A stretch of DNA of 64,000 bases from an uncultured Chloroflexota bacterium. Lineage in GTDB: Bacteria; Chloroflexota; Anaerolineae; Anaerolineales; Villigracilaceae. Positions 1 to 64,000 of this stretch are shown here, piece by piece (the first letter of the stretch is position 1; each line of letters starts with the position of its first letter). A program made the translations under genes and the position numbers. Under the pieces are notes generated by a model. It had not been told where the DNA came from, did not search any database, and saw nothing but the letters and a program-made list of their open reading frames with translations. Where the stretch lies: positions 1-64,000 of the forward strand of contig CAADGT010000143.1 of the NCBI GenBank assembly GCA_900696595.1, read 5' to 3'.

Positions 1-2076
1 GAAGGAACCGCCGCGCAGGACGCGTCTAGCGCGGCTGGCTTCGTCTTCGCGCCCGTCCCCTGCCGCATAGGGATATTTCTTGAATAAGGTATGCGTCCAC
101 TCCCAAACATTCCCAACCATGTCCGCGCATCCATAGGGCGAATCGCCGCCGAGGGAGGAATACGCGCCGACCGGCGTTGTGCCTCCCTTCTTCCCCTCCG
201 CTGTATTGCATTTCTTCGGGTCGAAGTCGTTGCCCCAGGGCCACTCGTTGGCGTACGTCCCCCGCGCGGCTTTCTCCCATTCGGCTTCGGTGGGCAGGCG
301 CAGGATCAGATTCCCAGCCGCTTTCAATTCGCCCTGATGCGTCTGGTTAAACCACTTGCAATATTCCATGGCGTCGTCCCAGGAAACATTCACCACCGGA
401 TGATCTTTTTTCTTCTGCCAATCGGAAACGGGGTGTTTTCTGTTTCCAAAAAATTCAGCGTACTGTTCATTCGTCAATATAAACCGCGCCATCCAGTAAT
501 CGTAGGCGAGGTCAACCGACTGTTGAGGTTTCTCGCTGTCATACGCAATCTCGTTCTCTTGCTTGCTTCCCATCAGGAACGAGCCTTTGGGAATCTTGAC
601 GAATTCGATTCCCCCAACCGTCAAGCGGTTGGAGTCGCGCGCGGTCATGCCCCTGCCTTCGCCGCGGGTCAATGCTTCCGCGCCTTTTTCGATAAGGGCT
701 TCTTCGCTTACAACTTCGATTTTTTCAGCCGGAGAGTCGGTTTGCGCGGGCGGAGTCGGCTTCGCAGGCGGGGCGGAGAGGTAGATCATCGAGTCCAGCG
801 CCTCGGGCGTGAAATCTTCGCTAAACGAGACCTGTTTCAAGACCCCGCGCAGGCGGCGCGAGTCGCGGGCTTCATAATCCTTGAAAAAGCCCCTTACGGT
901 TTCCTGTTCCTCCGCCGAGCCTTTTTGCCATTTCAGCGCGTCCATCAAAAAGTTGTGGCGCAGGTTCACGTCTTCGATGTCCATGATCTGCGCGGCGAAT
1001 TTGGCGGGGGCGGCGCGCATCAACGCCTGCCAGCAGATGAAATCATCCTTGTTGACTCCCTCCGCCTGCCCCGAGTTGACCGCCATGTACCATTGCAAAT
1101 TTAAATCGTTGATCACGTTCTTCACGCGCCTCGGGTTTACCTCCGCGGCGGCGACCAGCGCCCCCCAGCGTTTGAGCATGACCTCGTCCACTTTGGATTT
1201 GTCCTGCGCCTTCAGGTAGTTCTCCATTGCTTTTTCCACGATAGGCGGTATGTCGAAGCGGATCTGGATGACCTTTTCGAGATAATCCTTCGCGCTCTCG
1301 CCGGTGATGCCCGCGTTCTCGTAATGCTTTTCGACGGCGGTTTGTACTATTTTCGTATCCGCGCCCAGCACAAACACGCATCCGCTCTTATCGAGGAATA
1401 GTTTGATGGCTTCCAGCGTCTGCACAGTTTTTGCAGGAAGGCATCGGTCGAGGTCGTCAATGAAGATGACCAATACTCCGTCATCGCCGACCCAGGATTT
1501 CAAGAGGGCGTTGAAGGCTTCGTCGAAGTAATCGAAGAAGGCTGTGTATTTTTCAAAAGGGGAGGGCTGTTCGTGCTTCTTCGGGTCGAGTTTGAATTTG
1601 AACTCCGCCCCCAACCCGCCGAAACTGGCTTCGAAGGCGTTGATGAACATCGCAATCACGTCGTAGGAACTTTGTTTCGGGTCTTCGATCCACGCCTTGA
1701 GTTTGTTCATGAATCCGTCGCGCCGCATGGCTTGTAAAATGACGCGCACCAGCGCGACAAGCAATTTATCTTCGTCGTTGTACTTCCACGCGTCGAACCA
1801 GACCGTCTTGCAAACGCGGAAGTTCTCCGCACCTTCGGCATATGCACGGTTGGCTTTGGGCTGGTCCAACATCCCCTTCACGCGCAACAACAGCGAAGTC
1901 TTGCCCGATCCCCACGCGCCGTTGATCCCGATCGCAAGCGGGGTCTCGGTGGCCGGGCTGGCGATCAGCCGCGCCAATGTGATGGCGAACTCGTCGAAGT
2001 AAAAATCCGCCGCCTTGTTGTTCGAGAGCGGCGCGTCGTGCATGATATTCGGGGTCAGGTACTTTCGTTTCGGCAT
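1..2076 (-). CDS. KAP-family P-loop ATPase fused to FGE-sulfatase-like domain (3' end outside window)
   Basis: The reading frame starts at ATG 2076 (GAGGGA five bases upstream) and stays open to base 1, giving 692 residues without a stop. Residues 53-61 carry a Walker A (GAWGSGKTS) and about 201-212 a Walker B of KAP type (VLVIFIDDLDRC). From about residue 488 the protein changes to a formylglycine-generating-enzyme-like fold: 'GGIEFVKIPKGSFLMGS', 'VNVSWDDAMEYCKWF', 'LRLPTEAEWEKAARG', 'GNVWEWT', ending in 'RVLRGGSF'. The segment that would hold FGE copper-binding cysteines lies beyond the edge, so catalysis cannot be judged. Unlike many KAP ATPases there is no hydrophobic insertion between Walker A and B, so it should be cytosolic. 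KAP and FGE-like modules are both known from multidomain NTPases of biological-conflict systems; a sensing or defence role is inference only. Confidence 0.85.
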   Translation of the reverse strand, partial: MPKRKYLTPNIMHDAPLSNNKAADFYFDEFAITLARLIASPATETPLAIGINGAWGSGKTSLLLRVKGMLDQPKANRAYAEGAENFRVCKTVWFDAWKYNDEDKLLVALVRVILQAMRRDGFMNKLKAWIEDPKQSSYDVIAMFINAFEASFGGLGAEFKFKLDPKKHEQPSPFEKYTAFFDYFDEAFNALLKSWVGDDGVLVIFIDDLDRCLPAKTVQTLEAIKLFLDKSGCVFVLGADTKIVQTAVEKHYENAGITGESAKDYLEKVIQIRFDIPPIVEKAMENYLKAQDKSKVDEVMLKRWGALVAAAEVNPRRVKNVINDLNLQWYMAVNSGQAEGVNKDDFICWQALMRAAPAKFAAQIMDIEDVNLRHNFLMDALKWQKGSAEEQETVRGFFKDYEARDSRRLRGVLKQVSFSEDFTPEALDSMIYLSAPPAKPTPPAQTDSPAEKIEVVSEEALIEKGAEALTRGEGRGMTARDSNRLTVGGIEFVKIPKGSFLMGSKQENEIAYDSEKPQQSVDLAYDYWMARFILTNEQYAEFFGNRKHPVSDWQKKKDHPVVNVSWDDAMEYCKWFNQTHQGELKAAGNLILRLPTEAEWEKAARGTYANEWPWGNDFDPKKCNTAEGKKGGTTPVGAYSSLGGDSPYGCADMVGNVWEWTHTLFKKYPYAAGDGREDEASRARRVLRGGSF

Positions 2077-2178
2077 GGCGGTCCCTCGCGTCTCCGGTCT
2101 TGCGCCCATTTTATAATAAATTTGCCGATGCGCGCCACATTTCCCGTCGGGCGCAGGTAAAGGACGGCGTTATTTCCA

Positions 2179-2532
2179 TCAAACCAGCCGCGAAGCCAGT
2201 TGACGCAATTGCATGGGGCTGACGGGTTTTAGCAGAACGTAGTCAGCCTGTTCGCGCAGACCGTCCGCCTGGCGGTCGTTCGCGGTGCAAACGATGACGA
2301 TGGCGTCTTTCAAGCGGGCGTCCGAGCGGATCATCGTCAGCAGGTCGTTGCCGGAAACGCCGGGCAGGTTCAAATCCAGGACGATGAGGTGGGGAGTCGT
2401 CTGCGCGAGCCGCGCCTGCGCTTCGGAACCGTCCAGGACGGTTTCAACTAGAAAATCGTCCTGCAAAGCCAGTTGAAAAATCTGATTGAGGCGCGGGTCG
2501 TCCTCGACGATGAAGGCAAGGGGCTTGGTCAT
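2179..2532 (-). CDS. Single-domain response regulator (CheY-like receiver)
   Basis: This 117-residue protein is a bare receiver domain. It shows the acidic pair near the N-terminus (VEDD), the phospho-acceptor aspartate in 'LIVLDLNLP', the switch Thr in 'VCTAND', and the conserved Lys in 'LLKPVSP'. There is no output domain, so it must act by protein-protein contact or as a phosphate relay or sink. Its start overlaps the stop of the preceding receiver by 4 nt (ATGA), so translation is probably coupled. It is the third gene of a kinase-receiver-receiver operon. Confidence 0.9.
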   Translation of the reverse strand: MTKPLAFIVEDDPRLNQIFQLALQDDFLVETVLDGSEAQARLAQTTPHLIVLDLNLPGVSGNDLLTMIRSDARLKDAIVIVCTANDRQADGLREQADYVLLKPVSPMQLRQLASRLV

Positions 2533-2888
2533 TCCAACCCCCGCGCGGCTTTGGCAATTCTTATCAACCGCCCCGTGCTGACGGGTTTGATCAGGACGTG
2601 ATCCGCCCGACCTTCAAACAATTTCGCCTTGACGAAATCCGCGGTAACAACCACGATGGTCGCCTTCGGCGCTGCGGCGCGGATGGCGTCGAAGGCTTCG
2701 CCGCTGTCGGCATAGGGAAGGTGAAGGTCGAGGATGACCAGATCCGGCTCGGCGGCGGAAAGAAGCGTCATGTATTGGTCGCCGTTGACGTCGAGGGCGG
2801 CGTCGAATCCGGCCTGTTGCAGGGCGGTCATGTAGATCAGGGAAAGCTGGGGGTCGTCTTCGATGACGACGGCGTAAGGCTGGCTCAT
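2529..2888 (-). CDS. Single-domain response regulator (CheY-like receiver)
   Basis: A 119-residue receiver domain with acidic pair 'IEDD', phospho-acceptor in 'LVILDLHLPY', Thr in 'VVVTADF' and Lys in 'LIKPVST'. No output domain is present. It overlaps the upstream histidine kinase by 4 nt and the downstream receiver by 4 nt, so the three proteins are very likely made together and act in one phosphorelay. It resembles the second receiver but is clearly diverged, so the pair may be an old duplication with split roles. Confidence 0.9.
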   Translation of the reverse strand: MSQPYAVVIEDDPQLSLIYMTALQQAGFDAALDVNGDQYMTLLSAAEPDLVILDLHLPYADSGEAFDAIRAAAPKATIVVVTADFVKAKLFEGRADHVLIKPVSTGRLIRIAKAARGLE

Positions 2889-5800
2889 GGCGATTCTCCG
2901 GATTCTGCGATCAAGGGAAGCAGGACGGTGAACATGCTTCCTTTCCCAACTTCGCTTTCAAGCGCGATGGTTCCGCCCATCAATTCCACCAACTGCTTTG
3001 TGATGGCCAGCCCCAAACCGGCGCCGCGATTTTCGTTTGTGATGGAGTTGTCCACCTGACGGAACGGGTCGAAGATGAATTCCCGCGCCTCTTCGGGGAT
3101 GCCCACGCCCGTGTCGCGCACTTGCATCGCCCAGCGGTCTTCCGAGACGCGAATGAAGCGCGCCAGGACTTCGCCTTTGCGGGTATATTTTATTGCGTTG
3201 CCGATCAGGTTGTAAAGGACCTGCTGAAGGCGTCCTTCGTCGCCGACGATCGAAGCGGGCAATTCCGGGTCCAGCTCCATCAGAAATGAAAGCTGCTTGT
3301 TGCGCGCCATGATGGACATGGACGCCCCCACCCGTTCCAGCAGTTTTGCGGGCGGGAAGGATTCGTGATGCAGCCGGATGGATTTCGATTCGATCTGCGC
3401 CTCGTCCAACAGGTCGCTGATCAAGACGTCGAGGTATCTGGCGCTCCCCACGATGTTTTGCGCGGCTTCGCGCTGTTTGTCGTTTAACTCCCCGAAGGCG
3501 CCGACCTGCAACAATTCGGCATAACCAAGCGCGCCGCCCAGCGGGGTGCGCAATTCATGGCTCACCCGGGAGAGCAGGTGGCTTTTAAAGCGACTGGCTT
3601 CGAGCGCCTGGTCGCGGGCGGCTGCGATGGCTTCGCCCGCCCTTTTGTCGCGGATCATCGCGGAAAGCGTGCTTGCGACGGCTTCCAAAAAAGCGACTTC
3701 GCGCGGGTCGCGCGCGCGACCCGCGTCGAGATACAACACGAGCGCCCCAATCGTCTCCTCACGGAACAGGATGGGAACGCTGTAATGTCCGTGCTGCGCC
3801 ATGCCTTCGTAGCGGTTGTCGTGCCGCTCGTCCACGCAGTCCGCAAATTCCACGCCGGCGCTGGCGGCGGCGCGTCCGCACAGACAATGCCCAAAGGGAA
3901 CGCGCGCGCATATCGTCAGGAGCGGCGCGTCCAAATTCCGCTGGGATTTCAAGCTCAGAACGCCCGGCTCTTCCGCCAGGAAGATGCCGCCTTTGGGCTG
4001 GGTTGGCAGCCAGGGAATGGTCAGAATAATATCGAGCGATTGATCCAGCATTTGCTCCATCGTCTGATGCTCCAGGGACAGGCTTAGGAGCGAGTTCAAA
4101 ACGGATTGAGACTGGTAGGACTGTTGCAGGGCGTCTTCCATTTCCTTCTGGCGGGTGATGTCCTCTTTGATCGCGACGAAATGGGTTACTTTCCCGTCCT
4201 GGCTCTGAACCGGGGTGATGACGGCGGACTCCCAGTAGAGTTCGCCGTTCTTGCGTTTATTATGGAACACTCCGCGCCAGGTCTTACCGGCGGTGATGGC
4301 GTTCCACAACTTCTGATAGAACTCCAGTCCCTGCCGCCCCGATTTCAAAAGGCGCGGATTTTTTCCGAGCGCCTCCTCGGGCAGGTAGCCGGTCGTCTTC
4401 GTGAATTGCGGGTTGACGTATTCGATGTTCCCGTCGGTGTCGGTAATAATGATCGAGTTGCCGCTTTGTTCCACCGCCTGCGAGAGTTTGCGGATCTGTT
4501 CCTCCGCCTGTTTGCGTTCGGTAATGTCCTGCAGGATTCCCTGAATGAATTGCGGCTGGCCGTTTTCGTCGCGCACGAGGACGGAATCGTCGCGCACCCA
4601 GACCGCGCGTCCGTCGCTCGCCACCAAGCGATACTCCATGGATGTGTCCATCGCCTCGGCGCTGGCGGCGGCGGTCCATTCGCGGTCGTCGGGGTGGGTG
4701 ATCTTGGAGCCGAAATGGGGGTCCTGCATCCACTCGTCCAGCGAATAGCCGAACATGGATTCCACCTGCGGGCTGATGTAGTTGCCCACGCCGGAATCGT
4801 CCACCGCGTCCCGATATACCACAAGGGGCAATTGCTCCACCAGCCCGCGATACTTCGGCTCAGCCTGCGCGAGATCGCGCGAACGCTCCGTTATGCGCTG
4901 GTCGAGCAGGTCGCGCTCCCGCAGTAGCAGATTGAGCGATTGCTGTTCTTTTTGCCAGGCGATATTCAGGCTCTCCAGCATGGAAACACTGGCGGACGTG
5001 ACGGCTATGGCGCTTGCGGAAAAGATCAACAGACTGCTTACGCCCCCTTCCACGCTGGCGGGAGAGACGATGCCCCGCCCCCCGGCAGTTGCAAACGGCG
5101 CAAAAGTTCCGGAGCCGATCAACACGGCGAAGGCGCCCAGCGTCAGGATGGCGAGCGCCAGCGCGCCGATGGCGCCGCGACGCGACGCCATCAACGACGC
5201 AGTGACCGTAAAGCTCATGAAAAAGATGAAACATTCCACTGAAAAGCCGAAGATGAGCGCCTCGGCAAAACCGAGTCCGTACGTCAAAAACATAAAGGCG
5301 CCAACGCGGGATTCAAATTTGACATTGCGCGCCAGCCCCAGTATCCAAAGAAGGGAGATGATGGCGATAAATATCGGAGCCGCGCCGAAGTCGTTCAACA
5401 AGTCGTCCGTAATTAGAATCAGGGAAAATGTTCCAAGCGCAGCCGCAACGCGCGCGATCGTCGTAAAAACGCGCTCGCGGGTCCGATACCAGGAGGGGCT
5501 GACGCCCTCAGGAGCGACAAGATCGTTTTTTATCCGAACAATAAAAAACGCGATAAGAGCATCCCAAAGCGTCGTCCTCCCGGCGGATTGGGCAGAGTCC
5601 TTCGCATCTGCCTCGCCAGGGAGGCGTTCGTCGCGGCGCGCCGTCCCATCACCTTCGCCCTCCTGAGGTGGGGCGGCAAATTCATCGCCCAGCGCGCGCA
5701 ACAGGATGACGCGTCCAATGATTTGCCCGTAATCTTCCATTGACGAGATATTGATGTGAACCCGCTGTTGCGCGTTGCCGCTTCCGATCACGATCTGTTC

Positions 5801-6706
5801 GTCCGCCTCGGCCATGCCGCGAAAGCGCTCGAATAAATGCGGCCAGGGCGCGAACATTTCCGCCGCGTCCCTGCCTATGACGCGCGCGGCGGAAACGCCG
5901 AGCATACGTTGCGCGGCCGGGTTGATGTCCGCAACGTAGCCGCGCTGGTCCAGCGCGATCAAGCCTTCCCGCATGGAGTCAACCACGCGGTCGCGCGCCA
6001 ACGGGGCAATGTCCACAAGGTGGTAGCCGAAGAGCGCCCAAGACAGCGCGACAGCCGAGACGGTGAAGGCGAATGGCGTCAGGTCCAAATGCGGAATGGG
6101 GCTGTTGCCCGTCAGGTAGAGCGCGTTGCCGACCCACGGAGCCAGAAGCGCCACGAGCGCCGTGACCGCCTGCCGGCGATAAAGCCCCTGTCTGCGGCGC
6201 AACATTCGAGTCAAAAACACAGCGCCGGCAAGCAGAATGGCGTACGAGTAGGCTAAATGAATCCAGAACCAAAAGCCGTAAGACACGCCCAGGGCGGAAA
6301 AATCTCCCGTCCGGGTGATGTTGTATTCGCTCCAGATCAGCCCGTGCCAGCGGGTCGTCAGCGCAAGCAGGATGGTCAGAACTGGAACGATCGCGCTGGC
6401 CGCGATGAATCGAGGCGAGGGTTCCCTGCCCTGATTGCTGAAACTATAAGAAAAGGTCAGTAAAAAATAGGGAATGGATGCAATGCCGACGTATTGCAAA
6501 ACACCCCAGAAATATTTGGTCGCCAGGTTCGCGCCCATGATCTCCAGGGAGTATCCAAGCGACCAGATCGCCAGCCCGACCGAGAGGAACGTCAGCGATT
6601 TTGCGCCGGGCATGGAGCGGCGCGTCCAGGCATAGACGGCCGTCGCAGCCGCGACCAAGGCGACGGCGATCAACGGCAGGATGTAAGGGGAGTATTCGAA
6701 TTGCAT
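2885..6706 (-). CDS. Multi-sensor membrane histidine kinase (7TM, PAS, second TM module, PAS, PAS, GAF, HisKA, HATPase)
   Basis: The start chosen is ATG 6706 (AAAGGA about 6 nt upstream) rather than 6763, because membrane helices begin right after it ('YILPLIAVALVAAATAV'). The 1273-residue chain shows: a seven-helix N-terminal module (about 1-235) of histidine-kinase sensor type; a PAS domain (about 245-345, 'GLIALDQRGYVADINPAAQ'); a second block of about six helices (about 385-595); a coiled segment; two PAS domains (about 620-860, each ending near 'QDITERK' or 'KEDITRQK'); a GAF-like domain (about 880-1020); a HisKA with phospho-acceptor His in 'SHELRTP'; and an HATPase with 'NAIKYT', 'DTGVGIP' and 'GAGLGLAI'. 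The input signal cannot be deduced. It heads an operon with two overlapping receivers. Confidence 0.9.
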   Translation of the reverse strand: MQFEYSPYILPLIAVALVAAATAVYAWTRRSMPGAKSLTFLSVGLAIWSLGYSLEIMGANLATKYFWGVLQYVGIASIPYFLLTFSYSFSNQGREPSPRFIAASAIVPVLTILLALTTRWHGLIWSEYNITRTGDFSALGVSYGFWFWIHLAYSYAILLAGAVFLTRMLRRRQGLYRRQAVTALVALLAPWVGNALYLTGNSPIPHLDLTPFAFTVSAVALSWALFGYHLVDIAPLARDRVVDSMREGLIALDQRGYVADINPAAQRMLGVSAARVIGRDAAEMFAPWPHLFERFRGMAEADEQIVIGSGNAQQRVHINISSMEDYGQIIGRVILLRALGDEFAAPPQEGEGDGTARRDERLPGEADAKDSAQSAGRTTLWDALIAFFIVRIKNDLVAPEGVSPSWYRTRERVFTTIARVAAALGTFSLILITDDLLNDFGAAPIFIAIISLLWILGLARNVKFESRVGAFMFLTYGLGFAEALIFGFSVECFIFFMSFTVTASLMASRRGAIGALALAILTLGAFAVLIGSGTFAPFATAGGRGIVSPASVEGGVSSLLIFSASAIAVTSASVSMLESLNIAWQKEQQSLNLLLRERDLLDQRITERSRDLAQAEPKYRGLVEQLPLVVYRDAVDDSGVGNYISPQVESMFGYSLDEWMQDPHFGSKITHPDDREWTAAASAEAMDTSMEYRLVASDGRAVWVRDDSVLVRDENGQPQFIQGILQDITERKQAEEQIRKLSQAVEQSGNSIIITDTDGNIEYVNPQFTKTTGYLPEEALGKNPRLLKSGRQGLEFYQKLWNAITAGKTWRGVFHNKRKNGELYWESAVITPVQSQDGKVTHFVAIKEDITRQKEMEDALQQSYQSQSVLNSLLSLSLEHQTMEQMLDQSLDIILTIPWLPTQPKGGIFLAEEPGVLSLKSQRNLDAPLLTICARVPFGHCLCGRAAASAGVEFADCVDERHDNRYEGMAQHGHYSVPILFREETIGALVLYLDAGRARDPREVAFLEAVASTLSAMIRDKRAGEAIAAARDQALEASRFKSHLLSRVSHELRTPLGGALGYAELLQVGAFGELNDKQREAAQNIVGSARYLDVLISDLLDEAQIESKSIRLHHESFPPAKLLERVGASMSIMARNKQLSFLMELDPELPASIVGDEGRLQQVLYNLIGNAIKYTRKGEVLARFIRVSEDRWAMQVRDTGVGIPEEAREFIFDPFRQVDNSITNENRGAGLGLAITKQLVELMGGTIALESEVGKGSMFTVLLPLIAESGESP

Positions 6707-6906
6707 CACGTTTCCTTTACCCGAAGCATCGCGGAGTTTGGAAGCCGCAACGCGCAAAGACAAAACAGATTTTGTCGCATCGCAAAGTTTCCGCGCAAGA
6801 GCGACAGGCGTCGGCTATAGACCCGTATTTTCGCACATTTTTTACAAACAAGCCTTGCCGTTTTATTGCCCGTTTACAGGTTTCCACCGCGCGCGTTACA
6901 CATCTG

Positions 6907-6959
6907 CCCTTCGACTTCGCGCGGGGCGACGAGCGCGGGCAAGGAGCATAGTCGAAGGG
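6907..6959. repeat. Palindromic intergenic element (CCCTTCGACT / AGTCGAAGGG)
   Basis: Perfect 10-bp inverted arms at 6907-6916 and 6950-6959 flank a GC-rich core. The element lies in the 328-bp gap between the sensor kinase start and the M23 lipoprotein 3' end. Related words ('TCGAAGGG', 'GAAGGGCTTGCCCTGAGC') recur near 42,820 and 53,090, so it belongs to a dispersed family. I see no gene in the gap. Confidence 0.6.
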
Positions 6960-7034
6960 TAATTTGCATCAAGCGCTTGAACTGTGTAAGGTGAGATTCA
7001 TAAGAGCCAAGATTGCGGCGCGATTCGGCGGGGC

Positions 7035-7991
7035 TTATCTCACTGTGAAGACGATCTCGGTCAGGCGTCCTGCCTCGACCAGGACAACGCGCTCATGCAG
7101 CCCGGCGGAGTCGTTCAGGGCGATTTTGTACCTGCCTGCGGGCAGGTCAGTCAGCGCGGCGTCCTCGGCGCTATGCTCGAATCCCCCGGCGTATGATTTG
7201 AGATAGTAAGTGGACAGGACATCGTCGCTCCCGTCTGCGAGGCGGGCGACGACAAGGGGGTGTTCGTAATTCGTCTCACGCGGCGTCTTCAAGGTGATGG
7301 AAATCGCGCCCGTCCCCTGTTTGGGGAACAGCCACAACTCCGGGTTTTCGGTGGAGAAGTAATCGGCGTAATCGCTTCCAACCCGCACCTCAAAGTGGAG
7401 ATGACTCCCAGTCGCCCCGCCCGTCGCCCCGACCCTGCCGATCTCATCCCCCGCGCGAATCTCATCCCCCGCCTTAACCAAAATCTCGGAGAGATGCGCG
7501 TATAACGTGTACATCTCGCCGGCGTGACGGATGACAATCACATTGCCGTAAAAGTTCGTCCACGGGCTGAACCTGACAGTTTTATCCGCGTCCGCAAACA
7601 CAACCGTGCCATCTCCCGCCGCATGGACGGGAGTCCCGAACGCGTTTTGAAACTCCACGCCGTGATGCGCGTCGCGTTTGCCGCCCTGGGTGGAGGCGTA
7701 AGGATAGGTCGGGTCAATCGAATCGTCCCCCGGCGGCAGGATCGGGCGCAGAAAGATAAAAACGCCCGGGACAATGCAGTAATCCGCGCTTGACGGATCG
7801 CAGGGAATCGGAGTCTCTGTAAAAACGGGGGGCGTCGTTGGCGTGAAAGTCGGCGCGGGAGTCGCCGTGGCAATCGCATGTGTGGGGGTGAAAAAAATTC
7901 CGGCTTCGGCGGTTGCGGAAGCCGGAAGATTGCACCCGGCGATCAAGAGGGAGAGGAATAATACAGAATAGCCCTTCATGCGAAAACGCAT
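7035..7991 (-). CDS. Peptidase M23 (LytM-type) lipoprotein
   Basis: The start at 7991 is favoured because GGAG lies 4 nt upstream; an alternative ATG is at 7979. The N-terminus is a lipoprotein signal ending in lipobox 'LLIAGC'. A short Thr/Pro-rich stalk follows ('TPAPTFTPTTPPVFTETP'). The catalytic domain shows LytM/M23 motifs: 'HHGVEFQNAFGTPVHAAGDGTVVFA', 'YTLYAHLSEI' and 'GSHLHFEVRVG', giving the zinc ligands His/Asp/His. Members cut peptide cross-links of peptidoglycan or act as division-related scaffolds. The roughly 80-residue C-terminal part is Ig-like and unassigned. It is anchored at the outer face of the membrane and convergent to nothing; it appears monocistronic. Confidence 0.88.
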   Translation of the reverse strand: MRFRMKGYSVLFLSLLIAGCNLPASATAEAGIFFTPTHAIATATPAPTFTPTTPPVFTETPIPCDPSSADYCIVPGVFIFLRPILPPGDDSIDPTYPYASTQGGKRDAHHGVEFQNAFGTPVHAAGDGTVVFADADKTVRFSPWTNFYGNVIVIRHAGEMYTLYAHLSEILVKAGDEIRAGDEIGRVGATGGATGSHLHFEVRVGSDYADYFSTENPELWLFPKQGTGAISITLKTPRETNYEHPLVVARLADGSDDVLSTYYLKSYAGGFEHSAEDAALTDLPAGRYKIALNDSAGLHERVVLVEAGRLTEIVFTVR

Positions 7992-8211
7992 TTTACTCCA
8001 TGAACGGCTGCGCACTCAAAAGGCGGGACGCGGACGAGCGCTGAAAACACGGATTCAAAAGGGACGGCGCTGGGAGCAGGTTACCTGACATGTTTTGCAT
8101 GCACCCGAAGAGCAAGGGCATCAGCCGGGAGACTTTCGACTCCGTATTAAGTTCATGCCAGAAGCGGAGAGGGGCGGCGGCAATCCTATAATGAAGCGGC
8201 AAGGAGCCGCC

Positions 8212-11200
8212 GTGAAAATCTCATCGTCGAAATTAATTCCCGCCGTCGTCATTCTGGCTTGCGTCATGTTCGCAAGCGAGGCGCCGAACGCGCGCGCCCA
8301 AAGCGATCGCATCGTCTTTGCCGTCATCGGCGATTACGGCGTGGCGGGGCAACCTGAAGCGGACGTGGCGAACCTCGTCAAAGGCTGGAACCCGGATTTC
8401 ATCGTCACCACCGGAGACAACAATCAAATAGACCAGTCGGATCGAATGGACGACAACATCGGGCAGTATTACCACGAATATCTTGTGAACTACGCCGGAA
8501 AATATGGAGAGGGTTCGCAAACCAGAAGGTTCTTCCCAACCCCCGGAAACCACGATTGGACAAGCGGCGGGCTTGGTCTCTATCTCAAATATTTCAACCT
8601 GCGGGAGGACGAAAGGTATTACGAATTCACGCAGGGACCCGTTCGCTTTTTCATGTTGAACAGCAACCGCGAAGAGCCGGACGGCGTGGACATCAAATCG
8701 CAACAGGCGATCTGGCTGCGGAAGGCGTTGACCTCCTCCGCCTCGCCGTTCAACGTCGTTGTGTTCCATCATCCGCCGTACACATCCGGCTGGCACCGCG
8801 CGGCAGACTGGATGCGCTGGCCGTTCGGCGAATGGGGCGCGGATATCGTCCTGACCGGGCATAATCATCTTTACGAACGACTGGAAGCGAACGGACTGCC
8901 CTACATCACCAACGGGCTGGGCGGCGCGGAAATTTATAAATTTGAATCAATCGTCCCCGAAAGCCGCGCGCGCTTCAATCAGGATCACGGCGCAATGCTG
9001 GTGGAGGCAACCAGCCAGTACATGCGCTTCCGCATGTTCACCCGCGCGGGCGCGCTTGTGGACGAATACATCCTCGGCGACGCGGCGCCCTTTGTCTCTT
9101 CGATCGCCCGCCTCGACCGCGACCCATCCAACGCGGGCGTCGTCAATTATCAGGCGACATTCACCGACGCGGTCACAGGCGTGGACGCCTCCGACTTCGT
9201 CCTGACAGGCGGCGCGGGAATCGCAAACGTGAGCGGATCGGGAAACTCTTACGTCGTCTCAGTCAACACAGGCGGGGATGGAATTCTGCGCCTCGACCTC
9301 GCCGACGACGACTCCATCGCCTCGAGCCTCGGACTCCCTTTGGGCTGGGAGGGCGCAACCAACGGCAACTTCAGCGGAGAAACCTATACGGTGGATAAAA
9401 CTCCGCCCGCGATTCTTTCCATCGCGCGCGCGACTCCCAGTCCGACCAACGCCGCCTCGGTGGATTTTGTCGTGACGTTCAACGAATCCGTGTCCGGCGT
9501 TGACCTTGCGGACTTCGCCATCTCCACAACCAGCGGCGCGGCGCTGACTGGAATCAACGGCGCGGGGGCGAGTTATATCGTCACAGTCGCAACGGGGAAC
9601 GGAAACGATACTCTGCGCCTCGATTTTGTGGACAATGATTCGATTCTTGATCCGGCGGGCAACACGACGCTTGCAGGATTTTCCAATGGCGAATCCTACG
9701 CGGTGGATCGCGCCGCGCCGGTCGTCGCATCCATCGCGCCGGTTGGCGGGGCAGACGCTTCCAGCGTGGACTTCGCCGTCAGTTTTTCAGAACCCGTCAT
9801 CGGCGTGGACGGAGGCGATTTTTTCCTCCAAACGATGAACGGCGCGACGATCACAAACATCGCGGGGGGCGGAAGTCAATACGTCGTCTCGGTTGCGATC
9901 CAGCCGGGGAGCGACAGCATCCGACTCGATGTTGCGGATAACGACAGCATCGCGGATGAGATCGGCAATCCGCTGGGCGGGGCGGGGTCTGGCAACGGAA
10001 ATTTTATGGGCGGCATTCACAACGCCTCCATTGCGACGCCCATCGTGACTTCGATCATCCGCGCCAGCGCAAACCCGACCAATGCGGCGACGGCGGCTTT
10101 TATTGTCACTTTTTCGGAAATTGTCGAGGGTGTGGACGCGGGCGATTTCGTGCTGACGAACGGAACGATCAGGGATATTCAGAATTTGAGTCCGTTCTTC
10201 GTTGTGAACGTGGAAACCGGCGCGGTGGATGGAGAGATGCGGCTCGACCTTGTGGACGATGACAGCATCCATAACGCGGAGGGAGTCGCGCTGGGCGGGA
10301 GCGGCGCGGGGGACGGGAATTTCAGCGGCGAAGCGTTTACGCTTGACCGCGCGGCGCCGCAGGTCGCTTCGATCATCCGCGCGGGCAATAATCCAACGCT
10401 CGGCCCAACGGCGGATTTTATCGTTACATTTTCCGAACCCGTGCTTGGCGTGGAATCAAGCGACTTCACGATAACAGGATCGAATGTGATTCTCTCGTCC
10501 GTCGTCAACCTGCAAAACGCGGACCCGTTTTATTGGGTCACGGCGACAATCGGCGCGGGTTCGGGGACGATAAGACTCGATCTTTTCGATAACGGGAACA
10601 TCACAGACCGGGCGGGGAATCTTCTGGCGAATAACGGATTCATAACCGGCGAAAGTTTTACGCTGGCGAAGACGACTGTGGATTTTTCCGCGCCCGTTAT
10701 CGCGGCGATTCCGGGCAACCTGACCAATAACGCCTTTTCTCCCCCATCCTGGTCTGTCGTCCCGGACGCGAGAGCCTACGAAGTCTTCATCGCCCGCGAC
10801 AGCGGATTCTCAAAAATCGTACTGGCGCAAACCATCGAAGGCGCGACGCTAACCATGCAAATTCCCCTGCCGGACGGCGGTTACTACATGAAAGTCCGCG
10901 CCTACAACGCGAACCTTGATCCCGGAAAATTCAGCGGGACGTATTTCTTCACGCTGGATGCGACTCCGCCCGCCGCGCCAGCCCTGAAGCGTCCTAAAAA
11001 CGGAACCTCCACCCCCCGCCGTCCGCAACTGGAATGGAAATCCGTCGGCGGCGCGGCGAGGTACGAAGTGCAAATTGACAATAACGCCGATTTCTCCAGC
11101 CCCGAGTTTACGACGACAACCGCAAAAACATTCGTCCAGTCGAAGACGTTGATGGGCAGGATGTATTACTGGAGAGTGAGGGCAAAGGACGCGGCCGGAA

Positions 11201-11244
11201 ACTGGAGCGCGTGGTCGGCGGTGCTGAGTTTCAACGTGAGGTAG
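8212..11244 (+). CDS. Secreted metallophosphatase with Ig-like repeats and FN3-like C-terminus
   Basis: GTG 8212 is taken as the start because AAGGAG lies at 8201-8206, five bases upstream; an ATG at 8191 is in frame. The 1010-residue protein begins with a signal peptide (KISSSKLIPAVVILACVMF, cut near 'ARAQS'). Residues about 30-280 are a calcineurin-like phosphoesterase with metal-binding motifs 'GDYG', 'TGDNN', 'GNHDW', 'HHPPY' and 'GHNHLYER'. About five modules of 95-110 residues follow, each with the pattern 'VDFxVTFSExVxGVDxxDF ... LRLDxxDDDSI'. The last 200 residues hold two FN3-like modules with 'YEVFIARDSGFS' and 'YEVQIDNNADFS'. Likely an extracellular phosphatase or nucleotidase; the substrate is unknown. 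Confidence 0.85.
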   Translation: MKISSSKLIPAVVILACVMFASEAPNARAQSDRIVFAVIGDYGVAGQPEADVANLVKGWNPDFIVTTGDNNQIDQSDRMDDNIGQYYHEYLVNYAGKYGEGSQTRRFFPTPGNHDWTSGGLGLYLKYFNLREDERYYEFTQGPVRFFMLNSNREEPDGVDIKSQQAIWLRKALTSSASPFNVVVFHHPPYTSGWHRAADWMRWPFGEWGADIVLTGHNHLYERLEANGLPYITNGLGGAEIYKFESIVPESRARFNQDHGAMLVEATSQYMRFRMFTRAGALVDEYILGDAAPFVSSIARLDRDPSNAGVVNYQATFTDAVTGVDASDFVLTGGAGIANVSGSGNSYVVSVNTGGDGILRLDLADDDSIASSLGLPLGWEGATNGNFSGETYTVDKTPPAILSIARATPSPTNAASVDFVVTFNESVSGVDLADFAISTTSGAALTGINGAGASYIVTVATGNGNDTLRLDFVDNDSILDPAGNTTLAGFSNGESYAVDRAAPVVASIAPVGGADASSVDFAVSFSEPVIGVDGGDFFLQTMNGATITNIAGGGSQYVVSVAIQPGSDSIRLDVADNDSIADEIGNPLGGAGSGNGNFMGGIHNASIATPIVTSIIRASANPTNAATAAFIVTFSEIVEGVDAGDFVLTNGTIRDIQNLSPFFVVNVETGAVDGEMRLDLVDDDSIHNAEGVALGGSGAGDGNFSGEAFTLDRAAPQVASIIRAGNNPTLGPTADFIVTFSEPVLGVESSDFTITGSNVILSSVVNLQNADPFYWVTATIGAGSGTIRLDLFDNGNITDRAGNLLANNGFITGESFTLAKTTVDFSAPVIAAIPGNLTNNAFSPPSWSVVPDARAYEVFIARDSGFSKIVLAQTIEGATLTMQIPLPDGGYYMKVRAYNANLDPGKFSGTYFFTLDATPPAAPALKRPKNGTSTPRRPQLEWKSVGGAARYEVQIDNNADFSSPEFTTTTAKTFVQSKTLMGRMYYWRVRAKDAAGNWSAWSAVLSFNVR

Positions 11245-11302
11245 ACCGATCAGGCAGTGTCTCTTCGCTTTGGAATAATTTTTATGATATTTATATAGAA
11301 TA

Positions 11303-11331
11303 TTGACAAGACCCGGCAGGGAAGTTATACT
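11303..11331 (+). promoter_or_regulatory. Strong sigma70-type promoter giving a probable leaderless mRNA
   Basis: TTGACA (11303-11308), a 17-nt spacer and TATACT (11326-11331). The -10 box ends 7 nt before ATG 11339, so the predicted transcription start falls at or next to the A of the start codon, and there is no Shine-Dalgarno. Confidence 0.8.
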
Positions 11332-11338
11332 CTCCCGC

Positions 11339-11962
11339 ATGAAATCCACGCGCGACAAGATTTTACAGAGCCTGCTCAAGAAACCGAAATCCACCATTAA
11401 CGATCTCGCCGAAGCGGTGGGCATCAACCCAATCTCCGTCCGGCATCATTTGAACAACCTGCAAATGGAGGGGTTGGTCGAATCGCAGGAGGAACGACAC
11501 GGGGTCGGGCGTCCGCGTCTGGTTTACTTATTGACCGACGAAGGCGTGGAGCGCTTCCCCACTCGTTACCTGCAATTGACGACGCGCCTCATCTCCCAGA
11601 TGAAGGAAGCCATTCCAGGCCCGATGGTGAGCAAACTCTTCGGGCAGATCGCTGAAGATCTGGCGGACGAATATGCGAATGACATCAAGGGCTTGAACAT
11701 GGAAGAACGGCTTGATCTTCTGAAAAACCTGCTGGCTCAGGAAGGTTTCACCGTGGAGTGGGAAAGGAAGAACGGGCAATATCAGATCCACGAAATTTCA
11801 TGCCCCTATTACCAGATCGGCATGGCGCACCCCGAGGTCTGCACGGTGGATCAGACTCTGATCTCGAAAATGCTCGCGCTCCCGGTAAACAAGGTTCAAT
11901 GCATCCTCGACGGCGGCGCGCACTGCACGTACGTCGTCCAACCGACAGGGAAAACCAAATAA
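11339..11962 (+). CDS. SufR-like winged-helix transcriptional regulator with C-terminal cysteine cluster
   Basis: A 207-residue regulator. Residues about 1-75 form a winged helix ('TINDLAEAVGINPISVRHHLNNLQMEGLVE') followed by the 'GVGRPRLVYLLTDEG' wing typical of the SufR/ArsR-like group. The C-terminal third carries four cysteines, in 'EISCPYY', 'PEVCTVD', 'KVQCILD' and 'GAHCTYV', with spacings 12, 19 and 7. Known SufR proteins bind an Fe-S cluster through C-terminal cysteines and repress suf operons; the spacing here differs. The next gene, 13 nt downstream, encodes a MIP18/SufT-like Fe-S assembly factor, which supports control of Fe-S biogenesis. The ATG at 11339 is chosen over 11303, which would overlap the -35 box. 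Confidence 0.85.
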   Translation: MKSTRDKILQSLLKKPKSTINDLAEAVGINPISVRHHLNNLQMEGLVESQEERHGVGRPRLVYLLTDEGVERFPTRYLQLTTRLISQMKEAIPGPMVSKLFGQIAEDLADEYANDIKGLNMEERLDLLKNLLAQEGFTVEWERKNGQYQIHEISCPYYQIGMAHPEVCTVDQTLISKMLALPVNKVQCILDGGAHCTYVVQPTGKTK

Positions 11963-11975
11963 ACACGAGGCTACC

Positions 11976-12323
11976 ATGAGCGAAACCCCCACCAACGAAA
12001 TTCAATGGACGATCCACTCCACCCACCCGGACCTGGTAAAACAGGCGCGGGCGAGTCTTTCCGAGGTAATTGACCCTGAGATCGGAATGAACATCATCCA
12101 ATTGGGGCTTGTGCGCGATATTGAGATCGAGAACAGCATGGCGCGCGTCAAGATGATCCTGACCACGCCCTTCTGTCCCTATGGACCCGCCATGATCGAG
12201 ATGACAAAAGCCAAAGCCACCGAAGGCTTGAACATGCCCGTCACCGTGGAGTTGGGCATGGACATGTGGGACTTCTCCATGATGGAGGACCCGTCGGCGC
12301 TGGATTGGGGGATGTATAGTTGA
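11976..12323 (+). CDS. MIP18/DUF59 family Fe-S cluster assembly protein (SufT-like)
   Basis: A 115-residue protein with the family core 'VIDPEIGMNIIQLGLVRDIEIE' and the conserved cysteine loop 'LTTPFCPYGPAMIE'. Such proteins help maturation of Fe-S proteins in the cytosol. It sits 13 nt after the SufR-like regulator and ends before an intrinsic terminator, so the two genes form a complete two-gene operon. No sufBCDS genes are in this window; a regulator paired only with SufT-like protein suggests it acts as an Fe-S status module. Confidence 0.88.
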   Translation: MSETPTNEIQWTIHSTHPDLVKQARASLSEVIDPEIGMNIIQLGLVRDIEIENSMARVKMILTTPFCPYGPAMIEMTKAKATEGLNMPVTVELGMDMWDFSMMEDPSALDWGMYS

Positions 12324-12339
12324 GGTAGTTGAGTAGGTT

Positions 12340-12373
12340 GACGCCATCCATACCGGACGGCGTCTTTTTTTTT
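12340..12373 (+). terminator. Intrinsic terminator of the SufR-like/MIP18 operon
   Basis: GACGCCATCC pairs with GGACGGCGTC (one mismatch) and a run of ten T follows from 12364. It lies 17 nt after the stop codon. Confidence 0.85.
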
Positions 12374-12406
12374 CATCCCCATCCGTCATGTCCTCGGCAA
12401 TAGAGC

Positions 12407-12433
12407 GTAAGTCGGAATGACATTCCGACTTAC
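12407..12433. repeat. Perfect 13-bp palindrome overlapping the xre-cupin stop codon
   Basis: GTAAGTCGGAATG (12407-12419), one base, CATTCCGACTTAC (12421-12433). The right arm contains the stop codon of the minus-strand gene. No T-run follows, so it is not a standard terminator. It may mark the end of the gene or be a dispersed element inserted at the 3' end. Confidence 0.7.
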
Positions 12434-13035
12434 TTCTTCCAGTGCGTCGCGTGCGGTTCCTCCCCCTCGGCAAACCCCGAAATAACGATCAGGACATTCG
12501 CGACGGCGTTGGAGGGATTCTTCCAGCGATGTCTCAACTTCGAGGCGAAGAGCAAACTGTCCCCCGGTTCGAGGCGGAAGGTTTCCTTCTCCACCATGTA
12601 TTCCAAATGACCGCGCAGGCAGAAGACGAATTCATGTCCCGCATGGACGATGTCGTTGGGACCACACGAGGCGCCGCTGTCCAGCGTCAACACAAAGGGC
12701 GCGACCTGCCCGGAAAACCGCTCGCCGCCCAGGGCTTCGAACACGCCGCGCGTAAAGGGCAGGCGCGCGCGTTCGTCGCCTTTTAAAAACACAATCTGTT
12801 TCTTTTCGGATTCCACGCCAAAGAACGCGGTGATGGGAACGCCCAACGCGCCCGCCAGTTTATACAATGTGCTGACCGAGGGCGAAGTTCTGCCGCGCTC
12901 GATCATCGAAAGCGCGTTGGCGGAAAGCCCGCTGCGCGCAGCAAGCGTCCGCATGGAGACGCCGCCCGCTTCGCGCAGTTCCCTGAGCCTTGTCGCCACA
13001 TCCACCGAAATCGCATCCCTTTGAAACGCTTCCAT
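12430..13035 (-). CDS. XRE-family regulator with C-terminal cupin domain
   Basis: A 201-residue protein: helix-turn-helix at about 10-70 ('LRELREAGGVSMRTLAARSGLSANALSMIERGRTSPS' region) and a cupin at about 110-190 ('HAGHEFVFCLRGHLEYMV', 'LEPGDSLLFASKLRHRWKN'). This architecture is common in regulators of sulfur, amino-acid and polyamine metabolism where the cupin binds the effector. GGAGG is 8 nt before ATG 13035. It is divergent from the arsR-led cytochrome operon, so it may control that operon as well as itself. The effector is unknown. Confidence 0.88.
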   Translation of the reverse strand: MEAFQRDAISVDVATRLRELREAGGVSMRTLAARSGLSANALSMIERGRTSPSVSTLYKLAGALGVPITAFFGVESEKKQIVFLKGDERARLPFTRGVFEALGGERFSGQVAPFVLTLDSGASCGPNDIVHAGHEFVFCLRGHLEYMVEKETFRLEPGDSLLFASKLRHRWKNPSNAVANVLIVISGFAEGEEPHATHWKK

Positions 13036-13076
13036 TAATAACGCCTCCAGCCGCCTTCAATCTCGCGCCCATCTTA

Positions 13077-13171
13077 TGTGACATTAAACAAAACTAAATA
13101 TGACACACTCCACTATTGTACAACACGCCGCGACTGTATGATGGGATTGAAATATTCGTTTATTCGCATAT
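13077..13171. promoter_or_regulatory. Divergent control region between xre-cupin and arsR
   Basis: The gap holds two direct copies of TRTGACA spaced 22 bp (TGTGACA 13077-13083; TATGACA 13099-13105), about two helical turns, and an imperfect inverted repeat ATATTCG (13152-13158) / CGCATAT (13165-13171). The direct repeats are candidate sites for the XRE protein and the inverted repeat for the ArsR protein, whose operators are usually short AT-rich dyads. A weak promoter, TTGTAC with TATGAT, faces arsR. All assignments here are inferred from position and symmetry. Confidence 0.4.
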
Positions 13172-13268
13172 AAGCAGGCAGTCATGGGCAACCGCTCATG
13201 GCGGCGTCCCCGCCGCCGGGGACTGCGGCGGGAGCATCCAGGAAAGTCATAAAAGCAGGCAGTCATGG
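13172..13268 (+). repeat. 16-bp direct repeat duplicating the arsR ribosome-binding/start region around a GC-rich palindromic element
   Basis: AAGCAGGCAGTCATGG occurs at 13172-13187 and again at 13253-13268, exactly 81 bp apart. Each copy contains a start codon; the second is the arsR start. The 65 bp between them carry a GC-rich dyad (13194-13235) that is closely related to 57347-57387 in front of ccdA. The arrangement looks like insertion of a small palindromic element with duplication of its target. Confidence 0.75.
13184..13252 (+). CDS. Possible 22-residue Arg-rich leader peptide upstream of arsR
   Basis: The first copy of the duplicated start region opens a frame at ATG 13184 that ends at TAA 13250-13252, twelve nt before the arsR ATG. 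Nine of 22 residues are Arg (MGNRSWRRPRRRG...). It has the same upstream sequence as arsR, so a ribosome could initiate here, and reinitiate at arsR. Whether it is translated or regulates anything is unknown. Confidence 0.3.
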   Translation: MGNRSWRRPRRRGLRREHPGKS

Positions 13269-13612
13269 TCTCGCCCACCCTCAAACAGGAAATCACCCAA
13301 CTCGAAGCCAATTTTTGCGCGGCGCTTTCCGATCCCAACCGGCTGTTGATCCTCTACGCCCTGAGCGACTCGCCGCGCAACGTGACCGAACTCTCCACCG
13401 AACTTGGCTTGAACCAGCCTACTGCGTCGCGTCATCTCAAAATTTTGCGCGACCGCGGGCTGGTCAACACCGCGCGCAGCGGAACCACCGTCACCTACAG
13501 CCTGACCGACCCAAGGTTGATCCAGGCGTTGGACATTATGCGCAACATCATGCGCGACCGCCTCGCCTATCAATCCAGCCTGATCAACGAAACCATACAG
13601 GAGAATGTATGA
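13265..13612 (+). CDS. ArsR-family winged-helix repressor
   Basis: A 115-residue ArsR/SmtB-like protein with 'LSDPNRLLILYALSDSPRNVTELSTELGLNQPTASRHLKILRDRGLVNTARSGTTVTYSL' core spread over residues 20-80. It has a single cysteine (near residue 18), so it lacks the two-cysteine persulfide switch known for SqrR/BigR and also a clear metal site. Its stop overlaps the start of the octaheme cytochrome gene by 4 nt (ATGA), so it is the first gene of the operon and very probably its regulator. Confidence 0.9.
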   Translation: MVSPTLKQEITQLEANFCAALSDPNRLLILYALSDSPRNVTELSTELGLNQPTASRHLKILRDRGLVNTARSGTTVTYSLTDPRLIQALDIMRNIMRDRLAYQSSLINETIQENV

Positions 13613-15048
13613 AGAACTTTCGCCTCCCTTCCTGGACTTTGGGACTCACCGGCATCATCCTGCTGATTCTCGTCCCAGTCCTTTACTTCCTCCCCCGCGC
13701 CCAGACGAAGAACGACCCCGCCGACTACCTGCCCGTCAAGCCCGTCCATGTGGATCACAGCGACATCGTCAAGGGCGAATTCAAAACGGGACAGGACGTA
13801 ACCCGCGCCTGCCTCAAATGTCACGAGGAGGCTTCCACGCAAATGATGGCGACGACTCACTGGACATGGGAATCGAAGGAATTCGACGTCCCCTGGCGCG
13901 AAGAACCCGTAACCATCGGCAAAGCCAACCAGATCAACAACTTCTGCATCGGCTCGCAGGGCAACGAAATCCGTTGCGCCACCTGTCACGCAGGCTACGG
14001 CTGGGAGGAGGGCAGGCAAATTCAACAAATCAACCCGGAGAACGTGGACTGCCTCGCCTGTCACGCGGACATGAACGTTTATACCAAAGGCGAATACGGC
14101 AACCCCGCCGAAGGCGTGGATCTGCTCGCCGCAGCGCGTTCGGTCAAATCGTCAACGCGCGAAAACTGCGGAGCCTGCCACTTCGACGGCGGCGGCGGCA
14201 ACGGCGTCAAACATGGCGACCTCGACGAAAGCCTGTACTTCCCAAACGAATCGCTCGACGTTCACATGGGCGGCGAAGCGGACATGCAATGCAGCGACTG
14301 CCACTGGACGAAAGATCACCAAATCCTCGGGCGCATGTTGGCGGACAACTACACCATCGAACCGCAGGAACAAGTTTCATGCGAGCAATGCCATGTAAAC
14401 CAACAGCATGAAGACAAACGCATCAACACCCATCTTTCTTCCGTCGCCTGCCAGACCTGTCACAGCCCCGCGCTCGCGCTCGAAGACCCGACCAAAGTCA
14501 CATGGGACTGGTCGCAAGCCGGACAGGAGGGACGCGAAGACGACCACTTCACCTATCTCAAGATCAAGGGCGAATTCACCTACGATAAAAACTTCGCGCC
14601 CACCTATCTATGGTTCAACGGAAACAACGAATACCGTTACCTGCTCGGCGATCCCATCGGCGAAAATGGCATCACCTACATCAACAAACCTGCCGGGAAC
14701 ATCGCCGACCCCGGCGCAAAAATCTTCCCCTTCAAACTTCATGTCGCGCAACAACCTTACGACATAAAAAATAATTATTTACTGCAACCCATCACCGCAG
14801 GCGAAGGCGGCTTCTGGACGACCTTCGACTGGGATAGCGCCTTCGAACTCGCGCAGGAAAGAATTGGACTCGAATACAGCGGCGAATACGGCTTCACCAC
14901 CACCTACATGTACTGGCCCACCACCCATATGGTTCAATCCGCTGAAGACGCCCTCCTGTGCGAATCCTGCCACGGCGAAAACGGGCGCATGGATTGGGAA
15001 GCGCTCGGCTACCCCGGCGACCCGATTGAGTGGGGAGGGAGGAAGTAG
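13609..15048 (+). CDS. Membrane-anchored octaheme cytochrome c, tetrathionate-reductase (Otr) family
   Basis: A 479-residue protein with one N-terminal membrane helix (about 9-29) and eight CxxCH haem sites, starting near residues 68, 123, 148, 187, 228, 258, 281 and 451. The patterns 'CATCHAGYGW', 'VDCLACHAD', 'CGACHFDGGGG..VKHGDLD', 'DVHMGG' and 'CSDCHW' match the octaheme tetrathionate reductase family, whose founding member reduces tetrathionate and also nitrite or hydroxylamine in vitro. A free Cys at about residue 113 ('NNFCIGS') is a candidate for the active-site cysteine of that family. It should sit outside the membrane, taking electrons from the cytochrome b fusion encoded next. The long open frame upstream to 13198 is ignored because arsR occupies it. 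Confidence 0.88.
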   Translation: MKNFRLPSWTLGLTGIILLILVPVLYFLPRAQTKNDPADYLPVKPVHVDHSDIVKGEFKTGQDVTRACLKCHEEASTQMMATTHWTWESKEFDVPWREEPVTIGKANQINNFCIGSQGNEIRCATCHAGYGWEEGRQIQQINPENVDCLACHADMNVYTKGEYGNPAEGVDLLAAARSVKSSTRENCGACHFDGGGGNGVKHGDLDESLYFPNESLDVHMGGEADMQCSDCHWTKDHQILGRMLADNYTIEPQEQVSCEQCHVNQQHEDKRINTHLSSVACQTCHSPALALEDPTKVTWDWSQAGQEGREDDHFTYLKIKGEFTYDKNFAPTYLWFNGNNEYRYLLGDPIGENGITYINKPAGNIADPGAKIFPFKLHVAQQPYDIKNNYLLQPITAGEGGFWTTFDWDSAFELAQERIGLEYSGEYGFTTTYMYWPTTHMVQSAEDALLCESCHGENGRMDWEALGYPGDPIEWGGRK

Positions 15049-15056
15049 GGATGTTG

Positions 15057-15095
15057 CAAGTTACGAGATACGAGTTACGAGTAACCTGTAACTTG
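15057..15095 (+). repeat. Palindromic repeat in the first intercistronic gap
   Basis: CAAGTTAC (15057-15064) pairs with GTAACTTG (15088-15095), with a nested GTTAC/GTAAC dyad. The surrounding words (GAGATACGAGTTACGAG) recur in other gaps of the window. It lies in the 80-nt gap between the octaheme and heptaheme genes. Confidence 0.6.
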
Positions 15096-15128
15096 TACCA
15101 TGTAACACGTAACCCCAAGGAATCAACC

Positions 15129-17816
15129 ATGACCAAAAAGACTCTCATCTTCATCGGACTTCTCCTCCTCGCCCTTGCCCTCGGACTTGGAACGGCACTT
15201 GCCGCGCCCGAACCTGTCCCGGACTCTCAAGCCTCGGTCCTGCACCCAGACTTCCCCCTGCTCGACGCGGACGGCGTCAACGTCCTCGAAAGCGGAGGCG
15301 CGGTCTCGGCGACGACCACCTGCGGGCAATGCCACGACACGGCGTTCATCGAATCGCACGCCTTCCACTCCGACCTCGGCTTGAGCGACTTCAACGCCCA
15401 ACGCGACAGTTTCGACTCCAGCAACGGACTTTTCGGCGAATGGGACCCGCTCGCCTACCGCTTCCTCTCCGCTGAAAACGACGAACGCTTCGACCTGGGC
15501 ACAGCCGAATGGTTGATGATCAACGGTCCCCGCGTCGTCGGAGGCGGGCCGGCGGAAACCTCCCGAAGCGGCGAAAACCTGACCGACCTCCCCGCCAGCA
15601 AGGCGAACCCCGAAACCGCAATCCTCGACGAAAACGGCAACGCCTCCATCTGGAACTGGGATCAATCCGGCACGATGGAAATGAACTGCTTCCTCTGCCA
15701 TCTCGAAAATCCAAACAACGAAGCGCGGGTCGAAGCGATCCAATCCGGCGAGTTTGGCACAGCCACAACGGTCACGCTCTTCGGCTTGAACATCGTCAGC
15801 CAAAGCGCCGAAGGCTGGGCGTACAACCCCGCCGCCTTCAACGAGAACGGCGAAATCAAAAACGAAACGCTCGGCATCCAGGACCCCACCAATGAAAATT
15901 GCGCCGCCTGTCACGGCGAAGTCCACGCCGATACGGAGACCCCGCTCACGATCAGCGCCTGCGACCTCGATTACTTCCAAACCGCCACGACCGGGCAGGT
16001 CATCGCCTCGCAGAAGATAAATGAGTCTGGCGTAAATCTCGCAGGCAAGGACGACCTGTCCCTGCCCTGGGACGTCCACGCCCAGCGCCAATTGAAATGC
16101 ACCGACTGTCACTTCGCGCCGAACAATCCCGCGCGCGCGCTCGAAGCGCAGGGATCCAACCCCGACCATCTCGTTTACGATCCGCGCAAACTGGAGATCG
16201 GCGAATATCTCGAAAGACCCGATCACAACTTTGCCCGGGGCGCAAGCGCGCAATTCAACGTCGCGCCGGAATTCAAAAGCACGATGCGCCGCTGTGAGTC
16301 CTGCCACGACACGAACAAATCGCACGCGGGCTGGCTGCCCTACAACGACCGTCACATGCAGGTCATCGCCTGCGAGACCTGTCACATCCCGCAAATGTAC
16401 GCGCCCGCCCTTTCCACTGTGGATTGGACAGTTCTAAAGACCGACGGCTCCGCCCGCTCGGAGTGCCGCGGCATCGAAGGCTCGGATACAACCGCCGATC
16501 TTGTAACCGGCTTCCAACCCGTGCTGATGCAGCGCGAAGACATCGTGGACGGCAAAATCCTGTTCGCGCCGTACAACCTGATCGCCTCGTTCTATTGGGT
16601 CTATGAAGACGCAAACAGCAATGGACGCCCGGTTCGCAAAACCGACCTCGAGGCGGTCTTCTTCGACGGCGAAACCTACGCCGCCGACATCCTCTCCGCC
16701 TTCGACGCGAACAGCGACGGCAATCTCTCCGATGCCGAACTCGTACTGGACAGCGAAGCGAAGCAAACCCTCATCGCGGGCAAACTCGAAGCGCTGGGCA
16801 TGAAAAACGTCCGCATCGAAGGGCAAATCCAACCGTATTCGATCAACCACAACATCGTGGACAGCAAGTACGCCACGCGCGATTGCGCCGCGTGTCATCA
16901 CACCGACTCGCGCGTCACCGCCCCCATCCTGCTGGCAGAGTCGGCGCCCCTCGGCGTCACCCCCACCTTCAGCGCGGACGTCAACGTGACCGCGACGGGA
17001 CGCATCATCGCCGAAGACGGCGCGCTGTACTACAGCCCGATCAACGAGAACGACAAGACCTATATCTTCGGTCACAACCGCATCGCATGGGTTGACTGGT
17101 TCGGCGCCCTGCTTTTCCTCGGAACCGTCCTCGGCGTGGGAGGTCACGCCACCTTCCGCATGATCGCGGCTCGCAAGACGGGCGGGCAATCCGTGGCGAC
17201 GAAGACCGTTTACATGTACGAAGCCTACGAACGCTTCTGGCACTGGCTGCAGACCGCCGCCATCGTCATCCTGCTCTTGACCGGGCTGGTCATCCACCGT
17301 CCGGATCTGTTCGGCGCGTTCTCATTCCGCAACATCGTTGCCGTTCATAACGTGCTTGCCGTCCTGCTGGCGCTCAACGCGCTGATCTCGATCCTCTGGC
17401 ACGTCATCAGCGGCGAGATACAACAATACATCCCGCACCCTTACGGATTCATTGACCAGATGATCGCGCAGGCAAAATATTACGTCATGGGCATCTTCAA
17501 GCATGAACCGCACCCGTTCCATAAATCCAAACAGCGCAAATTCAACCCTCTGCAAATGGTCACCTACATCGGCTTGCTCGGAGTCCTGCTCCCCCTGCAA
17601 GGACTGACCGGCATAATGATGTGGCTCGTGCAAAAAGTTCCCGCCATTCAAACCTGGTTCGGCGGCTTGACCTTCCTCGCCCCCATGCACACGATCATGG
17701 CATGGCTGTTCGCCTCGTTCATCGTCGGGCACGTCTACCTCACCACAACCGGCGCGACCCCGCTCGAAGCCATGCGCGGCATGGTGACGGGGTATGAGGA
17801 AGTGGAAGAGCATTAA
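15129..17816 (+). CDS. Heptaheme cytochrome c fused to a membrane cytochrome b (quinone-linked electron-transfer protein)
   Basis: An 895-residue protein; AAGGA lies 6 nt before ATG 15129 and a signal peptide follows (cut near 'ALAAPE'). Seven CxxCH sites occur near residues 65, 185, 258, 324, 389, 415 and 587. An EF-hand-like loop ('DANSDGNLSDAEL') sits near 527. From about 650 come a membrane helix and then a four-helix di-haem cytochrome b of the formate-dehydrogenase / thiosulfate-reductase gamma type ('EAYERFWHWLQT', 'VHNVLAVLLALNALISILWHV', 'MHTIMAWLFASFIVGHVYL'), with paired histidines. The fusion would join quinol oxidation (or quinone reduction) to extracytoplasmic haems in a single chain and exchange electrons with the octaheme protein. 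I do not recognise a standard name for this architecture. Confidence 0.85.
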   Translation: MTKKTLIFIGLLLLALALGLGTALAAPEPVPDSQASVLHPDFPLLDADGVNVLESGGAVSATTTCGQCHDTAFIESHAFHSDLGLSDFNAQRDSFDSSNGLFGEWDPLAYRFLSAENDERFDLGTAEWLMINGPRVVGGGPAETSRSGENLTDLPASKANPETAILDENGNASIWNWDQSGTMEMNCFLCHLENPNNEARVEAIQSGEFGTATTVTLFGLNIVSQSAEGWAYNPAAFNENGEIKNETLGIQDPTNENCAACHGEVHADTETPLTISACDLDYFQTATTGQVIASQKINESGVNLAGKDDLSLPWDVHAQRQLKCTDCHFAPNNPARALEAQGSNPDHLVYDPRKLEIGEYLERPDHNFARGASAQFNVAPEFKSTMRRCESCHDTNKSHAGWLPYNDRHMQVIACETCHIPQMYAPALSTVDWTVLKTDGSARSECRGIEGSDTTADLVTGFQPVLMQREDIVDGKILFAPYNLIASFYWVYEDANSNGRPVRKTDLEAVFFDGETYAADILSAFDANSDGNLSDAELVLDSEAKQTLIAGKLEALGMKNVRIEGQIQPYSINHNIVDSKYATRDCAACHHTDSRVTAPILLAESAPLGVTPTFSADVNVTATGRIIAEDGALYYSPINENDKTYIFGHNRIAWVDWFGALLFLGTVLGVGGHATFRMIAARKTGGQSVATKTVYMYEAYERFWHWLQTAAIVILLLTGLVIHRPDLFGAFSFRNIVAVHNVLAVLLALNALISILWHVISGEIQQYIPHPYGFIDQMIAQAKYYVMGIFKHEPHPFHKSKQRKFNPLQMVTYIGLLGVLLPLQGLTGIMMWLVQKVPAIQTWFGGLTFLAPMHTIMAWLFASFIVGHVYLTTTGATPLEAMRGMVTGYEEVEEH

Positions 17817-17832
17817 GAGATTAGAGATTAGA

Positions 17833-17880
17833 TAATTGGAGATTAGTACTTCTCAAGTACCAATTACCAATCTCCAATTA
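17833..17880 (+). repeat. Nested palindrome in the second intercistronic gap
   Basis: TAATTGGAGATT (17833-17844) pairs perfectly with AATCTCCAATTA (17869-17880). Inside, GTACTT (17846-17851) and AAGTAC (17855-17860) form a second hairpin. It fills the 78-nt gap before the first YeeE/YedE gene. No U-tract follows. Confidence 0.7.
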
Positions 17881-17894
17881 CCAACGGAGATTTT

Positions 17895-18440
17895 ATGACC
17901 ACACAGACTCGCAAACCGTTATTCCCCACATCCCCCAAGCCGTTCGTGCATCCGTACTTCGGCGGCATGGTGTTGGGAATCGTCCTCTTCCTTGCCCTGT
18001 TATTGACCGGCAACGGGCTCGGCTCCTCCGGCGCAACCAGCCGCTTCGTCACCGCCCTGACGGATGCCTTCGCACCCGAACATGTTGACCGCACGCCCTA
18101 TCTTTTGAAACTGGCGGGCGGCGACAAAAACCCGCTCGACGACTGGATCGTCCCCGTTTACATCGGCGCCCTGCTCGGCGGATTCGCCTCCGGCTTGCTC
18201 AACGGACGCCTGAAATTCGAGACCACCAAAGGTCCCAACATCTCGAACCGCACACGCTGGCTGATGTCCTTCCTCGGCGGCGTGATCTTCCTTTATGGCG
18301 CGCGCATGGCTCGCGGATGCACGTCAGGGCAGGCGCTGACAGGCGGCACAACCCTCTCGGCCGGCTCATGGGTGGTGATGTTCGCCATCTTCGGCGGCGC
18401 GTATGGGCTGGCGTATTTTGTAAGGAAATTGTGGAATTAA
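17895..18440 (+). CDS. YeeE/YedE family sulfur-transport membrane protein (first half)
   Basis: A 181-residue membrane protein, GGAG 5 nt before the ATG. It has about four helices and the family signature with conserved cysteine, 'GARMARGCTSGQALTGG'. YeeE/YedE proteins such as TsuA take up thiosulfate or other reduced sulfur through conserved cysteines. The partner protein downstream carries the complementary 'GGFCPTT' cysteine motif, so the two probably form one split transporter. Confidence 0.9.
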   Translation: MTTQTRKPLFPTSPKPFVHPYFGGMVLGIVLFLALLLTGNGLGSSGATSRFVTALTDAFAPEHVDRTPYLLKLAGGDKNPLDDWIVPVYIGALLGGFASGLLNGRLKFETTKGPNISNRTRWLMSFLGGVIFLYGARMARGCTSGQALTGGTTLSAGSWVVMFAIFGGAYGLAYFVRKLWN

Positions 18441-18445
18441 TTACC

Positions 18446-18537
18446 TCGTCATTGCGAGGGCGGCGCTCTTCCGCCCGAAGCAATCTCATCGCTTACGCGC
18501 GAGATTGCTTCGTCGGGCTATCGCCCTCCTCGCAAAG
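18446..18537. repeat. REP-like palindromic element in the third intercistronic gap
   Basis: Outer arms TTGCGAGGGCG and CGCCCTCCTCGCAA and inner perfect arms GAAGCAATCTC / GAGATTGCTTC form a long hairpin of about 90 nt. The 'CGTCATTGCGAG...GAAGCAATCTC' type is a widespread bacterial palindrome. It lies between the two YeeE/YedE genes. Confidence 0.8.
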
Positions 18538-18557
18538 CCGGAGGACAGGAGACTCCC

Positions 18558-19838
18558 ATGAACTTCCCCCTCCCCGAATTCATCTCCGTCAGCGCGTCGA
18601 ACCCGTGGACATACGTCGTCTTCGGACTGATCGGCTTCGCGTTTGGCTACACCCTCGAAATGTCCGGCTTCGGCGACTCTCGCAAACTGGCGGCGCAGTT
18701 CTACTTTACCGAATTGACCGTACTCAAAGTGATGTTCACCGCCATCGTCACCGCCATGGTCTTGCTCTTCGGCGCGGTCGGCTTGGGCATTTTGAATTTC
18801 AATCAGGTATGGGTCAACCCCACCTATCTCTCCTCCGGCATCCTCGGCGGCTTGATCATGGGCGTTGGCTTCATCATCGGCGGCTTTTGCCCCACCACCT
18901 CCCTCGCCTCCGCCTCCACCGGCAAAATTGACGGAATGTTCTTCATGCTGGGCGGCTTCGTCGGCGCGTTCCTCTTCGGCGAGACCGAAGTTCTCTTCGA
19001 CAACTGGTACGCCAACTCCGGCTATTTCGGGCGCGTCACGCTCGACCAGGTCTTCAACCTGCCCGTCGGCGCAGTCGTCCTGCTCGTCGTCCTGATGGCG
19101 CTCTTCATGTTCTGGGGCGCGGAGCAACTCGAACGCATCTTCGGCAAAAAAGATTTGAGCAAAGAACCCAAACTCCGTTTTGCGGGCGCGGGCGCATTAT
19201 TCGCCGCCGCCGTCGCCGTCGTGTTGATCGGCTCGCCCTCCATCGAAGACAAATATAACGCGCTTATCTTCACGCGCGCGGAGAACGAACAGCAAATCGC
19301 GTACTCGGCGGATGAAATGCTGGAAAACCGCCTCGTCTTCATCAGCCCCGCCGAAGCCTTCAAGGCTCGCTATGACCAAACGATTAACCTGATCTACCTC
19401 GACGTGCGCGCCGAAGCCGATTACAACCTGTATCACATCGAAGACGCTGTCAACGCGCCGCAAAACCGTCTCGCCGAAATTCTGCCAGTTCTGCTTGTCG
19501 AACCGCCCGCAAACTCGGTCTTCATCCTGATGAGCAACGACGAAACCGCCGCCGTCGAAGCGTGGAAATTCCTCGCCGCCTCCGCCGTGCCGAATGTTTA
19601 CATTCTCGAAGGCGGGATAAACAACTGGATAACATTCTTCGGCAAAGAGGATGAAACCCTCGCGGCTCGACCCAAGCCGGGAGCGGGCGACGACGAGTTG
19701 GCTTTTATCTTCCCTGCGGCTTTGGGCGATCGCTACGAATCGTGCAGCCCCGACCCCGTCAAGTATGAAACGCTGGAGTTCGAACAGAAGATCAAACTAC
19801 AACTCAAACGCGACAAATCCGGGGGAGGATGCGGGTAA
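18558..19838 (+). CDS. YeeE/YedE family protein with C-terminal rhodanese-like domain
   Basis: A 426-residue protein. Residues 1-230 carry five or six membrane helices and the conserved 'IIGGFCPTTSLASAS' cysteine motif of the second YeeE/YedE half. Residues about 265-375 form a rhodanese-like fold ('LIYLDVRAEADYNLYHIEDAVNAP', 'VYILEGGINNW'), but the active-site loop reads 'LMSNDETAAVEAW' with no cysteine, so sulfurtransferase activity by the usual route is not expected. Cysteines remain at 'ESCSPDP' and at the extreme C-terminus (GGGCG). Probably works with the preceding gene in sulfur uptake or sulfane-sulfur handling for the multihaem proteins. Confidence 0.88.
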   Translation: MNFPLPEFISVSASNPWTYVVFGLIGFAFGYTLEMSGFGDSRKLAAQFYFTELTVLKVMFTAIVTAMVLLFGAVGLGILNFNQVWVNPTYLSSGILGGLIMGVGFIIGGFCPTTSLASASTGKIDGMFFMLGGFVGAFLFGETEVLFDNWYANSGYFGRVTLDQVFNLPVGAVVLLVVLMALFMFWGAEQLERIFGKKDLSKEPKLRFAGAGALFAAAVAVVLIGSPSIEDKYNALIFTRAENEQQIAYSADEMLENRLVFISPAEAFKARYDQTINLIYLDVRAEADYNLYHIEDAVNAPQNRLAEILPVLLVEPPANSVFILMSNDETAAVEAWKFLAASAVPNVYILEGGINNWITFFGKEDETLAARPKPGAGDDELAFIFPAALGDRYESCSPDPVKYETLEFEQKIKLQLKRDKSGGGCG

Positions 19839-19841
19839 GCC

Positions 19842-19880
19842 AAAACAAAAACCGCCCTGGAATTCATCCGGGGCGGTTCG
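19842..19880. terminator. Shared intrinsic terminator between convergent genes
   Basis: AACCGCCC (19850-19857) pairs with GGGCGGTT (19871-19878). On the minus strand the hairpin is followed by TTTTGTTTTG, a usable U-tract for the 1185-residue lipoprotein gene; on the plus strand only CGTTCTT follows. Confidence 0.6.
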
Positions 19881-19900
19881 TTCTTATCCCATCGGGAAAA

Positions 19901-22900
19901 TCAATTTCCCACGCTCGACACGTCGTTAGACGGACGCCACTGCGACCATTTATCGGTGGCGGGATCAATCGTCATGTTGCCTGCCGGGCCGCCCTGCCAG
20001 AACGCCTGGAGGATGTTCGGAGCCCCGTCTCGGTCTGAGGTAAACGCCAGGTTCGTCCCGCCGCAGTCCCAGGTCGGGCCCGAATCCAGTCCATCATAAT
20101 CCGTTACGCGATATTCCTTGTTGGCTCTGAAATCGTAACTGTAAATATCCAGGTTGCCGCCGCGTTCGGATTGGTAGGCAATGCGGTCTCCTTCCGGCGA
20201 CCAGACCGCGTTGATCGTTTTACCGTCGGTGGTGACCCGTTTTACCTGGCGGGTATCCACATTCATCACATACAGGTCGCTCGCTCCATTAGCGTCCACA
20301 ACGATGTAGGCAATCAAGATTCCGTTCGGCGACCAGGCAGGGAAGATCTCATCGTCGGGCGAATCGGTCAGGCGCTGCTCGGTGCCGGTTTCAGTGTCCA
20401 GAACATACACATCCCAGTTGTTGTTGCGGTTGCTTTGATAGACCAGTTTTTCGATGTCCGGCGAGAAGAAGGGATTAACGTCGTCCGCCGGGTGGCTGGT
20501 GAGCTGGGTCTCCTCCCCGGTCTGCTGGTCAATCGCAAAGATATCGAAGCGCCCATTGCGATCGCTCTGATAAACGATGGTGCGGGCATCGGGACCATAC
20601 ATCGGGTTGGTGTTGTTCGATTCGGTCTTCGTCAGTCGAACCGCCTCGCCGCTGCCGAGCAAATCGGTGTAATACAACTCGACGTTGCCATCCCGATCGC
20701 TTTGGAAGACAACCCAGGAATCGTTCGGGGCGCGGCTCGGGCGGCTGTCCACCGATTCATCCTTGGAAAGATTGTACAACTTGTATCCGGGCTGTCCTTC
20801 GATTCCGTCCAGCCGATACACTTCAAGATTGTTGTCGCGGAAGGTGTGGAAGATCAGACACTGGATGCAAACCTGCGGCTCGGCTGGCGCGACAGAGCGA
20901 ATCGGCTCGATACAATCCGCCATAACCGCGCGGGCGCTGGTTCCAGTCGCGTCGGACAACGTCAAGGTCAGAACCTGATAAGGCCCGGTCACTGTAATCG
21001 TCCGGCTTTCGCCCGCCTTCAACTGGATTTCGCCGGATTGAACCGTCGCCCCGCTCGAGTCGGTGATAACGAAACTGTAAGGCGCGGTCATATCGCCGCC
21101 GTTATTGACGATGACAAATTCGGCTCCGCCTGAATTGGAAACGCACACTCCGTTCGCCGACAGGGAAGGCGGCGGAGGCGGCGGCGGAGCGCAGGCGGTC
21201 GTATCGGCGACGGTCGTCAACGCCGAATCGTTCGGGGTCGAGAAGGTGTACGAGGCGGACGACCCTGTCACAGTCAGGCTGACGCTCTGACCCGCAAGCA
21301 GGGAGATTATTCCCGCCTGGACAACGTTCCCGTTCGCGTCCTTGATCGTATACGGGTAGGGAACGGTCATATCCGCGCCATTGTTCGTGACAACAAACGC
21401 CGCGCCGCCGGAAGAGGAGGCGCACGCGCCCGCGACGGAAAGGTTTGCAGGCGTTCCCGGGTTCGATCCCATCGCGCAGGCGGTTGTATCCACGGTTGTG
21501 GTCAGGGCGCTGTCATTCGGCGTGGCAAACGTGTAACTCGTCGAACTGCCCGAAACTGTGATGGTCTGACTCTGATTCGGACCAAGGTTGATCGTGCCAG
21601 AGGCGGCTAATGCCCCGTTTGCGTCGAGAATGACATAGGAATAGGGCGCGCTCATGGCCGCCCCATTATTGACGACGACAAACTCAACCTGCCCCACATT
21701 TGCCGCGCAAGAACCGGTGACTGACAGGTTGGCGGGCGTGGGGGTAGGCGTCTCTGCCGCAGCGCAGGCGGTCATATCCACAACCGTAGTCAGGGAAGCG
21801 TCGTTCGGCGAGGAAAGCGTGTAGGAGGCGGATGCTCCGCTGACGGTGATGGTCACGCTCTGACCCTGCGGCAGGTTGATGTTTCCGCTATCCACGACAT
21901 TGCCGCTCGAGTCGGCGACAGTATAGGAATATGGAGCGGTCATGTTCCCGCCGTTATTGGTTACGACAAAGGCGGCGGTATTCCCGCCAGAGCAGGAACC
22001 TTGCGCGCTCAGGGCGGGCGGGTTTGGTTGCGCGGTGTTGGTCGGCAATGCGGTATCGGTCGGTGTCGCAGTCGGACGGCGCAGACAGGAGCCGGTCACG
22101 CTCAACGTCACAGACGAAAGGAATGAAGTCCGGTAGGTCACGGTCATGGTGGCGTTCCCCGCGCCGGGAACGGTGATTGATTTTCCGGGCAGTAAGTCCA
22201 CAGGTCCGCTTTGAGCCGGGTCGGAGAGCGTGTAGTTGCCGTCGCTGACGCTTCCCGAAATATTCGTGATCAGGAAAGTGGCGGTCTGATCCGTGTTGCA
22301 GAAAACCTTCAAATCCAACTGTCCGTCCACCGGGGTGTTCGTCGGAAGAGGCGTAAAGGTAAATGTTGGGGTCAGGCTGGGCGCGGGCGTATTGGAAGAC
22401 GTTGGAGTGTTGGAGGGAGGCGGCGTGTTAGACGGCGTGCGGGTTGGCTTGGGCGTTTTGGAATTGGTCGGCGTGGGAGATGGGCCCGGCGTGTTGGTGG
22501 GCTTGGGCGTTTTGGTGGGTTTGGGGGTGCTGGTGTTGGTCCGCGTCGGGGAAGGGCCGGGCGTGTTCGTGGCGGTGGGGGTTTTGGTTTGCGTGGAAGT
22601 CTTGGTTGGTTGCGGGGTTTTTGTGTTGGTCGGCGTGGGAGATGGCCCCGGCGTGTTGGACGGCGTGGGCGTGCGCGACGGCGTGGATGTGAGCGTGGGA
22701 GTATCCGCGGGCAGGGGCAGGCACGTTCCCACTGCCATAAGGTTGACCGTTTCTAATTCCGATGTGGAGTAGGCGACAGTCACGGTCGCATTGCCGGCCG
22801 CGTTGAACGAAATGCTATCATTCGAATTCAGATTAAGCGAATGGGATACGGAAGCCTTGCCCGGTTCTGTAACGGTGTAACTTCCGCCGGAAAGGGGTCC

Positions 22901-23458
22901 GCCAATATTTGTAATGGTGAAAGTGGCTGAAAGATCGTTATTGCAGGCAACCCCCAACCCCACATAAGGATCCGGCGCGGCATTTTGCGCCTGGAGTGGT
23001 TGCGGCTCCGGCGTAAACGTGAAGGTTGCGGTTGGCTTCTCTGATTCACCTCCCTGGGCTTGTTGCGGCGCAACTGCGGATGCTTCGGCGGTGAGCGTGG
23101 GCGTAGGAGTGAACGTGGGCGTCGGGCTGGCGGCGGAATCCGCGGGCGGCGCATCGGTGGGCAATTCGGCAGTGGGCGAAGACGGCTCAGTCGGTAACGC
23201 AGGCGGTTCGGTCGGCAACGCAGGCGGCTCGGTTGGCGGCGCGGGCGGCTCAGTTGGCGGCACAGGCGGCTCTTCGGTGGGTTGAGCAGGCTCCTCAGCA
23301 GGCGGCTCAGTCTGCTCGGCCGGCGGCGGTTCCGCAGTCTGGTCCGACCCGCCGCCGGAGCCTTCCAGTCCAACTGCCGGAGCGCAGGCGGTCAACACCA
23401 GGGCAAAAATTGCCAGGGCGGAAAGGACATTGAATAAGTTTCGGGTATATTTCGACAT
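19901..23458 (-). CDS. Large surface lipoprotein: Thr/Pro stalk, six Ig-like modules and TolB-like beta-propeller
   Basis: A 1185-residue lipoprotein (lipobox 'VLTACAP', AGGAAGAG upstream). After it come a Pro/Glu-rich and then a Thr/Pro-rich low-complexity stalk ('[19 protein letters not shown]' style). Six modules of about 80 residues follow, two diverged and four close ('LSVTGSC ... FVVxNNGxxMxxPYSYxIxDxxG ... [21 protein letters not shown]'), each with two cysteines placed to form a disulfide. The last 270 residues are about six PD40/TolB-type blades ('[17 protein letters not shown]', '[17 protein letters not shown]'). It is probably anchored to the outer face and projects a propeller for ligand or polymer binding; no enzymatic motif is seen. 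Confidence 0.85.
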
Positions 23459-23698
23459 TTGCGTCTCTTCCTTTTCTCCACGCCCATCTTCTTACGCCGA
23501 TGCGGGGTCGTGGTCTTGAACTCGTACCATTAAGTCATAGAATAAGTCGTCTTAACCGCGCCAAAAGGGTTCTTTTTGCCGAGATATTCGGCGTGAATCT
23601 GTCGAAGATTATATACCCAGGCGGAAATATCGGGCTGAAATGGTATAAAATTGCATCAAATTCCACTTGCGTTTCCCCGCATAGAAATGAGAGCGCCA

Positions 23699-24496
23699 AT
23701 GAAAAAAAATGCCATCACCCATAGAATATTGTGCTATATTATCGCCGCCTTCCTCCTGCCGGCGGGTTGCGCCCCAAAGGTTGAACCCGGCGGCGCGGAT
23801 TCAACCGAGTCTGCCGCGCCGGTCGCGACGGCGGAAGCCACCGTCCAAACAACAAGCGCAACTGTTGTAAACCGAGACCTGCTTCTCGATCCCGCCCGAA
23901 CCGAAGACGCCGACTCACTGTTGGTCGGCGGGTATTTATACGAAGGACTGGTCAACACAGACGATAACGGCGACATTCAACCGGGCATTGCGTTCGCGTG
24001 GATCGTTTCGGACGATGAGTTGGATTACATTTTCGAGATCCGTCAGGACGCCCGATTCAGCGACGGCTCGCCCATTACCGTGGATGCGATCGCGGAAAAC
24101 TTTAACCGCTGGTTCGAGCCGAAGCATCCGCTTCATGAGGATGGGAACTTCCCGGCGTGGAAAAAATATTTTCTCGGTTTCAACGGAGAGCGGGATGCCA
24201 ACAACCGCGCCGTGTCTCAAATTGACGGGGTGCAGAAGGTGGACGTCAATACATTCATCGTTCACCTCAACCGCCCCGAAGCGCAATTATTGAATTACCT
24301 TGCCGAACCGTCATTCGCGATTCTCAGCCCCGCCGCGTTGGCGGACAACCCCGATTATGGCGCGCGCCAGAGCGCCATTGTTTCGAGCGGGCCATACGTT
24401 GTCACTTCCTGGACGGATGAAGGCATGACGCTCAGCCCCAACCCGCTTTACTGGGGATCCGCCGGAGACGGGGATTTGAACTTCATCTGGAGATAA
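23699..24496 (+). CDS. Truncated family-5 (peptide/nickel type) solute-binding lipoprotein
   Basis: ATG 23699 precedes a lipoprotein signal with lipobox 'LLPAGC'. The body matches the N-terminal half of ABC-transporter family-5 binding proteins ('LYEGLVNTDDNGDIQPGIAFAW', 'FEIRQDARFSDGSPITVDAIAENF', 'SGPYVVTSW'). Typical members have about 500-600 residues; this one stops at 265, right after 'LSPNPLYWG', where the chain should continue. The stop overlaps the next start by one base (TAATG). It probably folds poorly or binds nothing, and no permease or ATPase genes are nearby, so a decaying gene is the simplest reading. Confidence 0.75.
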   Translation: MKKNAITHRILCYIIAAFLLPAGCAPKVEPGGADSTESAAPVATAEATVQTTSATVVNRDLLLDPARTEDADSLLVGGYLYEGLVNTDDNGDIQPGIAFAWIVSDDELDYIFEIRQDARFSDGSPITVDAIAENFNRWFEPKHPLHEDGNFPAWKKYFLGFNGERDANNRAVSQIDGVQKVDVNTFIVHLNRPEAQLLNYLAEPSFAILSPAALADNPDYGARQSAIVSSGPYVVTSWTDEGMTLSPNPLYWGSAGDGDLNFIWR

Positions 24497-24993
24497 TGGA
24501 AACAATCATGCGAATCCGGAGAATAAAATCCGCGCTCATCATCCTGCTCGCCGCCTTGTGGAGCGCATCCTGCCTGCCCAGGCGGGCAAACGTCGAACCG
24601 ACCGTAGATGTAATTGGAACGACCGCCGCGCAACTGGCGTCCGTTATATTGACTCAAACCGCCGGGGCGCCCACGCCCACCCCGCCCCCGCCGACCAATA
24701 CGCCGCCTCCCTCTTTCACTGATACCCCCGCGTACTCGCCAACGCCTGCCGTAACAAGCATCCCGAAGATTTCCGGCAACGCCGCCTGTTATGAAGGTCC
24801 TGGAAGTCAGTACGCCCTTGTCAGCAACCTGCAAGACACGGAAGAAGTTATCGTAATAGGCATCGGCTCTGTGCCGGGCTGGTACGTGATCGAAAACCCC
24901 TACTATGGCTCGATGTGCTGGGTGGAAACAAAATACCTGACCTTCGACCCCACATTCGATCCCTCCATCCTTCCAACCATGCCTCCTCCGTAG
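24496..24993 (+). CDS. SH3-like (SH3b) domain lipoprotein
   Basis: A 165-residue lipoprotein with lipobox 'LWSASC', a Thr/Pro-rich stalk (about 55-90) and a bacterial SH3-like domain ('NAACYEGPGSQYALVSNLQ ... VIVIGIGSVPGWYVIENP ... CWVETKYL'). Start is ambiguous: ATG 24496 (TAATG coupling to the gene before) or ATG 24508. A longer relative with the same layout lies at 44976-45788. Likely cell-wall binding; no catalytic domain. Confidence 0.75.
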   Translation: METIMRIRRIKSALIILLAALWSASCLPRRANVEPTVDVIGTTAAQLASVILTQTAGAPTPTPPPPTNTPPPSFTDTPAYSPTPAVTSIPKISGNAACYEGPGSQYALVSNLQDTEEVIVIGIGSVPGWYVIENPYYGSMCWVETKYLTFDPTFDPSILPTMPPP

Positions 24994-25013
24994 CCAATCG
25001 TCGAAGACGCTTC

Positions 25014-25079
25014 ATGGTGGACGCCAATTTTATCAACCCATGTTACGCGGAACGCCCGAAGAAGATTCTCGAAAACTGA
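25014..25079 (+). pseudogene. Possible 5' remnant of a CheX-like gene
   Basis: A 21-codon frame reads MVDANFINP..AERPKKILEN and stops. This resembles the start of chemotaxis CheX-type proteins (consensus near 'xINPFxxAxxxVLET'). No continuation is found in any frame downstream. The similarity is short and from memory, so this is a tentative call. It lies in a stretch that also holds a truncated solute-binding gene. Confidence 0.25.
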
Positions 25080-25123
25080 GCCTGTAGCGATTCTAACGTC
25101 GAAGCGCGCGGAAGGAGCGCAAT

Positions 25124-25354
25124 ATGAACAGCCTTGAAAAGATCATCATGGAGGAGATAAGCGCCCTTGATGATATGCGCCTGATAGACGTAATCGGATT
25201 CATTCGTTATCTCAAGGGAGAAAAGCCCTTCAAAAAATCCCAGGTCACAGACTGGTTCGACGCCGCCCTCGTAGAAATCCGCGAGCGAAGGGAAGAACTG
25301 GGGATCGAGCCCGCCAGCCTCAACGTCAAGACCAGGAGGCGCGGAAAACAATAG
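25124..25354 (+). CDS. Small hypothetical protein
   Basis: A 76-residue protein with a clear ribosome-binding site (AAGGAG, 7 nt before ATG). It is a helical, charged protein: 'MEEISALDDMRLIDVIGFIRYLKGEK' then a basic C-terminus (TRRRGKQ). The N-terminal part recalls DUF2281/antitoxin-like short helical proteins but no toxin gene is adjacent. It ends 56 nt before the kinase gene and may share its transcript. Function unknown. Confidence 0.65.
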   Translation: MNSLEKIIMEEISALDDMRLIDVIGFIRYLKGEKPFKKSQVTDWFDAALVEIRERREELGIEPASLNVKTRRRGKQ

Positions 25355-25410
25355 CCCAAATGGGTGAAAGACCCTGCGGCGTCTCGTGCTAAAATTCGGC
25401 GGGCTAACCC

Positions 25411-26577
25411 ATGACCACCCTCCGCACACCCGCAAGAATCATCCCGCGCGCCTTCCCCGGCATCAAACCGGACGAGGTGCAGGAAATCATCATGAACAGC
25501 CGGATCAAATCGCATCCGGCTGGAAGCGTCCTTTGCCGCGAAGACGCCGTCGAATACACCTTTTACATGATCCTCGAAGGGGACTTCGAAGTCACCAAGA
25601 TCATCAACAATACTGAAACGCGCCTGCTCAAGACATTGGGCGCGGGCGATTTCTTCGGCGAGATGGCGCTCATCCACAATGCGCCCCGCGCCGCCACCGT
25701 CAAAGCATTGAGCCATGCCGTCGTGCTGGAGTTGGACAAGGAGGGTTTCGACCGCGTCCTGAAGCACAGCCCAAGCGTGGCGACCGCCATGATCTCAGAG
25801 ATCAGCAACCGATTGAGGCAAAACGACGAACTAGCCATCGAAGACCTGCGCCTGCGCGCGCGGGAGATCGCCGACGCCTACCAAAAACTCGCCGAGCAGG
25901 ATATGGCGCGAAATGAATTTCTGACCAGCATCGCCCACGAACTACGAACGCCCCTCATGGTAGCCAGCGGTTATTTGCACACCCTGAAAAAAGGCGTCCT
26001 ATCCGGCGAGCAACTCCAATCCACCATCGAAATCGTCAGCCGCAACGTGGACCAGATCGTCAACCTGACCAACGACCTGTTATTCCTTCAAGAGCAGGAA
26101 CTCGTCCTGCGCGACTTTCAACCCGTCAACCTTTTCTTGCTGGTTGAAAAAGTGGTGGAAAAGTTAAACGAGAAGGCTCAAAAGCGCCGGGTCAGCGTCA
26201 AGATTCGCGGAAGCAGCAAATTGCCCGATGTGCAGGGCGACGAGCCTTCCCTCGAACGCGCCATTACAGGGCTGGTGGATAACGCCATCAAGTTCAGCCA
26301 CCCCAACGGGACAGTTGACATCCGCTTCGCTGATATAGGAAGTCACGTCACCGTCAGCGTGGTGGACTATGGCATCGGCATAGATCCCCAACTCCGCCCG
26401 CGCATCTTCGACCGCTTCTTCCACCTCGAAAAGAGCGGCGAAGAAATCTACGACGGAATCGGAATCGGGCTTTCGATCACCCGGCAGGTGATTCAACAAC
26501 ACCGCGGCCTGCTGGACGTGGACAGCGCGCCGGGAAAAGGCAGCGCCTTCACCATCTCCCTTTTGAAGTGGAATTGA
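25411..26577 (+). CDS. Histidine kinase with N-terminal cyclic-nucleotide-binding domain
   Basis: A 388-residue soluble kinase. Residues about 20-135 form a CAP-type cyclic-nucleotide-binding domain ('LEGDFEVTKIINNTETRLLKTLGAGDFFGEMALIHNAPRAATVKA' region, with the 'GEMALIHNAPRAATV' phosphate-binding cassette). Then come a helical linker, HisKA with phospho-acceptor in 'IAHELRTPLMV', and HATPase ('VDNAIKFSHPNG', 'DYGIGID', 'GIGIGLSI'). The cassette keeps 'RAA', so nucleotide binding is plausible. No response regulator is adjacent. An extended -10 (TGCTAAAAT, 25388-25395) lies 15 nt before the start. Confidence 0.9.
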   Translation: MTTLRTPARIIPRAFPGIKPDEVQEIIMNSRIKSHPAGSVLCREDAVEYTFYMILEGDFEVTKIINNTETRLLKTLGAGDFFGEMALIHNAPRAATVKALSHAVVLELDKEGFDRVLKHSPSVATAMISEISNRLRQNDELAIEDLRLRAREIADAYQKLAEQDMARNEFLTSIAHELRTPLMVASGYLHTLKKGVLSGEQLQSTIEIVSRNVDQIVNLTNDLLFLQEQELVLRDFQPVNLFLLVEKVVEKLNEKAQKRRVSVKIRGSSKLPDVQGDEPSLERAITGLVDNAIKFSHPNGTVDIRFADIGSHVTVSVVDYGIGIDPQLRPRIFDRFFHLEKSGEEIYDGIGIGLSITRQVIQQHRGLLDVDSAPGKGSAFTISLLKWN

Positions 26578-26646
26578 AATATTTTTAACCGGGCAATTTC
26601 GGTATCATGGGCGCGCCTCACGCCCATTTTTTTATACGGAGACATC

Positions 26647-27447
26647 ATGCGCGCGAAAAAAATCCAACCCGCCCCCGTCATCGCCGCAATCCTCGTCCTC
26701 TCGCTTGCCTGCAACATCGGCGCGGCAGAACCAACCCACGAACCAGGGCAGGCTTCAAACCCACCGCCGCCTTCCGCAGGCGATTCCACTACTGGCGGGT
26801 TGTGCGACAACGCGTTATTCCCTGTAAAACAAGGCGCGACCTGGACTTACTTCAACACCGGCAGTCCCAGCGGAGATTTTTCCTATACGGATACGATTAC
26901 CGAAGTCCGCGCGGACGGATTCACGCTGACAAGTCAGTTCGCCGATCTCATCCGCGCACAGGAATGGCAGTGCGAAGCCGGCGGATTGAAAGCGCTCGAG
27001 ATGGGCGGCGCCGGCGCGGCGGCAAGCATTTCCACACAAGGCACAAATGCCGAGTTCACCACAACCGGCATAACAGGCATCAGCCTTCCGAAGGAAATCA
27101 CCCCCGGAATGCAATGGCAATACAGCCTCGCCATGCAGGGCGTCACCGCCATGCCCGGCGACCAAAACGCCCAATCCACAGGCACGTTCAGTTTTACGAT
27201 GCAGGAAATGGGAAAAGAAACCGTCTCCGTCCCCGCAGGAGCGTTCGAAGCCGTCAAATTTCAAGCGACATCGCTCATGCAAATCACAGCCAACTTTCAG
27301 GGCTTGCAAGTCCCCGTCACAATGAACGGCACGAGCATCGTTTGGTACGCGCCGGGCGTAGGCTATATCAAATCCATCGAGAACAGCGATTTCGGCGGCG
27401 CGCCCTACACTTCCACCACCGAATTGCAATCCTACAGCATCCCATAG
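26647..27447 (+). CDS. Hypothetical lipoprotein
   Basis: A 266-residue lipoprotein: lipobox 'VLSLAC', a short Pro-rich linker, then a beta-rich domain beginning 'CDNALFPVKQGATWTYFNTG' with repeated 'G.WTY'-like and 'SF.M...GKETVSVPAGAFEAVKF' elements. The 'P(V)xxGxxWxY ... VPAGxFxxxxF' pattern is seen in uncharacterised secreted proteins of several phyla. GGAG lies before ATG. Function unknown; not obviously linked to neighbours. Confidence 0.75.
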   Translation: MRAKKIQPAPVIAAILVLSLACNIGAAEPTHEPGQASNPPPPSAGDSTTGGLCDNALFPVKQGATWTYFNTGSPSGDFSYTDTITEVRADGFTLTSQFADLIRAQEWQCEAGGLKALEMGGAGAAASISTQGTNAEFTTTGITGISLPKEITPGMQWQYSLAMQGVTAMPGDQNAQSTGTFSFTMQEMGKETVSVPAGAFEAVKFQATSLMQITANFQGLQVPVTMNGTSIVWYAPGVGYIKSIENSDFGGAPYTSTTELQSYSIP

Positions 27448-27454
27448 CGTGACT

Positions 27455-27509
27455 GTGCCGCAAACTTCAGTTTTCGCTTTACGCGGGAACATACTGAAGT
27501 TTGCAGTAC
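27455..27509. repeat. Palindromic element of the GTAxxGCAA family
   Basis: GTGCCGCAAACTTCAG (27455-27470) pairs with CTGAAGTTTGCAGTAC (27494-27509), two mismatches. It lies between convergent genes just after the lipoprotein stop. The outer word GTAxxGCAA is shared with the tandem units at 34307-34562 and the dyad at 54790-54819. Confidence 0.65.
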
Positions 27510-27565
27510 TGCGCATGCTCTTCGCGGGCCGTCGGCGCAAGAAAACGCCAGCCACGCAGATTTAC

Positions 27566-28060
27566 TCACTCCGCAATGATCACTATCAACCGATCCTCTT
27601 TATAAAACGACCTCGCCGAAAACGGCGGATCGCCGCGCTTCACTTGATGGATTCTTTCAAGCAGGATTGGCAGGTCTTCGACGACGGGAAGACGCCCCAA
27701 CGCCTCCAACCGGACCCATTCCGGTACGCCCTCCTTCGAGCCGCGGACTTCGCCTTGGGCGTTCTCCCCCACGACGACAAACAGGCAGATGCCAATTTCC
27801 CCGGCGTCCACGATCACCGTGCCGCACAGCCACAAATCCGCCGTAATACCCGCTTCTTCCAGCAATTCGCGCCGCGCCGCAGAGACGACATCTTCGCCGC
27901 GCTCAACGTGACCGCCCAGCCCGTTGTATTTCCCCGCCCACAGGCGTTTATCTTCCGCGCCTTTCAGCAATAAATATTCATCCCCGCGCCGGACGAAGAT
28001 CGCCGTGCGGGGGATGAGGGTGTACCTGTCTTTGGTCGCGCCTTGATCGGATACAGGCAT
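27566..28060 (-). CDS. Nudix hydrolase
   Basis: A 164-residue protein with a full Nudix box, 'GGHVERGEDVVSAARRELLEEAGI' pattern (G-x5-E-x7-REU-x-EE-x-GU) at about 49-71, needed for Mg-dependent cleavage of nucleoside-diphosphate-linked substrates. 'AIFVRRGDEYLLLKG' and 'AGKYNGLGGHV' resemble MutT/8-oxo-dGTPase-like members, but the substrate cannot be told. No clear ribosome-binding site is visible. It lies 33 nt after the aldolase gene on the same strand and may be cotranscribed. Confidence 0.9.
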   Translation of the reverse strand: MPVSDQGATKDRYTLIPRTAIFVRRGDEYLLLKGAEDKRLWAGKYNGLGGHVERGEDVVSAARRELLEEAGITADLWLCGTVIVDAGEIGICLFVVVGENAQGEVRGSKEGVPEWVRLEALGRLPVVEDLPILLERIHQVKRGDPPFSARSFYKEDRLIVIIAE

Positions 28061-28093
28061 TACGAATTACGATTTTGGATTTTCTGACTGCGA

Positions 28094-29512
28094 CTAATCC
28101 GAAAGGTCGCTGACATCCTCTGCCGCCACCGCATCCTTGACGTAATCCGCGAGGACGGGCGCGATGTGGACGGGCTTGATGAATTTATCCGTCAACGTCC
28201 TGGTATCTTTCATCCCAAGCAGGTCGAACAATTTCGAGAATTGCGCCTCCCACGCATTGGACAATTTATCCAGCGTTTCGGCGGGCAGGGCGTAGGACTT
28301 CGCCTTGAACGGGCCGATGGCATTCTTGCGCGTCTTGTAATAGAACTGTTCGTCGGTCATGCCGGGTTTACGATCTGCGGCTGAATTGACATCCAACCAG
28401 GCGTACATTTCCTTCTTGAACTCCGCCGGGACGTTATCGAAGAACATGGTCGCAAAGTTTGTGGCAAGGTGAACTTCGATGGCTTCGTTGTGGACGAATT
28501 TGTTAAAGTTCTCCTCCGGCACGGTGGAAGCGCCATGCTGGACTGTGCCGCCCATGCCATACTCCCTGCGGGCGACGCGGCTGAGATCGCGCAAGACATC
28601 GAAGGCGATGCTCACATCGGCGATGGAGCCATCGGGCAAAACCGTGCCTCCGTGCGACGTGCCTGTCAGCACGCTGATCTTGCTCAAGCCGGGTTTGTCG
28701 GGCGCGAGTTTCTTCATGCCGGCGTTATACGCATCCATGTAGGCGCGCAGTTCGGGTTCGGTGGAATTTTCGGTTCCCACTTCGCCGATCTCGCCGCCGA
28801 TGGAGATCGTGACGCCCGCCGGTTCGTGGTCGCGTATGAATTTGGAGAGTTCCGCCGAAAGCCGGCTGTTCAACGCCTGTTGTTCGGCGACGGTCGGCAG
28901 GCTCATATCCACAAGCGTGGATGTGTCCACGTCAATGTTGAAGAACCCGGCGGCGATGGACTCGAGACACAGGTCGCGCACGGCTTTCAACTCGGCTTCG
29001 GGATCGTTCCTGTATTTTTTGACGGAAACTTGAAAATGGTCTCCCTGCAAGAAGACAGGGCCTGTAAACCCCTCGGCGATGGCGGCGGCGAAGATATTCG
29101 TCGCGTATTCAGACGGACGCTGGTCGGTGTAGCTCATTTCGGAACGGGCGAGTTCGAAGATAAAAGCCCCGGCATTGATGCGCTTTGCCGCGCGGAACAT
29201 GGCGCGGGCAGCGTGATGAGACAATGCCCGAAGATTAAAGGCGGGCGTTGTAAAAGTCATTGGAGCGTCGCCGCGTCCGCGAGCCATGTACAACTCGTGG
29301 ATCGAGGCGGGGTAGATCCCAAGCTCGAGCGCCGCACCCCGAATCAGAAAACGGGACCAGCCCACAGTCGAGTCGGAGGCGAGGGCGGAGCGTTCCGCCA
29401 GTTTGCCGACATTTCTCCGAAATTTTTCCACATCCAAAACACGGACTTTTTTTCCATCGAACTCGATGCTGTTCCCGACCAGGTCGAGAAGTTGGCTAAC
29501 TTGTTCGGACAT
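28094..29512 (-). CDS. Class II fructose-bisphosphate aldolase family protein
   Basis: A 472-residue protein; AGGAGG lies 7 nt before ATG. Zinc-enzyme motifs are present: 'FLQGDHFQ', 'ISIGGEIGEVG', 'VLTGTSHGGT' and 'GGTVQHGAST', giving the His/Glu/His set of class II aldolases. It is longer than common FbaA proteins (about 350), with an extra C-terminal helical part after about residue 370. Likely cleaves fructose-1,6-bisphosphate in glycolysis/gluconeogenesis, though a related ketose-bisphosphate substrate is possible. Confidence 0.82.
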   Translation of the reverse strand: MSEQVSQLLDLVGNSIEFDGKKVRVLDVEKFRRNVGKLAERSALASDSTVGWSRFLIRGAALELGIYPASIHELYMARGRGDAPMTFTTPAFNLRALSHHAARAMFRAAKRINAGAFIFELARSEMSYTDQRPSEYATNIFAAAIAEGFTGPVFLQGDHFQVSVKKYRNDPEAELKAVRDLCLESIAAGFFNIDVDTSTLVDMSLPTVAEQQALNSRLSAELSKFIRDHEPAGVTISIGGEIGEVGTENSTEPELRAYMDAYNAGMKKLAPDKPGLSKISVLTGTSHGGTVLPDGSIADVSIAFDVLRDLSRVARREYGMGGTVQHGASTVPEENFNKFVHNEAIEVHLATNFATMFFDNVPAEFKKEMYAWLDVNSAADRKPGMTDEQFYYKTRKNAIGPFKAKSYALPAETLDKLSNAWEAQFSKLFDLLGMKDTRTLTDKFIKPVHIAPVLADYVKDAVAAEDVSDLSD

Positions 29513-29621
29513 GACGTTCCTCCTGCGAAGATGATAACTTGATTATAACTGTAATTCAACGATATAATCGAGGCGGAAACGGAATAAAATCTTGCACGTA
29601 TATCCTGGCAGGAGGCTCCCC

Positions 29622-30143
29622 ATGAGCGATTTTTTCGAGAAAGTCAGCAGTCAGATAGACCCGTTCAAGAAACTGGCGTCGTACATCCCCGGTTTTAGCG
29701 GATATGTGGAACGACAAAACCGCCGCGACGCGGACAAACTCCTGCGCGATACGGTGGCGCGCCGCTTCGAAGAGCAATGGAGTCGCGCCACAAATTTGCA
29801 GGCGGAACTGGTCGGCAAGGGCATGTTAACGCATGTGGACGATATGGAAAAAGCTTCGCTTGCCCTGCGAACATTCATTGACAAGATCAGCGGCGCGGCG
29901 CGCGGATACTCCGGCTTGTTCGACGCGGTTAAGATCAACGAGAAGGAACTCGAAGCCATTTATCAATTCGACGCCGCCTTCTTCGACCTCGGCGATCAGA
30001 TTAAGAATGCGCTGGATAATGTCGAAGCGAGTCTGGGCGACGAAGCCGCCCTGCCCGCCGCCATCCGCAACATCACAAGCCTCGCGCGCCTTGCGGTGGA
30101 GACATTCGAGCGCCGCTCCGAAGTTGTGACCGGAAGCCGGTAA
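29622..30143 (+). CDS. Hypothetical helical protein
   Basis: A 173-residue, highly charged, all-helical protein with no signal peptide or membrane helix. AGGAGG stands 7 nt before ATG 29622. It starts 'MSDFFEKVSSQIDPFKKLASYIPGFSGY' and continues with heptad-like stretches, suggesting a coiled-coil scaffold. It is divergent from the aldolase gene and closed by a strong terminator, so it is monocistronic. I do not recognise the family. Confidence 0.75.
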   Translation: MSDFFEKVSSQIDPFKKLASYIPGFSGYVERQNRRDADKLLRDTVARRFEEQWSRATNLQAELVGKGMLTHVDDMEKASLALRTFIDKISGAARGYSGLFDAVKINEKELEAIYQFDAAFFDLGDQIKNALDNVEASLGDEAALPAAIRNITSLARLAVETFERRSEVVTGSR

Positions 30144-30153
30144 AACGGAGAAA

Positions 30154-30187
30154 AACCCTAAAGGTCTTTCAGCCTTTAGGGTTTTTT
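30154..30187 (+). terminator. Strong intrinsic terminator
   Basis: AACCCTAAAGG (30154-30164) and CCTTTAGGGTT (30173-30183) form an 11-bp perfect stem followed by a T-run. It separates the helical protein gene from the xanthine dehydrogenase cluster, whose first start codon lies only 11 nt further. Confidence 0.92.
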
Positions 30188-30197
30188 GGAAGTCCTT

Positions 30198-31655
30198 ATG
30201 TGGCATCATTACATCAATGCAACATCCATCGAGGAAGTCGTCGGCATCCTCGCTGAAAAACGCGAACGCGCCCGGATCGCGGCTGGCGGCACCGATTTGA
30301 TCCTCGAACTCGAGCGCGGCGTCCGTAAAGGAGTGGATACGCTCATTGATGTATCGCGCATCCCCAACCTCGACCGGGTCACAATGGACGAAGACGGCGT
30401 CATCCACCTCGGCGCAACGGTCACGCACAACGATTGCGCGGCGTCGAAACTGATTCGCGCGCGGGCGTATCCGCTGGCGCGCGCATCCTGGGAGGTGGGC
30501 GCGCCGCAGATCCGCAACCGCGCCACAATCGCCGGGAACATCATCACCGCCTCGCCCGCCAACGATACGATCACGCCGTTGATGGCGCTCGGCGCAAAAG
30601 TCACGCTCGTTTCCGCAAGGGGAACGCGCGTAGTTCCATTCAGGAAGTTTTATCTCGGCGTGCGCAAGACCGTGATGGAACCCGACGAGATGTTGGTGGA
30701 TATTTCCTTCCCGGCGATGACGAACACCCAGCGCGGGACGTTCATTAAACTCGCGCTTCGCCGGGCGCAGGCGATCTCGCTGGTCAATGCAGCGATCATT
30801 CTGGACCTCAAAGGGGATACGGTCAAATCCGCTTCGATCACTCTGGGAGCGGTGACTCCCATCATCACCCACGCCACAAAAGCGGAAAAATTCCTGGCGG
30901 GCAAAAAACTAAACGAAAAGAACATCGCCGCCGCCGCGGACCTGGCTGTGAAATCGGCAAAACCGATTGACGACGTGCGCGCTTCGGCAAATTACCGGAG
31001 CGAGATGGTGCGCGTCATCGCCCGGCGCGGGCTGACCGCCATCCGCGATGGAAAGCAGGAAGCGGGGATGCCGAAGAAGCCGGTGTTATTGCAAAACGCG
31101 AGGCGAGGGATGAGGGATGAGAAACGAGGGATGAGAAACGAGGGGCGAGATACGAGATACGGGATACAAGATACGCAAGGGTTGATCGCTTTTCCAGAAA
31201 ACCGAATTGAGACGACCGTCAACGGGAGGAAATACGTTTTTGCGAGCGGTCACAATAAGACACTGCTCAGGTTATTGCGCGAAGAAGGCATGTTGACCGG
31301 CGCAAAAGAGGGCTGCGCCGAAGGGGAATGCGGCGCGTGTACGGTCTTTCTCGACGGACAGGCGGTCATGTCCTGCCTTGTCCCCGCGCCGCGCGCGCAT
31401 GGCGCTGAGATCGTCACCGTCGAAGGACTGGCGGGCGGCGACGCGTTGAATCCCGTGCAGGAAAAATTCATCGAATATAACGCCGTGCAATGCGGGTATT
31501 GCACTCCTGGTTTTATCATGTCCGGAACGAAACTTCTCGAAGAGAAACCAAACCCAACCCGCGACGAAATCGGGCAAGCCATATCCGGCAATCTATGCCG
31601 ATGCACCGGATATTACAAGATCGTCAAAGCCATCGAGGAAGCCGCAAAGATTTAG
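30198..31655 (+). CDS. Xanthine dehydrogenase-type FAD subunit fused to 2Fe-2S subunit
   Basis: A 485-residue protein. Residues 1-290 are a molybdenum-hydroxylase FAD subunit ('AAGGTDLILELE', 'APQIRNRATIAGNIITASPANDTITPL', CO-dehydrogenase-type C-terminus). Residues about 332-485 are the small iron-sulfur subunit with both clusters ('GCAEGECGACTVFLDGQAVMSC' and 'CGYCTPGF...NLCRCTGY' cysteine sets). The fused chain passes electrons from the Mo subunit through two 2Fe-2S clusters to FAD. The linker (about 301-328) is a translated low-complexity repeat described separately. Most relatives keep these as separate subunits. GGAAG is 5-6 nt before ATG 30198. Confidence 0.9.
   Translation: MWHHYINATSIEEVVGILAEKRERARIAAGGTDLILELERGVRKGVDTLIDVSRIPNLDRVTMDEDGVIHLGATVTHNDCAASKLIRARAYPLARASWEVGAPQIRNRATIAGNIITASPANDTITPLMALGAKVTLVSARGTRVVPFRKFYLGVRKTVMEPDEMLVDISFPAMTNTQRGTFIKLALRRAQAISLVNAAIILDLKGDTVKSASITLGAVTPIITHATKAEKFLAGKKLNEKNIAAAADLAVKSAKPIDDVRASANYRSEMVRVIARRGLTAIRDGKQEAGMPKKPVLLQNARRGMRDEKRGMRNEGRDTRYGIQDTQGLIAFPENRIETTVNGRKYVFASGHNKTLLRLLREEGMLTGAKEGCAEGECGACTVFLDGQAVMSCLVPAPRAHGAEIVTVEGLAGGDALNPVQEKFIEYNAVQCGYCTPGFIMSGTKLLEEKPNPTRDEIGQAISGNLCRCTGYYKIVKAIEEAAKI
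31098..31180 (+). repeat. Minisatellite-like repeat translated as the inter-subunit linker
   Basis: Degenerate copies of GAGGGATGAG / GAGAAACGAG / GAGATACGAGATAC run through this stretch inside the FAD/2Fe-2S fusion gene. The same words occur in non-coding gaps at 15060 and 42724. Translated, they give an Arg/Asp-rich, Gly-containing linker ('RRGMRDEKRGMRNEGRDTRY'). Confidence 0.8.
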
Positions 31656-31670
31656 AGAAACGAGGCTGTC

Positions 31671-32093
31671 ATGAGCAAATACAGAAGTTCCGCATTGGTC
31701 AAGGTAAAGGAAAGGAACAAACAGCCGCATTACATCTGGCGGGGAATCGGCTGCGTGATGATGATCATAGTCCCCATCATCTCCATGATGGCGGGAGCGC
31801 TTACGATAGACGCTGCGCTGGCAAAGGGCTACACCATTCCCTATCAATTATTAGGCACGCCGCGTTACCCGGATATATTCTACAAGTCAACGGGTCTGAT
31901 GACCCTCCTCAGCCCGATCACAAACACCCAGCATTTCTACGCCAAAGCCGCCGCGGGCATCATCTACATGATATTGCTGGGCGGGTTATTTTCGTTCAGC
32001 TACGCGGTCGTCTACCGCATGGTGGGCCCCTCCCGTTATGGACCGCTCGACGAGCCGCCCCCGAAATTCAGGGCAAAAACCTACAAACGATAG
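31671..32093 (+). CDS. Small membrane protein inside the xanthine dehydrogenase operon
   Basis: A 140-residue protein with two or three membrane helices ('GCVMMIIVPIISMMAGALTI' and 'AAAGIIYMILLGGLFSFSYAVVY') and a positively charged N-terminus. It starts 15 nt after the 2Fe-2S fusion gene and ends 6 nt before the Mo subunit, so it is part of the operon. No cysteine or histidine cluster is present. It could anchor the dehydrogenase to the membrane; that is inference, as xanthine dehydrogenases are usually soluble. Family not recognised. Confidence 0.8.
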   Translation: MSKYRSSALVKVKERNKQPHYIWRGIGCVMMIIVPIISMMAGALTIDAALAKGYTIPYQLLGTPRYPDIFYKSTGLMTLLSPITNTQHFYAKAAAGIIYMILLGGLFSFSYAVVYRMVGPSRYGPLDEPPPKFRAKTYKR

Positions 32094-32099
32094 CGCGCC

Positions 32100-34304
32100 A
32101 TGCACAAAGAAACCGTTGGAAACTCCCCATCCCGCACGGACGCGCCCGGCAAAGTGACGGGCGAAGCGCAATATTCCGGCGATCTCTCCATGACCGGCAT
32201 GACGTTCATGAAGATCCTCATGGCAGAACGCCCACATGCGCGTGTGCGCAATATTCGCGTCGAAAAAGCGCTTGCATCTCCCGGGGTCGTCGCGGTCTAT
32301 ACTGCAAAAGATGTTCCTGTCAACGAATATGGATTGCAGATCCCAGACCAGCCCGTGTTGTGCGGTCCCGGCTCGAGCAAACCCTCTGCTGACATCGTCC
32401 GTTTCGTCGGAGATCAGGTCGCTGTCGTTGTGGCGGAATCAGAATCTCACGCGGCGGACGCGATCAAACTCATCGAAGTGGATTACGAAGACCTCCCGCC
32501 TCTCTCCGACCCGATAGCGGCGATGGCCTCCGACGCGCCTCTCCTCCACCCGGATCGGGGCGACTCGAATGTGTGCGTCCATTACAAGATTCGCAAAGGG
32601 AACGTGGACGAAGGCTTCGCCAAAGCCGCAGCGATTGTCGAGGCGGAGTATCGCACTCCGGTTCAGGAACACGCCTACCTCCAGCCTGAAGCGGGGCTGG
32701 CGTATCTCGACTCGGAAGGCAGGGTCGTCGTCGAAAGCGCCGGTCAATGGACTCATGCCGACCGAAAATCCATCGCGCGCGCGCTGGACGTACAGGAGGA
32801 AAAAATTCGCGTGATCTACCCCGCCATCGGCGGCGCCTTCGGCGGGCGCGAAGACCTCTCGGTGCAGATCGTCCTTGCCCTGGCGGCGATGAAATTAAAA
32901 CGCCCGGTGAAAATCGTCTGGTCGCGGCGGGAATCGATCATCGGTCACGGCAAACGTCACGCCGTCATCCTGCGCGCCAAATGGGGCGCGACAAAACACG
33001 GCAAATTAATCGCCGCGCAAAACGAGATCATCGGCGACGGCGGCGCGTACATGTACACCACCAACAAGGTTCTGGGAAACGCCACGATCACATCCACAGG
33101 ACCTTACGCGATTCCAAACGTCAAGACGGACGTGTACGGCGTTTATACCAACAACATTCCCGGCGCGGCATTTCGCGGCTTCGGCGCTCCGCAAGCCCTG
33201 TTCATGGCGGAAAGTCAGATGAACAAACTCGCCGAAAAACTCGGCATGGACCCGGTCGAATTCCGCTTGAAGAACGCTTTGCGCGAAGGCGATCTGCTGA
33301 ACGTTGGGACGCCCGTCCCCACACCGGTCAGCGTGGTTGATACAATCGCAACGGCGCGGGACGCGTTCAAATGGAAAAAAAACAGCAAGGGTAAAACGCA
33401 AAACTCGAAACGCAAGGCGCGGGGCGCAATCGCCAAAGGGCGCGGGTTTGCGGCTGGGTTCAAGAACGTCGGGTTTTCATTCGGTTATAAGGAAAACTGC
33501 TGGGCGAAGGTCGAGATACACGGGAACACCGCAATGGAACGCGTCGTGTTGCATCACGCGGGCGCGGAAGTGGGACAGGGTTTCCATACGGCGATGACGC
33601 AGATGGCGGCGCATGTCCTCGGCGCGCCGATGAGCATGATCGAACTGCGCGCGTCCGATTCGGCGACACAAGGCGACCCCGGTTCTGCTTCCGCTTCACG
33701 GCTAACATTCATGGCTGGCAACTCGGTCAAAGGCGCGGCAGAGGCGGCTCTCGAAAAATGGAAAGCCGAAGAGCGCCCCGCAATCGCCGAATTTCAATAC
33801 TTCGCTCCGCCGACTACAAAGATGGATTCCGAAACCGGATACTCGATGCCGAACTTTCAGTACGCGTATGTTGCCCAGGCTGTGGATGTGGAAGTGGACA
33901 CCGAGACCGGTCATGTGCGCGTAAAACGCGTCGTCTCGGCGGACGACGTGGGCAAAGCCATCAACCCCGACCTGGTCGTCGGTCAGATCGAAGGCGCCGT
34001 CGTCCAGGCGCACGGCTACGCCGTATTGGAGGACTTCAAAACCAAGGACGGACGGGTATTGACCGACCAGTTCAGCACATATCTCATCCCGACGATCCGG
34101 GACATCCCGGAAAAAGTCGAGTCGGTACTCGTGGAAGCGCCCGACCCAAACGGTCCCTGGGGGGCGCGCGGTATGGGCGAACTGCCATATTTGCCCGTCG
34201 CTCCCGCCATCGCCGCCGCCATACACGACGCGACCGGCGTCTGGATGAACGAATTCCCCTTCACACCGGAACGAGTGCTGCGGGCGTTGGGGAAGATCAA
34301 ATAA
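32100..34304 (+). CDS. Xanthine dehydrogenase family molybdopterin-binding subunit
   Basis: A 734-residue large subunit. It starts 'SRTDAPGKVTGEAQYSGD' and shows molybdopterin-cytosine-dinucleotide enzyme motifs 'GGAFGGREDLS', 'AAFRGFGAPQALF' and the C-terminal active-site glutamate in 'GARGMGELPYLP'. The 'AFRGFGAPQ' loop is of xanthine/aldehyde-oxidase type, not the CO-dehydrogenase 'AYRCSFR' type. A Lys-rich insertion ('KWKKNSKGKTQNSKRK') lies near residue 425. Substrate is unresolved: a purine or an aldehyde/N-heterocycle. It works with the FAD/2Fe-2S fusion upstream and the XdhC protein downstream. Confidence 0.9.
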   Translation: MHKETVGNSPSRTDAPGKVTGEAQYSGDLSMTGMTFMKILMAERPHARVRNIRVEKALASPGVVAVYTAKDVPVNEYGLQIPDQPVLCGPGSSKPSADIVRFVGDQVAVVVAESESHAADAIKLIEVDYEDLPPLSDPIAAMASDAPLLHPDRGDSNVCVHYKIRKGNVDEGFAKAAAIVEAEYRTPVQEHAYLQPEAGLAYLDSEGRVVVESAGQWTHADRKSIARALDVQEEKIRVIYPAIGGAFGGREDLSVQIVLALAAMKLKRPVKIVWSRRESIIGHGKRHAVILRAKWGATKHGKLIAAQNEIIGDGGAYMYTTNKVLGNATITSTGPYAIPNVKTDVYGVYTNNIPGAAFRGFGAPQALFMAESQMNKLAEKLGMDPVEFRLKNALREGDLLNVGTPVPTPVSVVDTIATARDAFKWKKNSKGKTQNSKRKARGAIAKGRGFAAGFKNVGFSFGYKENCWAKVEIHGNTAMERVVLHHAGAEVGQGFHTAMTQMAAHVLGAPMSMIELRASDSATQGDPGSASASRLTFMAGNSVKGAAEAALEKWKAEERPAIAEFQYFAPPTTKMDSETGYSMPNFQYAYVAQAVDVEVDTETGHVRVKRVVSADDVGKAINPDLVVGQIEGAVVQAHGYAVLEDFKTKDGRVLTDQFSTYLIPTIRDIPEKVESVLVEAPDPNGPWGARGMGELPYLPVAPAIAAAIHDATGVWMNEFPFTPERVLRALGKIK

Positions 34305-34306
34305 AC

Positions 34307-34562
34307 GCCGTACCGCAAAGTTTACTTTGCGACGCCGCGAGGGCAAGATGAATTTTGCCGTACCGCAAAGTTTACTTTGCGACGCCGCGCGAGGGCAAGA
34401 TGAATTTTGCCGTACCGCAAAGTTTACTTTACGACGCCGCGAGGGCAAAATGAATTTTGCCGTACCGCAAAGTTTACTTTGCGACGCCGCGCGAGGGCAA
34501 GATGAATTTTGCCGTACCGCAAAGTTTACTTTGCGACGCCGCGCGAGGGCAAGATGAATTTT
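34307..34562 (+). repeat. Five tandem 50/52-bp units each with two hairpins
   Basis: Five units begin with GCCGTACCGCAAAG at 34307, 34357, 34409, 34459 and 34511 (lengths 50, 52, 50, 52, 52), then a partial sixth. In each, CGCAAAG-TTTA-CTTTGCG gives a 7-bp hairpin and GGCAAGAT..ATTTTGCC a second one. Copies differ by a 2-bp GC indel and a few substitutions. The array fills the gap between the Mo subunit and xdhC. Units directly abut with no unique spacers, so this is not a CRISPR array. Confidence 0.92.
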
Positions 34563-34578
34563 GCCGTACTTGATTATC

Positions 34579-35397
34579 ATGACCTCACTTTACAAAGCCT
34601 TATCCGAACTCGAAAAAAACAACCAGCCCGCCGCGCTATGCACGGTTGTGAAAAGCGAAGGCTCCACGCCGCGGCACGTGGGCAGTAAAATGCTCGTGTA
34701 TCCCGACGGTAAATTCATAGGCACGGTCGGCGGCGGAGATTTGGAGCATCGCGTCCTCGACGAAGCCTGGATGGCGATCAGCGACGGAACGCCGCGTTAT
34801 CTGCATTACAACATGGCAGACCCTTCGCGCGGCGACCCCGGCGTATGCGGCGGCCAGGTGGAGGTGTTTGTGGAACCGATTCTTCCGGCTCCAACTCTCG
34901 TGGTAATCGGCGCGGGGCATGTCGGCAAAGCCGTCGTTCACCTGGCGAAGTGGCTCGGTTTCCACGTCGTCGTCAGCGATGACCGGGCGGAGTTCTGCAC
35001 CCCTGAAGCGACGCCCGGCGCGGACGAGTATCTCCCAATCGAGATGGGGAAATTGGCAGAGTCGCTCAAGATCACGAATCGGACCTATTTGGCGGTGACC
35101 AGCCGCGGGTCCGGTGTGGATGCGCACGGTCTGCCTCCGCTCCTGGAATCGGAAGCGGCTTACATCGGCGTAATCGGTTCAAAACGACGCTGGGCGACGA
35201 CCGTCAAGGCATTAAAGGAAAAGGGCGTGAAGGATGAATTGATCGCCAAAGTCCATTCGCCGATAGGGCTGGAATTGCAAGCCGAAACGCCGGAGGAAAT
35301 TGCGGTGAGTATTATGGCGGAGGTGTTGATGGTGCGCGACAAGGGAACGGGCAGGCAGATGAGAGGGGGTAAGCGGGCAGTGATCGGTAATCAGTGA
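34579..35397 (+). CDS. xdhC: XdhC family molybdenum cofactor insertion protein
   Basis: A 272-residue protein with the N-terminal XdhC/CoxI motif ('LCTVVKSEGSTPRHVGSKMLV', 'GTVGGGDLEHRVLDEA', 'GVCGGQVEVFVEP') and the C-terminal Rossmann part ('TLVVIGAGHVGKAVVHLAK', 'IGVIGSKRRW'). XdhC binds molybdenum cofactor, helps its sulfuration and loads it into the dehydrogenase. No Shine-Dalgarno is visible before ATG 34579, whose upstream sequence is the tandem repeat array, so its expression probably depends on read-through and coupling from the operon. Confidence 0.9.
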   Translation: MTSLYKALSELEKNNQPAALCTVVKSEGSTPRHVGSKMLVYPDGKFIGTVGGGDLEHRVLDEAWMAISDGTPRYLHYNMADPSRGDPGVCGGQVEVFVEPILPAPTLVVIGAGHVGKAVVHLAKWLGFHVVVSDDRAEFCTPEATPGADEYLPIEMGKLAESLKITNRTYLAVTSRGSGVDAHGLPPLLESEAAYIGVIGSKRRWATTVKALKEKGVKDELIAKVHSPIGLELQAETPEEIAVSIMAEVLMVRDKGTGRQMRGGKRAVIGNQ

Positions 35398-35495
35398 AAA
35401 GCGGTCGGTGGGGCGCGGCGAGTAGAAAGCGGAAAGTAGGCAGCGAACGGAAACGAATTTTTCCATGCGGCGTAGATGAATAGGAAATACGGTTC

Positions 35496-35523
35496 TTGAC
35501 CCCAAAATCAGTTGGACTATAAT
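35496..35523 (+). promoter_or_regulatory. Sigma70-type promoter for the SPFH gene
   Basis: TTGACC (35496-35501), a 16-nt spacer and TATAAT (35518-35523). The start codon is 31 nt further and has AAAGGAG, so this gene has a normal leader, unlike the leaderless genes noted elsewhere. Confidence 0.75.
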
Positions 35524-35554
35524 AAAATTGTTATTCACTTAAAGGAGAGAAACC

Positions 35555-36604
35555 ATGGCAAGAATTTTCGACGTCATTGAATACCCGAACGAAATGAACG
35601 ATGAGATTGTGCATCGCTTCCCCGAAGAGGGCATCGGCGATTTCCGCATCGGGTCGCAGGTGATCGTGCGCGAGAGTCAGACGGCGGTGTTCTTCCGCGA
35701 CGGCAACGCGCTGGATGTGTTCAAAGCCGGGCGGCACACCATCGCCACGGCGAACATCCCGAAACTGATTGATTTCATCGGCAAGGCGTTTAACGACCGC
35801 ACCCCCTTCCCCGCCGAAGTCTACTTTGTCTCAAAGAAGGAATTCCCAAACAGGAAATGGGGCACCTCGCAACCGATCCTCGTCGAAACTCCCGGGAAGG
35901 GTCTCGGCTATCTGTTCATTCAAGGCTTCGGGACGTTTTCATTCCAGGTGAAAGATCCTCAGCAATTTGTGACCCAGATCGTCGGCGCGACCGGCTCTTA
36001 TCGCACTTCGGAGATCGAAGAGCGGCTCAAGACCATGCTGGTCGCCAAATTAACCGACGTGTTGGGCGAGTTCAGCAACACCACCCAAAGCCTCGCCGCC
36101 AAAATCAGCGGCATGAATGAAGAATTGGGCGCCGCTGTGCGCGTAAAGGGCAAGGATGACTTCGAAGCGCTCGGTTTGACGCTCAAGACCTTCTACATCG
36201 GCAGTCTCAAGCCCAGCACCAAGTCGGCTCAGGAATTGCGGGACGCTGGTTTGCTCGACCCGGCGATCTACGCCCAATTGCAGGCGGCGGACGCCATGCG
36301 CGAAGCGGCGAACAACCAAAGCGGCGGCGCGGGGCTTACAGCCGGAATTGGCGCAGGCATGGGCATTGGCAACCTCATGGGCCAGGCGCTTCAAGGCGGA
36401 TTTCAAGCTCCCGGCGGCGGCGCGGCGGCTGGCGGCGCGGCGAAAATGCCCGACATTATGACCCCCGCCGAGGCGGCTCAGTTCATGAAGGTGACAGAGG
36501 ACGACATCCTCGAAGCCATCAAGGATAATAGCCTGAAAGCCAAGAAGGTCGGCAAGGCATATCGCATCAGCAAGGAGAATCTCGAAGCGTTCATGAACAG
36601 TTAG
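35555..36604 (+). CDS. SPFH/band-7 domain protein with C-terminal excisionase-like DNA-binding domain
   Basis: A 349-residue protein. Residues about 20-230 form an SPFH domain of the 'virion core protein-like' (YdjI-type) group ('GSQVIVRESQTAVFFRDGNALDVFKAGRHTIATANIP', 'FGTFSFQVKDPQQFV'). A Gly/Ala-rich flexible segment follows (about 265-300). The last 50 residues are an excisionase/MerR-like winged helix ('MTPAEAAQFMKVTEDDILEAIKDNSLKAKKVGKAYRISKENLEAFM'). No membrane helix is present, so it is probably a cytosolic ring- or filament-forming protein. In relatives the C-terminal part is often a zinc ribbon, so the DNA-binding-type module here may act in protein contact. Confidence 0.88.
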   Translation: MARIFDVIEYPNEMNDEIVHRFPEEGIGDFRIGSQVIVRESQTAVFFRDGNALDVFKAGRHTIATANIPKLIDFIGKAFNDRTPFPAEVYFVSKKEFPNRKWGTSQPILVETPGKGLGYLFIQGFGTFSFQVKDPQQFVTQIVGATGSYRTSEIEERLKTMLVAKLTDVLGEFSNTTQSLAAKISGMNEELGAAVRVKGKDDFEALGLTLKTFYIGSLKPSTKSAQELRDAGLLDPAIYAQLQAADAMREAANNQSGGAGLTAGIGAGMGIGNLMGQALQGGFQAPGGGAAAGGAAKMPDIMTPAEAAQFMKVTEDDILEAIKDNSLKAKKVGKAYRISKENLEAFMNS

Positions 36605-36621
36605 GGATTGGCGGTTGGGGA

Positions 36622-36693
36622 ATAGAGATTAGAGATTAGAGATTAGAGCGTGGTAATTGAGAACAGTCCGTCGGAAGGCGGGCTGTTTTTTTT
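36622..36693 (+). terminator. Short tandem AGAGATT repeat followed by a terminator-like hairpin
   Basis: Three copies of AGAGATT (36623-36643) precede ACAGTCC / GGGCTGT (stem with one G-T pair, 36663-36686) and a run of eight T. It can end the SPFH transcript; the downstream gene is convergent. Confidence 0.75.
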
Positions 36694-36699
36694 GCGGAA

Positions 36700-38250
36700 C
36701 TATTCCATCCGGGCAATTGCGTCCGGGACAAAATCCAATACGTCGCTGGCGAGGATGGAGGCGGTTGTTCCGTAGATTTCGGCGGCGCGGAGTCCCGCTT
36801 GCCCATGGATGTACGCGCCCGCAAGGGCGGATTCATACGCGCCTACTCCCTGTGCGCGCAAACCGACAATTAGCCCGGCCAGCACATCCCCGGTCCCGGC
36901 GCGGGCGAGGGCGGCTGTGGCGACAGGGATGACGGTCTTTCTCCCGTCGGGCGCGGCGACGACGGTGAAGGCCCCTTTCAAAACGACGACGTGTCCCCAC
37001 TCTTTCGCGAATTTTCCGGCGATTTCATTACGGTTCAATTGAATCTCGGAACTCGACAGCCCGGTCATGGCGGACATCTCTCCGGGGTGAGGGGTCAGGA
37101 CCGCGCATTGCTTTATTTTTTCGCTCCAGTCCTGAATCCCCGCAAGATGGCGCAAGCCGTCGGCGTCGAACACGGCGGGGAGTTCGAGTTTCGGCAGGAG
37201 TTGTTCGATGAACAATTTCGTCGTGTGTTTATCGCCCAACCCCGGACCGATCAAGGCCGCCGTCGCGCGATCCAAATTCGTTAGAACGTGACGGCAAGCC
37301 TGTTCTGAGATAAATCCATGTTCGTGTTGCAGTAAAACCCACGTCGCCTCGGGAAGATGACCCGCAAGAGCGGCGTGCAAAGATTCCGGCACAGCCATCG
37401 TCACCAAGCCCGCGCCGATTCGGTAGGCGGCTTTGCCTGCGAGAAGCGCCGCCCCGGTGTAGGATGTCGAACCCGCCGCCACGAACGCCGCGCCAAACGT
37501 CCCTTTGTGAGAAGCGGGGTTTCGTTCCGGCAACATCGCAGAAACAGACGCCGCATCGGCGACATCCGTATCCAGAGATTTAAGCGCGTCAAGATTGGGG
37601 GGCAGTCCGATGTCAACGAGTTCAAGTTCGCCGATGCGTTCGAAAGCGGGAAGTTTGAGCAAACCCTGTTTTGCCGCCGCCATTGTCGCGGTGAGATCGG
37701 CGCGCAGGGTTTCATCGGCGCACGCGCCCGTATCGCAATCCACGCCGGAGGGGCAATCCACAGCGACGACGAAAGGCGGGGCTTCGAGCATGTCGAGGAT
37801 CAAGGTCAAGCCGGTGAGGAAGAGAGCCGCTTCTTCCTTCAACGGGAGTTTGACGCCCGTCCCAAGCAGTCCATCCAGCAGGAGGTCTGAATCCTCTAAA
37901 AATTCTTGCAGGGATTCGAAATTGGTGTCGCTCGAAAACTGCGTAACGTCGCCGCCGGATTTTAGATAACGAGTCACCAGCGGGTCGCCAGCCGTCTTGC
38001 GGTTGACGAGGTAGGCGTGCGTGCGCCAGCCCGCTTCGGCAAGCCGCGACAGCGCAATCAGCGTGTCGCCGCCGTTGTTGCCGGAGCCGACGATGCCCGT
38101 TACAGTCTTCCACCCGCCTTCAGCGCCGAGCATATCGGCAATATCCGCCAGCCCGCGCCCGGCGTTCTCCATCATTTGAGCGTAGGAGACGCCCTTGGAG
38201 TCGGCTTCTTTTTCGATGGCGCGCATTTGGGAGACGGCGGCGAGTTTCAT
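36700..38250 (-). CDS. nnr: Bifunctional NAD(P)H-hydrate epimerase / ADP-dependent dehydratase
   Basis: A 516-residue repair enzyme. The N-terminal half is the YjeF epimerase ('MRAIEKEADSKGVSY', 'IVGSGNNGGDTLIALSRL', 'VAVDCPSGVDCDTG'). The C-terminal half is the dehydratase with ribokinase-like fold ('ALIGPGLGD', 'FDADGLRHL', 'LTPHPGEMSAM', 'VVLKGAFTVV', 'ARAGTGDVLAGLI'). Together they restore NAD(P)H damaged by hydration. Length fits the fused family. It is divergent from the glycosyltransferase gene and convergent to the SPFH gene. Confidence 0.95.
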   Translation of the reverse strand: MKLAAVSQMRAIEKEADSKGVSYAQMMENAGRGLADIADMLGAEGGWKTVTGIVGSGNNGGDTLIALSRLAEAGWRTHAYLVNRKTAGDPLVTRYLKSGGDVTQFSSDTNFESLQEFLEDSDLLLDGLLGTGVKLPLKEEAALFLTGLTLILDMLEAPPFVVAVDCPSGVDCDTGACADETLRADLTATMAAAKQGLLKLPAFERIGELELVDIGLPPNLDALKSLDTDVADAASVSAMLPERNPASHKGTFGAAFVAAGSTSYTGAALLAGKAAYRIGAGLVTMAVPESLHAALAGHLPEATWVLLQHEHGFISEQACRHVLTNLDRATAALIGPGLGDKHTTKLFIEQLLPKLELPAVFDADGLRHLAGIQDWSEKIKQCAVLTPHPGEMSAMTGLSSSEIQLNRNEIAGKFAKEWGHVVVLKGAFTVVAAPDGRKTVIPVATAALARAGTGDVLAGLIVGLRAQGVGAYESALAGAYIHGQAGLRAAEIYGTTASILASDVLDFVPDAIARME

Positions 38251-38277
38251 AACCTTATTTTACACAGTTTTTCAAGG

Positions 38278-38306
38278 TTGTTATTCCGTCGGCAGTTTCG
38301 TATAAT
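38278..38306 (+). promoter_or_regulatory. Promoter of the GT-C glycosyltransferase gene
   Basis: TTGTTA (38278-38283), a 17-nt spacer and TATAAT (38301-38306). The -10 ends 12 nt before ATG 38319, so the leader would be only about 6 nt. Confidence 0.7.
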
Positions 38307-38318
38307 TGCCGCCTGCAC

Positions 38319-39611
38319 ATGGTCAAAACGTCGGCGCGGGCGCTTTTCCAATTCCTGTCGGATATTCCCCTGTTTGTCTGGGCGCTGGCTGGATTCCTTT
38401 TATCGCATTTTTTCTTCTTTGTATATCCGGTCTTCCTATCCGCCCCGGCAATGCAGTACTGGCAGGGGGTTCCGGCGGCGGACTTCGCCGGCGCAGATCT
38501 GGAGCAGATGCTCAGTTATAGCAGGTCATGGCTGGTCGAAGGTAAAACCCCATATATTGGACAAAACCTTTATCCGCCGCTTGCCAGTGTGTTCTTTGCG
38601 CCGCTGGTCTTCGTCGAGTTTACATCGGCATATAGGGCGGTGACGATTATAAACTTTCTCCTTTACACGTTCTCGATCCTTGCGTCGTCGCGTTTGTTGC
38701 GCCAGGAAGATCGGGCGCCCATAAAAGTTGTCGGCGCATTGGAAATTCTGTGCCTGGCAAGCGGGGTGTTCTCCTACGGTTTTCAATTTGAGATCGAGCG
38801 CGGACAGTTCAACCTGATCGCGGTCTTCCTTTGCCTTCTGGGCGTATGGCTCTTTCATCATCGGGAACGGTTGCGCCTTCTCGCGTATTTTCTTTTCACG
38901 ATCGCCGTTCAACTCAAGGTCTATCCGTTTATCTTCATATTCCTGTTCGTAGCGGACTGGCGGGATTGGAAGGGCAACGTCAAAAGAACGGCCGGAATCG
39001 CCGCCGCCAATATTCTTTTTCTCTTCGCGCTTGGGTCCGGCCCATTCATGGATTTCATCGCGGCGGTGAAAGAGCAGTCGAGTTACCCTTTCGTCTGGGT
39101 CGGCAACCATTCCATCCATTCCTATCTCGCGCTGGAGAACAGCCAGCCGTGGCTGGACGGGCGCTTTGCGGCGGTAAAACTGCTGTTGTTGATGGTCGTC
39201 GTCGCGTCCGTCGCGACGACCGCCGCCGCGGCGTACCGGCAAAATCGAAAGGGCGTTGACCCGCAGTTGCTGCTCGCCTGCTCGCTTGGGGCGATGTTGA
39301 TTCCCTCCGTCAGCCACGACTACAAACTATCCATCCTTGCCGCGCCAACCGCGCTCCTGCTTTTGCATCTTTCCTCTCGCGACAGCGCGGAAGGGAAGGG
39401 GGGAGCGCGAATCTCGCTTAGAATCATGGCGCTCGTATTGTCTCTCGCCTATTTCTCGACGCTTTACCCCCCTGCGAACAAACCGTCTTTTCTTGCCAAC
39501 AATTTTCCCGCATTAATGGTCATGCTGTTTGCGGCGGTCGGCGCCTCCTTGCTGAAGTTGGGAAAAGGGAACGGGCGGGAGACGACGCTCTTCCCGGCAG
39601 GAGTGGAATAA
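38319..39611 (+). CDS. GT87/DUF2029-type membrane glycosyltransferase
   Basis: A 430-residue protein with 10-12 membrane helices. Features of GT-C enzymes that use polyprenyl-phosphate sugars are present: an extracytoplasmic loop with acidic residues after the first helix ('FAGADLEQMLSYSRSWLVEGKTPY'), 'LYPPLASVFFAPL', 'EIERGQFNLIAVFLCLLGVWLF' and 'QLKVYPFIFIFLFV'. This fits the mannosyl/arabinosyltransferase-like DUF2029 family. It is 8 nt upstream of an acyltransferase gene, so both likely modify an envelope glycan or glycolipid. Acceptor unknown. Confidence 0.82.
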   Translation: MVKTSARALFQFLSDIPLFVWALAGFLLSHFFFFVYPVFLSAPAMQYWQGVPAADFAGADLEQMLSYSRSWLVEGKTPYIGQNLYPPLASVFFAPLVFVEFTSAYRAVTIINFLLYTFSILASSRLLRQEDRAPIKVVGALEILCLASGVFSYGFQFEIERGQFNLIAVFLCLLGVWLFHHRERLRLLAYFLFTIAVQLKVYPFIFIFLFVADWRDWKGNVKRTAGIAAANILFLFALGSGPFMDFIAAVKEQSSYPFVWVGNHSIHSYLALENSQPWLDGRFAAVKLLLLMVVVASVATTAAAAYRQNRKGVDPQLLLACSLGAMLIPSVSHDYKLSILAAPTALLLLHLSSRDSAEGKGGARISLRIMALVLSLAYFSTLYPPANKPSFLANNFPALMVMLFAAVGASLLKLGKGNGRETTLFPAGVE

Positions 39612-39619
39612 AACAACCC

Positions 39620-40726
39620 ATGAGCAAACTTCAAAACATCCAGGCTTTGCGGGGAGTCGCCGTACTTTGCGTGGTTCTGTTCCATCTTGTAATCATCGAA
39701 GGAAAGTACGCGGAAGGAGCCGCGCTTCTTCCGGGCTGGCTTCGATTCGGCATGTTCGGCGTGGACTTGTTCTTCGTCATCAGCGGGTTCGTCATGGCGA
39801 CGGTCGCGCGCGGAAAGTTTCGCCAGTTAAAGGAATCCCTTCTTTTCCTGTATCACCGCGTCTCGCGCATCTATCCATTGTATTGGGTCTATACCACGCT
39901 GGCGTTGATTGTCTTTCTCGTCCAACCTTCCTGGGTCAACAGTTCACAGGGGAACCGGGTTGACATTGTCGCCTCGTATTTGTTGCTGCCGAGCGGCTTT
40001 TTGCCGCTCATCCCGGTTGGTTGGACGTTGGTTCATGAGATGTATTTCTATATTGTGTTCTTTTTCCTGTTGTTCCTGCCCGAAAAATTCCTTGCGCCCG
40101 CCATGCTCGCCTGGGGGGCGATCATCGCCTTCTCCGGCTTTCCGGCATGGAATCCGTTCATCCGGGTGGCGTTGCATCCCTTGACGCTCGAGTTCATCGC
40201 CGGTTGCCTGCTTGGGATTCATTACTACAACTTCAAACCGTTGAAAATGCATGGATACCCGCTGGTCGCAATCGCGTCCCTCGGTTTGTTCGCCGCCGTG
40301 ATGGGCTACACCCGTTATAACAGCGAGACCGGACTATCTCCGCTCGATTTGGCGCAGGCGTTGTATTACGGCATTCCCGCGGTTGTAATCGTCTTCTGCG
40401 TCGTCCACGCCGAACGGAATGGGGTTGTCCTGCCAAATTTCCTCATCCAACCGGGGAACGCCTCGTATTCGATCTATCTTTCGCATTTATTCACAATGAA
40501 CGTCGTGGGGCGGGCGTGGAAACTGGCGGGCTGGGATTCCAGTCTCGGCAATATCGCGGCGCTTACAGCGGCGTTCGCCCTTGCGTTAATCGTCGGCTTC
40601 CTGAGTTATCGGTTTGTGGAAATGCCCCTTTTGAAAGCAACCCGGCGGGTTACAAGCCGGTCATTCAGGCATCATGATCCGCCGAATATTGATAAAGAAG
40701 TATCCCCGCCGCCACAGCGAGGTTGA
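39620..40726 (+). CDS. Acyltransferase 3 family membrane protein (OafA/YrhL-type)
   Basis: A 368-residue protein with about ten helices. The N-terminal motif 'IQALRGVAVLCVVLFHLV' holds the conserved Arg and His of acyltransferase family 3, followed by 'GVDLFFVISGFVMATVA', 'FLYHRVSRIYPLYWVY' and 'LVHEMYFYIVFFF'. Such enzymes O-acetylate surface sugars. It follows the glycosyltransferase by 8 nt and ends inside the 3' end of the convergent methyltransferase gene (62-nt tail-to-tail overlap). Confidence 0.9.
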   Translation: MSKLQNIQALRGVAVLCVVLFHLVIIEGKYAEGAALLPGWLRFGMFGVDLFFVISGFVMATVARGKFRQLKESLLFLYHRVSRIYPLYWVYTTLALIVFLVQPSWVNSSQGNRVDIVASYLLLPSGFLPLIPVGWTLVHEMYFYIVFFFLLFLPEKFLAPAMLAWGAIIAFSGFPAWNPFIRVALHPLTLEFIAGCLLGIHYYNFKPLKMHGYPLVAIASLGLFAAVMGYTRYNSETGLSPLDLAQALYYGIPAVVIVFCVVHAERNGVVLPNFLIQPGNASYSIYLSHLFTMNVVGRAWKLAGWDSSLGNIAALTAAFALALIVGFLSYRFVEMPLLKATRRVTSRSFRHHDPPNIDKEVSPPPQRG

Positions 40727-41456
40727 GCGAACTTGCGCGCCCGCGCATGGGCAGGGAGACGGTCGCGTCACAGGCGGCGGTCTGCTCGGGGGAGAGTCCC
40801 TTCTGTTCGCTTCCCAAAACCAGAACCCAGGACTCCTGCGGGACAAGGGAGCGATAATCCGCGTCGGCTTTGGAGGATGACCCTATAAGTTGAACATTCC
40901 ACTTTCGCGCCCATTTGACAAAATCGGCGAAGGAGGCTTGGACGGTGGGCGTCCAGAAGATTGCGCCCATGCTGGCGCGGACGACGGTGGGATGAAATAA
41001 CTCGACTCCTCCATCCAGCAGGAAAAGCGCGTCGCCTTTGACGGCGTCGAGCGCGCGGAGGATTGTGCCGAGGTTGCCGGGGTCTTGCGGCGAGACCAAT
41101 GCCGCGCCGCGCTTCATCGCCTTGAGATCGCCGAGCGAATAACTCTTTTGTCTTACGACGGCAAGGATGCCCTGCGGGTTGTCCTTGTCCGCAAGGGATT
41201 CCATGATCGCGGCGGAGACAGGCTGACTCCGCGCGCCGTGTTGGGAGATGCGGGTCAACAGGTCTTTGGCAAATGTACTCCTGAGGGTTTCGGGGGCGTA
41301 AGCGATTGATTCGATCTCCCAGCCCGCTTCGACCGCCTCTCCGATGTGATGAATGCCCTCGACGAGAAAGGTCCCCGCTTCAGCGCGGACTTTCTTCTGC
41401 CGCAGGGAACGGATGTGTTTAACAAAGGGGTTTGACGCGCTGGTCAGGACGTCCAT
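40665..41456 (-). CDS. SpoU/TrmH family RNA 2'-O-methyltransferase
   Basis: A 263-residue protein with the substrate-binding N-terminal domain ('NPFVKHIRSLRQKKVRAEAGTFLVEGIHHI') and the trefoil-knot catalytic domain: 'VSPQDPGNLGTILRALDAV', 'LVLGSEQKGLS' and 'LPMRGRASSLNLAVAAGILLYQ'. These are the three SpoU motifs that bind S-adenosylmethionine. It probably methylates a ribose in 23S rRNA or tRNA; the exact site cannot be told. Its last 62 nt overlap the convergent acyltransferase gene. Confidence 0.92.
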   Translation of the reverse strand: MDVLTSASNPFVKHIRSLRQKKVRAEAGTFLVEGIHHIGEAVEAGWEIESIAYAPETLRSTFAKDLLTRISQHGARSQPVSAAIMESLADKDNPQGILAVVRQKSYSLGDLKAMKRGAALVSPQDPGNLGTILRALDAVKGDALFLLDGGVELFHPTVVRASMGAIFWTPTVQASFADFVKWARKWNVQLIGSSSKADADYRSLVPQESWVLVLGSEQKGLSPEQTAACDATVSLPMRGRASSLNLAVAAGILLYQYSADHDA

Positions 41457-41484
41457 GCGGTTATTGTAAACGAATAATGACGTT

Positions 41485-41490
41485 TATAAT
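41485..41490 (+). promoter_or_regulatory. -10 box for a probable leaderless mRNA
   Basis: TATAAT at 41485-41490 ends 7 nt before ATG 41498. No good -35 at 17 nt is seen (TTGTAA at 41464 gives a 15-nt spacer). No Shine-Dalgarno precedes the start. Confidence 0.55.
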
Positions 41491-41497
41491 TGCGGGG

Positions 41498-42715
41498 ATG
41501 AAATTCTTTCGAGCATTTGTTTTACTTACATTCGTTTTCATTGGTTGCGGGGCGCCCACGATGCGGACGGTGACGGTCGTTGACGGGGCGACAACGAAGA
41601 CAATCGTCACACATGAAGCGTTGCCGATCCTGATCCTTGCCGAGGCGGGGATTACGCCACAGCCGCTTGACCGCGCGCTGGTGAACGGAATCCCACAGGC
41701 ATTGGATGAAAAGATCGAAATAAGCGGCGACATCCGGCTGGAACTGAGGCGCGCGGCGAACATCAGGATTGCGATGCCCGATGCGGAGCGCGAGGTTCTA
41801 TCCTCGGCGCTCACGGTCGGAGATGTATTGAGGGAGGAAGGGATTGCAACGGACAATTTCGTCGAAATCCTGCCGCCCGTCGATTCGATCATCAACGGCG
41901 CGACCACGATCCGAATCACGCCCATGCGAGAGTTGACTGTCACAATCGGCGGCGCAGAGATGAATATCTTCTCGGCGGCGGGGACGGTTGGGGAGGCGTT
42001 GGCTGGGGCTGGGATTCCGCTGATGGGGCTGGACGAATCCGTCCCGGCGGAGAATGAGGCGATCCCCTCCGATGGGCAGATCAAGGTTGTTCGAGTCCGC
42101 GAAGTGATCCTGGCGGAGATTCGTTCCATTCCCTTTCCCATCGAAGAAAAATATTCCGAAGATATTCCGTTCGGTCAGCGGGAAATTTTGCAAAATGGCG
42201 CGAACGGAGTCGCGTTGACTCGCACGCGGGCGCGTTTTGAAAACGGCGCGGAGGCGGGGCGCGAAACGGAAAGCGAAACGATTCTGCGCCAGCCTGTGAC
42301 GCAGATCGTGGCGAGCGGTTCGAAGGTCACGCTGGCGCCTGCGGGCGGGGATGCGCCGTACCCGTACTGGTATGCGACGCAGATGTACGCGTCATGGTAT
42401 TCGCCGTGCAATTCAGGGACGGGAGGTTGTTCGTACGGCACCGCCAGCGGCGCGCGCGCAGGTTTCGGCATTGTAGCGGTGGATTATTCCATCTATGCCT
42501 ATCTTGCGGGGATGCGGGTTTATATACCGGGATATGGCGTTGCGACAGTCGGCGATACAGGCGGCGGACCCATCGTGGAATCGGCATTCGGCGTGGCGCG
42601 CACGCAATGGATAGATTTAGGCTACGATGACAACAATATCGGCGGGCTTTCGGGCTGGGTGACGGTGTATTTTTTGGAACCGGCTCCGGCGGAGATTCCA
42701 TATTTTTTTAAGTGA
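41498..42715 (+). CDS. YabE-like lipoprotein: DUF348 repeats, G5 and 3D domains
   Basis: A 405-residue lipoprotein ('FVFIGC' lipobox). Residues about 25-215 hold three DUF348-like repeats ('TVVDGATTKTIVTHEALPILILAEAGI', 'LTVGDVLREEGIATDNFVEI', 'GTVGEALAGAGIPL'). A G5-like domain follows ('IPFPIEEKYSEDIPFGQREILQNGANG'), then a C-terminal 3D domain with three catalytic-type aspartates ('ASGARAGFGIVAVDYSIY', 'VATVGDTGGG', 'WIDLGYDD'). The layout matches YabE/YocH/RpfB-type cell-wall hydrolases and stationary-phase muralytic proteins. The 3D fold is that of MltA-type transglycosylases. In this organism it is lipid-anchored. Confidence 0.88.
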   Translation: MKFFRAFVLLTFVFIGCGAPTMRTVTVVDGATTKTIVTHEALPILILAEAGITPQPLDRALVNGIPQALDEKIEISGDIRLELRRAANIRIAMPDAEREVLSSALTVGDVLREEGIATDNFVEILPPVDSIINGATTIRITPMRELTVTIGGAEMNIFSAAGTVGEALAGAGIPLMGLDESVPAENEAIPSDGQIKVVRVREVILAEIRSIPFPIEEKYSEDIPFGQREILQNGANGVALTRTRARFENGAEAGRETESETILRQPVTQIVASGSKVTLAPAGGDAPYPYWYATQMYASWYSPCNSGTGGCSYGTASGARAGFGIVAVDYSIYAYLAGMRVYIPGYGVATVGDTGGGPIVESAFGVARTQWIDLGYDDNNIGGLSGWVTVYFLEPAPAEIPYFFK

Positions 42716-42723
42716 GGGGATGG

Positions 42724-42868
42724 GATGAGATATGAGATACGAGATACAGGGAATGAAAGATGAAGGATGAAAGATGAAGGATGAAGGATGAAAGATGAAG
42801 GCTTGCGCTGAGTGAAGCGTTACCTGAGTTTGTCGAAAGGTCGAAGCGATAAAGGATGAACAAGGAAT
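42724..42868. repeat. Low-complexity repeat gap (GAGATAC / GATGAAGGATGAAA words)
   Basis: Between the 3D-domain gene and the LCP gene lie copies of GAGATAC (42724-42747), then GATGAAGGATGAAA units (42751-42800), then a partial copy of the 'GCTGAG..GTCGAAGG' palindrome family. No coding potential is seen. Confidence 0.7.
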
Positions 42869-42893
42869 GAGGAAAGATAAATAAAATCAGATT

Positions 42894-44033
42894 ATGACAA
42901 AGTCGCAGAGAATCATCATCACGATACTTTCGGTCATCGCTTTCACGCTTATGGCGTCCATCGGCGTGTTTGTATATCAAGCGGCGGTGGGTTTCGCGCA
43001 AAAACCGCTTGGTCCGTCCCTGCCCACCCAAGCCATGCCGCCCACATGGACGGCTTTGCCGAGTCCGTCATCCGCGCCTGAGAGCAAGGCGACGCTCGCG
43101 CCGACGCTCTCTCTCCCCAGCGTCACTGCCGGTCCCCGATGCGGAGGTCCAGCCTTGATGAATGTTCTGGTTATCGGCGCGGATACGCGCGGCGACAATT
43201 ACACCTATGGGTTGGCAGACGCCATCCGACTGGTGCGTGTGGACTTTTCGACGCCGCGGGTCAGCGCGCTCGAATTTCCGCGCGACCTGTGGGTCGAGAT
43301 TCCGCACATCGAGGATAACCTGAACGGGCAGGATCATGAAAAAATCAACCAGGCGTTTCTTTACGGGCAACCCGGCTTTAAATATTGGGACGATCCCACC
43401 GAAGGTTCGGGACTGCTGGCATTGACGTTGAACCTAAATTTCGGGGCGGCGGTTGACCATTATGTCACGGTCAATATGCGCACGTTCGAACATATCATAG
43501 ACGCGATGGGCGGCATTGACGTGGTGATTCCGGATGAGCGCACGGCAAAGTCAACGGGTCTCAAGGAAGGCACGCATCACTTGAACGGCGCGCAAGCGTT
43601 GAAACTGGCGCGCAATCGTTCGGGCGGCAGTTTCGAACGGGCGGACAACCAGAATATTGTCTTGTGCGCCGTGCGGAAGAAGTTATCCAGCCCGCAAATC
43701 CTGGCGCAGATCCCCGCGATGATCGAGACCTTTCAGGACAACATCCGCACCGATTTCACGCCCGCGCAACTCAGCCAACTGGCGTGCCTTGCCGCGCAAA
43801 TGCCGCCGGAAAATATTTCACTGGCGAGTTTCCCCGGCGATCTCTTCAAACAGACGCGCGTGTACGACCCGGTCTTCGATAAGCGCATCGCCATCCTCGA
43901 AGCTGATTTCGTCATCCTGCGCGATTTCGTCATGCGTTTCCAACTCGGCGCGTGGCCCCCGCCCGCCGCTTCATCGTCCACGCCTGCGCCGTCCGCGATT
44001 GACGAAGAGGACACTGCCTATGTATGCCAATAG
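42894..44033 (+). CDS. LytR-CpsA-Psr (LCP) family cell-wall glycopolymer transferase
   Basis: A 379-residue protein with an N-terminal membrane helix (about 7-33), a Thr/Pro/Ser-rich linker and an LCP domain from about 80: 'MNVLVIGADTRGDNYTYGLADAIRLVRVD', 'VSALEFPRDLWVEIP', 'GFKYWDD', 'VDHYVTVNMRTFEHIIDAMGGIDVVIP' and 'LKLARNRSGGSFERADNQNIVL'. The Arg and Asp residues needed for pyrophosphate-lipid binding are in place. LCP proteins attach teichoic-acid-like or capsular polymers to peptidoglycan. A -10 (TAAAAT, 42882-42887) ends 6 nt before the start, suggesting a leaderless mRNA. Confidence 0.92.
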   Translation: MTKSQRIIITILSVIAFTLMASIGVFVYQAAVGFAQKPLGPSLPTQAMPPTWTALPSPSSAPESKATLAPTLSLPSVTAGPRCGGPALMNVLVIGADTRGDNYTYGLADAIRLVRVDFSTPRVSALEFPRDLWVEIPHIEDNLNGQDHEKINQAFLYGQPGFKYWDDPTEGSGLLALTLNLNFGAAVDHYVTVNMRTFEHIIDAMGGIDVVIPDERTAKSTGLKEGTHHLNGAQALKLARNRSGGSFERADNQNIVLCAVRKKLSSPQILAQIPAMIETFQDNIRTDFTPAQLSQLACLAAQMPPENISLASFPGDLFKQTRVYDPVFDKRIAILEADFVILRDFVMRFQLGAWPPPAASSSTPAPSAIDEEDTAYVCQ

Positions 44034-44066
44034 ATGGACGTTAGAAAATGTCCGCTGCGCAGATCT

Positions 44067-44900
44067 ATGAATTACGCTTCCATTCCCCCGCTCGACGCCG
44101 CCGCCGTCCTCAAACGGTACGGTTTGCGCGCCGATAAAAAACTCGGGCAGAATTTTTTGCAGGATTCTTTTGCCCTGGAAAAAATCGCCCTCGCCGCCGA
44201 GATTCAAAGGGATGACTGTGTCCTGGAGATTGGTCCCGGCTTGGGCAGTTTGACCCGTTACCTGGCTGTCTCTGCCCGGAAGGTTGCGGCGGTCGAACTG
44301 GACCCGGAGTTGATTCGGCCCCTCAAAGCGGTTCTGACGCCGTATGCGAATGTGTCCATCGTCCAGGGCGACATCTTGAAGTCAAGCCTCGCCGGACTGG
44401 TGGACCAGCCCGGGTACATCGCGGCGGCGAACATCCCGTATAACATCACGTCGGCCATCATCCGCCATTTGCTGGAGAGCGAGCCAAAGCCGCGCCGCAT
44501 CGTGTTGACGATCCAAAAGGAGGTGGCGGAACGGGTCTGCGCGAAGCCGGGGGATTTGAGTCTGCTGGCGTTGAGCGTGCAAGTATATGGCTCGCCGCGC
44601 ATCGTTGGGAGGATTCCAGCCGGGTCGTTTTATCCCGTTCCGAAAGTCGACTCCGCCATCCTGCGCGTGGATATTTACGAGCAGCCGCTCATCCCGCGCG
44701 AGAACCTGCCGCGCTTTTTCAAACTCATCAAAGCCGGGTTCGGGCAGAAGCGCAAGACATTGAGGAATTCGCTCTCGGCGGGGTTAAGCATCGGGAAGGC
44801 GGAAGCGGAATCGGCGTTGAAAGAGGCGGGGGTTGATCCGATGAGAAGGGCAGAGACGCTGTCTTTGAATGAGTGGAAGGCAATCATGGAAGTCGGGTAG
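44067..44900 (+). CDS. rsmA: 16S rRNA N6,N6-dimethyladenosine transferase
   Basis: A 277-residue KsgA/RsmA protein. It shows 'KKLGQNFLQD' for RNA binding, SAM motif I 'VLEIGPGLGSLTRYL', motif IV 'AAANIPYNITSAI', and the C-terminal helical domain ('GFGQKRKTLRNSLS'). It dimethylates the two adjacent adenines near the 3' end of 16S rRNA. ATG 44067 is preferred over 44034, which directly abuts the LCP stop, because the family begins just before 'VLKRYGL'; neither has a clear ribosome-binding site. Confidence 0.95.
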   Translation: MNYASIPPLDAAAVLKRYGLRADKKLGQNFLQDSFALEKIALAAEIQRDDCVLEIGPGLGSLTRYLAVSARKVAAVELDPELIRPLKAVLTPYANVSIVQGDILKSSLAGLVDQPGYIAAANIPYNITSAIIRHLLESEPKPRRIVLTIQKEVAERVCAKPGDLSLLALSVQVYGSPRIVGRIPAGSFYPVPKVDSAILRVDIYEQPLIPRENLPRFFKLIKAGFGQKRKTLRNSLSAGLSIGKAEAESALKEAGVDPMRRAETLSLNEWKAIMEVG

Positions 44901-44975
44901 TACCATCGTCCGCCGGCTGAGCGCGTAAAGCGCCGGGGATTTGTGTCATAATAACTTCGGAAAAGGAGAGATCCC

Positions 44976-45788
44976 ATGAACCGAAGAACTTTCGCTTTAT
45001 TCGTTTTGGTCGCCTTCGCGGTTTCGGCCTGCAACCTGCCAGGCGGGCAGGGAGAGCCCGGCGACAACAATGACGCGGATAACCTCGCTCTAACAGTGAC
45101 TGCCCAGGCTTTATTGATTCAACAGGGCGAAGGAAGTCAACAGCCGTCGGCGGCGCCTGAAAATACCGCCACGCCGGAGTTCACCGCAACGCCCGGAGCC
45201 ACGTCAACGCCATCCGTGCCGCAGGTGACGGTGAGCCAGAATACCAACTGCCGTACCGGTCCTGGCATTGTGTACGACAACATCGGCGCTTTACTGGTTG
45301 GGCAGGTCGGAACTGTGGTCGGGAAAAATTCCTCCACCGGTTACTGGATCATCAACAACCCGGGCAAGACCGGAACTTGCTGGCTGTATCCACAGTATGC
45401 GACCGTCTCCGGCAATACCGCAAACTTGCAGGAATATTCGATCCCACCCACGCCGACGCCTTCGGCTACGCCCACTTCCACGCCAACAGCCACCCTGGCG
45501 CCGCCCGCCGCCGTGGCGAATGTAGTGGTCGCCAAAATCTGCATTCCGCTGATTATGCCAACATTTAATTACTCAGGCACTTTGAGCTGGGAGGATAAAT
45601 CCAACAACGAAGATGGGTTTAATATTTACTTTAACGGCGCGCTATTTACAACCCTGCCGGCCAACACGACTGTTTATGCGATTCCGCCGATCCCTCTTGT
45701 GGCGGGGATTCCAGCCACATGGGGCGTGGAAGCCTTCAACGCCGCAGGCAAGTCCGCCGTCAAGGACACGGTCTTTGTCTGCCCTTAG
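44976..45788 (+). CDS. SH3-like and FN3-like domain lipoprotein
   Basis: A 270-residue lipoprotein with 'AVSAC' lipobox, a short Thr/Pro stalk, an SH3-like domain ('TVSQNTNCRTGPGIVYDNIGALLVGQVGTVVGKNSSTGYWIIN', then 'CWLYPQYATV'), a second Thr/Pro stalk and a C-terminal FN3-like beta domain ('GTLSWEDKSNNEDGFNIYFNG'). AAAGGAGAG precedes the ATG. It has the same front half as the lipoprotein at 24496-24993. Probably binds cell-wall glycan; no enzyme motif. Confidence 0.82.
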   Translation: MNRRTFALFVLVAFAVSACNLPGGQGEPGDNNDADNLALTVTAQALLIQQGEGSQQPSAAPENTATPEFTATPGATSTPSVPQVTVSQNTNCRTGPGIVYDNIGALLVGQVGTVVGKNSSTGYWIINNPGKTGTCWLYPQYATVSGNTANLQEYSIPPTPTPSATPTSTPTATLAPPAAVANVVVAKICIPLIMPTFNYSGTLSWEDKSNNEDGFNIYFNGALFTTLPANTTVYAIPPIPLVAGIPATWGVEAFNAAGKSAVKDTVFVCP

Positions 45789-45819
45789 AAAGCGCCTGAA
45801 ATTAAATTGTGGGCGCGCA

Positions 45820-45858
45820 AAAGCCCTGCGGAGATTCCTCCGCAGGGCTTTTTATTTT
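45820..45858 (+). terminator. Strong intrinsic terminator
   Basis: AAAGCCCTGCGGAG (45820-45833), loop ATTC, CTCCGCAGGGCTTT (45838-45851): a perfect 14-bp stem followed by TTATTTT. Confidence 0.95.
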
Positions 45859-45911
45859 GTATAATCGGAAAAACAGACGGTGCAAGTCAAGTCGCCGCCC
45901 TAACAAAAGCC

Positions 45912-46472
45912 ATGTCAACCTTTCAAACGCCGCAGGCCGTATCCATCCCCGACGAAGCAAAGAATCGCGCGCGCGATTTTGCCGTCAAAGTCACGGACAC
46001 CGTCAACTACAAAGACAGTAATCAGACGATATTGGAAAAAATCCGCGACGATCATTTCGTCTCGAAACTCGGCGAGGAGGCGGTGCGGATATTGTTCGAG
46101 GGTAGGAACTGCCAAGTCGCAGGACCCGACTACGGCGTGTATGAGGCGAAGCGCAAATCGTGGGCGGCGGATTTAAAGATTAACGGACTCGAAGTGGCGG
46201 TCAAGACTCAGAGACGTTCCGCGGCGAAGCGTTACGGACTGTCATGGACATTTCAGGATTCCCCCGTGCGCCGCGATCCGATTTTGAATATGCCCGATGC
46301 CTGGGTGTGTCTGGTCGTCTTTGAGGATCTAAAAGAAGGGACGGAGTGTTTGGTTTATCCGCTCAGAAAGATCAAGCAACTCACCTTCGAAGCGCCGCGC
46401 CTCTCGAAACTGGCAGGCAAGAAACAAGCCGTTTATCTCGAGACTCTGCAAAAACATGGGATATTCAAGTAA
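45912..46472 (+). CDS. Hypothetical protein, possible PD-(D/E)XK nuclease-like fold
   Basis: A 186-residue soluble protein. ATG 45912 is the first reasonable start after the upstream terminator; a -10 (TATAAT, 45860-45865) lies 46 nt upstream. The core 'HFVSKLGEEAVRILFEGRNCQVAGPDYGVYEAKRKSWAADLKINGLEVAVKTQ' region has the helix, then an Asp ('AADLKI') and an Exx-Lys-like strand ('LEVAVKTQ') of restriction-endonuclease-like nucleases. A Trp/Phe-rich stretch 'GLSWTFQDSPVRRDPI' follows. No methyltransferase is nearby. The call rests on this motif only; function unknown. Confidence 0.7.
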   Translation: MSTFQTPQAVSIPDEAKNRARDFAVKVTDTVNYKDSNQTILEKIRDDHFVSKLGEEAVRILFEGRNCQVAGPDYGVYEAKRKSWAADLKINGLEVAVKTQRRSAAKRYGLSWTFQDSPVRRDPILNMPDAWVCLVVFEDLKEGTECLVYPLRKIKQLTFEAPRLSKLAGKKQAVYLETLQKHGIFK

Positions 46473-46474
46473 AA

Positions 46475-46505
46475 ACGCCTCGCGGCAATAGAGTCCGCGA
46501 GGCGT
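46475..46505. terminator. Bidirectional intrinsic terminator
   Basis: ACGCCTCGCGG (46475-46485) pairs with CCGCGAGGCGT (46495-46505), an 11-bp perfect stem. On the minus strand TTTTTAC follows, closing the ahcY transcript; on the plus strand it closes the preceding gene. Confidence 0.85.
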
Positions 46506-46539
46506 TCATCCTTCATCCTTCCAACTTCATCCTTGAGAC

Positions 46540-47886
<1,347 letters not shown>

Positions 47887-47895
47887 TTAGAAACT

Positions 47896-48032
47896 AGATG
47901 ATTGGAGATTGGATGACTAGAGACTAGATGACTAGAGACTAGATGATTAGAGATTGGATGATTAGAGATTGGATGATTAGAGATTGGATGATTAGAGATT
48001 GGATGGTTAGAAAGTAGGTGACTGGAGACTAG
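47896..48032. repeat. 15-nt tandem repeat array in front of ahcY
   Basis: Units of GATGATTAGAGATTG (15 nt) recur with variants (GATGACTAGAGACTA) for about 135 nt, directly upstream of the ahcY ribosome-binding site. Part of the 341-nt gap that has no gene. Confidence 0.85.
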
Positions 48033-48041
48033 AGAGCGCTA

Positions 48042-48164
48042 TTAGACTCTATCGGTAATAACGAATTTATCCGCAGATGGCGCAGATTTTCGCCGATTTT
48101 TCTCTTGTAAATTTTGAATCTGCGTAATCAGCGAAATCTGTGGATTATTTCCGATAATGTCTAT
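48042..48164. repeat. MITE-like palindromic element A (TAGAC..TATCGG ends)
   Basis: Ends TAGACTCTATCGG (48043-48055) and CCGATAATGTCTA (48151-48163) are inverted copies with two mismatches. Inside is a second dyad of CGCAGAT-type words ('CCGCAGATGGCGCAGATTTTCGC', 'AATCTGCGTAATCAGCGAAATCTG'). Element B at 62782-62913 has the same ends but a different interior. Confidence 0.75.
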
Positions 48165-48212
48165 TCTCTATTCTCTATTCTCTATTTATCTAGTCATCTA
48201 TTTATCCATTTT

Positions 48213-49169
48213 CTATTTGACTAACGCATCCAATTTTCCGCTGTCGTCAAAATGCCTGCGGAAGCGCTGGATGAATTCTTCGCGCGTGTAGGAATGGTTC
48301 TGCGTGCCGCGTTGTTCGAGGCAGTAAACCGCAGAAAGCGAGCCGATCTCGCCGCACAGTTTCCAGTCGAAGCCGTGCGAATACCCGGCAAGGAATCCGC
48401 CGCGGAAGGCGTCGCCGACTCCGGTGGGATCCACGATCTCGTCTTCGGGGACGGTCGGGATGTGAACCGAAGTGCCGTCGGAATATAAATCTGCGCCGTC
48501 CTTGCCGCGCGTGATGACCAAAACTTTAACGTGATCGAGAATCTGGTCGAGGCTCCAGCCGGTCTTCTTGGAGATCAAACCAAACTCATAGTCGTTGCAG
48601 AAAAGGAAGTAGGCGCCTTCCATGTCGCGCGCCAGTTCCGTCCCTTCGAGGCGCAGGACCTGCTGGCTGGGATCGTACAGGTAGGGAATTCCCAATTCGC
48701 GGCATTCGGCGGGGAATTTCATCATCGCATCCGGGGAGCTGGGAGAGACGATGACCAGATCCGGCTTTTTATCCAGTTCTTTGAGGGACTGGCTGGCCGA
48801 GTAGCCCATTGCCCCGGGGTAGAAGGAGGCGATCTGGGCGGAGGCGTGGTCCGTCGTGGCGAAGAATGAGGCGGTGAAAACGCCGGGGACGACCTTCATC
48901 AGGCTGGTATCCACGCCTTTGGATTCGAGCCATTGGCGATAATCGCTGAAATCCTCGCCGACGGTCGCCATCACGCGCGGCTTTTTTCCCAGTAACGCCA
49001 TCGTATAGGCGATGTTGGGCGCGATGCCGCCGCGCTGTTTGGACATGGAGTCGACCAGAAACGAGAGGCTGATCGATTCCAACCGTTCGGGAAGAATCTG
49101 TTCCTTGAAGCGACCCGGAAAGGTCATCAGGTAATCGTAGGCGACGGAGCCGGTAAGAAGAATGTCCAT
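48213..49169 (-). CDS. PfkB family sugar/nucleoside kinase, probable adenosine kinase
   Basis: A 318-residue ribokinase-fold protein; ATG 49169 is used because 'MDILLTGSVAYDYLMTFPG' is the family start. It has the N-terminal Gly pair region 'KQRGGIAPNIAYTMALLG', 'GVDTSLMKV' and the C-terminal 'DPTGVGDAFRGGFLAGY' with catalytic Asp. The SMSKQRGG region and length fit the bacterial/archaeal adenosine-kinase-like branch. Its position next to ahcY supports adenosine as the substrate; a sugar kinase cannot be excluded. Confidence 0.85.
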   Translation of the reverse strand: MDILLTGSVAYDYLMTFPGRFKEQILPERLESISLSFLVDSMSKQRGGIAPNIAYTMALLGKKPRVMATVGEDFSDYRQWLESKGVDTSLMKVVPGVFTASFFATTDHASAQIASFYPGAMGYSASQSLKELDKKPDLVIVSPSSPDAMMKFPAECRELGIPYLYDPSQQVLRLEGTELARDMEGAYFLFCNDYEFGLISKKTGWSLDQILDHVKVLVITRGKDGADLYSDGTSVHIPTVPEDEIVDPTGVGDAFRGGFLAGYSHGFDWKLCGEIGSLSAVYCLEQRGTQNHSYTREEFIQRFRRHFDDSGKLDALVK

Positions 49170-49305
49170 GCGGTATGCTCTCGCAGTAAATGGCGTGGCG
49201 CTTGTGCGCCACGCCATGGAATAACGAACGCCCGTGAGTTTATCACGAGGATTTCAGGATGTAAAGTTATTGCGCCTATACGCCGCGCGCGCGGCGGCTT
49301 GCGCT

Positions 49306-50448
49306 TTATTGCTTGACCTCCGTCCACAACTCGTCGTAAAGAAGAAGGTCCGCGCCGAGATCGGTCACTTCATGCCCGCGCGCGAATTCCTCGGCGGGCG
49401 TGTTCGTGATCGGAGAGGAGATATACGCCTCATATACTTCGGGTTGGCTCTCTTTGGCGTAGTCGAGCGCGGCTTTGTTCGGGTTAGTGTATGGATAATC
49501 CACAAGCGTCAGCCAGTTGATGTTTCCCTGTAACAGATAATTGAGCCAGGCATAAGCCGCATCGGGATGCGGCGCGGCAGGCGGGATCGCCATGCCGTCG
49601 TAGAAGATGATCGAACCCTCTTCAGGGAAGACATATTCGAAACGCGGGTCCTCGGTCTGCGTCAAAAACGCCTCGCCGTTCCAGACGATGCCCAAATCCA
49701 CGTCGCCCGCCACCAGCGGAGTCTTCGGGCTGTCGCTGTCGAATACGCGGATGTTCGGCATCAGTTCGAGCAATTTCTCCTTCGCCTCCTCGAGATGATC
49801 CGGGTCGGTCTCGTTCACGCTGTATCCCAGCGTCAACAATGTCGCGCCGATGATCACGCGGCTGTCGTCCACCGCCACAATGCGCCCCTTGTATTCGGGA
49901 TTCCACAAATCCGCCCAGGAGGTCGGCGGAGTTTCCACAGTCTCGGTGTTGTAGATGATCGCCTGCGTGCCCATCTGATATGGCGCGATGTAATCGAGCG
50001 TTTCGCCGTACGCCGCGGTCAAGCCCGCGTCGAGATTGGCAAGGTTGGGAATGCGCGACGCGTCCATCTTTTGCAACAACCCTTCGCGGATCAACACGCC
50101 GATCATGTAATCGCTGGGGTGAATCACATCGTACGGGTTGATGCCCTCGCCCAGCGACACTTTCGAATACAACTCTTCATTGGACGAAAAGTAATCTACG
50201 TTCACCGTCACATCGTAGACCATGCCGAAACAATCGAAAATATCGGCTGGCACATATTCCGCCCAGGTGTAGATATTGATCTCATCGCTTTCGAACTCGA
50301 CTCGCGGCGAAGGCTCCGGGCAGGCGAATCCACTTGCGGTCACCAGTTCATCCGTCGAAGCGGGTTCGCCCGCCGCCGCGCAGGCTGTCAGGACGACCAA
50401 CAGCACGCTCGCCAAAATCAACCGCCGGATTTTGTGATGTGTGTTCAT
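49306..50448 (-). CDS. PotD-like polyamine-binding lipoprotein (orphan)
   Basis: ATG 50448 (AGAGGAGAG upstream) gives 380 residues with lipobox 'VVLTAC'. The body matches spermidine/putrescine-binding proteins: 'EINIYTWAEYVPADIFDCF', 'NPYDVIHPSDYMIGVLIREGLLQKMD', 'YMAPYQMGTQAIIYN'-like region, 'GIVWNGEAF' and 'DGMAIPPAAPHPDAAYAWLNYLL'. No potABC permease/ATPase genes are adjacent, so it must pair with a transporter encoded elsewhere. It is divergent from the transglycosylase gene. Confidence 0.88.
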   Translation of the reverse strand: MNTHHKIRRLILASVLLVVLTACAAAGEPASTDELVTASGFACPEPSPRVEFESDEINIYTWAEYVPADIFDCFGMVYDVTVNVDYFSSNEELYSKVSLGEGINPYDVIHPSDYMIGVLIREGLLQKMDASRIPNLANLDAGLTAAYGETLDYIAPYQMGTQAIIYNTETVETPPTSWADLWNPEYKGRIVAVDDSRVIIGATLLTLGYSVNETDPDHLEEAKEKLLELMPNIRVFDSDSPKTPLVAGDVDLGIVWNGEAFLTQTEDPRFEYVFPEEGSIIFYDGMAIPPAAPHPDAAYAWLNYLLQGNINWLTLVDYPYTNPNKAALDYAKESQPEVYEAYISSPITNTPAEEFARGHEVTDLGADLLLYDELWTEVKQ

Positions 50449-50539
50449 GTCTCTCCTCTTTGAAAAATGAAATGGGGTACGGAGGAAATTATATTGCATC
50501 CACCCGGCGAATACAACACAGATTCGGATTTCGCTCCGC

Positions 50540-50568
50540 TTGACGCTCCCTCTCTTTACCATTATAAA
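50540..50568 (+). promoter_or_regulatory. Sigma70-type promoter giving a probable leaderless mRNA
   Basis: TTGACG (50540-50545), a 17-nt spacer and TATAAA (50563-50568), ending 6 nt before ATG 50575. It also lies inside the divergent region shared with potD. Confidence 0.8.
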
Positions 50569-50574
50569 AACAGG

Positions 50575-52992
50575 ATGAAAACCTTGCGCCTCATTCTCGG
50601 ACTTTGGCTGGTCTCGTCACTCGTTGCCTGTTCCACGCTGGAAAATTTCCCCGCCATCCCCCCCGGTTGGACGGTGACTCCCAGCCTGACGACCACGCCC
50701 GAAGCCACCTTCACCCCCACCGTCACGCCGACGCCCCTGCCGGTTGCGCGCGTCAGCGAAGGCGACGAAGCGTTTTTCAACGGCGACTATGATCTCGCAC
50801 TCATCCATTACCAAACCGCCTTGAGCGATTCTCCCGATCCCCTCGTGCGCGCCTCGGCGCAATGGGGCGTGGCGCGCATCTATTACGCGCAGGGGCGCTA
50901 CAACGAAACGCTGACCGCCCTGCAAGTCTTGATCAACGAATACTCCGGCTCGCCGCAATTCGGGCAGGCGTATTTTCTGCAAGGCTTCGTTCATTTCAAA
51001 ACGGAAAATTACGCCGCCGCCGCAGACTCATGGCAGACGTATCTCGTCCTGCGCCCCGGCGCGCTGGACGCCTATGTCCAGGAATTGCGGGGCGACGCTT
51101 TATTCAACGCCAAGAATTACGCCGAAGCCCTGTCGTCCTATACCAGCGCGATCACCGCGCCCTCGCTCGGCGACGATACACAACTTGACCTGAAAGTTGC
51201 TTCCACTCATGTTCAGCTTGGCAACTACGAAACGGCTTTGGCGCTTTATGATGGAATCATCGGGCGCGCTTCGAGCGACTACGTCAAGGCTCAGGCGTTG
51301 TACGAAGCCGGGTTGGCGAACCAGGCTCAGGGTCAGGCAGCCGAAGCGAACGAACGATTTCGCTATGCGGTGGAAAATTATCCGCTCTCGTATTATTCCT
51401 ATCTCAGTCTCGTCGCTTTATTGGATTCTGGCGGGACGGTGAATGAACTCGACCGCGGGCTCGTGGATTATTTCGCCGGTCAATACGCCGTCGCCATCGC
51501 CGCCTTCGACCGCTATCTGCAAACCAACCCGCCCGAAAACGACGGGACTGCGTATTACTATCGCGCATTATCGAAGAGCGGGCTTGGGCAATATCCCGAA
51601 GCCCTCGCGGATTACGACATCTTCATCTCGAATTTCTCGGCGCACCCGCGCTGGGGCGACGCCTGGGGCGAAAAAGCTTTCATTCAATGGGCGCAATTGG
51701 GCGACTACGCCGGCGGCGCGGGGACTTTACTGGAGTTCGTCGGGCTTGCCCCGAACGCTTCCATCGCGGCGGATTATCTGATGAGCGCGGCGAGAATCTA
51801 CGAACGCGACGGACAGTACGACAAAGCCGTCGAAACCTGGTCGCGCGTAACGCTGGAATATCCCGGCTCGGAACAATCCTCCTATGCCGCGTTCCTGATG
51901 GGCGTCGTGGAATATCGGCGCGGAAATTTTCAAATTGCGCTGGACGATTTCAAACGCAGCCTGGCGATGTCCGCGCCGGCGGGCGATAAATCGCGCGCGC
52001 TGTTGTGGATCGGCAAGGCGAATCAAAAACTCGGCGATACAAACGGCGCGAACGACGCCTTCCGCGAAGGGCAGAACCTCGACCCGGGCGGATATTACAG
52101 CGAACGCGCGCGCGATATTCTCGCGGGGCTGCCTCCTTTCGCCCCCAGCCCATCCGTAAATTACCAGTTTGACCTCGCCCGCGAACGCGCCGACGCCGAT
52201 GCCTGGATGCGCCTGACCTTCAACCTCGCCGCGGACGCGGATTTGAACGGACTCGGACCGCTGGCTTCGGACGCGCGCATCATCCGCGGAAAGGAATATT
52301 GGGACCTCGGCATGTTGGACGAGGCGCGGCTCGAGTTTGAAGATATGCGGGAAGAACTGGAAGCTTTGAACGACGCGGTCGGCAGTTACCGGCTGACGAA
52401 TTACCTGCGCGGACTCGGCATGCACCGCTCCGCCATTTTTGCCGCGCGGCAGGTCCTCACCATGGCGGGACTGGGCGAACACACCGAATCGATGATGGCT
52501 CCCGCGTATTTCAGCCGCATCCGCTACGGGTTGTATTATCCAGACCTGGTCATCTCCAACGCGCAACAAAACGGATTCGATCCCCTATTCGTTTTCAGCG
52601 TCATCCGTCAGGAAAGTCTCTTTGAAGGTTTCGTGCGCTCGACTGCGGGCGCGCACGGCTTGATGCAGATCATCGCCCCCACCGGCGCGCAGATCGCCTC
52701 CGAACTCGGCAAGCCGAGCAACTACGCCGAAGAAGACCTCTACCGCCCATACGTCAGCGTGATGTTCGGCACGCATTATCTCGCCAAAAATCGCGCCCTG
52801 CTCAACGGCGACCTGTACGCGACCCTCGCCGCCTACAACGGCGGTCCCGGCAACGCGGCGGCGTGGAAGGAACTCTCCGGCGACGACCCCGACCTGTTTT
52901 TGGAAAGCGTGCGATTCGAGGAGACGCGCAATTACATCAGAAACATCTATGAAATCTTCATCATCTACAGGCGGTTGTATGGGGGCTTGTAA
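50575..52992 (+). CDS. Slt-type lytic transglycosylase lipoprotein with long TPR region
   Basis: An 805-residue lipoprotein ('SSLVACS' lipobox), then a Thr/Pro stalk and about 560 residues of TPR-like repeats ('YDLALIHYQTALSDSPDP', 'YNETLTALQVLINEYSGSPQFGQAYFLQGF', 'YDKAVETWSRVTLEYPGSEQSSYAAFLMGVVEY'). The C-terminal domain is a soluble-lytic-transglycosylase fold: 'FVFSVIRQESLFEG' with catalytic Glu near residue 680, 'STAGAHGLMQIIAPTG', 'YVSVMFGTHYL' and 'LAAYNGGPGNAAAW'. It cleaves peptidoglycan glycan strands; the superhelical N-terminus resembles the ring of Slt70. It is longer than Slt70 (about 620). Confidence 0.92.
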   Translation: MKTLRLILGLWLVSSLVACSTLENFPAIPPGWTVTPSLTTTPEATFTPTVTPTPLPVARVSEGDEAFFNGDYDLALIHYQTALSDSPDPLVRASAQWGVARIYYAQGRYNETLTALQVLINEYSGSPQFGQAYFLQGFVHFKTENYAAAADSWQTYLVLRPGALDAYVQELRGDALFNAKNYAEALSSYTSAITAPSLGDDTQLDLKVASTHVQLGNYETALALYDGIIGRASSDYVKAQALYEAGLANQAQGQAAEANERFRYAVENYPLSYYSYLSLVALLDSGGTVNELDRGLVDYFAGQYAVAIAAFDRYLQTNPPENDGTAYYYRALSKSGLGQYPEALADYDIFISNFSAHPRWGDAWGEKAFIQWAQLGDYAGGAGTLLEFVGLAPNASIAADYLMSAARIYERDGQYDKAVETWSRVTLEYPGSEQSSYAAFLMGVVEYRRGNFQIALDDFKRSLAMSAPAGDKSRALLWIGKANQKLGDTNGANDAFREGQNLDPGGYYSERARDILAGLPPFAPSPSVNYQFDLARERADADAWMRLTFNLAADADLNGLGPLASDARIIRGKEYWDLGMLDEARLEFEDMREELEALNDAVGSYRLTNYLRGLGMHRSAIFAARQVLTMAGLGEHTESMMAPAYFSRIRYGLYYPDLVISNAQQNGFDPLFVFSVIRQESLFEGFVRSTAGAHGLMQIIAPTGAQIASELGKPSNYAEEDLYRPYVSVMFGTHYLAKNRALLNGDLYATLAAYNGGPGNAAAWKELSGDDPDLFLESVRFEETRNYIRNIYEIFIIYRRLYGGL

Positions 52993-53087
52993 ATCACCTT
53001 TGAGAACGGAAACCTTCTCTCTCAAACAAAACAGGCTCTCTGGTATTTGGTGGGAGCGTCCATGTTTTTACCACTGAGTATCCATGA

Positions 53088-53330
53088 AAGGGTTTCACCC
53101 CGAAGGGCTTGCCCTGAGCCTGCCGAAGGGATGAAAATCTAAACACGGAGACACAGAGTCACGGAGTTTTTTCTCTGTGTCTCCGTGTCTCGGTGGTTTG
53201 CTCTTGGAGTTTATTTTCATATCAGATCACGGAGTCCACAGAGAAAACCTCTTATAATCTCCGTGTTCTCTGTGCCCTCTGTGTAAGACGAGCTATCACC
53301 CCACTTAATCCCAAAGAACCTCAAAACAAA
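53088..53330. repeat. Cluster of palindromic repeats in a 466-nt gene-free gap
   Basis: A 'GAAGGGCTTGCCCTGAGCC' element (from 53091) is followed by perfect 16-bp arms ACACGGAGACACAGAG (53143-53158) / CTCTGTGTCTCCGTGT (53173-53188), then a second, looser copy of the same words (53226-53284). No coding potential or RNA gene was found in 52993-53458. Confidence 0.75.
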
Positions 53331-53353
53331 AAGAGACAGCCTCCCGGCTGTCT
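53322..53353 (-). terminator. Intrinsic terminator of the ccdA-to-DUF167 operon
   Basis: Read on the minus strand, AGACAGCC, loop GGGA, GGCTGTCT, then CTTTTTGTTTTG. It lies about 105 nt after the last stop codon of the operon, beyond a tandem-repeat stretch. Confidence 0.75.
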
Positions 53354-53388
53354 TCTCCACTGATTACCGATCACTGATCGCCGATAAC

Positions 53389-53458
53389 TATTCTCTACTC
53401 TCTGCTCTCTACTCTCTACTCTCCACTCTCTACTCTCTACTCTCCACTCTCTACTCTC
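53389..53458. repeat. TCTCTAC/TCTCCAC tandem microsatellite
   Basis: About ten copies of a 7-nt word (TCTCTAC with TCTCCAC and TCTGCTC variants) abut the stop codon of the DUF167 gene. Its complement (GTAGAGA) resembles the AGATTAGAGATT arrays elsewhere in the window. Confidence 0.85.
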
Positions 53459-53767
53459 TCAATCCATATGCGCCACAATTCTCTGGTGCGCCGTCTCCAC
53501 GTCCATATCGAGGATCGAGACGAGTTTATCCCGTCCGCTTTCGCCGGCGACGATCTCCACGCGCGTTTTCGGCACGCCCAGCACCTCGGCGAGGAAGGCG
53601 ATCAACTCCCTGTTCAACGTCTCGTCAGCCGGGTCAGCGGCGACATGGATCTTGACCGTGCCGTCGTTGAGAACGCCCGCAATCTGGTTGCGGCTCGAGC
53701 GCGGCGTGATCCGCAACGCCAACGCCGAACCGCGCTTGCCGTCGTGCAGGACATATTTTCTAGTCAT
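53459..53767 (-). CDS. DUF167 (YggU) family protein
   Basis: A 102-residue protein with the family pattern 'LALRITPRSSRNQIAGVLNDGTVKIHVAADPADETLNRELIAFLAEVLGVPKTRVEIVAGESGRDKLVSI' spread across its length. The family is widespread and its function is not firmly known. Its position after yggS and yggT matches the conserved ygg cluster of many bacteria. Confidence 0.92.
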   Translation of the reverse strand: MTRKYVLHDGKRGSALALRITPRSSRNQIAGVLNDGTVKIHVAADPADETLNRELIAFLAEVLGVPKTRVEIVAGESGRDKLVSILDMDVETAHQRIVAHMD

Positions 53768-53779
53768 GGTTCACCTCGT

Positions 53780-54043
53780 TTACAAAGAAAGAAGGACGCC
53801 GATTACAAATTGCTTCAAGAGTTCAAGAATAAGGATTAGAACCAGCGGGCTGAAATCGAGCCCGCCTGTGTTGCCCATCAGGTTGCGGATCGGGTTGAGC
53901 AGGGGCCCGACCACCCGCTCCAACGCCTCGCGCACGGGATGATACGGCGGGAGAAAGAACGACAGCAGGGAATTCGCGATCACGATCCAGATCACAGTCT
54001 CCGCCGCCACGCGCACCAGCAAGACCAGAAATTCGACGCTCAT
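53780..54043 (-). CDS. YggT family membrane protein
   Basis: An 87-residue protein with two membrane helices around the conserved 'NPIRNLMGNTGGLDFSPLVLILIL' motif. The family is linked to osmotic tolerance, division-site clusters and c-type haem assembly in different organisms. Its start overlaps the yggS stop by 4 nt; 12 nt separate it from the DUF167 gene. Confidence 0.92.
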   Translation of the reverse strand: MSVEFLVLLVRVAAETVIWIVIANSLLSFFLPPYHPVREALERVVGPLLNPIRNLMGNTGGLDFSPLVLILILELLKQFVIGVLLSL

Positions 54044-54780
54044 GCATTCTCCGTGGTGTAATGTCTCGCTCCAACGATGGCTGCGCCAACCCGGACGTAG
54101 GTCGCGCCTTCCTCCACAGCAACTTCATAATCCGAACTTGTGCCCATCGAAAGTTCGTTCAAACCTGCCTGCGGGATTTGCAAAGCAAGATAATCCCTCA
54201 GCCTTCGCAATTTCTGAAAGTACGGGCGCGAAGCGTTTGCGTCGCCGCCCAATGGCGGCATTGCCATCAACCCGCAAACGCGCAAATTTGCCAGCGAAAA
54301 GATTTCGGCGACCTCGCCCGGCAACATCGCCCAGCGCGCTTCGTCCGAAGCCTCCCAGCCGCCCTTGCTTTCCTCGCCGCCCACGTTGAATTCGAGCAGG
54401 ACGGGCAAGACCCGCCCCGCGTCCGCGCAAAAACGGTCGAGCCGCCTGGCAAGTTTCAGGCTGTCCAGCGAGTGCATGAAGTTAAAGTTCGCCGCCACGC
54501 TCTGCGCCTTGCGGCTCTGCACGTGACCGATCATGTGCCATTCTACCGCAGAAAAATTCGACAAGGATTGAATTTTCGTGACACCTTCCTCGGCGTAATT
54601 CTCCCCCAGGATGCGAACCCCCGCCTCGATCGCCGCCCGGGCTGTTTGCACGGGTTGGGCTTTTGTCACCACGACGAGTTTCACCGCCTCCGGACTCCGC
54701 CCGGAGCGTTTCGCCGCCGAAGCGATTTTGTCCAGCGCCCCAAGATACCTTTCGCGAATGGAATTGACGAGTTCGTTCAT
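54040..54780 (-). CDS. YggS/PLPBP family pyridoxal-phosphate homeostasis protein
   Basis: A 246-residue PLP-binding TIM-barrel protein. The PLP lysine is in 'VKLVVVTKAQPV', followed by 'GENYAEEG', 'EWHMIGHVQSRKAQ', 'HSLDSLKLARRL', 'EFNVGGEESKGG', 'RVCGLMAMPPLG' and 'LSMGTSSDYEVAVEEGATYVRVG'. The family buffers PLP and affects amino-acid pools. It precedes yggT with a 4-nt overlap. Confidence 0.94.
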   Translation of the reverse strand: MNELVNSIRERYLGALDKIASAAKRSGRSPEAVKLVVVTKAQPVQTARAAIEAGVRILGENYAEEGVTKIQSLSNFSAVEWHMIGHVQSRKAQSVAANFNFMHSLDSLKLARRLDRFCADAGRVLPVLLEFNVGGEESKGGWEASDEARWAMLPGEVAEIFSLANLRVCGLMAMPPLGGDANASRPYFQKLRRLRDYLALQIPQAGLNELSMGTSSDYEVAVEEGATYVRVGAAIVGARHYTTENA

Positions 54781-54789
54781 GAGTTAAAT

Positions 54790-54819
54790 TGTAGCGCAAG
54801 TCTGGAGACTTGCGCTACA
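54790..54819. repeat. Perfect 13-bp palindrome between pgeF and yggS
   Basis: TGTAGCGCAAGTC (54790-54802), loop TGGA, GACTTGCGCTACA (54807-54819). It fills most of the 41-nt gap inside the operon and ends 2 nt from the pgeF stop. It shares GTAxxGCAA with the repeats at 27455 and 34307. Confidence 0.8.
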
Positions 54820-54821
54820 GA

Positions 54822-55601
54822 TTACGCCATTGCAATCAACGCCCCAAACCTGCCCGTCCTCCCCTTCTCGGCGCGATGCGAATACCAATCGTCCAAATGG
54901 CAGGCGGTGCATAAACCGGAAATCTGAATTTGCTCCACGCCCATTTTTTGCAATTGCAAAGCGTTCGCCCTCCACAGGTCGAGATAGATTTTCCCATCCC
55001 GCCTTTCGAGGATCTCTTCCGAGTCGGCGCCGAATTTTTCGCGGAATTGCGCCGCGACCTCCTCGCCCACCTCGTAATGATCGGCGCTTATGGATGGACC
55101 GATGCCCACGATCACATCCGCCGGATTCGAGCCGTAACGCTCCCGCATGGCGTTGATCGAAACTTCCGCCACGCCCTTCGCCGTTCCCATCCAACCGGCA
55201 TGAGCGATTCCGATGACGCCTTTCTTCGGGTCGTGGAATAACAGCGGAACGCAATCTGCAAAGCGCATGAACAATGTAACTTCCGGGTTGTCGGTGAAGA
55301 GTATGTCGGCTCTCGGCGCGGGGGCGTCGAGCGGGCAAGGCGCTGAGGCGTGAACCACGTCAACGCCGTGAACCAGCCACACGTCATGGAGAGAGGCGGG
55401 GTCGCATCGAAGCGCATTGAAGGCGCGGGCGCGATTCTCCTCTACGCGCGCGGGCTCGTCCCCCGTTGAAACGCTTAGGTTGAGCGACGTCCACGGCGCG
55501 GGGCTGACTCCGCCGCGGCGAGTGAAGACCGCATTGAGCAAATTCTTCGGGAAAATATCGAACCGGTAATAGCGCAACCCGTCGGGTTCGGCGAAGGACA
55601 T
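54822..55601 (-). CDS. pgeF: Peptidoglycan editing factor PgeF (laccase-domain, YfiH family)
   Basis: A 259-residue protein starting at ATG 55601, which overlaps the upstream stop by one base (TGATG). It has the zinc-binding motifs 'MRFADCVPLLFHD', 'IAHAGWMGTAKG' and 'CTACHLDDWYSHRAEKGRTGRFGALI'. The family removes wrong amino acids from peptidoglycan precursors and has purine-nucleoside-processing activity in some members. The longer frame up to 55943 is only the antiparallel shadow of the next gene. Confidence 0.92.
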   Translation of the reverse strand: MSFAEPDGLRYYRFDIFPKNLLNAVFTRRGGVSPAPWTSLNLSVSTGDEPARVEENRARAFNALRCDPASLHDVWLVHGVDVVHASAPCPLDAPAPRADILFTDNPEVTLFMRFADCVPLLFHDPKKGVIGIAHAGWMGTAKGVAEVSINAMRERYGSNPADVIVGIGPSISADHYEVGEEVAAQFREKFGADSEEILERRDGKIYLDLWRANALQLQKMGVEQIQISGLCTACHLDDWYSHRAEKGRTGRFGALIAMA

Positions 55602-56611
55602 CAGCCGCCAGCCTCTATTACAGCGGATTTTTTGATGTAATACTGGCGCGTCTCGTTCATGGATTCTTCGATGTTGGGGTAGGCGAACCAGGCGGTGAAC
55701 AGACCGAAAAATGCCCCGGTCAGCGCGCGCAGAAAGGGCGTGCTTTCTCGATAGGGAAGGATGGCGGAGAGCCAATCCCAGTTGAACTGACTGAACAATT
55801 GCGAGAAACCGTCGAGACCGATGGGACCGATTCCGAGCAATAACCAAACCATCCAATGCACGGACTTGAAGCGCCTGCCCGTCAGACCGAAGACGATTCC
55901 GAAGCCGAGGATGGCGAGATAGATGGCGACGTCGCGCTCGCACAGGGCAACCTTGTAACCGAGCGTTTCATTCCCCGTGAAATTACGCGCCTCGAAGCGG
56001 GTGTAACTGTACGGGTCGTCCACGCCTTCGATGCCGGTCGCCTCCTCGAAGGTTCGATATCCGCTCATCCCAGCCTCCTTCAATGGATAAAAAGGCTGTT
56101 CGCCGTAAAGAAAGAACGAACGGAAGGCGAACTGGTGACAGAGCGGCTTGTAGATGCGATAGATCACGCCTCCCGCGCTCTCCGCGCCGAGGTTCATCAA
56201 TGTGGGCGCGAGAAAGGGCAAACCGACATAAAAAAGCATGAAGAGGTTGAGGATTAACAAGTAACGCCTTGCGATCCAGAAGGAGACGCGGTCGCCAGTG
56301 GACAATGTTTTACTCTTTTCCATTTTGTATTTGTAAATTGGGTCGTCGAGTTTTTCGAGTTGCTCTATGCGGTCGGACGCGGCGCCGAGGGTCATTTGCA
56401 ATTTCTGGCGCGAGATGGGGTTTTTCAAGGTGTACGGCCCCACTTCGACGACCGGGACATGCCTGCCGTATTTCATGTTGATCGCCGAATCCGACTCGAC
56501 ATCCACTTCGGCAAGGCGATGCGGATATTGCTTTTGGAGTTCGGCAAGAAAACCCCGCGCTTCGTCGCAGGCGGGGGAATCTTTTTTGGCGAAGAGGGTT
56601 ACGTTGAGCAT
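55601..56611 (-). CDS. Glutaredoxin-like domain fused to DUF2085 membrane protein
   Basis: A 336-residue protein. Residues 1-80 form a thioredoxin/glutaredoxin-like fold ('MLNVTLFAKKDSPACDEARGFL', 'VPVVEVGPY' with cis-Pro), keeping only the second Cys of the CxxC (S-P-A-C). Residues about 110-330 are a DUF2085 membrane part with 'YRIYKPLCHQFAFRSFFLYGEQP' (the conserved Cys-His-Gln and Arg-Ser of that family), 'ALCERDVAIYLAILGFGI' and 'GIGPIGLDGFSQLF'. It overlaps ccdA by one base upstream and pgeF by one base downstream. Coupling to CcdA suggests it may receive reducing equivalents across the membrane; that is inference. Confidence 0.85.
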   Translation of the reverse strand: MLNVTLFAKKDSPACDEARGFLAELQKQYPHRLAEVDVESDSAINMKYGRHVPVVEVGPYTLKNPISRQKLQMTLGAASDRIEQLEKLDDPIYKYKMEKSKTLSTGDRVSFWIARRYLLILNLFMLFYVGLPFLAPTLMNLGAESAGGVIYRIYKPLCHQFAFRSFFLYGEQPFYPLKEAGMSGYRTFEEATGIEGVDDPYSYTRFEARNFTGNETLGYKVALCERDVAIYLAILGFGIVFGLTGRRFKSVHWMVWLLLGIGPIGLDGFSQLFSQFNWDWLSAILPYRESTPFLRALTGAFFGLFTAWFAYPNIEESMNETRQYYIKKSAVIEAGG

Positions 56612-57342
56612 TAAAGTCCAAAATCAATAAAGAAAAACTGTCCCTTTTGGGCGATGAGTTCGAACGTCCCGGCGAAAAGCATGACGCCGATGACAACCAG
56701 AACGACGCCCATGGCGATCTCGACGTAACGCATGGTCTTGCTGTGTTTTCTCAAAACCGTCGTCACCCAGCCGATTCCCAGGGCGGCGATCAGGAACGGG
56801 ATGGCGAGCCCGGCTGAATAAAAGGAAAGAAGCGTCGCGCCTTGCGAGACGTCCCCGCCGTTGAAGGCAAGGGTCAGAATCGCGCCGAGGACGGGACCCA
56901 CACAGGGCGACCATCCGGCAGAGAAGAAGACGCCCATCAATGCCGAGGAAAGATAACCGAGTTTGGGATCGGGCGCTTTCTGCGCGCGCGTATCATAGGC
57001 AAGGAAGGGGATGTGGAAAACGCCGATCATGTGCAAGCCAAAGACGATGACGACAATTCCGCCGATCTTCGCCAGCCAATAACGCAGGTCGTAGAGCAAA
57101 CCGCCTGCGAACGACGCGGCGACTCCCAAAAAAACGAATACGACGCTGAACCCCAGAACGAAGGCAAGCCCGTGCGAAAAGGTCAACCAGCGATTGGGTT
57201 TATCTCCCGCTTCGCCGCGCCCGGCCGCGATCCCGCCGAGGTAGCCGACGTAGGCGGGGACGAGCGAGAACACGCAAGGGGATAAAAAGGAAGCCAAGCC
57301 TGCAAGCAGGGCAAGCCAGACGGTGATGTGGGAAATTTCCAT
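56611..57342 (-). CDS. ccdA: CcdA-type cytochrome c biogenesis / thiol-disulfide transporter
   Basis: A 243-residue, six-helix protein. The two membrane cysteines are in 'ASFLSPCVFSLVPAYVGYLGG' and 'FSAGWSPCVGPVLGAIL'. CcdA carries electrons from cytosolic thioredoxin to the outside, keeping haem-binding CxxCH thiols reduced. That fits the multihaem cytochromes at 13609-17816. Its ribosome-binding site (GGAG) is the end of a GC-rich repeat. It is the first gene of a six-gene operon running to 53459. Confidence 0.94.
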   Translation of the reverse strand: MEISHITVWLALLAGLASFLSPCVFSLVPAYVGYLGGIAAGRGEAGDKPNRWLTFSHGLAFVLGFSVVFVFLGVAASFAGGLLYDLRYWLAKIGGIVVIVFGLHMIGVFHIPFLAYDTRAQKAPDPKLGYLSSALMGVFFSAGWSPCVGPVLGAILTLAFNGGDVSQGATLLSFYSAGLAIPFLIAALGIGWVTTVLRKHSKTMRYVEIAMGVVLVVIGVMLFAGTFELIAQKGQFFFIDFGL

Positions 57343-57346
57343 TTAT

Positions 57347-57387
57347 GCTCCGGCGGCGTCTCCGCCGCCGAGGACGGCGGCGGGAGC
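57347..57387. repeat. GC-rich palindromic element directly before ccdA
   Basis: A 41-nt element with GCTCC..GGAGC-type ends and CGGCGGCGTC / CCGCCGCCG core. It is almost identical to 13194-13235 in the arsR leader. On the minus strand its end CGGAGCAT merges with AAATG to give ccdA its Shine-Dalgarno. Confidence 0.8.
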
Positions 57388-57394
57388 GTTATTT

Positions 57395-58558
57395 TTAAAA
57401 TTGCGTCTCCGTCGAGGTCACGGTCGTGCCATGATCGGGCAGTTCGCGGCGCTCTTCCCCGGCGGCAAGCGAAACATAAGGCATCGTCCAGCGGAAGATC
57501 CATTTGGCGTCTTCGGGGGTGACATTGACGCAACCGTGCGAGCGCCTTTCGCCAAAAGCGTTGTGCCAGAACGCGCCATGGATGGCGACTCCGCCCGTCG
57601 CAATGAACGTGCACCACGGCACAGCCGGGGTTGAATACCCGGAACCTTCGTTTCCCGCGGTCATGTTCTTCGAAATGATCTTCCAATAGGTGAGCAACGA
57701 TCCCGCCGGGGTGGCGTAGGTGTCCACCACTTCGCCGGTGAGCGGGTCGTAACGCTTGCCCGATGAAATGCGGCAGAAATAGACTTCACGCCCGCCTTCG
57801 AGGCAGGATAACGTTTGATAATCGAGGTCTATTCTGATCGTCTTTTCGTTCGGGTCCACGTTGGGATGGATTGTTTCAACATCCGCATCGGTGAGAATTT
57901 TGAACGCCGCGCCGTCCCCCCAATAGAATTCTCCGTACCCGCCGTAGCCGTAGCCGCGTCCGTTGGCGTCTTCGTTCCAACGATATTCGGGGAAGCCGTT
58001 GTTCGTGCGCACCTGATCAATCCATACTGTCTGTCCATAGTACAAGCGCGGGGGAAAGTTGTAGTTGATGTGATCCTGAAGCCACGGCGAAGCAACGATG
58101 CCCTCGTGCGCGAGGTCCACATAAGGCACGGTCACTTCCGCCCAAAAGCCCTGGTTGTTGGGCAACGCGGTAACAGGAACATTGGGCAGGTTTTTTGTCG
58201 GTTGCACCACCGAACCGTAAACATATCCCTGCGGAGTTTCAATATATTTTTGATTCGTCAACCCGCCGATGACGTTGCCAATGACTTCGCGGTTCCATTC
58301 GACGAGCGTATCCGCGCCGAGGTTGCCGATGGAGGTGTTCTGCGCCGGGTCGTTCGTCGGGCGGCTGCGGATGTCCACATCCGGCTCGGTCACGCGCCCG
58401 ATGATGGCGCTGCCCGGAAATTGCGGCAGGCGCTTTGGCTGGCTGAAGACATCCCAACGGTAATCAATTTCGTACGGGGCGAGGCGGTTGAACGCCAACG
58501 CGCCGAGTCCCAGCCCGGCAAGTTTTATAAAATCGCGTCGTGAAAGGTGTTTTCGCAT
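57395..58558 (-). CDS. Tat-exported L,D-transpeptidase (YkuD domain)
   Basis: A 387-residue protein with a Tat signal ('LSRRDFIKLAGLGLGALAF'). An SH3-like region follows ('AIIGRVTEPDVDIRSRPTNDP', 'GYVYGSVVQPT'). The YkuD domain is at about 235-370: 'IRIDLDYQTLSC', 'VAIHGAFWHNAFGERRSHGCVNVTPEDAKWIF', with catalytic Cys near residue 343. It would form 3-3 cross-links in peptidoglycan or attach proteins to it. AGGTGA is 5-6 nt before ATG. Confidence 0.92.
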   Translation of the reverse strand: MRKHLSRRDFIKLAGLGLGALAFNRLAPYEIDYRWDVFSQPKRLPQFPGSAIIGRVTEPDVDIRSRPTNDPAQNTSIGNLGADTLVEWNREVIGNVIGGLTNQKYIETPQGYVYGSVVQPTKNLPNVPVTALPNNQGFWAEVTVPYVDLAHEGIVASPWLQDHINYNFPPRLYYGQTVWIDQVRTNNGFPEYRWNEDANGRGYGYGGYGEFYWGDGAAFKILTDADVETIHPNVDPNEKTIRIDLDYQTLSCLEGGREVYFCRISSGKRYDPLTGEVVDTYATPAGSLLTYWKIISKNMTAGNEGSGYSTPAVPWCTFIATGGVAIHGAFWHNAFGERRSHGCVNVTPEDAKWIFRWTMPYVSLAAGEERRELPDHGTTVTSTETQF

Positions 58559-58577
58559 TAATTCACCTGAACATTCC

Positions 58578-58720
58578 GTAGGGGCGACCCGTCAAGGTCT
58601 TCCAGAATCCATGGAAGTAAAGAAAGGGTCGCCCTTGCAGTGGCAAAATATTTTGATCGAGCAGGGTGACCCTTTCTTTGCACAAGAGGAAGAAGCAAAG
58701 CCCGGATGGGTCGCCCCTAC
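58578..58720. repeat. Multi-tier palindromic element (GTAGGGGCGACCC ends)
   Basis: Perfect 13-bp terminal arms (58578-58590 and 58708-58720) enclose a second dyad AAAGAAAGGGTCGCCCT (58619-58635) / AGGGTGACCCTTTCTTT (58663-58679, one mismatch), which encloses CAAAATATTTTG (58644-58655). A side hairpin CTTCCA/TGGAAG also occurs (58599-58617). It occupies the 222-nt gap between two minus-strand genes. Confidence 0.85.
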
Positions 58721-58780
58721 AATTTGTCGGCAAGCATACCTGCAAACAAAACCATCGTCAACGGAGGGCTGAGAGCGGGA

Positions 58781-59443
58781 TTAATCGTCAAGGTATTCCT
58801 CGAGCGCGCGCAGGCAGTTTGCGCTCAGTTTATGCCCGACTTCATCCTCGCAATAAACAATGGATGCGCCCGCCTTCTCCATCAATTCCATCGAAGTTCG
58901 CGCGCGTTCGATCGAAACAAGCTCATCCTGCGTCCCGTGCGCCACCAATACTCGTTTGCCTTCGAGCGGGCGTTTCTCGACTTGCGCCTCCAAGCCTGCC
59001 GGGACAAACCCTGCCAGCACGCCCATCTTGCGGATTCGATCCGGGAAGAGGAATCCCAGGACGTTGACCATGGCCGCGCCCTGGCTGAATCCAATCACGT
59101 CGAAATGACGCGCCTCGATCCCGACCGAAGCGGAGTACCCGTCCACGAGCCGGATCAACGCCTCGGCGGCGGGAAAAAGCATCTCGAGGCTGGGCCTGCC
59201 AAACTCAGTGTGTTGAGGCGGTCGCCAGGAGAATCCCTGCGGGTCGGCGTTGTGAGGCGCGCGCGGAGCGATGATCCAATATTTATCGGCGGAAAAATTT
59301 CGGGCGAAGACCCACATCGAGTTTTCGTCGCCCGTCCAGCCGTGGATCATGACCAACAGGCGCGGCTTTCCCGTCAATGCCGGGCGGACGCGCATCGTCC
59401 ATCCGTTGAATTCAATCGTTTCGGTCGTCGTCTGTATTTGCAC
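58781..59443 (-). CDS. Alpha/beta hydrolase, carboxylesterase/phospholipase-like
   Basis: A 220-residue hydrolase starting at GTG 59443, inside the 3' end of the gene upstream (32-nt overlap), so translation is coupled. Motifs: oxyanion 'LLVMIHGWTGDEN', nucleophile 'DVIGFSQGAAMV', acid in 'LVAHGTQDELVSI', and His in 'VYCEDEVGHKLS'. This set is typical of the YtpR/YpfH-like esterase family related to phospholipase/carboxylesterase. The substrate is unknown. Confidence 0.88.
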   Translation of the reverse strand: MQIQTTTETIEFNGWTMRVRPALTGKPRLLVMIHGWTGDENSMWVFARNFSADKYWIIAPRAPHNADPQGFSWRPPQHTEFGRPSLEMLFPAAEALIRLVDGYSASVGIEARHFDVIGFSQGAAMVNVLGFLFPDRIRKMGVLAGFVPAGLEAQVEKRPLEGKRVLVAHGTQDELVSIERARTSMELMEKAGASIVYCEDEVGHKLSANCLRALEEYLDD

Positions 59444-59654
59444 GTTTTACAATCCAATCCATTCCGTAAAGTGAGATGAAGATCAAGCCGATGGGAACGA
59501 AGGCGGCGAGGATGCACAGGAAACCCGTCACCGTCGCGCCGAAACCGTAGATCAGCCAGATCAGCCCAAGCCCGGCGATGAACAATAGAAGGATCGCGCC
59601 GATTGCGAGTCGCTTATCGGTATCGCGTTTATATTTTCTCAGGTCGCGACTCAT
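59412..59654 (-). CDS. Small two-helix membrane protein
   Basis: An 80-residue protein with a basic N-terminus (SRDLRKYKRDTDKR) and two membrane helices ('LAIGAILLLFIAGLGLIWLIYG' and 'TGFLCILAAFVPIGLIFISLYGMDWIV'). AGGG lies 6 nt before ATG. Its end overlaps the hydrolase start. No family recognised; it may tether or modulate the hydrolase. Confidence 0.75.
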   Translation of the reverse strand: MSRDLRKYKRDTDKRLAIGAILLLFIAGLGLIWLIYGFGATVTGFLCILAAFVPIGLIFISLYGMDWIVKRANTDDDRND

Positions 59655-59748
59655 TGTTGCCCTGTCTCATTCTTATCGGTAATCCGGAGTCCTAAATTTT
59701 ACAAGGGCTCCTGACTTTGGATGCAAAATCGGGAGATTTTTCGCTCCG

Positions 59749-60627
59749 TTAATTGCTCCCGAACACGCGCCGCCCGAGCCTTGCGATCCACGCCGTCTCG
59801 CGCTTAAGATTGGGCAGGACTTTTTCCAAAGCCTCTTCGCCCAACCGGGCGACGTCTTCAATGACGACTTTGTCGAGCAGTTCGATGTGATGAACCTCCG
59901 GGCGGACAAGGATTTCAGGCTTGTCCACTTGCAGGCGCAGATAAGAGACGTAACGGCTCGACGCGTCCACAGACCGCAGGAAAATATCCAGTGACTGCGC
60001 CAGCGATACGCGCGCCAATCTTTCAGCGATCGGGCGCGGGACGATGCTGGGGATGGGCAGGTTATATGGATGCAATGGCTTGTCAATCGGGTCGTTCAGA
60101 ACGACCGCCACGACGGGCAGGTTTGGCGACAACATTCGCGCCACCGTGACGGGGACGGGATTCAACACGCCGCCATCCACGAGTTCCCAATTGTTGACGC
60201 GATGCACGGGAAAGATGCCGGGAAGCGCGACCGTGGATAATACCGCATCCTTGAGACTTCCTTTGTCCAGGATCACCTCGCCGCCGGCGTTGATATCCAC
60301 CGCCGTGACGGCGCACGGCAGGCGTGTGTCGTCGAAGGTTTTATCGCCGATCACCCGCTCCAGCAGTTTTCGCAAACCGCCCAAACCGAGCAGGGAAGGT
60401 CCGTCCTGCGAGTCGCGCTCGTATAGCGATTTCTGATCCGCCGCTTCGAAGATGGCTTGAATCTCTTTCGGCGAATAACCGGCGGAGTACAACACCGCCA
60501 CCAGCCCCCCGAAACTCGTCCCGGCGATGGAACGGATTTTGTAGCCTTCCTTTTCGAGTCGTCGAAGCACGCCGATATGGGCGTTGCCCTTTGCGCCGCC
60601 ACCGCCCAATGCCAGTGTAATTTCCAT
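59749..60627 (-). CDS. Patatin-like phospholipase
   Basis: A 292-residue protein with all patatin landmarks: Gly-rich oxyanion 'LALGGGGAKGNAHIGVL', nucleophile 'IAGTSFGGLVA' (GxSxG), and Asp in 'LVDGGVLNPVPV' (DG[GA]). Ser-Asp dyad lipid acyl hydrolase; cytosolic by absence of signal. It matches short RssA/YchK-type patatins. The substrate is unknown. Confidence 0.93.
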   Translation of the reverse strand: MEITLALGGGGAKGNAHIGVLRRLEKEGYKIRSIAGTSFGGLVAVLYSAGYSPKEIQAIFEAADQKSLYERDSQDGPSLLGLGGLRKLLERVIGDKTFDDTRLPCAVTAVDINAGGEVILDKGSLKDAVLSTVALPGIFPVHRVNNWELVDGGVLNPVPVTVARMLSPNLPVVAVVLNDPIDKPLHPYNLPIPSIVPRPIAERLARVSLAQSLDIFLRSVDASSRYVSYLRLQVDKPEILVRPEVHHIELLDKVVIEDVARLGEEALEKVLPNLKRETAWIARLGRRVFGSN

Positions 60628-60792
60628 TTATTTTATTCTGCCTTCCAACATGGTAGGATGCGCCAAAGCCGCCGAATGTTACGCAGAATGTTCCGTCGTC
60701 TTTCCGCAACGGAGCGGATAAACCCACGGTCAAATCGCGCAAGACGACGAGGCTTTTATTGTAGAGTTGATTCTAGCACGCCGCGCGCAGGA

Positions 60793-60822
60793 TTGGCAAA
60801 CCCACTCCGCGCGTTATACAAT
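60793..60822 (+). promoter_or_regulatory. Promoter of the thioesterase gene, probable leaderless mRNA
   Basis: TTGGCA (60793-60798) with either TATACA (60815-60820, 16-nt spacer) or TACAAT (60817-60822, 18-nt spacer). The -10 ends 6-8 nt before ATG 60829; no Shine-Dalgarno apart from GGGGG touching the start. Confidence 0.65.
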
Positions 60823-60828
60823 GGGGGC

Positions 60829-61266
60829 ATGAAAAGACAGATTCCCTATCACGGTTGGTGTTTCGTCTGCGGAAATGAAAATCCTCGCAGCATCGGTTTG
60901 ACCTGGTTTTTGGAGGACGATAAAACGTTGAGCGCGGAATTTACGTTCAACGAATCCCAACAGGGACCGCCGGGTCACGCGCACGGCGGAGCCTCCGCCG
61001 CCGCGCTGGACGAGGCAATGGGGCTGGTCGTCTGGGCGGCGGGGCGCAAAGTGGCGGCGGTCAACATCGAGATCAATTACCACAAGCCGGTCCCGCTCCA
61101 TCAAACCGTGACGCTCGCAGCGCGCATCACGCAGATGGACGAGAGAAAAATTTTCAGCGCAGGCGAGATCAAACTTGCCGATTCAACCGTCGCCGTAAGC
61201 GGACGCGGGATCTACGTCGCCGCGCCGCAGTTATTCGATAAGGTCAGGATACCCGGTTCAGGATGA
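60829..61266 (+). CDS. PaaI/4HBT-type hotdog thioesterase
   Basis: A 145-residue hotdog-fold protein. It begins 'WCFVCGNENPRSIGLTW' and has the helix 'GPPGHAHGGASAAALDEAMGLVVW' typical of PaaI-like acyl-CoA thioesterases, then 'VNIEINYHKPVPLHQTVTL'. The CxxCGxxNP start is found in the subgroup often annotated as THEM4/PaaI-like. The last 4 nt overlap the next gene (ATGA). Confidence 0.9.
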   Translation: MKRQIPYHGWCFVCGNENPRSIGLTWFLEDDKTLSAEFTFNESQQGPPGHAHGGASAAALDEAMGLVVWAAGRKVAAVNIEINYHKPVPLHQTVTLAARITQMDERKIFSAGEIKLADSTVAVSGRGIYVAAPQLFDKVRIPGSG

Positions 61267-61718
61267 AGGCAGCCGTCATCCTCCTCCTTGGTATTTTGGT
61301 TTGCGCTTGCATCGCCGCGCCGACTCCCGAGACGGCGCAAACGCCGCCCGCGCCCTATCGCATCACGCCGGATGAAAACCCGTTCGAGCCGCGGCTGGAC
61401 GATGAAGGACGGCAGATCGCATCGGTGACGATCACTTCGGTCATCGTTTCGGAACGATACGAGTTTACGCCGCCGCGCGCCGCGATCGTCATTGCAGGCT
61501 ACATGCCGGGCGTCTGCAACGAACTGCGCGTCAAGGTCAACCCGCCCGACGATCAATTCCGCGTGTTCGTCGAAGCCTACAGTCTGATTGACCCGGGGGT
61601 TCGATGCGATAACGTCTTCCAGCAGTTCGAAGCGAATATCCTTCTTGGAACGTATTCGCCGGGGAGATATTCGGTGTGGGTCAACGATGCGCCGGCTGGG
61701 GATTTCGTTTCGTATTGA
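61263..61718 (+). CDS. Small lipoprotein, paralogue 1 of a tandem pair
   Basis: A 151-residue lipoprotein (lipobox near 'LVCAC') whose domain includes 'PGVCNELRVKVNPP', 'FVEAYSLIDPGVRCDNVFQQFEANILLGTYSPGRYSVWVN'. Two cysteines are placed as in the paralogue that follows, suggesting a conserved disulfide. The start overlaps the thioesterase stop by 4 nt. No known family recognised; a beta-sandwich secreted domain is likely. Confidence 0.8.
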   Translation: MKAAVILLLGILVCACIAAPTPETAQTPPAPYRITPDENPFEPRLDDEGRQIASVTITSVIVSERYEFTPPRAAIVIAGYMPGVCNELRVKVNPPDDQFRVFVEAYSLIDPGVRCDNVFQQFEANILLGTYSPGRYSVWVNDAPAGDFVSY

Positions 61719-61766
61719 GGAACAAAACGCGCGCGGCTTCGTTAGGAATAAAGCAATGGAGTCTGT

Positions 61767-62210
61767 ATGAAACAAACAACCTTTATCGCGCTTCTCTTTG
61801 CGATCGTTTTCTGCGGATGCGTCCCCTCGCCGGATTCGCCCGTCGCCAGCGAGACGCCCTCCCAGCCGATGCAAAGCGATTATCTCCCCAGCCCGGCGGA
61901 CGGCTCTTTGACTCGGGGGGAAGCGTATCTTGAATCCGCGGAACTGCTCACGCTGGAAAGTTTTCCCCCGCAATTCACGCTGGTTCTGAAAGGGAATCTG
62001 CCCACCCCATGCCACCGGTTGCGGATCGCCGTCGCCGCGCCGGACGCATCGAACAAAATCGTCGTGGACGTCTATTCCGTATCCAACCCGGGCGAGATTT
62101 GCGTTCAAGTCTTGGAAGCGTTCGAGGTTAATTTTTCGCTCGGCAGTTATCCAACAGGGTCGTACAGTCTGTGGGTAAATGGGAAGACGCTTGCGAAATT
62201 TGATTCATAA
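61767..62210 (+). CDS. Small lipoprotein, paralogue 2 of a tandem pair
   Basis: A 147-residue lipoprotein ('VFCGC' lipobox). Its core 'PTPCHRLRIAVAAP', 'VVDVYSVSNPGEIC..VLEAFEVNFSLGSYPTGSYSLWVN' aligns with the previous gene, including both cysteines and the C-terminal 'G.YSxWVN'. The two arose by tandem duplication and have diverged to roughly one-third identity by eye. Function unknown. Confidence 0.8.
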   Translation: MKQTTFIALLFAIVFCGCVPSPDSPVASETPSQPMQSDYLPSPADGSLTRGEAYLESAELLTLESFPPQFTLVLKGNLPTPCHRLRIAVAAPDASNKIVVDVYSVSNPGEICVQVLEAFEVNFSLGSYPTGSYSLWVNGKTLAKFDS

Positions 62211-62266
62211 ACCGTGAAAAAGAAAAAAACGACGCGCTTCTTCGCCCATCTCTTTCGCTTCATCCT

Positions 62267-62758
62267 TCATCCCACATCCCCTTCTTCCCTTCGGCTGACC
62301 TTTCCGATCTTTGCATTCACCAGCTTCGCCAAATCGTTCACGCCCAATTGGATATTCAGTCCCCTTTGCCCGCCGGAAATATAGATCTCTTCAAATTCCT
62401 CGGCGGAAGAATCAATCGCCACTTGAAACCCCTTGTTGATGAGCGCCAGCGGAGAGATGCCGCCCGCCTGCAAGCCCGTCATTTGCTCGGCTTCGCGCTC
62501 GGCAGGCAGATGCATCTTCTTCTCGCCGAGAAACGCCGCCAGCAATTTCAAATCCACTTCGCGCGAAGCGGGGACAAGGACAAGCACAGGCTTGCCTTTC
62601 TCGCGTTTTGTGACGATTGTTTTGAACACCTGCTCCGGGGGCGCGTTCAGGCGCTGCGCCGCTTTCAACGCGCCGAGTTTTTCAGCGGGAAGGTCGTGGG
62701 CGGTATATTTCACCTTGCGCGAGTCTAACAATCTTGTGACGTTGTTGGCGGTCGGCAT
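62267..62758 (-). CDS. YbaK/EbsC-type Cys-tRNA(Pro) deacylase-like protein
   Basis: A 163-residue protein starting at ATG 62758 (AGGA upstream; ATG 62779 is an alternative). It matches the YbaK editing-domain family: 'LDSRKVKYTAHDLP', 'VFKTIVTKREKGKPVLVLVPASREVDLKLLAAFLGEKKMHL', 'TGLQAGGISPLALINKG', 'IYISGGQRGLNIQLG'. The conserved Lys, Gly-Gly-Ile-Ser-Pro and Gly-Gly are present. It hydrolyses mischarged Cys-tRNA(Pro). Confidence 0.92.
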   Translation of the reverse strand: MPTANNVTRLLDSRKVKYTAHDLPAEKLGALKAAQRLNAPPEQVFKTIVTKREKGKPVLVLVPASREVDLKLLAAFLGEKKMHLPAEREAEQMTGLQAGGISPLALINKGFQVAIDSSAEEFEEIYISGGQRGLNIQLGVNDLAKLVNAKIGKVSRREEGDVG

Positions 62759-62781
62759 GAACGTGATTTCCTGCAACATAT

Positions 62782-62913
62782 TAGACTTTATCGGGAATTA
62801 TTTTTGGACGCGGACAAGCGCGGAAAACGCGGATTTATTATTCTTTTATCAGCCTAAATCCGCGTTCATCCGCGTCCGACAAAAGGACTTTGACTGATTG
62901 CCGATAATGTCTA
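62782..62913. repeat. MITE-like palindromic element B (TAGAC..TATCGG ends)
   Basis: Ends TAGACTTTATCGG (62782-62794) and CCGATAATGTCTA (62901-62913) are inverted copies with one mismatch. The interior is a GGACGCGGA / TCCGCGTCC dyad with AACGCGGATTTA / TAAATCCGCGTT. A half-copy of that interior occurs near 8025-8060. Same ends, different core compared with 48042-48164. Confidence 0.75.
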
Positions 62914-63010
62914 TTATAAACGCGCCTATTCGACATCCGCGGCCGAATCAAGGGCAACCCTGGGGAAGCGGAATCAGAAACACCCCGACTTCGTCGCAAA
63001 TTCGAGAGAT

Positions 63011-63041
63011 TTTACAACCCGGGCGAAAGTCCTAGTAAAAT
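63011..63041 (+). promoter_or_regulatory. Promoter of the rel/spoT gene, probable leaderless mRNA
   Basis: TTTACA (63011-63016), a 19-nt spacer and TAAAAT (63036-63041), ending 6 nt before ATG 63048. GGG touches the start codon, too close to act as a Shine-Dalgarno. Confidence 0.55.
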
Positions 63042-63047
63042 TCAGGG

Positions 63048-64000
63048 ATGAAATCCGCCGTCATTGAAATCCCGTTCGAGCAATTGATGGAGCAACTCCC
63101 CGAAGGATACACGCCCGCCGACAAGGAACTGGTCGCGCGCGCCTACGCCTACGCGGAAGAGGCGCATCGCGGGCAAAAGCGCCATTCGGGCGAGCCGTAC
63201 GTCAACCACTGCATCGCCGTGGCAAACATACTCTCGGAGTTGAAAGTTCCCGCCGAGGTGATTGCCGCCGGGTTGCTTCACGATACGGTCGAGGATACGC
63301 CCGTCACACTGGCGGACATCCGCCGCGAATTTGGGGATAACGTGCGCTTCCTTGTGGACGGAGTGACCAAATTGACCCACCTGCCGCGAGTCTCGCGCGG
63401 AGACCAGCACGCCGAATCAAACGACAACGAAAAGGAAGCCCCGCACATCGAGCCCGCGCGCCTGGGACGCAAGGAAGACATGGTCCCCGAGACTCTGCGC
63501 AAGACCTTCCTTGCCATGGGCGAGGATGTGCGCGTGGTGTTGATCAAACTGGCGGACCGCCTGCACAATATGCGCACGCTGGGACACATGCCCGAACACA
63601 AACAAAGACGCATCGCGCAGGAGACGCTGGATATTTTCGCGCCGCTGGCAAACCGCCTCGGAATCTGGCAGTTGAAGTGGGAACTTGAAGACCTGAGTTT
63701 CCGCTACGTTCAGCCGGAGAAATACAAGGAGATCGCCGGCGCCCTGGCGGAGAAACGTCCCGACCGCGAACGCCAACTGGAGGAGATCAAAGCCAGCCTG
63801 AAGCGCCTGCTGGACAAGAGCAACATCAAAGCCGAAATCAGCGGGAGACCGAAACACATCTACTCGATTTACAAGAAGATGCAGAAGAAGGATACAGTTT
63901 TCAGCCGGTTGTACGATGTGCGCGCCGTCCGTTTGATCGTGCCGGACATACCCTCCTGCTACGCCGCCCTGGGCGTGATCCACATCACATGGCGCCCCGT
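63048..64000 (+). CDS. rel: RelA/SpoT-type (p)ppGpp synthetase/hydrolase (5' part)
   Basis: An open frame of 317 complete codons to the window end. Residues about 20-190 are the HD hydrolase ('HCIAVANILSEL', 'AAGLLHDTVEDTPVTLADI', 'LIKLADRLHNMRTL'), with all HD residues present, so hydrolase activity is expected. Then 'FAPLANRLGIWQLKWELEDLSFRYV' leads into the synthetase domain, which begins before the edge ('GRPKHIYSIYKKM', 'LYDVRAVRLIV'). An extra acidic insert of about 25 residues ('SRGDQHAESNDNEKEAPHIE') interrupts the HD domain after 'DGVTKLTHL'. The TGS and ACT parts are outside. Confidence 0.94.
   Translation, partial: MKSAVIEIPFEQLMEQLPEGYTPADKELVARAYAYAEEAHRGQKRHSGEPYVNHCIAVANILSELKVPAEVIAAGLLHDTVEDTPVTLADIRREFGDNVRFLVDGVTKLTHLPRVSRGDQHAESNDNEKEAPHIEPARLGRKEDMVPETLRKTFLAMGEDVRVVLIKLADRLHNMRTLGHMPEHKQRRIAQETLDIFAPLANRLGIWQLKWELEDLSFRYVQPEKYKEIAGALAEKRPDRERQLEEIKASLKRLLDKSNIKAEISGRPKHIYSIYKKMQKKDTVFSRLYDVRAVRLIVPDIPSCYAALGVIHITWRP

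Follow-up and report, generated by a model that had tools for sequence, protein, structure and literature searches.

The octaheme c-type cytochrome Otr is known from Shewanella, where it reduces nitrite and hydroxylamine in vitro with electrons from STC (PMC4484225). It is considered an enzyme of cryptic function, and the haems of the Shewanella protein have low potentials, in a range similar to that of MmcA, -100 to -450 mV (PMC11024163). MmcA itself, a heptaheme cytochrome of Methanosarcina, serves as an electron conduit (PMC11024163). As for sulfur transport, pairs of the PmpAB type take up sulfane sulfur in other bacteria, and the conserved cysteines of PmpB and PmpA map to Cys91 and Cys293 of TsuA (PMC11582611). 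In SoxY, the cysteine of a GGCGG motif carries sulfur (PMC6067878). Here, we analyze a locus in which relatives of these elements are encoded side by side.

A five-gene unit with a fixed order

The window, that is, the whole stretch of 64,000 nucleotides that was analyzed, comes from an uncultured bacterium of the Anaerolineales (Chloroflexota). On its plus strand it encodes, in this order, arsR, otr, a heptaheme-cytochrome b fusion and the C- and N-halves of a YeeE/YedE transporter. Coordinates and domain searches confirmed the five genes, order and strand of the original prediction, which had also named the parts correctly (ArsR, octaheme, heptaheme-cytochrome b, split YeeE/YedE, rhodanese-like). 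The functional unit begins at a predicted operator, at position 13152, and arsR and otr overlap by ATGA.

13152-13171, no strand: predicted ArsR operator, imperfect palindrome ATATTCGTTTATTCGCATAT, based on motif recurrence upstream of arsR
13265-13612, plus strand: arsR-type repressor gene, 115 aa (HTH_5 4.1e-19; NF033788 84 bits, cut-off 55)
13609-15048, plus strand: otr, octaheme c-type cytochrome, 479 aa (TIGR04315 540.6 bits; phmmer to 1SP3 2.6e-126)
15129-17816, plus strand: fusion of a heptaheme c-type domain and a di-haem cytochrome b with several helices, 895 aa (PF01292 1.1e-23)
17895-18440, plus strand: YeeE/YedE C-half, PmpA-like, 181 aa (PF04143 5.8e-21, positions 177-309)
18558-19838, plus strand: YeeE/YedE N-half (PmpB-like), with two helices, rhodanese-like domain and GGGCG tail, 426 aa (PF04143 6.4e-15; PF00581 6.9e-11)
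19344-19640, plus strand: rhodanese-like domain of the N-half protein (loop MSNDE, catalytic cysteine replaced)
19818-19835, plus strand: C-terminal SGGGCG tail of the N-half protein, a putative SoxY-like sulfur-carrier arm

Among 60 Otr loci of relatives, 51 contain the five genes in order and 4 contain four of them. The remaining loci are mostly cut by contig ends, and one (L082) has a different, 15-haem Otr. The cytochromes and the transporter, whose co-occurrence elsewhere was a test of the original prediction, thus occur together, in the same order, in almost every locus that no contig end interrupts. They form one conserved unit, the order of which is not due to chance. This order is fixed across Anaerolineales and in Proteobacteria. 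The operon-linked Otr proteins form a single clade (support 100/100), in which the copies from Proteobacteria (Parasulfuritortus, Thiobacillus, Gallionellaceae and others) branch within Chloroflexota, and the unit has therefore moved horizontally, to recipients that include sulfur oxidisers. No match to the operon was found in the viral contigs searched. Outside the unit, a divergent cupin-HTH gene (12430-13035, minus strand) is a frequent neighbor, and SufR- and SufT-like genes lie immediately upstream of the operon in the window.

The 20-bp operator motif was first spotted by eye in the output of a palindrome scan and tested afterwards. With at most two mismatches, it has exactly one match per genome in 10/10 same-genus genomes, while its two matches in the window are a single site matched on each strand, against a chance expectation of 0.04. 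With at most four mismatches, it is found in 51 of the 61 upstream regions, versus 0.14% of shuffles. A strict 12-2-12 ArsR palindrome was only weakly enriched. The regulator itself has a single invariant cysteine, Cys18 (alignment of 22). It is not a persulfide sensor of the BigR/SqrR type, since it scores 48.8 bits where 155 are required and the two-cysteine site is absent. Nor is it a TsoR regulator (NF045707, 59.3 bits versus 115 required), for which the literature returned only unrelated uses of those letters.

A role in sulfur homeostasis or stress, which we regard as distinctly unlikely, would have ArsR detect reactive sulfur and the cytochromes remove surplus persulfide or relieve disulfide stress, while YeeE would recover sulfur for cysteine and Fe-S synthesis with no energy gain. 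Such a role is consistent with the uptake of sulfane sulfur by PmpAB-type pairs elsewhere (PMC11582611) and with the SUF-like pair upstream, to which length-matched genes occur at the same position in 15-17/60 relatives. However, conservation of these neighbors is limited to near relatives, and building 15 c-haems and, in addition, a cytochrome b linked to quinone is a large investment, which points to respiration.

The two cytochromes

Otr clearly belongs to its family, with a TIGR04315 score well above the cut-off (375), positions 2-440 of 440 covered, and a match to 1SP3 that spans the whole domain. The protein has an N-terminal membrane anchor and eight CxxCH motifs, a number found in 71/75 relatives counted, the other four being truncated. 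The active-site residues, a check set beforehand, are intact. Lys201, which is equivalent to 1SP3 Lys153, the ligand of catalytic haem 2, is kept in 78/78 relatives, as are Cys113 (equivalent to Cys64) and the equivalent of Asn61.

That Otr is primarily an ammonifying nitrite/hydroxylamine reductase, with a sulfur importer co-regulated for another reason, appears highly improbable. The in vitro activities of Shewanella OTR with electrons from STC (PMC4484225) are in line with this role, and NrfA had no match in the window's own genome. However, a full NrfA is encoded alongside the operon in many relatives (e.g., G020, G025, G031 and G032), which makes nitrite reduction less likely as the main role. 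Moreover, no nitrogen gene was seen recurring beside the operon in the neighborhoods of 60 relatives, and the tight operon with a sulfur transporter would be left unexplained.

The heptaheme domain of the fusion displays seven CxxCH motifs that are invariant in alignments. Its haem core is MmcA/Otr-like, lacks the Otr lysine, and shows a 97.2% profile match to Otr over haems 4-7. The membrane part is a di-haem cytochrome b (Ni_hydr_CYTB, PF01292, 84.4 bits, cut-off 30.1), the top Foldseek matches of which are 1kqf_C (FdnI) and 6g94 (HyaC), with a probability of 1.00. This quinone-reactive FdnI/HyaC type is in line with the link to quinol in the original prediction. Foldseek recovered only the cytochrome b part of the heptaheme model, the haem core being of low confidence without haems. 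Mean pLDDT is 74 and 71 in the AlphaFold models, a medium quality, and <50 in the haem core of the fusion. The best NCBIfam match of the fusion, a thiosulfate-reductase cytochrome b (138 bits, under the cut-off of 204), is in line with the sulfur redox module proposed below.

The split importer and its cysteine tail

The two-part YeeE/YedE of the original prediction is indeed split, but the C-terminal, PmpA-like half comes first. The N-half protein matches positions 11-189 of the Sulf_transp model (PF04143) and the C-half protein positions 177-309, with one invariant cysteine in each protein (Cys111 and Cys142, respectively), as in PmpAB-type split transporters. The C-half matches TsuA (6leo, E 3.5e-6), with Cys142 in register with the cysteine of the TsuA C-half.

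While the predicted rhodanese-like domain does have a rhodanese fold (AlphaFold model, pLDDT about 90, Z 11.8 to 3tp9_A), its catalytic cysteine is gone. In relatives, the active-site loop has an SNDE consensus (M/V-S-N-D-E). Because this cysteine is replaced, the domain cannot act as a normal rhodanese sulfurtransferase. The original prediction had missed another cysteine, the invariant Cys425, within the C-terminal GGGCG tail of the same protein. A GGCG end is present in 66/66 complete relatives in one set and 53/54 in another, but in none of the 394 other ORFs with 100 aa or more in the same loci. By analogy with the SoxY GGCGG arm, which the tail resembles without matching it exactly (the protein ends in GGGCG or GGCG), the cysteine is likely a sulfur-carrying residue. 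No SoxY domain (PF13501) was found in the N-half protein, where a Pfam scan gives only Sulf_transp and Rhodanese. The loop before the last helix has 4.5 K/R on average, versus 0-2.3 in other loops, and is therefore probably inside, which would place the rhodanese-like domain and the tail outside the membrane.

Sampling of the host genome revealed an sHdr/LbpA-TusA-DsrE-like cluster, separate from the operon, which could receive imported sulfane sulfur. The host thus appears to have a cytoplasmic route for sulfane sulfur. The acceptor is not fixed, however, because, of the relatives with Otr, no more than about half have TusA.

An oxidative version, which we find rather unlikely, would be a Sox-free equivalent of SoxAX-SoxY-SoxT. 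Like SoxAX/TsdA, Otr would couple thiosulfate or sulfane sulfur to the GGGCG cysteine, with electrons passing via the heptaheme-cytochrome b to quinone, after which YeeE would import the carried sulfur and sHdr oxidise it. The SoxY-like tail, the host sHdr/LbpA-like cluster and the fact that Thiobacillus, Parasulfuritortus and Gallionellaceae carry nested copies are consistent with this, and a replacement carrier would make sense since SoxY is absent in 60/61 relatives. In lucinid symbionts, otr adjoins divergent soxYZ (PMC11237559); in Betaproteobacteria, SoxY adjoins canonical Otr in only 1/16 loci. However, the low-potential haems of Shewanella Otr are unfavorable to thiosulfate oxidation (PMC11024163), the proteobacterial hosts already own SoxY (this sulfur-oxidation marker is present in 5/5 tested genomes with the unit), and the association with TusA is weak.

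Proposed mechanism and comparison with known systems

The explanation that we prefer, and to which we give roughly an even chance, is a redox module linked to quinone that acts on an external S-S sulfur compound, most likely reductively, and is coupled to sulfur import. ArsR would control this dedicated membrane-bound module. Cytochrome b would exchange electrons with the (mena)quinone pool, and the seven c-haems of the fusion would form a wire to Otr on the outer face, where the Lys-ligated haem would act, most likely reductively, on tetrathionate or a thiosulfate/sulfane adduct. Freed sulfane sulfur or thiosulfate would be taken by the GGGCG cysteine, on a tail that the inactive rhodanese-like domain may position outside the membrane. 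From the tail, the sulfur would enter the cell through the split YeeE/YedE pore, passing first to Cys111 and then to Cys142, and in the window's host it could be delivered to TusA-DsrE2 and the sHdr/LbpA-like cluster.

Reduction is favored because the haems of Shewanella Otr are low-potential (PMC11024163). The fixed gene order, single Otr clade, intact Otr residues, FdnI/HyaC-type cytochrome b, split YeeE with two transport cysteines, invariant GGCG, predicted outer position of the tail, host sHdr-like cluster and SoxY in five proteobacterial genomes all suggest such a module. Counting against it are the variable acceptor, an ArsR without the two-cysteine persulfide site and the medium quality of the AlphaFold models. 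More tentatively, the unit might be a Sox-independent group-translocation machine, in which a transporter with its own external SoxY-like arm, (un)loaded by Otr, imports the sulfur itself. The substrate of Otr would then be protein-bound sulfur, and its chemistry on the arm might, just as tentatively, be thiosulfate coupling or S-S reduction.

While its parts are known, the combination of Otr with a heptaheme-cytochrome b, a split importer and a GGGCG tail is new, and we found no earlier description of the five-gene operon in the literature. The Cys-less rhodanese with its GGCG end, the arsR operator and the host sHdr-like cluster go beyond the original prediction. Metagenomics often uses Otr to call "tetrathionate reduction." By linking one Otr clade to an importer with a carrier-like arm, the operon frames the role of Otr in a testable way, and Parasulfuritortus cantonensis LSR1, which carries a four-gene version of the unit, is an isolate in which this can be done. 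The operon also hints that a sulfur trait is widespread among Anaerolineales, with sludge, groundwater and lake lineages, the energy metabolism of which is poorly known, among its carriers.

In sulfur disproportionators, the YTD cluster includes a YedE-like importer with a function in sulfur metabolism. The importer here is not of that type, since TusA and DsrE are absent from the operon, TusA/DsrE2 sitting in the separate sHdr-like cluster. Like S. oneidensis OTR (1SP3), the operon Otr shows full-length homology, eight CxxCH motifs, the haem 2 lysine ligand, Cys64 and Asn61, but it belongs to a separate clade, has a hydrophobic N-terminal anchor, and Asp150 is replaced by Asn in 74/78 relatives. 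While the CymA/STC network serves S. oneidensis OTR, here there is a dedicated heptaheme-cytochrome b partner, plus a transporter. Pairs of Otr and a stand-alone cytochrome b of the same family (e.g., Thermosulfurimonas TDIS_1882/1883, PMC4911364; Betaproteobacteria) lack the heptaheme domain and, in the loci examined, have no clear YeeE/YedE relative nearby. MmcA of Methanosarcina (PMC11024163) shares the Otr-like core, seven haems and lack of active-site lysine, but is not fused to cytochrome b, and the operon protein falls outside its family (TIGR04314, 43.3 bits versus 250 required).

As in PmpA/PmpB (PMC11582611), the importer consists of two halves with one conserved cysteine each, matching the C/N halves of TsuA. 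Its N-half, in contrast, carries two additional helices, a rhodanese-like domain without the cysteine and the GGGCG tail. With SoxY/SoxT, finally, the operon shares a C-terminal glycine-rich cysteine arm and a YeeE-like importer, and probably a common logic of external carrier plus import. Unlike SoxY, however, the arm has no SoxY domain, and its GGGCG lies at the extreme end, fused to the transporter itself.

Gene Content, Order, and Regulation

Five consecutive plus-strand genes occupy positions 13265-19838 of the window, with an ATGA overlap between arsR and otr.

Genes of the operon and its divergent neighbor
12430-13035, minus strand: HTH-cupin regulator, PuuR-like (below cut-off), divergent from the operon
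First of the five genes, plus strand: ArsR regulator (Pfam/NCBIfam)
Start 13609, plus strand: octaheme cytochrome of the tetrathionate reductase family, Otr (TIGR04315, 540.6 bits, cut-off 375)
15129-17816, plus strand: heptaheme protein with 7 CxxCH motifs, Ni_hydr_CYTB domain at the C terminus (Pfam/NCBIfam)
Last two genes, plus strand: two YeeE/YedE proteins that divide the Sulf_transp domain between them, with a rhodanese-like domain at the end of the second (Pfam/NCBIfam)

Otr-family proteins are present in 89 of 151 relatives surveyed, and 51 of the 60 Otr loci fetched have the complete five-gene order, while 4 have the last four genes. The remainder are mostly cut by contig ends, and one locus (L082) encodes a different Otr with 15 haems. 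A profile search of a second collection with the heptaheme protein gave 344 relatives, the best 80 of which include 57 loci with five genes and 12 with four, the 60- and 80-locus sets sharing some genomes. Of 301 genomes sampled evenly across the phylum, 13 have the heptaheme protein, nearly all with the same gene order. Outside the five-gene set, frequent recurrence is limited to the cupin-HTH gene (29 of 60 loci), which may be a second regulator or a mere neighbor, and to two genes that near relatives carry at the position of the window's SufR- and SufT-like genes.

Upstream of arsR lies a 20-bp near-palindrome, the predicted ArsR operator. With up to 4 mismatches allowed, it is matched in 51 of 61 upstream regions (vs. 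0.14% of shuffles); with 2 allowed, each of ten genomes has exactly one copy. ArsR control therefore seems restricted to this operon. The regulator has a single invariant cysteine, Cys18, and scores below cut-off with both the BigR and TsoR models. Between operator and arsR start, window 13167-13268 contains an 81-bp step that includes the 21-nt direct repeat CATAWAAGCAGGCAGTCATGG as well as a GC-rich hairpin. Relatives have their start codon within about 10-20 bp of the operator, so the step seems to have arisen in this genome by a small insertion or duplication.

The Two Cytochromes

The alignment of the window's Otr with the Shewanella oneidensis structure 1SP3 spans the entire protein (E 2.6e-126). 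Loss of active-site residues was to count against the sulfur-oxyanion respiration/uptake system originally predicted here; this test does not refute it, since equivalents of Asn61, Cys64, and Lys153, the haem 2 ligand (positions numbered by the 1SP3 alignment), are kept in 78/78 operon-linked Otrs, as they are in 28/28 others. Haem 2 of Shewanella Otr is indeed Lys-ligated (PMC11024163). The Asp150 position is Asn in 74 of the 78 and Asp in 23 of the 28.

In a maximum-likelihood tree, one branch (100/100) splits 35 operon-linked Otrs from the 28 others, and proteobacterial operon-linked Otrs nest among the window's closest relatives, which points to a single origin and to transfer from Anaerolineales into Proteobacteria. 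Copies lacking arsR occur in Parasulfuritortus cantonensis LSR1 and, as metagenome bins, in Thiobacillus, Gallionellaceae, Rubrivivax, and one Lysobacterales genome. Other betaproteobacterial Otrs adjoin a stand-alone cytochrome b, without YeeE, an arrangement described previously (PMC4911364). At loci L003, L005-L007, and L011, in other Anaerolineales, Otr takes a fused form, roughly 750-770 aa long and carrying as many as 15 haem motifs.

All seven CxxCH motifs of the heptaheme protein are invariant in alignments of relatives. Its middle matches Otr haems 4-7 (97.2% in profile comparison). The protein has no VKHGD lysine segment, a lack it shares with MmcA, an Otr-related conduit (PMC11024163), and its membrane portion gives matches to formate dehydrogenase FdnI and the hydrogenase-1 cytochrome b. 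We infer an Otr-like wire joined to a quinone-reactive cytochrome b. An EF-hand-like calcium motif, DANSDGNLSDAE, at residues of about 526-537, is largely conserved in relatives. The reductase type of this cytochrome b and the low-potential haems of Shewanella Otr (PMC11024163) favor a reductive direction.

The Split Importer and its Cysteine Tail

The C half of YeeE/YedE, with Cys142, is encoded first and the N half, with Cys111, second, arranged as in the split pair PmpA/PmpB, whose cysteines correspond to Cys293 and Cys91 of TsuA (PMC11582611). In the spacer between the halves (window 18441-18557), CGAAGCAATCTC and GAGATTGCTTCG form a perfect inverted repeat of 12 nt, reminiscent of dispersed hairpin repeats. 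The second protein is extended by two helices, a rhodanese-like domain, and a tail. The domain matches a known rhodanese domain (Z 11.8) and has an SNDE loop instead of the usual catalytic cysteine. The protein terminates in GGCG, as is seen for 66/66 complete relatives in one set and 53/54 in the other; among the other ORFs of these loci, 0/394 have this ending. Because the loop preceding the last helix averages 4.5 K/R (other loops, 0 to 2.3), the positive-inside rule predicts domain and tail to be outside the membrane.

We favor a quinone-linked redox module for an S-S compound outside the membrane, coupled to a sulfur importer that it would feed via the cysteine tail.

Sulfur Metabolism of the Hosts and Known Systems

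An oxidative direction of this module is favored by its SoxY-like tail, by the sulfur-oxidizing proteobacterial hosts, and by an sHdr-like cluster in the window's genome:

Locus L234, 8359-14019 (on contig C42 of this genome): TusA-DsrE2-DsrE-GcvH/LbpA-like-thioredoxin-HdrC/B/A-like cluster

This cluster, similar to the sHdr-LbpA system for sulfane-sulfur oxidation, contains the genome's one TusA; its tie to the operon is suggestive only, since TusA occurs in just about half of the Otr-bearing relatives. Many Anaerolineales DsrE-family genes have a single in-frame TGA (e.g., L233 in genome G103, and G020:C1:2942140-2942478), suggesting selenocysteine-containing DsrE-like proteins. NrfA has zero matches in the window's genome and is found in many operon-bearing relatives.

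In the open-license literature we found no description of the operon, the heptaheme-cytochrome b partner, or the tailed transporter. Otr genes were reported earlier from Anaerolineae bins (PMC7887784), and in symbionts otr adjoins divergent soxYZ (PMC11237559). SoxY, absent in 60 of 61 relatives, is present in 5/5 proteobacterial hosts tested, where it ends in GGCGG, vs. GGCG in the transporter tail; the cysteine of SoxY GGCGG is a sulfur carrier (PMC6067878).
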